DNA of 32,273 bases from Oscillibacter sp. (lineage in GTDB: Bacteria; Bacillota; Clostridia; Oscillospirales; Oscillospiraceae). The position numbers and the translations under genes are program-made. Every line of letters begins with the position of its first letter. The first letter of the stretch is position 1. Shown piece by piece: positions 1 to 32,273 of this stretch. The DNA lies in the NCBI GenBank assembly GCA_022652815.1, contig JALCRR010000020.1, forward strand, positions 1-32,273, given 5' to 3'. The notes below the pieces were generated by a model. It saw only the letters and a program-made list of their open reading frames with translations. It was not told the origin of the DNA and did not search any database.

Positions 1-42
1 ACAGTCAATCTTAAATTCTTCTAAGCAGTTCTTTGTATACAA
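1..42 (-). CDS. 5' end of an unidentified gene, cut by the window edge
   Basis: An open frame starts at a TTG codon (42-40) and runs off the left edge; the visible peptide is (M)YTKNCLEEFKIDC. A strong ribosome binding site, AGGAGGTGA, lies at 56-48 with 8 nt between GGAGG and the TTG. A sigma-A-type promoter lies about 80 bp upstream on the same strand. Only 14 codons are visible, so I cannot name a family. The ribosome binding site is complementary to an upstream segment (see the hairpin at 45-90). The TTG start is inferred from spacing only. Confidence 0.45.
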   Translation of the reverse strand, partial: MYTKNCLEEFKIDC

Positions 43-44
43 AA

Positions 45-90
45 AAATCACCTCCTCTGCACACGTTCCCGCATACAAAAAAGGTGATTT
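45..90 (-). promoter_or_regulatory. Hairpin that would sequester the ribosome binding site of the left-edge gene
   Basis: On the minus strand AAATCACCT (90-82) is perfectly complementary to AGGTGATTT (53-45), a 9-bp stem with a 28-nt loop. The 3' arm contains most of the Shine-Dalgarno sequence and is followed by a run of T that reaches the TTG start. A further 6-bp match, ACAGTC at 1-6 with GACTGT at 94-99, could enlarge the fold. It could act as a translational switch or a weak terminator. No ligand or factor can be inferred. Confidence 0.4.
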
Positions 91-123
91 CAAGACTGTA
101 CGTATAGCATCATTCATTCATGA

Positions 124-152
124 TGTATAGCGCAGTTCCATTCATTTATCAA
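124..152 (-). promoter_or_regulatory. Promoter for the left-edge gene
   Basis: Minus-strand TTGATA (152-147), a 17-nt spacer and TATACA (129-124). This is a good vegetative sigma-A match upstream of the hairpin and the TTG start. It lies in the gap between the left-edge gene and yebC. I see nothing else convincing at 153-231, and no clear terminator for yebC there. Confidence 0.5.
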
Positions 153-231
153 GTGTTAGTTTCCTGTAATTGCTTAAAAAAGTTACTGATTCATTGTATT
201 TTATAGGAAATTCCGTTTTTCTATCTTCTGA

Positions 232-966
232 TCAGTCCTGCTGCCAGTTGTGCCAGACGTTCTGCACGTCCTCATTTTCTTCCAGCATGTCAATCAGCTT
301 TTCCATATTGCTGACGTCGCCTTCGCCGGTCAGCTGCACATAGTTCTGCGGAACCATCTCAATATCGGCGTTGACGAAGGAGTATCCCTTCTCTTCCAGC
401 TTCTTGACGACATCGTTAAAGTCATCCGGAGTAGTGGTGATCTCCAGAGCCTCGCCATCAGCCTCAAAGTCTGCGGCGCCGGCTTCCAGTGCGTCCATCA
501 TGACGGTGTCTTCGTCCAGCTCGCCGTCCTCGTTGTCGATGATGATGACGCCCTTCTTGTCAAAGGACCAACTGACGCAGCCAATGGCGCCCAGATTGCC
601 GTTGCATTTGTCGAAATAATGGCGGACTTCCGGTGCGGTGCGCTGGCGGTTATCGGTCAGCGCCTCCACGATGACAGCAACGCCGGCGGGGCCGTAGCCT
701 TCGTAAGTAACAGCCTCAAAGCTATCGGTATTGCCAGATCCCAGAGCCTTGTCAATCGTGCGCTTGATGTTATCGTTGGGCATATTGACGGCCTTTGCCT
801 TGGCAATAACGGTTGCCAATCTGGAGTTGTTATTGGGATCGCCGCTGCCGCCTTCCTTGACGGCTACAATCATCTCACGTGCAATTTTGGTAAATGCCTG
901 GGAGCGCTTTGCATCAGCAGCGCCTTTGGTCTTTTGGATGTTATGCCATTTAGAATGTCCGGACAT
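232..966 (-). CDS. yebC: YebC/TACO1-family protein
   Basis: A 244-residue protein of normal family length that opens with the hallmark MSGHSKWHNIQ and continues with a KGAADAKR segment. YebC/TACO1 proteins are cytoplasmic. They were long annotated as transcriptional regulators, and more recent work links members to relieving ribosome stalling during translation. The ATG lies 2 nt after the nif3 stop codon, and its AGGAG ribosome binding site sits inside the last codons of nif3, so it is the last gene of a trmK-nif3-yebC unit. The identification is firm; the precise role in this organism is not shown by the sequence. Confidence 0.95.
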   Translation of the reverse strand: MSGHSKWHNIQKTKGAADAKRSQAFTKIAREMIVAVKEGGSGDPNNNSRLATVIAKAKAVNMPNDNIKRTIDKALGSGNTDSFEAVTYEGYGPAGVAVIVEALTDNRQRTAPEVRHYFDKCNGNLGAIGCVSWSFDKKGVIIIDNEDGELDEDTVMMDALEAGAADFEADGEALEITTTPDDFNDVVKKLEEKGYSFVNADIEMVPQNYVQLTGEGDVSNMEKLIDMLEENEDVQNVWHNWQQD

Positions 967-968
967 AA

Positions 969-1763
969 TTATGAATCTCCTTTAACATCATACTGGATTA
1001 CTTCCTCAAGGGAAGTTGATTTTTGAATGGTCAGATCGGGAAATGTATCTTGCAGTGTTTTGATCAAAACGGCGCAAACCACATTTTCTGTTGGGAAGTG
1101 TCCTGCGTCGATCAAGTTGATTCCCTGGGGCACCGCATTTAAAAAGTCGTGGTATTTAAGGTCTGCGGTGACAAACGTGTCGCAGCCGAGGGAACGCGCC
1201 TCAGCGGCATACTCTGCGCAAGCGCCGCCGCCAACCGCCACACGGTGAACAGGGATTCCGGCATCAGCGTACCGAACCCCGTTGCAGTGCAGCTGTTCGC
1301 TGACACGCTTTGCGTATTCGCCAAGCGGCAATGGCCCGTCTGGGACAGTCCCCACACGGCCAAGCCCATCGGGGGCAAGCGGCCCAGGATCGACCAGCTT
1401 CAAAGCGTCCAGCAGGGCATCATTCACGCCTCCACTGGCCACATCCAGATTTGTGTGCATACAGATGGCAGAAATATCGGAGCGGACAAGGCTCCTCAAA
1501 AGGTGCCCTTGCGGTGTATCTTCCCGCAGCGTCTGTACCGGCAGCCATGTGCAGTTCATCACCGGATGGTGCGCCACAATCAGTTGTGCGCCAAGAGAAA
1601 TTGCTTCCCGCACCACCGGCTCCGTAATATCCAGAGCAACTAAAACCCGCGTCACTGCCTGTGCGGGATCACCCACCAGCAGCCCCACGTTGTCCCAGTC
1701 CATGGCGCCGGCCTTGGGAGCCAGTTGAAAAAGACGATTTTCGATTGTCTCAACTGTTTGCAC
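969..1763 (-). CDS. Nif3-like dinuclear metal centre protein (YqfO type)
   Basis: A 264-residue member of the Nif3/YbgI/YqfO family, often labelled GTP cyclohydrolase I type 2 homolog. Metal-ligand motifs are visible: AHHP with His65 and His66, HTNLD further on, and the C-terminal GHFPTE. The long regulatory insertion found in the longest homologs is absent. Its biochemical role is unsettled in the family. The gene overlaps the end of trmK by 14 nt and is followed after 2 nt by yebC, which indicates translational coupling. A trmK-nif3 pair is also the usual arrangement in Bacilli (yqfN-yqfO). Confidence 0.92.
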   Translation of the reverse strand: MQTVETIENRLFQLAPKAGAMDWDNVGLLVGDPAQAVTRVLVALDITEPVVREAISLGAQLIVAHHPVMNCTWLPVQTLREDTPQGHLLRSLVRSDISAICMHTNLDVASGGVNDALLDALKLVDPGPLAPDGLGRVGTVPDGPLPLGEYAKRVSEQLHCNGVRYADAGIPVHRVAVGGGACAEYAAEARSLGCDTFVTADLKYHDFLNAVPQGINLIDAGHFPTENVVCAVLIKTLQDTFPDLTIQKSTSLEEVIQYDVKGDS

Positions 1764-2472
1764 AGCGCCACTCCTCTCTTAGCATCATCAGTTCGTATAC
1801 AAGATCTCGCAGGGCATCCGCCTTTTTGGCATCTGCCGGATCGCTGGACCGTTTCAGTCCGGCAATGGCATTTTGAAAGCGAATAATCCACTCGATCAAA
1901 TATTGATTTTCCAGGGGGTCCTTTTGAAGCCCAGCTCCGGCGTACATCTGCCCGGCCGTTAGGTTCATCGTCCCCGCCGAAACAAGCAGGACGGGGTAAA
2001 GAACACCTCGGTCAAGCACCAGCTGTTCCCGCTCAATCCGGTAGCCATGCTTCATCAGATATTCCCGCAGCACCTCTGCCCTGCTCATCGGTTGCACCAG
2101 CAACTGATGCAGACCATCCGCAGTCCATGGTGCAGCAGAGAGAATATCGGCAATATTTTCTCCGCCCATTCCCGCAATTACAATGGTATCGACTTCCTGC
2201 GGGGAAATCTCGGCAAGACCGTCGCAAAGGCGGCAGTCAAGCCTGTCTGCAACACCGTATTGAGCAGCATCCGCTTTGGCGCGGGACAAAGGCCCCGGTC
2301 GCAAATCGCTGGCAATGGCCGCGGCAATTCTGTCCTGCAGCAAAAGCCAGATCGGCAGATAGCCGTGATCCGTGCCAATATCGGCAAGACGTGCGTTTTG
2401 AGGTACCCAGTTTGCTAACAGCTGCAGCCGCGGTGTCAGTTCCAGCTTTTTCTGCACGTTTTGCCACTCCAT
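1750..2472 (-). CDS. trmK: tRNA (adenine-22-N1)-methyltransferase TrmK
   Basis: A 240-residue class I SAM-dependent methyltransferase. The SAM-binding motif LADIGTDHGYLPI is at residues 29-41 and IVIAGMGGENI marks the catalytic-side loop, as in the TrmK (YqfN) family, which makes m1A22 in tRNA. The family core begins around LTPRL at residue 12. The ATG at 2472 lacks a good Shine-Dalgarno. A GTG five codons later (2457) has GGAG about 9 nt ahead and is a credible alternative. There is a terminator hairpin 21 bp upstream and no promoter in between, so expression probably depends on readthrough. Confidence 0.93.
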   Translation of the reverse strand: MEWQNVQKKLELTPRLQLLANWVPQNARLADIGTDHGYLPIWLLLQDRIAAAIASDLRPGPLSRAKADAAQYGVADRLDCRLCDGLAEISPQEVDTIVIAGMGGENIADILSAAPWTADGLHQLLVQPMSRAEVLREYLMKHGYRIEREQLVLDRGVLYPVLLVSAGTMNLTAGQMYAGAGLQKDPLENQYLIEWIIRFQNAIAGLKRSSDPADAKKADALRDLVYELMMLREEWRCANS

Positions 2473-2492
2473 TCATGGGTAGATTTCCGCGG

Positions 2493-2520
2493 AAAACGCA
2501 TACGGAAACCCGTATGCGTT
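2493..2520 (-). terminator. Intrinsic terminator between the DUF1858 gene and trmK
   Basis: Perfect 11-bp stem AACGCATACGG / CCGTATGCGTT (2495-2505 with 2510-2520) and a 4-nt loop. On the minus strand it ends in TTTT. A 12-bp palindrome TTTCCGCGGAAA (2484-2495) directly adjoins it. It is oriented to stop transcription from the DUF1858 gene, but trmK begins 21 bp further on. Confidence 0.75.
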
Positions 2521-2528
2521 GACCTTGC

Positions 2529-2738
2529 TTATTCGGATACCTTGTTTGCTTCCTCGTTCACCAAAGCCAGCAGCTTCTCCGTGTCGATGCCGTGAACGGC
2601 ACAGGCCTCTTCAACGGTCTCACCGCGGGAAGAAGGGCAGCCCAGGCAGTGCATGCCGATAGACATGAAAATGGGAGCCGTCTGGGGAGCGATGTCCAGA
2701 ATATCACCGATGATGGTGTCCTTCGTAATTTCGATCAT
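2529..2738 (-). CDS. DUF1858-domain small redox-type protein
   Basis: A 69-residue protein that is essentially one DUF1858 domain. The opening MIEITKDTIIGDIL and the HCLGCPSS motif (Cys31, Cys34) with a third Cys at 46 match the family sometimes called hybrid-cluster-protein-associated redox disulfide domain. No enzymatic role is established. It is a stand-alone gene, with its own consensus promoter (2798-2826), a GGAGG ribosome binding site about 8 nt before the ATG, and its own terminator. It has no functional link to the neighbours that I can see. Confidence 0.9.
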   Translation of the reverse strand: MIEITKDTIIGDILDIAPQTAPIFMSIGMHCLGCPSSRGETVEEACAVHGIDTEKLLALVNEEANKVSE

Positions 2739-2797
2739 GGATTTTTCCTCCGTATAAAGAATTAAATTGTTATTTCATCACAAAATTGAACGGTGGT

Positions 2798-2826
2798 ATT
2801 ATACCCCATTTCCTGCCACAATTCAA
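2798..2826 (-). promoter_or_regulatory. Promoter for the DUF1858 gene
   Basis: Minus-strand TTGAAT (2826-2821), 17-nt spacer, perfect TATAAT (2803-2798). The predicted start is near 2791, giving a leader of about 50 nt. Confidence 0.8.
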
Positions 2827-2854
2827 TACAAAAACAGAAGAAAACAGGAAAAGT

Positions 2855-2887
2855 AAAAAAAGGGCGTCCGCAAACGCGGACGCCCTT
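2855..2887 (-). terminator. Intrinsic terminator after the zinc-ribbon gene
   Basis: Perfect 10-bp GC-rich stem GGGCGTCCGC / GCGGACGCCC (2862-2871 with 2876-2885) extended by two A-T pairs, with a 4-nt loop and seven T on the minus strand (2861-2855). It lies 18 bp after the stop codon of the zinc-ribbon gene. Confidence 0.92.
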
Positions 2888-2904
2888 CGATGATTCGGGA
2901 AGAA

Positions 2905-3186
2905 TTATCTCTCCTGCTCTCTCATCTTTGCAAAGCAATCGCTGCAATAGACGGGACGATCAGACTTCGGCTCAAAGGGAACACGAGCCTCGCCGCCGCA
3001 GGAAGCGCAGACAGCGGTGAAATACTGACGGGGGCCGCGGGCAGCAGCCTTGCGGGCATCACGGCACTCCTTGCAGCGCTGGGGCTCGTTCTGGAAGCCG
3101 CGCTCTGCATAGAACTCCTGCTCACCAGCAGTGAACACAAATTCCTTGCCGCATTCTTTACAAACTAAGGTCTTGTCTTCGTACAT
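2905..3186 (-). CDS. Small protein with two zinc ribbons
   Basis: A 93-residue protein with two halves, each holding two CxxC knuckles: Cys9/12 with Cys38/41, and Cys60/63 with Cys81/84. The first half resembles the zf-trcl probable zinc-ribbon domain (LVCKECGKEF...RCKECRDARK) and the second the related CxxC_CxxC family. Such proteins are probably small nucleic-acid or protein adaptors; no function is established. It lies 39 bp after sigH, with no convincing promoter between, so it is probably co-transcribed with sigH. A strong terminator follows. Confidence 0.85.
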   Translation of the reverse strand: MYEDKTLVCKECGKEFVFTAGEQEFYAERGFQNEPQRCKECRDARKAAARGPRQYFTAVCASCGGEARVPFEPKSDRPVYCSDCFAKMREQER

Positions 3187-3225
3187 GATTTTTACCCTCT
3201 CTTTGAAAGAAAAAATATATTGCGT

Positions 3226-3867
3226 TCAGCTCTTGCTGAAATCGCCGGAAAGAAGTTGCTGTGCCATTTTTCGACGGATTCGCTGCACAGCGTTGTCCAC
3301 GGACTTTGGGGATTTGCCGACTGCATCAGCAATTTCCCGACAAGAAAGACCGTCCAGATAATACCCCAAAATCTTCGCTTCGAACTCGGACAACTGTTTC
3401 CGGACACCGGATAAAAGGCTCTTCGTATGTTCCCTGTCGATCAAAAAATCTTCAGGGCTGCGTTGCGCCAGATCACTGGTACCAGAGGTGTAGGAAGAAG
3501 GATCAAAGAAGGGTGTATCGAGGGAAACCGACTGATTTAAGGGCTGATGCTTATCTCGTGCCGCAGCGCGCAGCACCGAATACAGTCGGTTGCGAATGCA
3601 GATTTCTGCGAATGTTCGGAAAGAAGCCTCTTTCTCGGCATCGTATTCCCGAACGGCATTCATGAGACCAATCATGCCCTCCTGCGTCAAATCCTCGCTG
3701 TCACCGCCAATCAAGAAAAACGGACGGGCACAGCTGCGAACCAAGCGGTTATAACGAAAAACCAGCAGCTCTTCGGCTAAGCGGTCTCCGCTTTCCGCAC
3801 AGCGGCAAAGTTCCTCGTCTGAAAGGCAATCCAGCTGATTGAATTGGTCTTCATTACTCTTATACAT
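3226..3867 (-). CDS. sigH: Sigma-70 family factor, SigH (Spo0H) type
   Basis: A 213-residue group 3 sigma factor. Region 2 is visible as FFLIGGDSEDLTQEGMIGLMNAVREYD (its central part), with the -10 contact segment FRTFAEICIRNRLYSVLRAA following. Region 4 with a helix-turn-helix (LSCREIADAVGKSPKSVDNAVQR, central part) is at the C-terminus. The resemblance is closest to SigH, the transition-phase sigma factor that starts the sporulation cascade. The only upstream start is the ATG at 3867, and it has no Shine-Dalgarno. A consensus promoter lies immediately before it, so the mRNA may be leaderless. The next in-frame Met is far inside region 2. Assignment to SigH rather than another SigF/SigH-like factor is by sequence style and length. 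Confidence 0.82.
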   Translation of the reverse strand: MYKSNEDQFNQLDCLSDEELCRCAESGDRLAEELLVFRYNRLVRSCARPFFLIGGDSEDLTQEGMIGLMNAVREYDAEKEASFRTFAEICIRNRLYSVLRAAARDKHQPLNQSVSLDTPFFDPSSYTSGTSDLAQRSPEDFLIDREHTKSLLSGVRKQLSEFEAKILGYYLDGLSCREIADAVGKSPKSVDNAVQRIRRKMAQQLLSGDFSKS

Positions 3868-3872
3868 TAGTT

Positions 3873-3902
3873 ATTATACCTGTTCTTTTCAAGAAATGTC
3901 AA
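3873..3902 (-). promoter_or_regulatory. Strong promoter directly abutting the sigH start codon
   Basis: Minus-strand TTGACA (3902-3897), 18-nt spacer, TATAAT (3878-3873); both hexamers are perfect. Only 5 nt separate the -10 box from the ATG of sigH at 3867, so the predicted start site is the start codon itself, give or take a base. Confidence 0.85.
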
Positions 3903-3926
3903 GCAATTTATCAAAATTTTGGGCTT

Positions 3927-5288
3927 TTATCCTTCGATTTTTAGTGATTTTATAAAATTTACAAGCCGCTGAGCGACCTCATCTGCCGTTTTGGAGGATT
4001 TCGCCTCGACCATCACGCGAATCAGAGACTCGGTTCCGGAGGCCCGTACCAAAACCCGGCCGTCACCGCCCAGAGCCTCTTCTTCCCGGTTGACGGCTTC
4101 GCTCAGTTCCCGGGAAGCCATGATCGTTTCCTTCACGCCGCCGGTATGCGGAACCTCTACGTTAATCAGCACCTGTGGGTAAACGGAACAGCAGCCGGCA
4201 AGCTCGGATGCCTTCATTCCGGAATGCTGCAACACCTGCAAAAACTGCAAAGCAGTTACTTCACCGTCTCCTGTGGTTTCCAGCTCCGTAAAAATGGTGT
4301 GGCCGGACTGCTCTCCACCGATGCGGAAATCGTTGGCCAGCATCTTTTCCAAAACGTTCCGGTCACCCACATTGGTACAGACCAGGTCGATACCGCTGTT
4401 GCGGCAGAATTCGTGCAGGCCCAGGTTGGACATAACCGTTGCCACAATGGTATTGCCATTCAGCTTGCCCCGGCGTTTCATATCCCGAGCGCAAACAGCA
4501 AGTACCTTGTCGCCGTCAATCGCTCCGCCGGTTTCGTCAACCAGCAGGCAACGGTCTGCATCGCCGTCAAAGGCCACGCCGATGTCATAGTGTCCCTTGA
4601 CAACACTCTGCCCCAAATCCTCCAGATGGGTGGAACCGCAGCGGTTGTTGATGTTGGTCCCGTCTGGGTCCTTGTGAATAAAATCCGTATGGGCCTTAAA
4701 CCGTCCAAACAGTTCCGGAGCCGTTGTGGAAGCGGCACCGTTGGCGCAGTCCACCAGAATATGAAGGCCGGAAAGGTCACTTTCAACGGTAGAGGCTAGG
4801 AAATTGATGTATTCCTGTTTCAGCTGGCGCATTCCGTGATGCCGACGGCCAATCGCGCCCCGGCTCTTGACCTCCATGGGCTCCGGCGAGAGGATCTTCT
4901 CCTCAATCCGCGCCTCGGTAGCGTCCGGCAGCTTATAGCCGTGGCCGTTGAACACCTTGATGCCGTTGTATTCAAACGGGTTGTGCGATGCGGAGATCAC
5001 GATTCCCGCATCTGCTTTTTCCCGAATGGTCAAATAGGCAACAGCCGGCGTAGGGATGGTACCCAGCGGCTTCACATCGCCGCCCACAGAGCAGATACCG
5101 GCCATCAGTGCCGATTCCAGCATATCAGACGAGATCCGGGTGTCCTTGCCGATCATGATAACCGGCTGGCGGCCGGTCTCCTCTGCCAGAACAGAGGCGA
5201 TCGCCTGCCCGACCCGGAATGCCTGTTCGGCGGTCAGAGTCTCCCCCACCACGCCGCGAATTCCGTCCGTTCCGAATAGTTTCCCCAT
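3927..5288 (-). CDS. glmM: Phosphoglucosamine mutase GlmM
   Basis: A 453-residue enzyme that converts glucosamine-6-phosphate to glucosamine-1-phosphate for UDP-GlcNAc and peptidoglycan synthesis. It has the N-terminal MGKLFGTDGIRG, the phosphoserine loop ISASHNPFEYNGIKVF with Ser101, the metal loop DGDADR at 241-246, the sugar-binding GEQSGH at 325-330 and the C-terminal phosphate-binding RASGTESLIRV. An upstream in-frame start at 5321 is possible, but the ATG at 5288 gives the family N-terminus and has AGGAGG 4 nt ahead. It follows ruvB by 56 bp with no clear promoter, so it is probably the distal gene of the ruv unit. Confidence 0.97.
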   Translation of the reverse strand: MGKLFGTDGIRGVVGETLTAEQAFRVGQAIASVLAEETGRQPVIMIGKDTRISSDMLESALMAGICSVGGDVKPLGTIPTPAVAYLTIREKADAGIVISASHNPFEYNGIKVFNGHGYKLPDATEARIEEKILSPEPMEVKSRGAIGRRHHGMRQLKQEYINFLASTVESDLSGLHILVDCANGAASTTAPELFGRFKAHTDFIHKDPDGTNINNRCGSTHLEDLGQSVVKGHYDIGVAFDGDADRCLLVDETGGAIDGDKVLAVCARDMKRRGKLNGNTIVATVMSNLGLHEFCRNSGIDLVCTNVGDRNVLEKMLANDFRIGGEQSGHTIFTELETTGDGEVTALQFLQVLQHSGMKASELAGCCSVYPQVLINVEVPHTGGVKETIMASRELSEAVNREEEALGGDGRVLVRASGTESLIRVMVEAKSSKTADEVAQRLVNFIKSLKIEG

Positions 5289-5344
5289 AGTTCCTCCTTC
5301 TGTGCAGTTTTCACCGCACAAATTGATGTCATTCAGTCACTTGG

Positions 5345-6397
5345 TCAGAGCGTCAGCTGCTCCGGCGCATCAGCGCCGCCGGGAATGACCAGTCCCAGGT
5401 GCGTATAGGCTTTTGGCGTCACACACCGACCGCGGGGTGTCCGGGTGAGAAAGCCGAGCTGCATCAAATACGGCTCGTAGACGTCCTCCAATGTGACGGC
5501 TTCTTCACCGATGGTGGCTGCCAAGGTCTCAAGACCCACAGGCCCTCCACCATAATTGTCAATAATGGCCTTGAGCATCCGACGGTCAATGGGATCAAGC
5601 CCCAGGTGATCAATCTCTAGCGCGCAGAGCGCCTCATTGGCAACCGGCATGGTAATGGTTCCGTCTGCTTTGACCTGTGCAAAATCCCGCACGCGGCGCA
5701 GCATCCGGTTGGCAATGCGCGGCGTACCGCGGGAGCGCCGTGCAATCTCCATAGCACCGTCATCCTCAATGGGGACACTCAAAATTCCGGCAGAGCGCTT
5801 CACGATCAGCGCCAGCTCCTCCGGACGATAAAGCTCCAGCCGCAGCGTAACGCCAAAGCGGTCCCGCAGAGGAGCGGATAATTGGCCGGCGCGGGTGGTT
5901 GCGCCAATCAGCGTAAACTTGGGTAAATCCAACCGAATGGAGTTGGCTGACGGCCCCTTGCCCACAATGATATCCAGCGCATAGTCCTCCATGGCGGGGT
6001 ACAAAATCTCCTCCACGGAGCGATTTAGGCGGTGAATTTCATCCACAAAGAGAATATCATTCTCCCCCAGATTGGTCAGCAGCGCCGCCAAATCTCCCGG
6101 TTTTTCGATTGCCGGGCCGGAGGTAATGCGAATATTGACGCCCATCTCCTGTGCGATGATTCCTGCCAGTGTCGTCTTGCCAAGGCCCGGAGGGCCATGG
6201 AGCAACACGTGATCCAGCGGCTCCGTCCGTTTGCGGGCGGCTTCAATGAAGATTGCCAGATTCTGCTTTGCCTTCTCCTGGCCGATATAATCCTTTAAGG
6301 TTTTTGGGCGCAGAGAAACCTCCCCGGCGTCCTCTTCCAGAAACGTCTTGGCAACAATCGGCTCTTCATAAATGTCGTTTCCAAAATCAATGCTCAA
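5345..6397 (-). CDS. ruvB: Holliday junction branch migration ATPase RuvB
   Basis: A 350-residue AAA+ motor that with RuvA drives Holliday junction branch migration. Walker A GPPGLGKT is at 68-75, Walker B is LFVDEIHR (Asp119, Glu120), then the sensor [18 protein letters not shown] and the C-terminal winged-helix domain. The start is a TTG at 6397, supported by an AGGAAGTG-like ribosome binding site overlapping the end of the preceding small ORF; no ATG is available at a sensible position. Order ruvC-ruvA-small ORF-ruvB-glmM suggests one operon. Confidence 0.97.
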
Positions 6398-6409
6398 ATG
6401 CTCACTTCC

Positions 6410-6570
6410 TCAATACCGAAGGATAAAGTAAATCACATAGACCCAGCTGAAAAGGCCATGCACAATCGCCCAGCCACCGAATGCCAGGTGGTATAGGAAA
6501 TCACCATGGCAAGGCATGAACCAAGGGTAATGCCGCTTTTGGCGGCCTGCTTTTTCGTATTGTTTTCCAT
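6410..6570 (-). pseudogene. Small membrane protein gene with a one-base frameshift
   Basis: The ATG at 6570 follows the ruvA stop by one base. The opening frame gives MENNTKKQAAKSGITLGSCL, then AMVISYTTWHSV, and then leaves register and stops at 6433 (45 residues). From about 6475 the reading frame one base back continues as GWAIVHGLFSWVYVIYFILRY and ends at 6410 next to the ruvB ribosome binding site. Joining the two gives a coherent 53-residue peptide with a hydrophobic tail; the ATG-to-stop distance of 161 nt is one base short of a whole number of codons. I infer a one-base deletion near 6473-6478 (GGTGGC), or a sequencing error. No canonical slippery heptamer is present. The peptide style resembles small uncharacterised Clostridia membrane proteins. 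Function unknown. Confidence 0.6.
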
Positions 6571-6571
6571 C

Positions 6572-7177
6572 TTATTTCACCATGCGTTTGAGGCTCTGGC
6601 GGATGATCTCCTCCAGCGAAAGGTTCTGTACATCCAACCCCTTCAGCGCTTCGGACACCTCCTGCGTGGAATAACCCAACACAGCCAGCGCCTGCGCAGC
6701 CTCGGTCGCCTTATTCGAGAAGATCGGTGCAGCAGGCGTCCCCTTTCCGCCGGAAAAGTCCAACCCACCAGCGGTTTCTTTTGCCATCTTGTCCTTCAGC
6801 TCCAAGATAATGCGCTGGGCAATCTTTTTGCCGATCCCCGGCGCAGCCGTCAGCGTTTTTTCGTCGCCGGTGACGATGGCCATGGCCAGCGTTTCCGGCG
6901 TCCCAACAGACAAAATGGCAAGTGCCGCCTTCGGTCCCACGCCGGACACACCCAGTAGCATCTTAAAACTGTTCAATTCTTTTTGGGTCGCAAACCCGTA
7001 AAGGTCAAATACGGACTCGCCCACGTTCAAGTATGTATAAAGCCGTCCTCTCTCTCCCTTTTTCAGTTGAGAAAGGGTCTGACTGGTGGTGGCACAGGCA
7101 TAGCCGACGCCGCCGCAGTCGATCACTGCCAGATTTGCCAGCAACTCCGCCACGGTTCCGTCAAGATAATAGAACAT
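6572..7177 (-). CDS. ruvA: Holliday junction DNA-binding protein RuvA
   Basis: A 201-residue protein of normal length. It has the N-terminal OB domain (MFYYLDGTVAE...), helix-hairpin-helix motifs LLGVSGVGPKAALAIL and LTAAPGIGKKIAQRIILELK, and a C-terminal UBA-like RuvB-binding domain after a linker at about 135-150. It forms the tetramer that holds the four-way junction for RuvB. The ATG at 7177 has AAGGAG 7 nt ahead, and that site overlaps the stop codon of ruvC, so translation is coupled. Confidence 0.97.
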   Translation of the reverse strand: MFYYLDGTVAELLANLAVIDCGGVGYACATTSQTLSQLKKGERGRLYTYLNVGESVFDLYGFATQKELNSFKMLLGVSGVGPKAALAILSVGTPETLAMAIVTGDEKTLTAAPGIGKKIAQRIILELKDKMAKETAGGLDFSGGKGTPAAPIFSNKATEAAQALAVLGYSTQEVSEALKGLDVQNLSLEEIIRQSLKRMVK

Positions 7178-7189
7178 TTTTTGTGCTCC

Positions 7190-7699
7190 TTATACGGTTT
7201 GTTTCACATTCTGATTGGTAAATAGCTGTGAAGTATAACTCCTTGCATGGCAAAGAGCCAGAGCCAATGCGTCCGCAGCATCGTCGGGTCTTGGGACCGC
7301 TTTCAGCTTTAGCAGCCGCCGGGTCATATCCATGACCTGGTGCTTCTCTGCCCTGCCGTACCCGACAACGGCCTGCTTCACTTGGGACGGCGTGTATTCA
7401 AATAGCGGAATCCCGCATTTTTCTGCAGCATACAAAATCACGCCGCGGCCATGAGCCACGGCAATTCCGGTCGTAATATTGTTGTTGAAGAACAGCTCCT
7501 CAATGGAAATAACGTCTGGGTTGAGCTGACCGATCAGCGCCTCCATGTCGTTTTCAATCTGTAGCAGGCGTCGGCTGAGGGGAACGCCTGCCGGGGTCGT
7601 GATTGCGCCGTAGCGCAGCATCTGCGCCTGTCCCCGATCAGCATTGATCAGGCCGAAACCGATGGTTGCAACGCCCGGATCAATTCCCAAAATCAGCAT
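7190..7699 (-). CDS. ruvC: Holliday junction resolvase RuvC
   Basis: A 169-residue endonuclease that resolves Holliday junctions. The acidic catalytic set is visible: Asp7 in LGIDPGVATIG, Glu67 in ISIEELFF, and Asp140/Asp143 in RPDDAADALALA. The frame is open further upstream to 7738, but the ATG at 7699 gives the family N-terminus and has a GGAGGAG ribosome binding site 5 nt ahead. It is the first gene of the ruvC-ruvA-ruvB unit behind the promoter at 7754-7782. Confidence 0.97.
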   Translation of the reverse strand: MLILGIDPGVATIGFGLINADRGQAQMLRYGAITTPAGVPLSRRLLQIENDMEALIGQLNPDVISIEELFFNNNITTGIAVAHGRGVILYAAEKCGIPLFEYTPSQVKQAVVGYGRAEKHQVMDMTRRLLKLKAVPRPDDAADALALALCHARSYTSQLFTNQNVKQTV

Positions 7700-7753
7700 C
7701 TCGGCTCCTCCCCCATATGACAGTGCACAACTACCCATGATGATACTTCGGTT

Positions 7754-7782
7754 ATTATAGCAAAGTTCCCGTGGAAAGGCAA
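7754..7782 (-). promoter_or_regulatory. Promoter of the ruvC-ruvA-ruvB unit
   Basis: Minus-strand TTGCCT (7782-7777), 17-nt spacer, perfect TATAAT (7759-7754). It lies just behind the T-run of the xerD terminator. The predicted start is near 7747, giving a leader of about 48 nt to the ruvC ATG. Confidence 0.75.
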
Positions 7783-7783
7783 T

Positions 7784-7812
7784 AAAAAAGCCGCCCTATA
7801 GGCGGCTTTCTC
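7784..7812 (-). terminator. Intrinsic terminator after xerD
   Basis: Stem AAGCCGCC / GGCGGCTT (7788-7795 with 7801-7808), 5-nt loop, six T on the minus strand (7789-7784). It lies about 16 bp after the xerD stop codon and ends the spoIIM-xerD unit. Confidence 0.92.
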
Positions 7813-7827
7813 ATAACAGAAGCAATT

Positions 7828-8730
7828 TTAAGCTCTTGGATGTGCCTTGTTGTACACATCCTTCAGCTGGTTTTTGATAACGTGTGTATAGATCTGCGTA
7901 GAAGAGATATCCGCGTGGCCCAGCATCTCCTGAATGGAGCGGAGATCGGCACCGTTTTCCAGCAGATGTACTGCAAAGGAATGACGCAGCGTATGTGGGG
8001 TAATGTCCTTTTCAATGCCGGCCTTTTCTTGATAATACTTGATAATCTTCCAGAAGCCTTGACGGCTCATGCGTTCGCCATTCATGTTCAAGAAAAGTGC
8101 CTGCTCCGTATTGGAAGCCACAATCTGCGGGCGAATATTTTTCACATAGTCCTGCAAAGCCTTAATCGCAGTGTGATACATGGGAATCATGCGCTCCCGG
8201 CCCTTGCTCTCGCAGCGAATAAAACCGGCTGCCAGATTGAGATCCGAAAGATCCAGTGAAATCAGTTCACTAACCCGGATGCCGGTTGCGTATAAAAGCT
8301 CCAGCATGGCGTGATCCCGAAAGCCCTTTGCATCCACGCACTGCGGCTGTTCCAAAAAGAGCTCTACCTCTTTGGAGGTCAGAATTTCAGGATACTTCCG
8401 CTCCACATGGGCGGCGGCAATCCCCTTTGTGGGGTTCGCCTTCAATACGCCGGTGGAAACCAGATGCACATAGAATGACTTGACCGATGCCAAAAAGCGC
8501 GTGACAGAGGCGGCAGACTTGCCGCGTCCCACCATCCAGTTCATATATTCCTGCACAGTCTCTTTTGTTGCCTGACGCAGCGCGCAGGAATGTTCCTCCT
8601 TGAGATAAGTGGAAAACTGGGTAATATCCCGCATGTAAGAACTGACCGTATTGGCGGAGGAATGCTTTTCTTCCAGCAGATATTTTTCATAATCCTGCAA
8701 ATCAGTCAAAAGCTCCTCCTCCAATCTCAT
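7828..8730 (-). CDS. xerD: Tyrosine site-specific recombinase XerD
   Basis: A 300-residue recombinase. The N-terminal core-binding domain covers about 1-95. The catalytic domain carries the full set: Arg152 (GIRVSEL), Lys176 (SKGRER), His246 and Arg249 (HTLRH), His272 (GHADISSTQ) and nucleophile Tyr281. Xer proteins resolve chromosome dimers at dif. The frame stays open far upstream across spoIIM in another register, but the ATG at 8730 overlaps the spoIIM stop as ATGA and gives the family N-terminus. It has little Shine-Dalgarno, so it relies on coupling. The spoIIM-xerD order matches B. subtilis spoIIM-ripX, which favours XerD over XerC. Confidence 0.9.
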   Translation of the reverse strand: MRLEEELLTDLQDYEKYLLEEKHSSANTVSSYMRDITQFSTYLKEEHSCALRQATKETVQEYMNWMVGRGKSAASVTRFLASVKSFYVHLVSTGVLKANPTKGIAAAHVERKYPEILTSKEVELFLEQPQCVDAKGFRDHAMLELLYATGIRVSELISLDLSDLNLAAGFIRCESKGRERMIPMYHTAIKALQDYVKNIRPQIVASNTEQALFLNMNGERMSRQGFWKIIKYYQEKAGIEKDITPHTLRHSFAVHLLENGADLRSIQEMLGHADISSTQIYTHVIKNQLKDVYNKAHPRA

Positions 8731-9371
8731 AAAGATAAAATTTTTGATAAAGCAAGGTGCAGTAGAAATGGCGTTAAAAAGAGTTCCGCCATGGATCCGG
8801 CCAGCAAAAGTGCGGATGCAATCCCAAGCCGCAGCCACAGATTTGAAGAGTATGCCGGTCTTGAAAGTCGCTTGCCTTTTGAAAACGATGCGCCAGCAAG
8901 CATCCACGCTCGTTCCATAGACGGTACCGCCAGATAAAAGAAGCACGGCATGGTCACAAAGCAGCGAATTCCGATTGCGGAAAGGGCAAGCAACACGCCA
9001 CTCTGGCCGAAAGCCGCCGTAAAGCAGCAAACAGAAAACGACAGAAAAAAGCCAAATGCAGCGGAAAGAACAGGAAGCAGCACAATTCCGGCTGCGACAA
9101 GGCCAAAAAGGAATGCCAGCAGCGGATACCGAAAATAGATCAGCAGCGCTGAAAGGATAGACTTCGCTGAAAGCTCCTCTGTCTGTTCCAGAGAAAAGTA
9201 GCCCGTTAGGTATTTTGCAAGTTCCGCTGCAGTACCCTCTGGGGCTCTGTCCGATAGAACTCGTCCCAAAATGACGCCGGCGGCAAAAAAAGCCGCCAGC
9301 AATACGAGACGAAGCCAAAAGGAAACCCGATCTTTTTTTTCGCCCTTGAGGCGTTGCTGTTTGATTGCCAA
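8727..9371 (-). CDS. spoIIM: Stage II sporulation protein M
   Basis: A 214-residue polytopic membrane protein of the SpoIIM family. It has a basic N-terminus, a first membrane segment at about 18-38, and further hydrophobic helices in the second half. With SpoIID and SpoIIP it forms the machine that thins septal peptidoglycan and drives engulfment. The start is a TTG at 9371 with GAGGTGA 6 nt upstream; no ATG fits. The last codons overlap xerD. Its partner gene spoIID is in the same window (12.9-14.6 kb). Confidence 0.9.
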   Translation of the reverse strand: MAIKQQRLKGEKKDRVSFWLRLVLLAAFFAAGVILGRVLSDRAPEGTAAELAKYLTGYFSLEQTEELSAKSILSALLIYFRYPLLAFLFGLVAAGIVLLPVLSAAFGFFLSFSVCCFTAAFGQSGVLLALSAIGIRCFVTMPCFFYLAVPSMERAWMLAGASFSKGKRLSRPAYSSNLWLRLGIASALLLAGSMAELFLTPFLLHLALSKILSL

Positions 9372-9448
9372 GCCGACTCACCTCTGCGCTATCCTATGCG
9401 AAGAGTCCGTCGGTTATGTTGCCATCCCTGCAAAAGGATGTTCTATAT

Positions 9449-9477
9449 AATATAGGTCAAAAAGTGAGTTTTCGCAA
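9449..9477 (-). promoter_or_regulatory. Candidate promoter for spoIIM-xerD
   Basis: Minus-strand TTGCGA (9477-9472), 17-nt spacer, TATATT (9454-9449), a fair sigma-A match about 78 bp before the TTG start. Sporulation genes of this type are often read by sigma-E; I did not find a clear sigma-E site here. Confidence 0.45.
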
Positions 9478-9509
9478 GGAAAAAGCACAACTTTTCGTTT
9501 TTTTGTAAA

Positions 9510-9547
9510 TTATGTCAAAATGTTATGTAAACATAATTATGTAAACT
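9510..9547. repeat. Three TTATGTAAAC-type direct repeats; dif-like XerD-arm sequence
   Basis: On the plus strand TTATGTCAAA (9510-9519), TTATGTAAAC (9523-9532) and TTATGTAAAC (9537-9546) recur at 13-14 bp. The region also holds the perfect palindrome ACATAATTATGT (9531-9542). The last copy plus the next base, TTATGTAAACT (9537-9547), equals the XerD-binding arm of the Firmicute dif consensus as I remember it. The 28-bp frame 9520-9547 agrees with that consensus at 18 positions. It may be a Xer site, a mobile-element scar or an operator upstream of spoIIM. Confidence 0.4.
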
Positions 9548-9634
9548 CGCGTAACGAGGCGGCGTTTTGCGTTTGGAACGCCCGTGGAGGGGTCAAGATA
9601 TGGTGCAAAGCTTCGTATCCATGCACCACATCTT
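9546..9634 (-). other. GC-rich hairpin-forming block in an AT-rich intergenic region
   Basis: Three successive inverted repeats: CTCG/CGAG (9546-9549 with 9555-9558), GGCGTT/AACGCC (9561-9566 with 9577-9582), and a 13-bp stem pairing 9595-9607 with 9622-9634. The last has one A-C mismatch in the plus sense but a G-U pair in the minus sense, so the fold is better as minus-strand RNA. No gene is convincing in the whole 9372-9759 gap. It could be a small structured RNA, part of the spoIIM leader region or a small inserted element. Confidence 0.35.
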
Positions 9635-9635
9635 C

Positions 9636-9672
9636 CAAAAATAAAGAAAAGAGCCAGATGTCCTTTCTTTTT
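9636..9672 (-). terminator. Possible AU-rich terminator after the TIGR04086-type gene
   Basis: In the minus sense AAAGAAAGGA pairs with TCTTTTCTTT (9670-9661 with 9652-9643), ten pairs with one G-U, 8-nt loop, followed by ATTTTT. In the plus sense five T also follow. It is weak in GC, so this is a tentative call. Confidence 0.35.
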
Positions 9673-9759
9673 ATCAGTAAAGGTCTGCATTTTATAAAAG
9701 TTTGTTTGAAATTTATCATTTTTGTGAATATCTCCAAAACTCAAATTCGCCACCTCACG

Positions 9760-10167
9760 CTATTTTCCGCGTTTCGATCTCTTCTTTTTGCGGCGAACCG
9801 TCTTGCTTCCGGCCACTCCGGCAAGGACGCCGCCTGCCGCAGCAGCAAGCAGCAAGCCTCCTCCCTCCCCCGTCCATGCAATTTTGGCGGCAAAGCACAG
9901 TCCAATGATAATTTGAAAAAGAATGAAAATTCCCGTTGTCATCATGGACGCCGGAAAGGAACCCATGGGCATTCTGCGCGCAGCAAATAAACTGCCGAGA
10001 AACACAGAAGCTGCACAGGAAGCAGCCTGGCAGGGAAACAGCCGGTCGGCAGGCAGAACAGATTTCACAGCCAGAAGTGCCAGAAGTGTCTGGATTCCCA
10101 CATAAAGGACAATGGACAGCAAAACCCCTTTGACTGAGATCAACGCACATGATCGAGACTTTTTCAT
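9760..10167 (-). CDS. TIGR04086-type four-helix membrane protein
   Basis: A 135-residue protein with a basic start (MKKSRS), four hydrophobic segments at about 11-34, 43-62, 70-94 and 102-120, and a strongly basic tail (RRKKKRSKRGK). Length, topology and position next to yajC match the TIGR04086 family of Clostridia membrane proteins of unknown function. The ATG at 10167 has an AGGGGAGG ribosome binding site 7 nt ahead, but that site lies wholly in the 3' arm of a GC-rich hairpin (10175-10215). Family recognition is by style and context only. Confidence 0.75.
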   Translation of the reverse strand: MKKSRSCALISVKGVLLSIVLYVGIQTLLALLAVKSVLPADRLFPCQAASCAASVFLGSLFAARRMPMGSFPASMMTTGIFILFQIIIGLCFAAKIAWTGEGGGLLLAAAAGGVLAGVAGSKTVRRKKKRSKRGK

Positions 10168-10174
10168 AAAAAAT

Positions 10175-10215
10175 CCTCCCCTGCAATAGCCTTTTCAAGC
10201 ATATTACAGGGGAGG
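10175..10215 (-). promoter_or_regulatory. Hairpin enclosing the ribosome binding site of the TIGR04086-type gene
   Basis: In the minus sense CCTCCCCTG (10215-10207) pairs with CAGGGGAGG (10183-10175), 9 bp, and continues after one mismatch with TAAT-like pairing (10205-10202 with 10188-10185). The 3' arm is the Shine-Dalgarno sequence and is followed by ATTTTTT and then the ATG. It has the shape of an intrinsic terminator whose U-run ends at the start codon. It can therefore act as a yajC terminator, an RBS-blocking switch, or both. Confidence 0.65.
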
Positions 10216-10239
10216 CGCATTTTATGCCTCGATTGGAAA

Positions 10240-10629
10240 TCAGTCCTTGGTTTCCTCAGTTGCAGCAGAATCTTCTGCGGGAGTCTCAGCAACGGGAGCT
10301 TCGGCAGGCTCTTCGGGAACCTCGTCAGAAATCTCCTTCTTCTTACCATTGTTGCGGCCATCAGTGGAGGTCTGGACGCCGGTCGTAGAAACGGCCCACT
10401 TGGTAATTTCCATGCGGACGCGATCTTCGCCGGTTTCAATCACCATGGTGTCGTCGCCGACCTGGACAACCGTGCCAACGATGCCACCGATGGTCGTGAG
10501 CTTATCGCCCTTTTTCAAGCTGCTGCGCATCTGCTCGGCCGCCTTCTTGCGCTTGTTTTCCGGGCGAATCAGCATGAAGTAGAACACGACAAGCAGAAGG
10601 ACCAGCATTAAAATTGAAGTATAATCCAT
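10240..10629 (-). CDS. yajC: Preprotein translocase accessory subunit YajC
   Basis: A 129-residue protein with one N-terminal membrane helix (about 5-21), the family motif FYFMLIRPENKRKK, and the conserved KKGDKLTTIGGIVGTV segment. YajC associates with SecDF-SecYEG in the membrane. After about residue 90 it has an acidic, Glu/Ala/Pro-rich tail that is longer than in many homologs and likely disordered. AAGGAG lies 8 nt before the ATG. It has its own promoter just downstream of tgt. Confidence 0.93.
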   Translation of the reverse strand: MDYTSILMLVLLLVVFYFMLIRPENKRKKAAEQMRSSLKKGDKLTTIGGIVGTVVQVGDDTMVIETGEDRVRMEITKWAVSTTGVQTSTDGRNNGKKKEISDEVPEEPAEAPVAETPAEDSAATEETKD

Positions 10630-10664
10630 GAGTGCGTCTCCTTTTGTTTTATCAGAATGAAAAT

Positions 10665-10693
10665 ATTATAGCCAATCATGGCCAGATTTGCAA
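10665..10693 (-). promoter_or_regulatory. Promoter for yajC
   Basis: Minus-strand TTGCAA (10693-10688), 17-nt spacer, perfect TATAAT (10670-10665), between tgt and yajC. The predicted start is near 10658. Confidence 0.65.
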
Positions 10694-10699
10694 GACCTT

Positions 10700-11833
10700 T
10701 TACACGCGCTCTTCCAGCTTTCCGCTGTATTTCGCGCGAAACTCCGCAAAAGTTCCCTCGTCCAGCGCCTGTCTAATTTTTGCAGCAAGCTCATTGTAAA
10801 ACCATAAATTGTGCAAAACCGCAAACCGCAGGGCCAAAACCTCATCCGCTTTGAATAGATGGCGCAGGTATGCCCGGGAAAAGCTCCGGCATACGGGACA
10901 CCCGCAGCTAGGGCTGATGGGGCTGGGATCAGCGATATATTTCTCGTTGAGAATATTGACGGTGCCTTCCCAGGTAAAGAGTTTTCCGTGCCGTCCATTG
11001 CGGGACGGCATCACGCAGTCAAAAAAGTCCACGCCTCGCGACACGGCTTCAATAATGTTGGATGGCGTTCCAACGCCCATCAGATACCGTGGCTTTTCCT
11101 TGGGCATATACGGCTCCACCGCGTCAACGATGTCATACATGACCTGGGTGGGTTCACCCACGGCAAGGCCGCCGATGGCATAGCCCTCGCAGTCAATTTG
11201 GGCGATCTCCTGCATGTGCCAGATACGCAGATCCGGGAAGGTCGCCCCCTGGTTGATCCCAAAGAGCATCTGCCCGGGGTTTACCGTGTCCGGCAAGGCA
11301 TTCAGTCGGTCATGTTCTTCCTTGCAGCGGCGCAGCCAGCGCAGCGTCCGCTCGCAGGAAGCCTTGGCATACTCGTGCGTCGCCGGGTTTTCCACGCACT
11401 CATCAAACGCCATTGCAATATCGCTGCCGAGATTGGACTGGATCTGCATGCTCTCCTCCGGCCCCATAAAAATCTTGTGGCCATCAATATGGGAAGCGAA
11501 ATGCACGCCTTCTTCCTTGATCTTCCGCAGCGATGCCAGCGAAAACACTTGAAATCCGCCGGAATCTGTTAGTATTGGGCCATGCCAATCCATAAACTGA
11601 TGGAGCCCGCCCATCTGGCGGACGACTTTGTCTCCGGGACGCAGATGCAGGTGGTACGTATTGCTCAGCTCAATCTGGCAGCCAATCTCCTTCAGATCGT
11701 GGGCGGATACGCCGCCTTTGATAGCGCCCTGGGTTCCTACGTTCATAAAAACCGGCGTCTGAACCGTGTCGCCATGTGCGCAGGAAAATTCACCCCGTCG
11801 GGCGCGTCCCTCTGTTTTCAGTACTTTAAACAT
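10700..11833 (-). CDS. tgt: tRNA-guanine transglycosylase
   Basis: A 377-residue enzyme that exchanges guanine-34 for the queuine precursor preQ1 in GUN-anticodon tRNAs. Catalytic features are visible: Asp90 in LTDSGGFQVFS, nucleophile Asp272 in VDFFDCVMPSRNGRHG, and zinc ligands Cys310, Cys312, Cys315 (CGCPVC) and His341. AAGGAG lies 5 nt before the ATG. queA ends 19 bp upstream, so the two queuosine steps are encoded together. Confidence 0.98.
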   Translation of the reverse strand: MFKVLKTEGRARRGEFSCAHGDTVQTPVFMNVGTQGAIKGGVSAHDLKEIGCQIELSNTYHLHLRPGDKVVRQMGGLHQFMDWHGPILTDSGGFQVFSLASLRKIKEEGVHFASHIDGHKIFMGPEESMQIQSNLGSDIAMAFDECVENPATHEYAKASCERTLRWLRRCKEEHDRLNALPDTVNPGQMLFGINQGATFPDLRIWHMQEIAQIDCEGYAIGGLAVGEPTQVMYDIVDAVEPYMPKEKPRYLMGVGTPSNIIEAVSRGVDFFDCVMPSRNGRHGKLFTWEGTVNILNEKYIADPSPISPSCGCPVCRSFSRAYLRHLFKADEVLALRFAVLHNLWFYNELAAKIRQALDEGTFAEFRAKYSGKLEERV

Positions 11834-11852
11834 GAATGCTCCTTACTTATGA

Positions 11853-12878
11853 TCAGTGGATAAACATGGCATCGCCAAAGCTGAAGAAGCGGTACTTCTC
11901 GCGCACAGCCTCGTTGTATGCATCCAAAATGTGTTCGCGGCCTGCGAAAGCGGAAACCAGCATAATCAGCGTAGATTCCGGTAGATGGAAATTCGTAATT
12001 AGGGCATCCATCACCTTGAACTTGTAACCGGGATAAATATAAATGCCCGTCCAGCCGGCGGAGGCCTTCATGGTGCCGTCCTCCGCTGCCCAGGATTCCA
12101 GCGTCCGGCAGGACGTGGTTCCCACGCAGATGCACCGTCCGCCGTTTGCCTTGGTGCGGTTAATCAGATCTGCGGTTTCCTGTGAGATCACGCAGTATTC
12201 CTTGTGCATCTCGTGCTCTTCAATCACGTCCTCCTTCACCGGGCGGAACGTGCCGAGGCCGACGTGCAGCGTCACATAGCCGATGCCAACGCCCATATCG
12301 CCGATTTTCTGCAGCAGATCCTTGGTGAAATGCAATCCGGCAGTGGGCGCAGCGGCGCTGCCGAGAACCTTGGAATAGACCGTCTGATAGCGTTCTTGAT
12401 CTTGAAGTTCTTCTTTAATGTAAGGCGGCAGGGGCATTTTGCCGAGATGCTCTAAAACCTCCAGGAAGATTCCCTCATAATCGAAGCGGACCAGGCGGTT
12501 GCCGCCCTCTACCTCTTCAATCACCTCTGCGGTCAATTCTCCGTTTCCAAAGGACAGTTTTGCGCCAACGCGCATCTTTTTGCCCGGACGCACCAGGCAT
12601 TCCCAGACCTTTTCGCCTCGGTCAATCAGCAGCAGCACTTCGCATGCTCCGCCGCCTGGAAGCCGCTGTCCCAGAAGCCGCGCCGGAAGGACGCGGGAAT
12701 CGTTTAGAATTAGGCAGTCCTTCGGCGTTAGAAAATCTGTGAGCTCGTAAAAATGATGGTTTTCTGTTGCCCCTGTTTCACGGTCCAACGTCAAAAGCCG
12801 GGATTCATCCCGCTTTTCAATCGGCGTCTGCGCAATCAGTTCCTTTGGCAAATCATAGTAAAAATCGCTGGTTTTCAT
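11853..12878 (-). CDS. queA: S-adenosylmethionine:tRNA ribosyltransferase-isomerase QueA
   Basis: A 341-residue enzyme that transfers and isomerises the ribosyl group of SAM onto preQ1-tRNA to give epoxyqueuosine. Family signatures include the N-terminal [40 protein letters not shown] and the C-terminal [19 protein letters not shown]. The length is normal. The ATG has only a weak GGA ahead. It sits 18 bp after spoIID and 19 bp before tgt. Confidence 0.98.
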
Positions 12879-12896
12879 TCTTTTAAGTCCAATCTG

Positions 12897-14567
12897 TCAC
12901 CCGATGGCAACGTTTGTATAGTAAAAATTCAGAATATTCTGATAGGAATCACCATTTTGCGCCATGGCGTAAGCCCCGTACTGGCTCATACCCACATTGT
13001 GTCCGTTTCCTGTGCCGGTAATTGTAAATCCGTCGGAAGAAGACACCGTTCCATTGCCGGAGGTACTGCCGCCGGACAGAGCTGACGTGCCGGACGACGT
13101 AATCACATATGGGCTGGATGCGCTCAGGGCTCCCACCGTGCCACTTCCGGAAATCGTGTACGCCCCGGAAAGTGTTGCAAGCGAATTGGAACTGCTGTTG
13201 ACGCAGTACCCGCTGCCGGTGGCAGTCGTACCGCCGTTAATGTCAAAGCGCATGGATCGAACGGATTTGCCATATGTGCTGGAGTAGAAAACAGTCCGGC
13301 ACTTCTCCCCTTTTACGGTCAGCGTTTTCCCGGAGGTATCCGTGAAGGTGACCTTATAGACATTACCCATATTTGTCCGTTCTGATACAACGACGTTCTG
13401 GATCGTCCCGATGGAATAGCCGCTGTTTTGCAGCACCCAGGTCAGCTGGTCAGCCGTATAGTTCACCGTGTAGGCGTAATTGGGAATGCTGATCAGCGCC
13501 TCGTAGGGGTCTGGTTTCCCCAGAAGATAGCTCACTGGGCTGCCCCAGACGTTCTCTGCATCCTCGGTTGCTCCACCGTCACAGGAAAAATAGACGGCGT
13601 TGACGCCAATCGGAGAACCATCGGCGTAAAGCAGCTGCCCAGCTGTTGCTTCTACGGCCGCATCGCTGGCGGCAGTTGCGTTACCTACACCATAATAAAC
13701 CTGACAGTCCGTCGTATTGCAGACGTCAAAGCCGTAGGCCGCAAGGTGCTTTGTCTGTCCGGAGGCATACGTCCGGGCGCAGACAGCCTGCGCCTTCAGC
13801 GCTTCCGTCGGCCAGTCAGCACTCATTTCATACGGAATCACGCCCTTGATGTAATCCTCGAGGTCTACCACATTCACGATGTTGATGTTTCCGCCGGTAA
13901 TTCGATCATACTCAAACCCGCCATAGTACTTGTAGCCCTTGAACCAAGTGACTGCACCCGCCCCCTGCGGCTGAACCGCAAGGCTCTGGCTACCCTGGCA
14001 GTCAAATTCGAAAAGAATCGTCGCGGTCTTGGTAACCGTCACGGTCACGCCGGTACTGCCGGAGGACACCGCCGTGCCAGAAGCGCCGGAGGCGCTCAGC
14101 GCAGCCACTGCCTCTACTTCGGATGCAAAGCTCCCGAACCGGGCATAAAACGTGCCGGAGATATACGCCGGATATCCGCCGGTATAACGTGCAGCGGCAG
14201 AAGTAGCCTCATCAAACGAGGAGTACGCCGTGCCCAGTTGGACGTGCCATGCACCGATTGTGGTGTGGCTGCTAATGGGCTCCGTTGCGTAATAGGCACC
14301 GCTGGAACCGATGTAAATGATCCCCGCAGCACTCATGGAAATCGTTGTCTCTCCTGTGGAGCCAAACGGCACAAAGCTTCGCTCAGAATTATAATAGCCG
14401 AATGTATAACCGCTTCCCACGGCGTTTTCCAGATTGGCTGAAAACAGTGCGCCGGTGCCGTATTTCAGCCCGACCTTCACCATTCCGCCTGTTACCGCGC
14501 AGGCCGAAACTGCGCATAATGTAATAAAAGTGACAACAAACAACGTTGTCAGAAGGAATTTTTTCAT
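12897..14567 (-). CDS. spoIID: SpoIID/LytB-domain secreted protein with a Ser/Gly-rich insertion
   Basis: A 556-residue protein with a signal peptide (1-24, ending ACA). A SPOR-like segment lies at about 107-158 (WHVQLGTAYSSF..., FYARFGSF...). The SpoIID lytic transglycosylase domain starts near 224, with the candidate catalytic Glu247 in VIPYEMSADWP and the SCDGGATEDAENVWG segment at 328-342. The domain end, GHNVGMSQYGAYAMA (522-536), is separated from the body by about 70 residues of Ser/Gly/Thr-rich sequence (443-512). It is much longer than the roughly 340-residue B. subtilis SpoIID, so it could be a SpoIID paralog; no other spoIID is visible to compare. Placed with spoIIM in this window, a role in engulfment is likely. 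The GGAGG site lies 4 nt before the ATG. Confidence 0.82.
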   Translation of the reverse strand: MKKFLLTTLFVVTFITLCAVSACAVTGGMVKVGLKYGTGALFSANLENAVGSGYTFGYYNSERSFVPFGSTGETTISMSAAGIIYIGSSGAYYATEPISSHTTIGAWHVQLGTAYSSFDEATSAAARYTGGYPAYISGTFYARFGSFASEVEAVAALSASGASGTAVSSGSTGVTVTVTKTATILFEFDCQGSQSLAVQPQGAGAVTWFKGYKYYGGFEYDRITGGNINIVNVVDLEDYIKGVIPYEMSADWPTEALKAQAVCARTYASGQTKHLAAYGFDVCNTTDCQVYYGVGNATAASDAAVEATAGQLLYADGSPIGVNAVYFSCDGGATEDAENVWGSPVSYLLGKPDPYEALISIPNYAYTVNYTADQLTWVLQNSGYSIGTIQNVVVSERTNMGNVYKVTFTDTSGKTLTVKGEKCRTVFYSSTYGKSVRSMRFDINGGTTATGSGYCVNSSSNSLATLSGAYTISGSGTVGALSASSPYVITSSGTSALSGGSTSGNGTVSSSDGFTITGTGNGHNVGMSQYGAYAMAQNGDSYQNILNFYYTNVAIG

Positions 14568-14590
14568 GCATCCTCCCTACGGTTCTTCCC

Positions 14591-14619
14591 TTGACGAAAA
14601 AAGAAAAGTATGCTACCAT
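14591..14619 (+). promoter_or_regulatory. Candidate promoter for asd
   Basis: TTGACG (14591-14596), 17-nt spacer, TACCAT (14614-14619); the leader to the ATG would be about 142 nt. The inverted repeat GTATG/CATAC (14609-14613 with 14618-14622) overlaps the -10 box and could be an operator. I see no lysine riboswitch signature in the leader. Confidence 0.45.
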
Positions 14620-14676
14620 ACATACAAATGTCCGTGAGATAAAAACACGTTTACTTCATTCACAGCATTTAAATTT

Positions 14677-14706
14677 ATTATAGTACATGACGACGCCATA
14701 TTGCAA
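14677..14706 (-). promoter_or_regulatory. Candidate promoter for spoIID-queA-tgt
   Basis: Minus-strand TTGCAA (14706-14701), 18-nt spacer, TATAAT (14682-14677), about 110 bp before the spoIID ATG. It lies inside the asd leader, so the divergent transcripts would overlap. A second candidate is a sigma-E-like pair nearer the gene, GGACATTT and CATACTTT 13 nt apart (minus strand, 14632-14604 region); it is only a partial consensus match. Confidence 0.5.
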
Positions 14707-14767
14707 CCCAATTCGTCTAAATGCAAGGGGCTTCGCCAAAACCAGAACAATTAGGAGGCACACAATT

Positions 14768-15859
14768 ATGAAGCAGTATAAAGTTGGTATTATCGGCGGC
14801 ACGGGAATGGTCGGTCAGCGGCTCATTACCCTAATGGAAAATCACCCGTGGTTTCAGTTGACCGTCATCGCAGCAAGTGGCCGTAGCGCCGGCAAGCCCT
14901 ATGAAGAAGCTCTGGCCGGACGCTGGGCGCTGGACATTCCCATGCCGGAAGAAGCCAAAAAGATCGTTGTCATGGACGCCGAGAAAGATGCCGAGAAGAT
15001 CGCGGAGCTGGTTGACTTCTGCTTCTGTGCCGTCAACATGAACAAGGATGAAATTAAGGCGCTGGAAGAAAAGTACGTCAAGCTGGAATGCCCCATTATT
15101 TCCAACAACTCCGCCAACCGCTGGACGGATGACGTGCCCATGGTGATTCCCGAAATCAACGCTGAGCACATTGCGGTCATTGATGCGCAGCGCAAGCGTT
15201 GGGGCACCAAGCGCGGCTTTATCGCCGTCAAGTCCAACTGCTCCATCCAGAGCTACGTTCCCGCCATGCATCCTCTGATGAAATACGGCATTGACCGGGC
15301 GCTGGTGTGCACCTATCAAGCAATTTCCGGCGCCGGTAAGACCTTCCAACGCTGGCCGGAAATGGTGGACAACTGCATCCCCTACATCGGCGGAGAAGAG
15401 GAAAAGTCCGAGCAGGAGCCTTTGAAAGTCTGGGGTCATCTTGAGGATGGCAAAATTGTCAAGGCCGCAGGTCCTTCCTTGACGGCGCAGTGCTTCCGTG
15501 TTGCCTGCCAGGATGGTCACATGGCCGCCGTGTTCTTGAAGTTCAAGGATGGCTGCAAGCCTTCCTTGGAACAGATCAAAGCCGACTGGGCTGCTTTCCG
15601 CGGCCCCGCGCAGGAGCTTGAGCTTCCCTCCGCCCCGAAGCAGTTCCTGCACTACTTTGAAGAGCCCGACCGTCCCCAGACGAGACTGGATCGCAATCTG
15701 GAAGGCGGCATGGCCATCTCCATTGGCCGTCTGCGTCCCGATACGCAGTATGATTACAAGTTTGTCTCTCTGTCCCACAACACGCTGCGCGGTGCTGCCG
15801 GCGGCGGTGTGGAGCTGGCAGAGCTGCTGTGCAAGAAGGGCTACATCACTGCAAAGTAA
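14768..15859 (+). CDS. asd: Aspartate-semialdehyde dehydrogenase, archaeal/fungal type
   Basis: A 363-residue enzyme that makes aspartate semialdehyde for lysine/diaminopimelate, methionine and threonine synthesis. It has the Rossmann motif VGIIGGTGMVGQRL, the active-site Cys158 in VKSNCSIQS, and a His251 in CQDGHMAAVF. The sequence style and the SGAGKTFQRWPEM segment point to the archaeal/fungal branch. An upstream in-frame ATG exists at 14687, but the ATG at 14768 has AGGAGG 9 nt ahead and the family N-terminus. It is the only plus-strand gene here and faces the ABC-F gene across a bidirectional terminator. Confidence 0.93.
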   Translation: MKQYKVGIIGGTGMVGQRLITLMENHPWFQLTVIAASGRSAGKPYEEALAGRWALDIPMPEEAKKIVVMDAEKDAEKIAELVDFCFCAVNMNKDEIKALEEKYVKLECPIISNNSANRWTDDVPMVIPEINAEHIAVIDAQRKRWGTKRGFIAVKSNCSIQSYVPAMHPLMKYGIDRALVCTYQAISGAGKTFQRWPEMVDNCIPYIGGEEEKSEQEPLKVWGHLEDGKIVKAAGPSLTAQCFRVACQDGHMAAVFLKFKDGCKPSLEQIKADWAAFRGPAQELELPSAPKQFLHYFEEPDRPQTRLDRNLEGGMAISIGRLRPDTQYDYKFVSLSHNTLRGAAGGGVELAELLCKKGYITAK

Positions 15860-15868
15860 TTGGTTATT

Positions 15869-15906
15869 AAAAAGGCGGACCTGCCAAAAGGCAGGTCCGT
15901 CTTTTT
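15869..15906. terminator. Bidirectional terminator between asd and the ABC-F gene
   Basis: A 16- to 17-bp stem, 15869-15885 with 15890-15906, with one G-U/A-C position and an AAAA loop; the core is GGACCTGCC/GGCAGGTCC. T-runs follow in both directions. It lies 10 bp after asd and 8 bp from the end of the ABC-F gene. Confidence 0.95.
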
Positions 15907-15913
15907 CTTTGTA

Positions 15914-17542
15914 TTATCCGTCAATCTGCGTGAGCATGCGTTCCCGCTCCGACTCGATATACTCGTCATAGGAGCACATCTTGTCAATTAGGGTGCCGTC
16001 CGGCAGAATTTCGATGATGCGGTTGGCAATGGTCTGGACAAACTCATGGTCGTGGGACGCAAACAGCACAACGCCCTTGAAATCAATCAGACCGTTATTG
16101 ACTGCTGTGATGGATTCCAGATCCAGATGGTTCGTCGGCTGATCCAGCACCAGCACGTTGGAGCCGTACAGCATCATGCGAGAGAGCATGCAGCGCACCT
16201 TCTCACCGCCAGAGAGCACCTTGACAGGCTTGTAAACGTCGTCTCCGGAAAACAGCATCCGCCCCAGGAAAGACCGCTTGAAGGATTCCATATTTGCCTC
16301 TGCCGTAGCCGGCGTATACTGCCCCAGCCAGTCCACCAGATTCAAATCGCAGTCGTTAAAAAAGTCGGAGTTATCCAGCGGAAAATAGCTGGTGGTAATG
16401 GTGGTTCCCCATTTAAAGGAGCCCTCGTCCGGCTCCATTTCCTCCATAAGGATTTTGAATAGGGTTGTCTTGGCAAGCTCGTTCTCTCCCACGAGGGCGA
16501 TCTTGTCACCCCGGTTGACACGGAACGACACGTGATCCAGCAACTTCAGTCCGTCCACGGTCTTGCAGAGATCTTCAACAGCCAGAATTTCCTTGCCCGG
16601 CTCCCGATCCATCGTGAATCCCACGAAAGGATAGCGTCGGGAAGAAGCCGGCATCTCCTCCACAGACAGCTTATCCAGCAGTTTGCGGCGGGAGGTTGCC
16701 TGTTTGGACTTGGACTTGTTGGCGGAAAAGCGCTCGATAAAGCTTTGCAGCTCCTTCATCTTCTCTTCCGTCTTGCGGTTCTGGTCCTTCATCATCTTCT
16801 GCATCAGCTGGCTGGACTGATACCAGAAATCGTAGTTGCCCACATACATCTTGATCTGGCCATAATCCACATCCACGATGTTGGTGCAGACCGTATTGAG
16901 GAAATAGCGGTCATGGGACACCACGATGATCAGTCCCTCGTAGTCCATCAAGAAATCTTCCAGCCACTCGATGGCAACAAGATCCAGATGGTTGGTCGGT
17001 TCGTCTAGCAGAATGATGTCGGGTTTTCCGAACAGTGCCTGGGCAAGCAGCACCTTCACCTTTTCCTTGGCGGTCAAGGTGTTCATTTCGCTGTACAGAA
17101 TCTCGTTGGAAAGTCCCAGACCTTGAATCAAGCGGCTGACGTTGGACTCCGCCTCCCAGCCGTCCATCTCGGCAAACTCCGCTTCCAGTTCAGAAGCGTG
17201 CACGCCGTCCTCGTCGGTAAACGGGTCCTTTTCATACAGGGCATCCTTCTCTTTCATCACGTCGTAAAGATGCTGGTTGCCCATGATGACAGTATCCAGC
17301 ACGGTATAGGCGTCGAATTTGAAGTGGTCCTGCTTCAAAACGCTCATGCGTTCCGTTTTGGGGATGATCACCTCGCCGGTGGTGGGTTCCAGATCGCCGG
17401 AAAGAATCCGCAGGAATGTCGTCTTTCCTGCGCCGTTGGCACCGATGATGCCGTAGCAGTTGCCGGGGGTGAATTTTAGGTCGACATGCTTGAACAGCGT
17501 CTGACCCGTAAAATTGAGACTAACGTCGCTGACAGTGATCAT
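15914..17542 (-). CDS. ABC-F ATPase with one canonical and one degenerate ATP site
   Basis: A 542-residue soluble ABC-F protein: two nucleotide-binding domains, no membrane domain, and a charged linker at about 245-290 (translation-factor or ribosome-protection class; YkpA/YbiT-like). NBD1 has an intact Walker A GANGAGKT (34-41) and LLDEPTNHLD, but its signature LSGGQ reads LTAKE (156-160). NBD2 has an intact LSGGEKVR, but its Walker A reads GENELAKT (352-359, Gly to Ala before Lys) and its catalytic Glu is Gln (VLDQPTNHLD). The three deviations all fall in the same composite ATP site. AAAGGA lies ahead of the ATG. It may be constitutive; no leader peptide for drug induction is evident. Confidence 0.9.
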   Translation of the reverse strand: MITVSDVSLNFTGQTLFKHVDLKFTPGNCYGIIGANGAGKTTFLRILSGDLEPTTGEVIIPKTERMSVLKQDHFKFDAYTVLDTVIMGNQHLYDVMKEKDALYEKDPFTDEDGVHASELEAEFAEMDGWEAESNVSRLIQGLGLSNEILYSEMNTLTAKEKVKVLLAQALFGKPDIILLDEPTNHLDLVAIEWLEDFLMDYEGLIIVVSHDRYFLNTVCTNIVDVDYGQIKMYVGNYDFWYQSSQLMQKMMKDQNRKTEEKMKELQSFIERFSANKSKSKQATSRRKLLDKLSVEEMPASSRRYPFVGFTMDREPGKEILAVEDLCKTVDGLKLLDHVSFRVNRGDKIALVGENELAKTTLFKILMEEMEPDEGSFKWGTTITTSYFPLDNSDFFNDCDLNLVDWLGQYTPATAEANMESFKRSFLGRMLFSGDDVYKPVKVLSGGEKVRCMLSRMMLYGSNVLVLDQPTNHLDLESITAVNNGLIDFKGVVLFASHDHEFVQTIANRIIEILPDGTLIDKMCSYDEYIESERERMLTQIDG

Positions 17543-17627
17543 TTGTTGTTTCCTTTGTAAAATCAGATTTCAAGGCAAGCAGCAGGCACCGCCAGTGCGA
17601 TGTCTGCTGCCCGCAGTGATAGCTTTT

Positions 17628-18857
17628 TTATGATTTGATAAATGCGCGATGAAATACCTTTTTGCCCTTGCGGATCACGATGCCCTCACCGGCAAAGTCC
17701 TCTTGATTGAACGCTGCATCCACTGCGTCGACCTTCTGATCGTTGACGGTCATGCCGCCCTGCTGAATTAGGCGCCGCGCCTCACCGTTGGAGGCGCACA
17801 ATCCGCATGCCACCAGCAGATTAATGGCGCCGATTTTGCCGTTTTCGAACTTATCGGCAGGAATTTCGGTAGCCGGCATATGCTCGGTAGACCCGTTGCC
17901 CGCAAACAGGCCCTTTGCGGTCTCTTCGGCCTTCTTGGCTTCTTCCTCGCCATGAACCAGCTTCGTCAGCTCAAAGGCAAGAATCTCCTTGGCGCGGTTG
18001 AGCTGGCTACCTTCCCACTTGTCCATCTCGTCGATCTGCTCCAGCGGCAGGAACGTCAGCATCCGGATGCACTTGAGCACGTCCGCGTCGCCCACATTGC
18101 GCCAGTACTGATAGAACTCAAACGGGCTGGTCTTTGCGGGGTCCAGCCACACAGCGCCGCCGACGGTCTTTCCCATCTTCTTGCCCTCAGAATTCATGAG
18201 CAGGGTAATGGTCATGGCATAGGCGTCCTTGCCCAGTTTCTTGCGAATCAGCTCCGTACCGCCCAGCATGTTGCTCCACTGGTCATCGCCGCCGAACTGC
18301 ATGTTGCAGCCATAATTCTGGAACAGATGATAGAAGTCGTAGGACTGCATAATCATATAGTTGAATTCCAAGAAGGAAAGGCCTTTCTCCATGCGCTGCT
18401 TATAGCACTCGGCACGCAGCATATTGTTCACGGAGAAGCAGGCGCCCACCTCGCGCAGCACGTCCACATAGTTGAGCTTCAAAAGCCAGTCAGCGTTATT
18501 GACCATCATGGCCTTGCCCTCGCCAAAATCAATGAAGCGGGACATCTGCTTTTTAAAGCAGTCGCAGTTGTGCTGAATGGTTTCCGGCGTCATCATGGAG
18601 CGCATATCCGTCCGACCGGAGGGGTCACCGATATAGCCGGTACCGCCGCCGATCAAGGCAACAGGGCGATTTCCAGCCATCTGAAGGCGCTTCATAAGGC
18701 ACAGGGCCATAAAATGTCCCACATGCAGAGAATCTGCCGTCGGGTCAAAGCCGATATAAAAGACGGCCTTGCCGGTATTGATCAGTTCCTTGATTTCTTC
18801 CTCGTCCGTCACCTGTGCAATCAAGCCGCGAGCCACCAGTTCGTCATAACAAGTCAT
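17628..18857 (-). CDS. tyrS: Tyrosyl-tRNA synthetase
   Basis: A 409-residue class I synthetase. It has the HIGH-type motif HVGH (45-48), the KMSKS-type motif KMGKT (227-231), and the tyrosine-site segments LEFNYMIMQSYDFYHL and FGGDDQWSN. A C-terminal S4-like tRNA-binding domain (about 345-409) contains NGEARRLIQQGGMTVN. It charges tRNA-Tyr. TAGGAG lies 9 nt before the ATG. Expression is controlled by a tyrosine T-box leader immediately upstream. Confidence 0.98.
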   Translation of the reverse strand: MTCYDELVARGLIAQVTDEEEIKELINTGKAVFYIGFDPTADSLHVGHFMALCLMKRLQMAGNRPVALIGGGTGYIGDPSGRTDMRSMMTPETIQHNCDCFKKQMSRFIDFGEGKAMMVNNADWLLKLNYVDVLREVGACFSVNNMLRAECYKQRMEKGLSFLEFNYMIMQSYDFYHLFQNYGCNMQFGGDDQWSNMLGGTELIRKKLGKDAYAMTITLLMNSEGKKMGKTVGGAVWLDPAKTSPFEFYQYWRNVGDADVLKCIRMLTFLPLEQIDEMDKWEGSQLNRAKEILAFELTKLVHGEEEAKKAEETAKGLFAGNGSTEHMPATEIPADKFENGKIGAINLLVACGLCASNGEARRLIQQGGMTVNDQKVDAVDAAFNQEDFAGEGIVIRKGKKVFHRAFIKS

Positions 18858-19169
18858 TTTTTCTTACTCCTAACATCATTTATTCCGACAGAGTAAAAAC
18901 GCCCTCTGTCCCGGCAGGACAGAGGGCGTAACGAATTACGCGGTACCACCTCTGGTTCGTGCCGTCCTCACGAACGGCGCCTCACGCCGTGCCAACACAC
19001 GGCTGCGCGGTAACGGGCGCACCCGGAGCACGCCTACCGAGCCGATAAATGGCTTTTGGGGTGCCAGCTCCACAGTGTATTCGCCGGATTGACCTCTCCC
19101 CTTTTCACCGTACAGGGGTTCTCTTTGCAGGCCGAAACCGGGTACTTCTCTGCTTCCTCGCTGTATACA
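18858..19169 (-). ncRNA. Tyrosine T-box leader of tyrS
   Basis: A roughly 310-nt leader between the promoter and tyrS. The conserved T-box sequence AGAGGTGGTACCGCG is on the minus strand at 18953-18939, directly before the terminator. A GAATACA segment in the 3' half of stem I puts a TAC (Tyr) specifier at 19079-19077, consistent with the gene it controls. Uncharged tRNA-Tyr would bind and stabilise the antiterminator so that tyrS is read. I read the specifier by eye; a covariance-model fit would fix stem I exactly. Confidence 0.93.
18895..18928 (-). terminator. T-box-controlled terminator before tyrS
   Basis: Perfect 11-bp stem CGCCCTCTGTC / GACAGAGGGCG (18900-18910 with 18918-18928), 7-nt loop, then five T on the minus strand (18899-18895). 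It competes with the T-box antiterminator. Confidence 0.95.
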
Positions 19170-19175
19170 GGGCAT

Positions 19176-19204
19176 AGTTTAGCGGATTTCCTCGGTATTG
19201 TCAA
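19176..19204 (-). promoter_or_regulatory. Promoter of the tyrS T-box transcript
   Basis: Minus-strand TTGACA (19204-19199), 17-nt spacer, TAAACT (19181-19176). The predicted start is near 19169. It lies 35 bp after the recN stop; I see no clear recN terminator between. Confidence 0.8.
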
Positions 19205-19238
19205 CTAAAATCGTCTGTCCTTTTTGTATTGTCATTAA

Positions 19239-20921
19239 TTACAGTGTTTCGCGATAAGCCTCCGCCTCATCCAGCAGCTCTCCGGCACTTTTCAGCAGCG
19301 CATCGGTTATCTTGCTGCCCCCCGTCAGACGGGCAAGCTCCGCTTTGCGCGCTTCCCGATCCATGCAGGTGACTTGCGTGTATGTACGGCCCTTCTTCTC
19401 GCCTTTTTCAACGGAAAAATGGGTGTCTGCCATTGCCGCAAGCTGTGGAAGATGCGTCACACACAAAACCTGTTTGTGGCGGCTGACTTGGGCCATTTTT
19501 TCTGCAATCTTCTGGGCGGCACGGCCGGAAACGCCAGTGTCCACCTCGTCAAAAACCATGGTTCCAATCAATTCCTGCTCGGCCAGCACATTTTTCAGTG
19601 CCAGCATAATACGGGCCAGTTCGCCGCCGGAGGCCACCTTGGCAATCGGCTTCAAAGCCTCGCCGGCATTGGCGGACATGAGAAACCGAATCTGATCGCA
19701 GCCGTCCGCAGCGGGTTCCTTTTCCGCAAACTCAATGGAAAACTGCACCCGATTCATGTCCAAATCCCGGAGTTCCTTTAAAATACGCTTTTCCAGCTCT
19801 GTCGCCGCAGTCTTCCGGACATTTGTCAGCTCTGCTCCAGACTGCTTGACAGCCTTTTTTGCCTTGTCCAGCTGACTGTTCAGCTGAATCAGCGTGTCGT
19901 CTGCCGTCTCGATCTCGCCCAGTTCCCTGCGGCACCGATCAAGATACGCGAGCATGTCCTCTACCGTGGCGCCATACTTCTTTTTTAACCGATAAAGCTG
20001 ATCGCAGCGGCTTTCCACGGTGTCCAGTTCCTCCGGCGAAAAGTCATATTCCGCCCGTTTATCTCGAATTGTCTCAGCAAGGTCATATACTTCACAGCGT
20101 GCTTCCTGCAGCCGTTTATAGAGTTCTTTCAGATCGCCGCTCAACCCCTTAATCGGAAGCAGGGCATCCTCGGCTCCTTGCAGCAGAGAAACCGATCCGG
20201 CTCCTCCGTCGTCGTCTCCGTTTAGGCAGAGATCCGCCCCTTGAAGGGCCGAAAGGTACTTTTCACCGTTGCGCAGCAGGTTGCGCCGATCCTCCAGTTC
20301 CTCTTCTTCTCCGGTTACCAACTCCGCCCGCTCCAGCTCGTCAATCTGAAACTTTAGAGAATCGATCTTCCGTGCCTTTTCGGCCTCATCCATCTGGAGT
20401 GCGCGGATTTGCTCCGTAAGTGCGTGCATCCCGTCGTATTGTTTTCGATAGGCCGTGAGCACAGCGTCGGTTTTTCCGAAGCGATCCAGATACGCACCAT
20501 GCTGTTCCTCGTCCAGCAGTCGCTGACCGTCGTGCTGGCCGTGAATATTTAAAAGAGCGCCGCCGATTTCCCGCAGCTGGGCCACGGTGACCGGCCTGCC
20601 ATTCACACGGCAGAGGTTTCGCCCGTCTGCATAGATTTCCCGCTGAAGGATCAAAGATCCGTCTTCAGCCGAAATTCCGTTACTTCCCAGTTCCGGCAGC
20701 TTTTCTGAAACCCGAGAAAATTCCGCACTGACGAAGGCCTTTTCCGCTCCCGTGCGAATCAGATCGCGGGAGGTGCGTCCGCCAAGAACCGCGCCGAGTG
20801 CGTCAATGACAATGGATTTGCCGGCGCCGGTTTCACCGGTTAGAGCATTAAAGCCCGGCTGAAACTGGATGTCCGATTCTTCAATCACCGCAATATTTTC
20901 AATGTGCAACAGCAAAAGCAT
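19239..20921 (-). CDS. recN: DNA repair protein RecN
   Basis: A 560-residue SMC-like ATPase involved in double-strand break repair. It has Walker A GETGAGKS (29-36), a long central coiled coil (about 160-370), the ABC signature VASGGELARIMLALK and Walker B MVFDEVDTGVSG near the C-terminus. GGAGG lies 8 nt before the ATG. The argR-recN order is standard for Firmicutes. A 26-codon ORF lies between the two genes. Confidence 0.97.
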   Translation of the reverse strand: MLLLLHIENIAVIEESDIQFQPGFNALTGETGAGKSIVIDALGAVLGGRTSRDLIRTGAEKAFVSAEFSRVSEKLPELGSNGISAEDGSLILQREIYADGRNLCRVNGRPVTVAQLREIGGALLNIHGQHDGQRLLDEEQHGAYLDRFGKTDAVLTAYRKQYDGMHALTEQIRALQMDEAEKARKIDSLKFQIDELERAELVTGEEEELEDRRNLLRNGEKYLSALQGADLCLNGDDDGGAGSVSLLQGAEDALLPIKGLSGDLKELYKRLQEARCEVYDLAETIRDKRAEYDFSPEELDTVESRCDQLYRLKKKYGATVEDMLAYLDRCRRELGEIETADDTLIQLNSQLDKAKKAVKQSGAELTNVRKTAATELEKRILKELRDLDMNRVQFSIEFAEKEPAADGCDQIRFLMSANAGEALKPIAKVASGGELARIMLALKNVLAEQELIGTMVFDEVDTGVSGRAAQKIAEKMAQVSRHKQVLCVTHLPQLAAMADTHFSVEKGEKKGRTYTQVTCMDREARKAELARLTGGSKITDALLKSAGELLDEAEAYRETL

Positions 20922-20947
20922 CGAATCTTCCTCCGTTTTTTAGGCTG

Positions 20948-21028
20948 TCACCTGTGCATCAATATCGCCGCCGTAATGAGGATGAGCACAACAATGCCGC
21001 CTGCAATTCCGAACATTGTGATACTCAT
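20948..21028 (-). CDS. Possible 26-residue membrane peptide between argR and recN
   Basis: The ATG at 21028 directly abuts the argR stop codon (TAAATG). It encodes MSITMFGIAGGIVVLI followed by LITAAILMHR, a single hydrophobic segment with a charged end, and stops 26 bp before recN. The abutting start suggests translational coupling, since the Shine-Dalgarno is weak. I do not recognise the peptide. The hydrophobic pattern and tight fit argue for a real gene, but at this length chance cannot be excluded. Confidence 0.4.
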   Translation of the reverse strand: MSITMFGIAGGIVVLILITAAILMHR

Positions 21029-21478
21029 TTACAGCATTTCTTTGATTTCTTTGCAGAAACTGACAGCAGAGTCCGTGTCCTTCATCACAAGGAAAGCCGT
21101 GTCGTCGCCGGCCAGACTTCCCAGCATAAAGTTGATGCCCATGTCATCGATGGCAGCACAGGCAGCGGAGGCAAGGCCGGGCATGGTCTTGACCACCACA
21201 ATATTCTGGGCGCTTTCAATGCTGGTGATGCTCTCGCGGAAGATCGTGCGCAGCTTTTCCGCGAAGTTCAGCTTGGTGCGGTTCCCGGAAACGGCGTACT
21301 TATAAACGCCCTGTCCCATGGGTTCCTTAATCAGATGCATCTGCTTAATATCGCGGGAAATCGTCGCCTGGGTGCTCGTAATTCCACGGTCAAGCAGCCG
21401 ATCGAGCAGTTGTTCCTGCGTTTCAATATTTTCCTCGGAAATAATCTCGAGAATTTTGCTTTGACGGTCATTTTTCAT
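21029..21478 (-). CDS. argR: Arginine repressor ArgR/AhrC
   Basis: A 149-residue regulator with an N-terminal winged helix (RQSKILEIISEENIETQEQL onward, then STQATISRDIKQM as recognition helix) and a C-terminal arginine-binding, trimerisation domain ending in MLGSLAGDDTAFLVM. It senses arginine and controls arginine metabolism genes. In-frame codons extend upstream to 21511, but the ATG at 21478 has GGGAGG 8 nt ahead and the family N-terminus. It overlaps the end of nadK by 11 nt. Confidence 0.96.
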   Translation of the reverse strand: MKNDRQSKILEIISEENIETQEQLLDRLLDRGITSTQATISRDIKQMHLIKEPMGQGVYKYAVSGNRTKLNFAEKLRTIFRESITSIESAQNIVVVKTMPGLASAACAAIDDMGINFMLGSLAGDDTAFLVMKDTDSAVSFCKEIKEML

Positions 21479-22355
21479 TTTCTTGGCCTCCCGGCAACAT
21501 TTTTTTTGCAAAAACCTCGCAGAAACTCTTTTCGGAAAGGCGAACCAGTTTCAGCGAATGCTTTGATTTTTTCACACAGACTTGATCATCAGGCCGCAGG
21601 GCAAAGGCTCTGCTCTCATCCACGCAGAGGTAAACCGGCTTGCGTCCGTTGCGCACCATGTCAATGGTCAGAAGATGGTTGGGCGAAAGCACATAGGAGG
21701 AAAAGCGCATGTTGTGTGTGCAGATGGGGCAGACCACCATGGCCTCCGCAATCGGCTCCACAACCGGTCCTCCAGCAGAAAGCGAATAAGCGGTAGATCC
21801 GGTGGGCGTAGAAATAATCACGCCGTCACCGGCAATATCCGCCAGATGATGCCCGTCCGAGGCGATTGACAGGTGAATCACATGGGAAATGGGTCCCTCC
21901 CGGATGACAGCGTCGTTCAAGCCCAGATTTTGATAGACCTGCTTGCCGTCCCGCAACACGAGCACATCCAGCATCATGCGGGATTCCATCTCAAAATTCC
22001 AGTCTTTTAACTTGCTTAGGGCATTCAGCTCCGTAGCCTCCAACTCCGCAATAAAGCCCAAGCTGCCCATGTTGATGCCCAGAACAGGGATTTTGTTCAG
22101 TGCCGCCAGTTTGGCGAGATGCAGGATGGTTCCGTCCCCGCCAAAGGTAATCAGAAGATCACTGGTTCGCAGCTCCTGCGCCAGGGGCTTGATGTCAAGA
22201 TCGCCGAAGGAGCCGTCCTTCTGATCGCGGAATGGAGAGCAAATGACTGTTTCAAAGCCATTCGCCTTCAAGATTCTCTCCGCTTCCAGCGTGGTTTTCA
22301 TATCCCGGTCCCGACTGGGATTCGGGCAGAGAACGATTTTCTTTTTCTCATTCAT
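21468..22355 (-). CDS. nadK: NAD kinase
   Basis: A 295-residue ATP-NAD kinase that makes NADP. It has the GGDGT motif at 72-76 (ITFGGDGTILHLA), the GINMGSLGFIAEL segment, and the nucleotide-binding ISTPTGSTAYSLSAGGP. The start overlaps tlyA by 8 nt and the end overlaps argR by 11 nt, so the tlyA-nadK-argR chain is translationally coupled. Confidence 0.97.
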   Translation of the reverse strand: MNEKKKIVLCPNPSRDRDMKTTLEAERILKANGFETVICSPFRDQKDGSFGDLDIKPLAQELRTSDLLITFGGDGTILHLAKLAALNKIPVLGINMGSLGFIAELEATELNALSKLKDWNFEMESRMMLDVLVLRDGKQVYQNLGLNDAVIREGPISHVIHLSIASDGHHLADIAGDGVIISTPTGSTAYSLSAGGPVVEPIAEAMVVCPICTHNMRFSSYVLSPNHLLTIDMVRNGRKPVYLCVDESRAFALRPDDQVCVKKSKHSLKLVRLSEKSFCEVFAKKMLPGGQENEK

Positions 22356-23172
22356 GGGGGGTACCTCCGTGCTCGTTCAATACCAGATGGGACTCATCTA
22401 CCAGCGCCTTCAAATCGAAGGTCTGCTCCGGAAGTTCACCCTTTTCTAAAAAGCCGAGATATTCAATGTTCCCCTCCGGCCCGCGGATGGGAGAATACGT
22501 AAGGCCAAGGACTGTAAAGCCAGATTCCTTTGCGTGAATTAGGAAGTGCTCCAGCACTTCCACATGAACGGCAGGGTCCCGAACAACGCCCTTTTTCCCG
22601 ACCTTTTCCCGTCCGGCCTCAAACTGCGGTTTGACGAGGCAGGCCACATGGCCGTTTTCTTTCAGAATGCTGCAGACCGCAGGAAGAATCAATTTCAGCG
22701 AAATAAAACTCACGTCAATCGACGCAAAATCCAGTTCATCCGGCACCTGTTCGTGGGTCAAAAACCGGGCATTGGTGCGCTCCAGGCAGACAACTCTCGG
22801 GTCGTTTCGCAGCTTCCACGCCAACTGTCCATAGCCTACATCCACAGAAAAGACCTTGACCGCACCGTTTTGCAGCATGCAGTCCGTAAATCCGCCGGTG
22901 GATGCACCAATATCGGCACAGATGCAGCCGTCCAGCGCAATCGGAAAGGTCGCCATGGCCTTTTCCAGCTTCAATCCTCCCCGGCTGACATATTGGAGCG
23001 TATTGCCCCGAATTTCGATTGCAGCGTCGTTTGCAACCGCCGTTCCGGGCTTGTCCACCTTCTGCTGGTTGACATAGACCTGACCGGCCATAATGGTTGC
23101 CTGCGCTTTCTGCCGACTTTCCTGCAAGCCGCGCTCTACCAGCAGAACATCGATTCTTGTCTTATTGCTCAT
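22348..23172 (-). CDS. tlyA: TlyA-family S4/FtsJ RNA methyltransferase (YqxC)
   Basis: A 274-residue protein with an N-terminal S4 RNA-binding domain (1-65; RIDVLLVERGLQESRQKAQ) and an FtsJ-like SAM methyltransferase domain with motif ADIGASTGGFTDCML. The TlyA/YqxC family includes 2'-O-methyltransferases of rRNA and hemolysin-annotated proteins. The open frame extends upstream to 23274 inside dxs, but the ATG at 23172 gives the family start and is preceded by GGAGG. It overlaps dxs by 11 nt. Confidence 0.95.
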   Translation of the reverse strand: MSNKTRIDVLLVERGLQESRQKAQATIMAGQVYVNQQKVDKPGTAVANDAAIEIRGNTLQYVSRGGLKLEKAMATFPIALDGCICADIGASTGGFTDCMLQNGAVKVFSVDVGYGQLAWKLRNDPRVVCLERTNARFLTHEQVPDELDFASIDVSFISLKLILPAVCSILKENGHVACLVKPQFEAGREKVGKKGVVRDPAVHVEVLEHFLIHAKESGFTVLGLTYSPIRGPEGNIEYLGFLEKGELPEQTFDLKALVDESHLVLNEHGGTPHE

Positions 23173-25021
23173 GGTCCATCGCCTCCGTGACCGCCTGCAT
23201 AACACCCTCCGCATCCAGGCCAAAGCTGCGGCGCAGCTGAGCGATGGTTCCCTCGGGAGCAAACGTCTTACCAAGATTCTTCAAAATCAGTTTTTGCGGA
23301 GCTTTCCCCTCCTGTGCAAGAAGTGCGGCCACCCGCTGCCCCACGCAGCCGGCTCCAAAGCAGTCCTCCAACACCAAAAGATACTTTGTTTCCCCAAAAA
23401 ACGGCGCCAGTTCTTTTCCGGAAAGCGGAGAAATTCGGTTCAACTTCAGCACTTCAGCAGAAATGCCCTTCTTTGCCAGCATCTCCGCAGCCGAAAGTAC
23501 CTCGTTGATGAGAACGCCGTAGGAAAGCAGCGTCACATCGGTTCCCTCCCGCAGCCGGACAATGGGTCTCAGGCCCGCGTCATCGCGATAATCCCCTTCC
23601 CCGCCCCGGGGATAACGCACCGCCACTGGGCCGGTGCAATCAAACAAGGCCGTACGGAGCATAGTTCGCGTCTCTGCAAAGCTGGCGGGACAAAATACGG
23701 TGAAACCGGGAATCTCCGATAAAAACAGCGCATCGAAGCAGCCGTGATGGGTTTCCCCATCTGCGCCAACCAGTCCGGCGCGATCTACGCCCAAAACAAC
23801 GTGAAGCTGCTGAAGGGAAATATCATGGATCAGCATATCAAAGCTGCGCTGCAAAAAGCTTGAGTAAACGGCAAAAACGGGAATCAATCCCTGTTTTGCC
23901 ATACCGGCGGACATGGCCGCACCATGGCCTTCCGCAATTCCGACGTCGAAAAAGCGCTTGGGGTATTTCTTTGCAAAGGCCGTCAGCCCGGTTCCGTCCT
24001 CCATGGCAGCAGTGACCGCGCAGATGCGCTCATCCTGTGCGGCGCAGTCGGTTAGAGTCTTGCCAAACACAGAAGAAAAGTTCTCGCCGCCAGACTTCTT
24101 CAAAAGGCCGGTCTCCGGGTCAAACGGCCCAATGCCGTGGAACTTTCCGGGATTGTGTTCCGCAAACGAGTAGCCCTTGCCCTTTACCGTGTTGACATGA
24201 ACCACCACGGGGCAGCGTAACTCCTTCGCCCACTGCAAAACATGGCACAGACGATCCAGGTCGTGTCCGTCAATGGGGCCGAGATAGGTGAAGCCCATAT
24301 CCTCAAAAAGAGTACTGCTGGGCCAGAAGCTCCGCTTCATTGAGGTTTTCAGACGATGGTTGAATCGGTACAGCCCGTTATCCATGGGTTCTTTTCCGAA
24401 GAGATTTCGGTACCATTTTTTAAAGTGATAATACGCAGGTTTTGTCCGCAAATGCCCCAGATGTTTGGACATGGCGCCCACGTTGGGATTGATCGACATG
24501 CCGTTGTCGTTCAAAATCACGATCATCGGCTCCTTGGACGCGCCGGCATTGTTCAACCCCTCATAGGCAAGACCGCCGGTCAGCGCACCGTCTCCGATCA
24601 GAGCAAGCACACTGTAATCCTTGTTTTCCAACGTTCTGGCCCGTGCCATACCCAAAGCAACCGACACGGAGTTAGATGCGTGGCCAGCGATGAATGCGTC
24701 ATGTTCGCTCTCATAAGGCTTTGGAAAGCCCGAAAGTCCACCGAACTGGCGGAGGGTGGAAAACAGCTCTCGCCGCCCGGTTAGAGCCTTATGCACATAG
24801 CATTGGTGCCCCACATCAAAAACCAGTCGGTCCTGTGCGGTATCAAAAACGCGATGGATTGCCACTGTCAGCTCCACCGTGCCAAGGTTGGAAGCCAGAT
24901 GGCCACCGGTTTTGGATACGCTGTTTATTAGGAAGCTGCGCAGTTCCCCACATAAAACCGGGAGATCTTCGCTTGGAAGTGCCTTCACATCCTCCGGTGA
25001 ATGAATATTCTCTAAGATCAC
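23162..25021 (-). CDS. dxs: 1-deoxy-D-xylulose-5-phosphate synthase
   Basis: A 619-residue thiamine-diphosphate enzyme that starts the MEP isoprenoid pathway from pyruvate and glyceraldehyde-3-phosphate. Visible signatures are LVFDVGHQCYVHKALTGR, the ThDP motif GDGALTGGLAYEGLNNAG, LNDNGMSINPNVG and the transketolase-type DRAGLVGADGETHHG. The start is a GTG at 25021 with GAGGAG 8 nt ahead. It lies 18 bp after oapA, and ispA lies upstream across the OLE candidate, so two isoprenoid genes flank the RNA. Confidence 0.97.
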   Translation of the reverse strand: MILENIHSPEDVKALPSEDLPVLCGELRSFLINSVSKTGGHLASNLGTVELTVAIHRVFDTAQDRLVFDVGHQCYVHKALTGRRELFSTLRQFGGLSGFPKPYESEHDAFIAGHASNSVSVALGMARARTLENKDYSVLALIGDGALTGGLAYEGLNNAGASKEPMIVILNDNGMSINPNVGAMSKHLGHLRTKPAYYHFKKWYRNLFGKEPMDNGLYRFNHRLKTSMKRSFWPSSTLFEDMGFTYLGPIDGHDLDRLCHVLQWAKELRCPVVVHVNTVKGKGYSFAEHNPGKFHGIGPFDPETGLLKKSGGENFSSVFGKTLTDCAAQDERICAVTAAMEDGTGLTAFAKKYPKRFFDVGIAEGHGAAMSAGMAKQGLIPVFAVYSSFLQRSFDMLIHDISLQQLHVVLGVDRAGLVGADGETHHGCFDALFLSEIPGFTVFCPASFAETRTMLRTALFDCTGPVAVRYPRGGEGDYRDDAGLRPIVRLREGTDVTLLSYGVLINEVLSAAEMLAKKGISAEVLKLNRISPLSGKELAPFFGETKYLLVLEDCFGAGCVGQRVAALLAQEGKAPQKLILKNLGKTFAPEGTIAQLRRSFGLDAEGVMQAVTEAMDHEQ

Positions 25022-25039
25022 AGAATGGACTCCTCTCCG

Positions 25040-25609
25040 TTACTTGGACGAACGATGAAAAATGTGTAAAAATCTGCCCGCGGCAAAAACGACCTGTGTG
25101 CTCTTCTTAATCGCAAAGGTTTTGCCAAGGGCTTTGCCGCCGATGGTCAGGCCAGAAATTAATGCGGTTACGCCGACAGATATGAGTACCGTGTTTAGGC
25201 TAAACACCGTCTGCAGCCGCGCAACAATCACCGCGGCGGTGGTGCCGCTGACAATGCCGCAGATATCGCCCACCACGTCATTGCAGAAGCTGGAAACATG
25301 GCTGGCGTTGTGCAGCAGATTCAGTGCCTCTGAAGCGCCCTTTTCCCGATGGGCGGCCATGGAGTGAAACGGACGTTCATCCGCCGCAGTCACGGCAACA
25401 CCGATCACATCAAACAGGATGCCAAGAAGAATAAAAAGGGCAAGAACTGCCACGGCTACGGCAACTCCGGCTCCGTTCAGCGTCGACTGGGAGAGAAATC
25501 CCAGTGCCGCTGAAAGGCCGATTGCCATAAAAAAGACCCGCAGAATCCACTGATACTGCGGACTTTCCGCGCGTTTTGCCCTTTTTTTTGGTTTTTCGTT
25601 ATGGTCCAC
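25040..25609 (-). CDS. oapA: OapA-type OLE RNA-associated membrane protein
   Basis: A 189-residue protein with a very basic N-terminus (KPKKRAKRAES), membrane segments at about 21-42, 47-74, 108-131 and 136-159, and a basic C-terminus (KALGKTFAIKKS). The central loop DERPFHSMAAHREKGASEAL and the FCNDVVGDICGI segment are distinctive. Homologs are sometimes labelled CorB/DUF21-like, but the CBS and CorC domains of CNNM transporters are absent. Position between a large noncoding region and dxs matches OapA, the membrane protein that anchors OLE RNA. The start is a GTG at 25609 with GGAGG 5 nt ahead. The identification rests on topology and synteny, not a search. Confidence 0.82.
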   Translation of the reverse strand: MDHNEKPKKRAKRAESPQYQWILRVFFMAIGLSAALGFLSQSTLNGAGVAVAVAVLALFILLGILFDVIGVAVTAADERPFHSMAAHREKGASEALNLLHNASHVSSFCNDVVGDICGIVSGTTAAVIVARLQTVFSLNTVLISVGVTALISGLTIGGKALGKTFAIKKSTQVVFAAGRFLHIFHRSSK

Positions 25610-25650
25610 GAAAACCTCCGATTAAGTCACAATAAAATCAATCAAATCAT

Positions 25651-26300
25651 GCTAAAACAGCGGCAGCAGAAAAAGTAAATCTTACGGCTTAGGTCCGGGT
25701 TGGATTTCCCCGCAGCACACCCCTCGTTGCCGATGGAGGCGGTTTCCCCTTCGGCGCTGCGGCACAGCGTCGCCTTCTGTACGACCCGACTGCCACTTAG
25801 TCCGCACTGCAATCCTTTTTCCACTTTGTAACAACAGCCTAGGTGATTTCCACCGCAGAAACATTCGTCTCTTAGCCTCTTTTGCAGAAGTGGTTTCAAG
25901 GAGCAAAGGAACGGCATTTACTCCGGCCGGAGCGAAAGCCGACTGACCTCCCATTCACCATACCCACGCAAGGCAGGCTACGTCTGCACACAGCGTTACG
26001 GGCAAAGCCCGATGCACCGCATTGCAGGTTCCAAATCTGTTTCGTACACAGGCACGGTTACCACAAGGGATTACGTCTATGCACAAGAACAGGTCTCCAC
26101 GAAAACAGGGTCGGGTTAACCATGCCATTGGAGATCGCCCTGAATTCGCAAGTGCGCAAAGCGCACTTCCCCCCAGCACCCACCCGAAACTGGGCGTATC
26201 AAGCAAGCACCAGAGGTTTCATCGATGTGCCCTTTGGAGGATTTTTAGGCCCTCCTTCGGAAACGGCATTTCTGACTAGAATACTGCGCCGCTGTTTAGC
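25651..26300 (-). ncRNA. ole: OLE RNA (ornate large extremophilic RNA) candidate
   Basis: A 650-nt noncoding segment on the minus strand between ispA and oapA, the known position of OLE RNA in Firmicutes (near xseA, xseB, ispA, oapA and dxs). OLE is a roughly 600-nt structured RNA that forms a membrane ribonucleoprotein with OapA and is linked to stress tolerance. The 5' end (26300-26284) pairs with the 3' end (25669-25651) over 17 pairs with two single-U bulges. Inside are strong hairpins such as AAGTGCGC-TTT-GCGCACTT (26168-26150) and CGGGC-TTT-GCCCG (26011-25999). Short ORFs overlap it but none looks like a protein. I did not match the Rfam model; the name rests on synteny, size, structure and the adjacent OapA-type gene. 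Confidence 0.82.
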
Positions 26301-26306
26301 ACATAC

Positions 26307-26335
26307 AGTATATCACGCTTCTCATAAATATACAA
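26307..26335 (-). promoter_or_regulatory. Extended -10 promoter for the OLE RNA
   Basis: Minus-strand TTGTAT (26335-26330), 17-nt spacer, TATACT (26312-26307) preceded by TGA, an extended -10 motif. The predicted start at about 26300 coincides with the first base of the terminal stem of the RNA. Confidence 0.65.
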
Positions 26336-26377
26336 CATATTCCGTATATGCAAACTACAATTTTTTAAAGAAAGTGA

Positions 26378-26447
26378 CTGGCAAAAACTGCTGTTTTTGC
26401 CAGAATACAACGCAGGAGCAGCTGACCTTTCCGGTCGCCGCTCCTGC
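26378..26447 (-). terminator. Tandem hairpins after ispA
   Basis: First in the minus sense is GCAGGAGC/GCTCCTGC (26447-26440 with 26419-26412) with an inner GACC/GGTC pair. Second is an 11-bp perfect stem CTGGCAAAAAC/GTTTTTGCCAG (26403-26393 with 26388-26378). Neither has a clean U-run; TTTCTTT begins 4 nt after the second. They probably end or attenuate the xseA-xseB-ispA message before the OLE promoter. Confidence 0.45.
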
Positions 26448-26460
26448 TTGAGGTTTCGTA

Positions 26461-27357
26461 TTAATAGTCTCGCTGTGCTAGCTGATCTGCAAGATACCAA
26501 AGGAATTCGTGCCCCGGTACCTGCTCCACCGCGCTGCGGGCGCGGGATGTGCAGACGCTGATCGTATTGGCGCAACCCTCCAGTCCCAGCACATCCACAA
26601 AAGTGGATTTTCCCTCTTCTTGATCGGAGCCGATGGGCTTGCCAAACGTCTCCTCATTGCCGATCACATCCAGCATATCATCCCGAATTTGGAACGCAAG
26701 TCCGATCTGGCCGGCGTAGTTTTCCGCAGCCTCCCACAGCTTCTTCCCGCTTCCGGATGCCGCGCAGCCCATCAAGCAGGCGGCACGAATCATGGCGCCG
26801 GTTTTCAAATTGTGCACCTCGGTCAGCTCCTGCGCCGTTTGTGGATTATGAAGCGTATCCAGCACCTGTCCCGCCACCATGCCGTGCTGTCCGGAAGCCT
26901 GCGCCAAAACCAGCGCACAGTCCGCTCTCCGGGCCGCATCCAGCTTCGGAGCCGTCAAGATCAGTTCAAACGCGGCCGGCTGCAAGGCATCGCCTGCCAA
27001 AACGGCCATGGTCTCGCCGTAAACCTTGTGGTTGGTGGGCTTGCCCCGGCGCAGATCATCGTCATCCATGCACGGCAAATCGTCGTGAATCAGGGAATAC
27101 GTGTGCACCAGCTCCAGTGCGCAGGCCGCAGGAAGGGCGTCTGCCCAGTTCTCCCCCAGTCCACCCAGACGGGCAAACTCCAGTGCCAGCATCGGCCGCA
27201 GGCGCTTTCCGCCGGCTAGAAGGCTGTACCGCATGGAATCATAGAGATCACTGTAATGCGTCTTTTCCGTGAAAAGCCCGCTTAAAAACGTCTCCACTGC
27301 GTCCCGGTATTCCCGCCGGCGCAGATTGAATTCAGCCTGTTCCATCTTTTCAACCAT
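26461..27357 (-). CDS. ispA: Farnesyl diphosphate synthase-type polyprenyl synthetase
   Basis: A 298-residue all-helical prenyltransferase that condenses DMAPP/GPP with IPP. The first Asp-rich motif is DDLPCMDDDD (Asp92, Asp93, Asp98), followed by RRGKPTNHKVYG; the second is DDMLD (226-230) with GKPIGSDQEEGKST after it. The start may be the ATG at 27357 or the Met four codons later; the local AGAAGGG is too close to the first and far from the second. It follows xseB by 20 bp. It makes the precursor for quinones, undecaprenyl-type lipids and other isoprenoids. Confidence 0.95.
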   Translation of the reverse strand: MVEKMEQAEFNLRRREYRDAVETFLSGLFTEKTHYSDLYDSMRYSLLAGGKRLRPMLALEFARLGGLGENWADALPAACALELVHTYSLIHDDLPCMDDDDLRRGKPTNHKVYGETMAVLAGDALQPAAFELILTAPKLDAARRADCALVLAQASGQHGMVAGQVLDTLHNPQTAQELTEVHNLKTGAMIRAACLMGCAASGSGKKLWEAAENYAGQIGLAFQIRDDMLDVIGNEETFGKPIGSDQEEGKSTFVDVLGLEGCANTISVCTSRARSAVEQVPGHEFLWYLADQLAQRDY

Positions 27358-27377
27358 TCCCTTCTGTAAAAGAGGTG

Positions 27378-27620
27378 TTATTCTCCCGGATTGGCGTCTT
27401 CAAAGGGCAGTTCCACCGGAGCTCCGTCCGTGCCCTTCATCAGCTTGACCACCTTCTGCTCCGCCTCGTCCAGTTCCTTGGAGCAAGTAGCAATCAGCTT
27501 CGTTCCCTCCTCAAAAAGTGCCAGAGAATCCGCCAACTGGGCGTCTCCCTTTTCCAATAGGGAGACAATCTCCTCAAGACGGACGATCTCCTCTTCAAAG
27601 GATTTCTTTTTTGCGCTCAT
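27378..27620 (-). CDS. xseB: Exodeoxyribonuclease VII small subunit
   Basis: An 80-residue helical protein with the family core FEEEIVRLEEIVSLLEKGDA and LADSLALFEEGTKLI. It assembles with XseA into exonuclease VII. Its ATG overlaps the xseA stop as ATGA, so the two subunits are translationally coupled. The acidic tail after residue 65 is typical. Confidence 0.96.
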   Translation of the reverse strand: MSAKKKSFEEEIVRLEEIVSLLEKGDAQLADSLALFEEGTKLIATCSKELDEAEQKVVKLMKGTDGAPVELPFEDANPGE

Positions 27621-28825
27621 TTTGCACGCTCCTTTTCTTCGGCTCGGTCAACCGTACACGCAAGACGGCCTTCCCCCAAAGTCACAGCAATTTGGGAGCC
27701 TTCCGGCGCATCCCGCCAGCTCTTCACGATTGCCCCGTCCTTGCCTTGAACCATGGCATACCCGCGGCCCAACACCTTCAACGGGCTCATGGCATCCAGA
27801 CCTGCGGCCAGTGCCGAAAACTTTTCCTTCTTCTTTGCGAGAGTTTGTCCCGCTACGTCTCCCAACCGCTGCTGATTATGCGCCAGCAGCATCCGCTTGT
27901 CCTGCACATAGGCAAGTTGGTCACGCATGACCCTCTTTTGCGCAAGCGCCATCAGCTTCTGCTGACTGCGCTCCAGCTGGTTGTTGGCCGCCCTGTTCAG
28001 CCGGGCTGCATCGTCCTGCAAGGCTCTCAGCAGCTCCGCCTGATCCGGCACCGCGATTTCTGCGGCATTGGACGGCGTGGAAGCCCGCGCATCAGCCACA
28101 AAATCAGAGATGGTCACATCCGGCTCATGTCCCACGGCGGAGATGACCGGCAACTCAGATTCATAGATTGCCCGCGCCACCCGCTCATCATTAAACGCCC
28201 AAAGATCCTCGATGGAGCCTCCGCCCCGACCGGTAATAATCAAATCGCCGACCTTCCACTTGTTCGCATACCGGATGGCTCCCACAATCTCTGGCGGAGC
28301 CTCCTTTCCCTGCACGCGCACCGGCAGAAGGATGACCTTTGTCATGGGATAGCGCCGCCGCAGAATGCGGATCATGTCGTGGACTGCCGCACCCGCAGAG
28401 GACGTAATGATGGCGATTTTCCCGGGGTATTCCGGCAGCGGCTTTTTGTGTTCCCGATCAAAAAGTCCCTCGCTTTGCAGTTTTGCCTTCAGCTGCTCGT
28501 AAGCCACGTAGAGGTCGCCGACGCCTTCCGGCGTCAATTCATTGCAGTAAAGCTGATAGGCTCCGTCTCTCGGAAAGACGGAAATACGGCCAAACGCTAC
28601 CACTTTCATGCCGTTTTCCGGCCGAAAGCGCAGCTTTCCTGCAGAAGTGCGGAACATCACGCAGCGGAGGGCACCGCCCGCGTCCTTCAGCGTAAAATAG
28701 TGGTGTCCCGAGGGGTAAATTTTATAGTTGGACAGCTCGCCCCGGATATAGATGTTGTTCAAGCCCAGCGCACCGTCCAGCAGAGCCTTGATATACTCGT
28801 TGACTTGAGAAACTTCATAAATCAT
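27617..28825 (-). CDS. xseA: Exodeoxyribonuclease VII large subunit
   Basis: A 402-residue catalytic subunit of exonuclease VII, which degrades single-stranded DNA. It has an N-terminal OB-fold (about 1-95, GELSNYKIYPSGHHYFTLKD), the nuclease core with IAIITSSAGAAVHDMI, GGGSIEDLWAFNDE and SAVGHEPDVTISDFVADARA, then a coiled-coil stretch and GRGYAMV. The open frame reaches 28888 but the ATG at 28825 gives the family N-terminus. The best Shine-Dalgarno (GGGAGG) is about 20 nt upstream, unusually far, and directly follows the T-run of a terminator hairpin. Confidence 0.95.
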   Translation of the reverse strand: MIYEVSQVNEYIKALLDGALGLNNIYIRGELSNYKIYPSGHHYFTLKDAGGALRCVMFRTSAGKLRFRPENGMKVVAFGRISVFPRDGAYQLYCNELTPEGVGDLYVAYEQLKAKLQSEGLFDREHKKPLPEYPGKIAIITSSAGAAVHDMIRILRRRYPMTKVILLPVRVQGKEAPPEIVGAIRYANKWKVGDLIITGRGGGSIEDLWAFNDERVARAIYESELPVISAVGHEPDVTISDFVADARASTPSNAAEIAVPDQAELLRALQDDAARLNRAANNQLERSQQKLMALAQKRVMRDQLAYVQDKRMLLAHNQQRLGDVAGQTLAKKKEKFSALAAGLDAMSPLKVLGRGYAMVQGKDGAIVKSWRDAPEGSQIAVTLGEGRLACTVDRAEEKERAK

Positions 28826-28852
28826 CTGTTCAGCCGTACCGTGCACCTCCCT

Positions 28853-28905
28853 AAAAAAAGCAGAGCCGGACAGCGATGGCCAAGCCACCCTTTGCCCCGC
28901 TCTGC
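28853..28905 (-). terminator. Terminator or attenuator between nusB and xseA
   Basis: In the minus sense GCAGAGC (28905-28899) pairs with GCTCTGC (28866-28860), extended inward after a mismatch by GG-G/U-CA pairing, with a small inner hairpin in the loop. Seven T follow (28859-28853). Next comes the GGGAGG of xseA. I find no promoter between this element and xseA, so downstream expression would need readthrough. Confidence 0.8.
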
Positions 28906-28912
28906 GTTCTTG

Positions 28913-29377
28913 TTATTCTGCGGTTGTCGTCTCCGGCAGTTCCTTGCGGACAAAGCTACCTAGAATGCCGTTGATGAACTTCACCGTCTCCGGCGTTTCA
29001 TACTTCTTGGCAATCTCCACAGCCTCGTTGATAGAAGCCCCGTTGGGAATGTCCGGCATATAGAGAATCTCATACATAGCCACCCGCATGATTGCGGCAG
29101 CCACAAAAGGAATCCGGGAGAAACTCCATCCCACCGCATACTTGCTGATATAGGAATCCAGCTCCGCAGCATGCTCTGCAACGCCGGACACCAGACGGCG
29201 GATGTACTCTGCCTGCTTGGCATTTGGCGCCTCGGTATAGAGGACGTCCTCTCCAGCAAGGTCCGCAAATGCGTCTGCTGTCAGCCGCTCATCAAGCAGC
29301 TCTTCCGCAGTCTTCTCCGTAAAATTCAGCTCGTAAGCCAGGTGGACCGCGATTTCCCGCGCAGTATTTCGTGTCAT
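28913..29377 (-). CDS. nusB: Transcription antitermination factor NusB
   Basis: A 154-residue all-helical RNA-binding protein of the rRNA antitermination complex. Signatures are NTAREIAVHLAYELNF at the start, FVAAAIMRVAMYEILY, and IPNGASINEAVEIAKKYET followed by VKFINGILG. A TTG at 29404 would extend the frame, but the ATG at 29377 has AAAGGAA 7-8 nt ahead and the family start. It is preceded by yqhY and followed by a terminator hairpin just ahead of xseA. Confidence 0.96.
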   Translation of the reverse strand: MTRNTAREIAVHLAYELNFTEKTAEELLDERLTADAFADLAGEDVLYTEAPNAKQAEYIRRLVSGVAEHAAELDSYISKYAVGWSFSRIPFVAAAIMRVAMYEILYMPDIPNGASINEAVEIAKKYETPETVKFINGILGSFVRKELPETTTAE

Positions 29378-29400
29378 CTTTTTCGTTCCTTTATCTTTTG

Positions 29401-29772
29401 TCAAGCGATGGTCACACCGCCAACATGAATATTGACCATTCCAACGGAGCAGCCCGTCATGGCCTCAACAGCGGCGGCGACTGCCTTTTGTGCGTTCTCG
29501 GCAACCTCCGGAATCGGATGGCCGTACTGCACCGTCAGATAAATGTCCAGAGCCATGGCTGTCCCGGTCATGTCGATCTTGACGCCCTTGGTGCCCTTCT
29601 GGGCGCTTTTCTTGGCGGTCAGATCCGTCACGCTGCCCATGCTGGTCATCATGCCGGAAACGCCCTCTACATCGCGCACAGCGCCCACAGCGATGGCAGC
29701 GATGACTTCTTCGGATATATTGATGCTGCCGTTTTCTTCCGGCAGAGTCATGTATTCTTTGCTTTCGCCCAT
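29401..29772 (-). CDS. yqhY: Asp23/Gls24-family protein YqhY
   Basis: A 123-residue Asp23 (alkaline shock) domain protein: INISEEVIAAIAVGAVRDVEGVSGM, central part, and the C-terminal VNIHVGGVTIA. In Bacilli yqhY lies directly before nusB and is linked to control of acetyl-CoA carboxylase. Here accB and accC, which precede it in B. subtilis, are absent and the spoIIIA operon is next. A GTG at 29790 is possible, but the ATG at 29772 has GAGGAG about 10 nt ahead. It has its own promoter. Confidence 0.9.
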   Translation of the reverse strand: MGESKEYMTLPEENGSINISEEVIAAIAVGAVRDVEGVSGMMTSMGSVTDLTAKKSAQKGTKGVKIDMTGTAMALDIYLTVQYGHPIPEVAENAQKAVAAAVEAMTGCSVGMVNIHVGGVTIA

Positions 29773-29837
29773 CTTACATTCGCTCCTCACTCTTCGTATC
29801 GTTGGTATAAGCGGACTTTTGCTTTTACTGTTTTGCT

Positions 29838-29866
29838 ATTTTACCATAAAAGGGTCAAAAATACAA
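29838..29866 (-). promoter_or_regulatory. Promoter for yqhY-nusB
   Basis: Minus-strand TTGTAT (29866-29861), 17-nt spacer, TAAAAT (29843-29838) preceded by TGG, an extended -10. It separates the vegetative yqhY-nusB pair from the sporulation-specific spoIIIA genes upstream. Confidence 0.6.
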
Positions 29867-29869
29867 CAG

Positions 29870-30448
29870 CTAATTTGCCGCCATAATTTTAACCGTGCTG
29901 GCCGGATATCCGGTTTCGCTGACCGTGATATCCTTAATTTTTGCCACATCTTGATCGGTCAGCTCCCCGGAGTCGGTAGAAACCACGACGCTGACGGAAT
30001 CATCGCCCATAAACGCAACGCAGTCGGCATATCCCTTGGCCGTCACCAGGTTTTCAATCTGTGCCTCTTTCATGGTGTAGGAGGCCAAAACCTGGATGCC
30101 CTCCGATGCCTCATTGGCAACGCTCTGGGCTGCGCCGTCTTCCGCCGCGGCCTGCTCCAAAAGACCGATGGCATTGTCCCGTGCCTGCTGGCGGGTCAAT
30201 CTGGCGGAGGCGAAATAGTCGGAGCCCGTATCGGTATACACCGCTTCTTCGTCGACTGCGCCGGATGCGGTGGCCGCTGCCGCCGCCGCGGAAGAATCCG
30301 CCCCGGAGACCAGCGTGGATTCACCCAAAATTTTTCCGCCGGTTTGCTGTGGGGTGTTCCCCGAATACTTCCAGTTTAAAAATGCGGCAGCCCCCACCAG
30401 CACCAGCATGGTTGCAACCAAAACGCCCTGCTTCCAGTTCCGTTTCAT
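29870..30448 (-). CDS. spoIIIAH: Stage III sporulation protein AH
   Basis: A 192-residue protein with one N-terminal membrane helix (about 7-25) and a long Ala/Ser/Asp-rich linker. Its C-terminal YscJ/FliF-like ring-building domain contains RLTRQQARDNAIGLLEQAA and ends near VKIMAAN. SpoIIIAH in the mother-cell membrane pairs with forespore SpoIIQ to form the feeding-tube channel. An ATG at 30481 is in frame, but the ATG at 30448 has GGAGGAGG about 9 nt ahead. It is the last gene of the spoIIIA operon. Confidence 0.92.
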   Translation of the reverse strand: MKRNWKQGVLVATMLVLVGAAAFLNWKYSGNTPQQTGGKILGESTLVSGADSSAAAAAATASGAVDEEAVYTDTGSDYFASARLTRQQARDNAIGLLEQAAAEDGAAQSVANEASEGIQVLASYTMKEAQIENLVTAKGYADCVAFMGDDSVSVVVSTDSGELTDQDVAKIKDITVSETGYPASTVKIMAAN

Positions 30449-30468
30449 GAAACCGTTCCTCCTCCAAA

Positions 30469-30999
30469 TTATGATTGACATTTCACCACCGAAATCCGAT
30501 CCGAGCCAAGCCCCGTCAAGGCGGCAACGGCCTGTGTCACCGCCAGCTTCACATCTGCACGGTTTGCGCCCTGACAGACCACCAGAGCGCCGCGATAAAC
30601 CGGACCGCAGCTTTCCGTCACAATCGGTTCGTCACCGTTTTCCCCCGATACCACCACCGTCGTGGACTTTCGGGAGTAATCCTCCGGCGCCGCCGTTTCT
30701 CCGCTGTAAGAAAGCTCCGTGTCCGCAGCCAACTGTTTTTTGTTGCTGGTTTCCATGGTCAGCATGAGCTGCAATTCTCCCACTCCATCAATTTTTGAAA
30801 GAATCTGCTCCATTTTTTCCTCCGTTTGTGCAAGCTGATCGCTGTCCTCTAAAACGGCAGGGGTTGCCGTTTTTTCCGCACTTTTTCGGGAGCCTGTGGG
30901 CCACAGCAGCAATACGATGCCGATCAGCAGTACAAGACCCACAAATTTGTAACGGCTCCAGCAAAGTCGAAATTTTTCAGCCGCTTTTTCCCGTTCCAT
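30469..30999 (-). CDS. spoIIIAG: Stage III sporulation protein AG
   Basis: A 176-residue protein with a cytoplasmic N-terminus, a membrane helix at about 18-36, and a ring-building domain with MEQILSKIDGVGELQLMLTM and the C-terminal VKLAVTQAVAALTGLGSDRI. It forms the large ring of the SpoIIIA-SpoIIQ channel. The frame is open upstream to 31116, but the ATG at 30999 has AGGTG ahead and the family start. It overlaps spoIIIAF by 23 nt. Confidence 0.92.
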   Translation of the reverse strand: MEREKAAEKFRLCWSRYKFVGLVLLIGIVLLLWPTGSRKSAEKTATPAVLEDSDQLAQTEEKMEQILSKIDGVGELQLMLTMETSNKKQLAADTELSYSGETAAPEDYSRKSTTVVVSGENGDEPIVTESCGPVYRGALVVCQGANRADVKLAVTQAVAALTGLGSDRISVVKCQS

Positions 31000-31462
31000 G
31001 GTACACCTGCCTTTCCTTGGGAATTCCGAGATTTTTTGAAAGATCCTCTTGCAGCCGCGCATCAAGCGCGCAGTCCAGCTCCACACTGTACGGGCAGGGC
31101 GTACCGTCCGCGTCATTTTTTGTCGTGACTACGGGCGTACAGTCGATGCCAAGCGCGGCTGCCTCGTCCTTTATATATGCCTCGGTTTTTTCAGCTATGA
31201 GTTTTGACAGTTCTTCCTGCGTGTCACTTTGCAGTTCTTCCTGCCTTGCCGCAATTTTTTCTTCATAGTCTCCGTAATCCAACTTCAAGTCCCCTACATC
31301 CAACCCTTTGACCGGCAGCAACAAAACGATGAGCAGGAGCAGCCCCCCAGTCATGGAGGCAATTTTTCGCAGCGTTCCTTCCGGAATCAGACTCTGGGCA
31401 AGCGTTATTAGAATGGAGACCGCCACCACGGCCGTCAGCCAAACCCGCACCTTTTCCATCAT
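30977..31462 (-). CDS. spoIIIAF: Stage III sporulation protein AF
   Basis: A 161-residue protein with two N-terminal membrane helices (about 8-26 and 33-51) and a soluble domain that contains a charged helix at 68-95 and ends with the SVELDC...ERQVYHG region. It is a membrane component of the SpoIIIA channel complex. The start ATGATG overlaps the spoIIIAE stop (TGA inside ATGATG). Confidence 0.92.
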   Translation of the reverse strand: MMEKVRVWLTAVVAVSILITLAQSLIPEGTLRKIASMTGGLLLLIVLLLPVKGLDVGDLKLDYGDYEEKIAARQEELQSDTQEELSKLIAEKTEAYIKDEAAALGIDCTPVVTTKNDADGTPCPYSVELDCALDARLQEDLSKNLGIPKERQVYHGTGKSG

Positions 31463-32273
31463 GGTGTCACCGCCGCCACGAAGGACATAATGGAGACCAA
31501 CAGCAGCAGTGCGCAGGCCCCGGTCATGCCCAAAACCAGTCCGAACGCACCGCCCAGTCCATCAATCAGCCGGCAAAGTCCGGTGGAGCCAACCGTCCCG
31601 GCAAGGAACGCCGTCAGCTTGTACAGCAGGTACTGGATACCAAGCTGTAAGAAGGGGTACGCGCAGATCGAGAGAATCGCCAGCGTACCGAACACGCCGA
31701 TGGTTCCTTTCAAGACGCCCGCTCCTGCCAGCACCGTTTCGGACGCCTCCGACAGAATGCTACCCACCACGGGCACCGCTCCGGAAATGGCCGCGCGGGC
31801 GACTTTGACGGCAGCGCCATCCGCCGTTCCGGCAATCACCCGCACCACGGAGAGATAGACCGTAAAGGCAATCAGAACTGCGCTTAAAATCCAAACCACA
31901 ATTTTTTTCAGCGCGTCGGCAATGCCTCCCAATCTGTTTTCCGGCAGCATGGCAGCCGCCGTTAAGGCCCCGATGTACAGATAAACCGCCGGCAGCAACA
32001 GCCCTTGAATCAGTTGCAGCAAAAGATCAACGAAAAACACCGTCGTCACCTGCTGCACGGTGGCAGAGCCCACCGCGCCCGCAGTTGCAGCCGCTGCCGC
32101 CAGCGTGGGGAGCAAAACCTTGGAAAAATCGCTCATCGCGCGAATCGTCTCCGCGCCCAATCCAATCAGAGAATCCAAGCTGCCTGCCGTCAGTAAAGAG
32201 ATGGACAGTGCTCCTGCCATCGCCGTCAGATTGAGGCTTTTTGCGCCTGCTCCCTGTCCAAATCCGTCCACCA
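31459..32273 (-). CDS. spoIIIAE: Stage III sporulation protein AE, 3' part (cut by window edge)
   Basis: The last 271 or so codons of a polytopic membrane protein; the N-terminal part lies beyond the right edge (family length is near 390-400 residues). At least six hydrophobic segments are visible, with LIQGLLLPAVYLYIGALTAA, GAVPVVGSILSEASETVLAG and a C-terminal LLLLVSIMSFVAAVTP. Such proteins form the membrane-embedded part of the SpoIIIA complex. The reading frame stays open through the edge. Confidence 0.92.
   Translation of the reverse strand, partial: VDGFGQGAGAKSLNLTAMAGALSISLLTAGSLDSLIGLGAETIRAMSDFSKVLLPTLAAAAATAGAVGSATVQQVTTVFFVDLLLQLIQGLLLPAVYLYIGALTAAAMLPENRLGGIADALKKIVVWILSAVLIAFTVYLSVVRVIAGTADGAAVKVARAAISGAVPVVGSILSEASETVLAGAGVLKGTIGVFGTLAILSICAYPFLQLGIQYLLYKLTAFLAGTVGSTGLCRLIDGLGGAFGLVLGMTGACALLLLVSIMSFVAAVTP

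Follow-up and report, generated by a model that had tools for sequence, protein, structure and literature searches.

The gap between ispA and oapA in a genome of Oscillibacter sp. holds a genuine full-length gene for OLE RNA, confirmed as a member of this known class, and the RNA departs from the Rfam consensus of the class by a covarying hairpin added in the joining region J5/6. The window, by which the whole analysed stretch of 32,273 nucleotides is meant (assembly GCA_022652815.1, contig JALCRR010000020.1), belongs to a genome of 2.25 Mb in 69 contigs that is 96% complete. The RNA, its protein set, the helix, a conserved promoter and gene losses, the last partly by synteny, were all obtained by computation, and the explanation of the whole to which we give a probability of roughly three quarters is that OLE is made from its own promoter and that the helix disfavours k-turn 1a, whereby OapC would have become dispensable and been lost and the helix would have grown, a k-turn switch and an order of events that we infer.

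OLE ranks among the largest structured RNAs of bacteria, its biochemical role being still unsettled, and two competing k-turn forms have been proposed at the site where OapC binds; a clade in which OLE is kept, the OapC site altered and OapC often missing provides a way to tell which k-turn matters. While OLE, OapA, OapB, OapC and their neighbourhood are already known, the J5/6 helix with its expansion and its relation to OapC, as well as a joint loss of ole and oapA that preserves the promoter, are new as far as the searched literature goes: the main texts of PMC11332333, PMC9723947 and PMC12054373 contain neither Oscillospiraceae nor an added stem at the J5/6 site, and figures or supplements of these papers may show the helix.

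The OLE locus and its promoter

The covariance model of OLE (RF01071) matches the minus strand over positions 1 to 616 of 616 with 401.9 bits against a gathering cut-off of 50 (E 7.1e-115), the sole Rfam match within the window at gathering scores, which bears out the original prediction, made from the letters alone, that a structured segment of about 650 nt is OLE. Its further suggestion that a member from this lineage could be divergent stands for one extra helix as the clear difference, whereas the RNA itself is complete. Between the stop of ispA (26461) and the start of oapA (25609) the list of open reading frames leaves 851 nt, close to the gap of 840 bp foreseen and mostly filled by the OLE match, and the predicted span of 25040 to 26300 is accurate as well, oapA ending at 25040 and the RNA, as judged from the −10 box, probably starting near 26300, with the 5′ end of the model overlapping that box (Table 1).

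The OLE gene stands directly before oapA in the order spoIIIAE-AF-(AG)-AH, asp23, nusB, xseA, xseB, ispA, OLE, oapA, dxs, tlyA, nadK, argR and recN. The neighbours from ispA to recN had been named correctly, as Pfam matches to polyprenyl synthetase, dxs, a tlyA-like FtsJ/S4 protein, NAD kinase, argR and a recN-like SMC protein indicate, and further matches cover xseA, xseB, nusB, asp23 and spoIIIAE/AF/AH; a 215-residue reading frame at the place of spoIIIAG has no Pfam match at E 0.001. A few genes further upstream (29404–32271), OLE shares its strand with spoIIIAE/AF/AH and asp23, in agreement with the published link to sporulation genes. With full-length OLE RNAs (Fernando and Breaker, 2024) the window's RNA shares the complete match, the A-rich P4 loop, the symmetric GGCC loop, described as the P9 kissing loop in the text of PMC12286853, and the site before oapA, and argR and nadK are among the reported neighbours of ole. 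For relatives, OLE is described as dimeric, as located at the membrane together with OapA and as linked to tolerance of metals and stress (passages of PMC12265935), and an association of ArgR with OLE RNA has been reported from H. halodurans (passages of PMC10898510). The published OLE variants 1 and 2, as given in the main text of PMC11332333, concern P7–P9 and P13.

Table 1. Features of the OLE locus in the window (positions of the 32,273-nt stretch)
Feature	Position	Strand	Basis
argR, neighbour	21029..21511	-	Pfam
dxs, next gene, probably same transcription unit	23162..25021	-	Pfam; promoter retained before dxs in two congeners without ole and oapA
oapA, 189 aa, basic N-terminus, all-helical model, GTG start	25040..25609	-	
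OLE RNA, full length	25644..26308	-	RF01071 covariance model 1–616
Self-complementary stretch (CUCCGGCCGGAG) at the place of the symmetric P9 kissing loop	25921..25932	-	Rfam alignment
J6/7 (CGUGGAGACC), other strand of the cryo-EM k-turn form (probable mapping)	26092..26101	-	
Extra 8-bp hairpin in J5/6 (AAGUGCGC UUU GCGCACUU)	26150..26168	-	18-nt insert relative to Rfam consensus
J4a/5, bulged k-turn strand (CAUCGAUGAA; probable mapping)	26218..26227	-	
Hairpin with A-rich loop (CUAAAAA), dimer-contact loop of P4 in the published model (putative P4)	26236..26255	-	Rfam alignment
OLE promoter: TTGTAT (−35, 26335–26330), 17-nt spacer, extended −10 TGaTATACT (−10, 26312–26307)	26307..26335	-	
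Inverted repeat ATATAC-N10-GTATAT over −35, operator-like	26328..26349	.	only match across the window; absent from 100 shuffles
ispA (polyprenyl synthetase), upstream neighbour	26461..27357	-	Pfam

A conserved promoter of sigma-A type is predicted for OLE itself. The extended −10 element TGnTATACT precedes OLE in 31 of the 32 genus members with enough upstream sequence and the fuller TTGnAT-17-TATACT in 28 of them, while among the 120 OLE loci that have 80 nt or more upstream, 102 show the relaxed pattern TTG-N20-TA-N3-T; 200 base shuffles of these regions give 6 on average and 15 at most. Within the matches, bases outside the search pattern are conserved too, TG before the −10 box in 90 and 89% and an ATT opening the spacer in 75–85%. 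The output of a general promoter scan lacks this promoter, and its two hits are near chance. Such a conserved promoter offers a handle on when OLE is made in gut bacteria.

The inverted repeat over the −35 element looks like an operator for some regulator; its exact 6-bp arms are kept in 15 of the 32 genus members, and it also lies before dxs in both congeners without OLE described below, one copy with an altered base. In many other genera the promoter spacer begins with ATATTCA. An ArgR box was considered for the promoter, the conserved TTGnATATTCA resembling half-sites of arginine boxes, and was rejected on the spacing, which does not fit. On the minus strand, a terminator-like hairpin (26403–26378) follows ispA ahead of the OLE promoter and might mark a border between two transcription units; such sites also arise by chance, the scanned stretch having five against 2.8 expected.

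OapA, its joint loss with OLE and the partner proteins

The 189-residue protein aligns with OapA proteins encoded next to OLE in a set of 66 rows (59 of 76 candidate loci, six loci of named organisms and the window), the others being 33–72% identical to it with 12 invariant columns. This kinship confirms its identification as OapA, and the named organisms, among them Papillibacter cinnamivorans, Clostridium ihumii, C. sulfidigenes and Thermosediminibacter, have OLE in these loci too. With OapA of such OLE-bearing Bacillota it has a signature in common over the length of the protein, and nothing notable sets it apart. Among the best 80 of 287 matches the best named relatives are from Oscillospiraceae, headed by a protein 77% identical from an Oscillibacter metagenome-assembled genome.

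That the protein would typically be mislabelled as CNNM/CorB was likewise a sound expectation. Its AlphaFold model is all-helical (mean pLDDT 90.5), the four best PDB matches of this model in Foldseek are CNNM/CorC proteins, the best with E 0.008 and none reaching E 0.001, and the Pfam CNNM model scores 22.6 bits, below its cut-off of 28.4. Structure comparison thus suggests a weak likeness to the transmembrane fold of MpfA/CorB/CNNM transporters, and the distant relatedness of OapA and MpfA given in the main text of PMC11332333 fits this. Unlike those transporters, the window protein has no CBS or CorC match in Pfam at E≤1, and no MpfA-type CorC_HlyC domain was found by Pfam in its genome. 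An identity as CNNM/CorB was accordingly rejected for the protein, which groups with OapA. An ordinary CNNM/CorB magnesium transporter beside an unrelated RNA segment, which the sub-threshold Pfam score and the PDB matches would have favoured, would in addition leave unexplained why a relative of OapA follows OLE at 123 of 129 OLE loci (three of the other six have less than 400 nt left after OLE) and why this type of protein was lost together with OLE in two congeners; this alternative is already refuted by grouping and co-occurrence, and its probability is very small.

Among 60 relatives OLE was found in 45 and OapA in 47, the two additional OapA genomes (G002, G021) showing 3′ pieces of OLE at contig edges with 28.1 and 59.3 bits, the former below the cut-off. 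In the sample of the order the same 13 of 23 genomes hold both, and in the genus OapA is encoded by 34 of 37 genomes, 32 of them with OLE and two with an OLE cut by a contig end. Three genomes deviate: G041 has, besides the oapA next to OLE, another oapA-like gene (L058) near a contig end, with 40% identity to the window protein and no visible OLE; in G037 OLE and oapA reside on different contigs (L012, L057), an apparently unlinked pair, the 1.3 kb after OLE being free of oapA; and G262 shows at a contig end (L157) a 314-nt match spanning model positions 1 to 616, perhaps a broken assembly or a degenerate copy.

Two congeners, G004 and G012, are without OLE and OapA even though dxs lies well inside the contig, and the sequence before dxs contains neither OLE at E≤0.1 nor oapA. 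Retained before dxs is the OLE promoter TTGTAT-17-TATACT (L292:2171–2212 and L293:2273–2314), in G012 between ispA and dxs and in G004 with no ispA within 2.4 kb. Thus ole and oapA have gone together, with the promoter now standing before dxs. Such a loss indicates that ole-oapA behaves as one unit and supplies natural deletions that can be compared with relatives. The third genus member without OLE or OapA, G008, is uninformative on loss, its contig beginning inside dxs. G004 shows two CorC_HlyC matches, and a search of G012 (71% complete) found no such match. In the order sample this domain exceeds its cut-off in none of 13 OLE-bearing genomes, with a weak match below it in G038, and is found in nine of the ten OLE-less genomes, the tenth being 55% complete, a pattern that repeats the published anticorrelation of OLE and MpfA. 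The genus is looser in this respect: CorC_HlyC is found in 8 of 37 genomes, seven of which have OLE or OapA.

Both further partners that the original prediction proposed to look for are encoded in the window's genome. OapB is a 94-residue KOW protein between map and infA, for which the PDB offers a single match at E≤1, OLE-associated protein B (7k9b, E 3.3e-8), and relatives of it occur in all ten infA loci fetched of twelve located. The Pfam KOW search was too insensitive for OapB, as the protein was then found by infA synteny; in the window's genome that search gave only two matches, judged by size to be NusG and L24. OapC is an L7Ae-type protein between rpoC and rpsL with YbxF as best PDB match (E 1.8e-11). 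A Pfam L7Ae search for OapC mixed in longer frames, which by their size we take to be RlmB-like, and was replaced by a profile of 21 OapC proteins, with which 148 genomes were searched.

The additional helix in J5/6

Relative to the Rfam model, the window's RNA has an 18-nt insert between two hairpins that probably are P5 and P6. According to the main text of PMC9723947, the OapC-binding k-turn of H. halodurans comprises nucleotides 83–96 and 136–147, which cover J4a/5 and J5/6 plus the left side of P6; the cryo-EM structure, as described in the text of PMC12286853, instead has a k-turn of J4a/5 with J6/7, and the main text of PMC12054373 gives three structures that exclude one another, with k-turns named 1a and 1b. 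By these published coordinates the insert would map to J5/6 and hence to one strand of the OapC-binding k-turn.

Across the order 129 OLE sequences were collected, of which 126 could be parsed; two of the three others (G130 and G236, not G292) visibly carry the helix. J5/6 measures 11–15 nt in 37 and 26–193 nt in 89 of the parsed RNAs, with no length in between. All 68 distinct inserts of 26–35 nt in the family fold to a hairpin of at least 4 bp, compared with none of the 37 J5/6 regions without insert. When these 68 inserts are aligned, 96.0% of cells are paired, seven of the eight helix pairs change on both sides and the eighth is invariant, and two-sided changes amount to 109 cells versus 35.7 in shuffles (0 of 500 as high), while sliding the partner by one to three columns leaves at most 48.6% paired. 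Covariation together with pairing shows that the J5/6 helix is real.

On a tree of OLE without J5/6 (124 rows, omitting G130, G236, G292, G262 and G026) at least two changes of the helix are required, one in G043 and the other at the base of a group of 87 Oscillospiraceae rows, whose SH-aLRT of 91 falls short of the starred level of 95. Of the loci of named organisms 29 of 80 were parsed by script, and Butyricicoccus, two Bacilli and two Oscillospiraceae among them have a J5/6 of 11–13 nt; OLE of Clostridium and Thermosediminibacter has a short J5/6 as judged by eye.

How the parts might work together can be outlined as follows. OLE, oapA and dxs would be co-transcribed from the OLE promoter, and, by analogy to studied relatives, an OLE dimer would be held at the membrane by OapA, a CNNM-like and putative metal-ion transport protein, with OapB and OapC binding the RNA, which would help the cell to withstand metal and other stresses. 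In a clade of Oscillospiraceae a helix would have been inserted, most simply once, into J5/6, which forms the second strand of the OapC-bound k-turn 1a, and the helix may there block or reshape k-turn 1a and favour k-turn 1b (J4a/5 with J6/7), formed without protein. OapC would then have been dispensable and lost several times, and only thereafter would the helix have grown to 40–193 nt.

OapC and the two proposed k-turns

Among family genomes at least 90% complete, 27 helix-bearing ones have OapC and 23 do not, compared with 18 and one of those without the helix (Fisher p 0.0014); G015, G023 and G140, in which rpsL was also not found, were set aside in counts with a completeness cut. As a cause of OapC loss the helix nevertheless receives no support from the tree-based test, strong as the 2×2 table looks: of two independent pairs a mean of 0.4 is with, 0.2 against and 1.4 tied, which is no signal, and one OapC-less clade carries most of the association. 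OapC-less genomes of at least 90% completeness without the helix number two (G299 and G045), and OapC changes at least seven times on the OLE tree. Nor does the helix alone abolish OapC, since both coexist in the window's genome and in 40 of 72 OLEs with short inserts (40 of 89 helix-bearing ones altogether).

A J5/6 of at least 40 nt (up to 193) is confined to genomes without detected OapC (17 of 17 OLEs; 11 of the 17 genomes at least 90% complete). All five gains of a long J5/6 placed by parsimony fall on OapC-less branches, for which the length-weighted chance is 0.04, such branches making up 53% of the length of the helix clade, while five independent pairs yield two with, none against and three tied (p 0.5), significance requiring at least six pairs with a difference in OapC. 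The link between a long J5/6 and missing OapC is thus a lead and not a result, weakened by phylogeny. As to the loss itself, OapC was not found near rpsL in any of the 26 OapC-less genomes examined, whereas three controls show it in place; in 12 of the 26 rpoC ends 129–762 nt before rpsL, so that the gene is gone from its place, and in the other 14, with rpoC not in reach, loss rests on the profile search of incomplete genomes.

One tentative and rather doubtful interpretation is that an RNA helix replaced a protein, locking k-turn 1b so that OapC, essential in H. halodurans, became unneeded and was lost repeatedly, and that the helix, freed from OapC, lengthened to as much as 193 nt, in the manner of the expansion segments of rRNA. 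If true, the clade would be a natural experiment in which the two k-turns proposed for OLE can be told apart. Its odds are slightly lowered by the OLE-less genomes of the family, of which 8 of 14 are without OapC and 6 with it: OapC is often missing without OLE too, and in this respect the helix-bearing group is closer to the OLE-less one. OapC also occurs without OLE and has other roles, as stated in the main text of PMC11332333, for which reason its loss may be unrelated to OLE.

The counts in OLE-less genomes, together with the non-significant independent pairs and the concentration of most OapC-less genomes in one clade, are in line with a J5/6 that simply tolerates growth as a neutral expansion segment and with an OapC loss that coincides with it through shared ancestry, a quite possible reading that falls somewhat short of even odds. 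It is at variance with the gap in the length distribution of J5/6, which does not look like that of a freely growing loop, with the base of the helix, which 16 of the 17 long inserts keep in their predicted folds (the exception is G279), and with the five placed length gains, all of which lie on OapC-less branches.

Alternatively, the helix may produce a k-junction, defined in PMC10573300 as a kink turn whose non-bulged strand carries an additional helix and described there for TPP riboswitches and the DUF-3268 RNA, which OapC would still bind, its loss being unrelated. The layout of k-turn 1a plus helix resembles this definition, a resemblance only, with J5/6 probably on the non-bulged side of k-turn 1a according to the main text of PMC9723947, and the frequency of OapC among helix-bearing genomes is in line with it; the restriction of long inserts to genomes where no OapC was found is left unexplained, and we regard a k-junction that is still bound as unlikely. 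The species of the window, having both helix and OapC, does not decide between this and the proposal of k-turn 1b.

For the preferred reading, in which the helix disfavours k-turn 1a, the motifs of the k-turn strands can be followed, C-NNN-GA of J4a/5 and GGAG of J6/7 being taken as marks of k-turn 1b by interpretation of published text. In the OapC-less, helix-bearing OLEs of genomes at least 90% complete, C-NNN-GA is present in 22 of 23, the one miss being an OLE cut by a contig end, and GGAG in 23 of 23; helix-less OLEs with OapC have C-NNN-GA in 30 and GGAG in 28 of 33, all five GGAG misses lying outside the family. AAGG of J5/6 occurs in 26 of 33 helix-less OLEs with OapC, in 7 of 40 helix-bearing ones with OapC and in 2 of 23 helix-bearing ones without.
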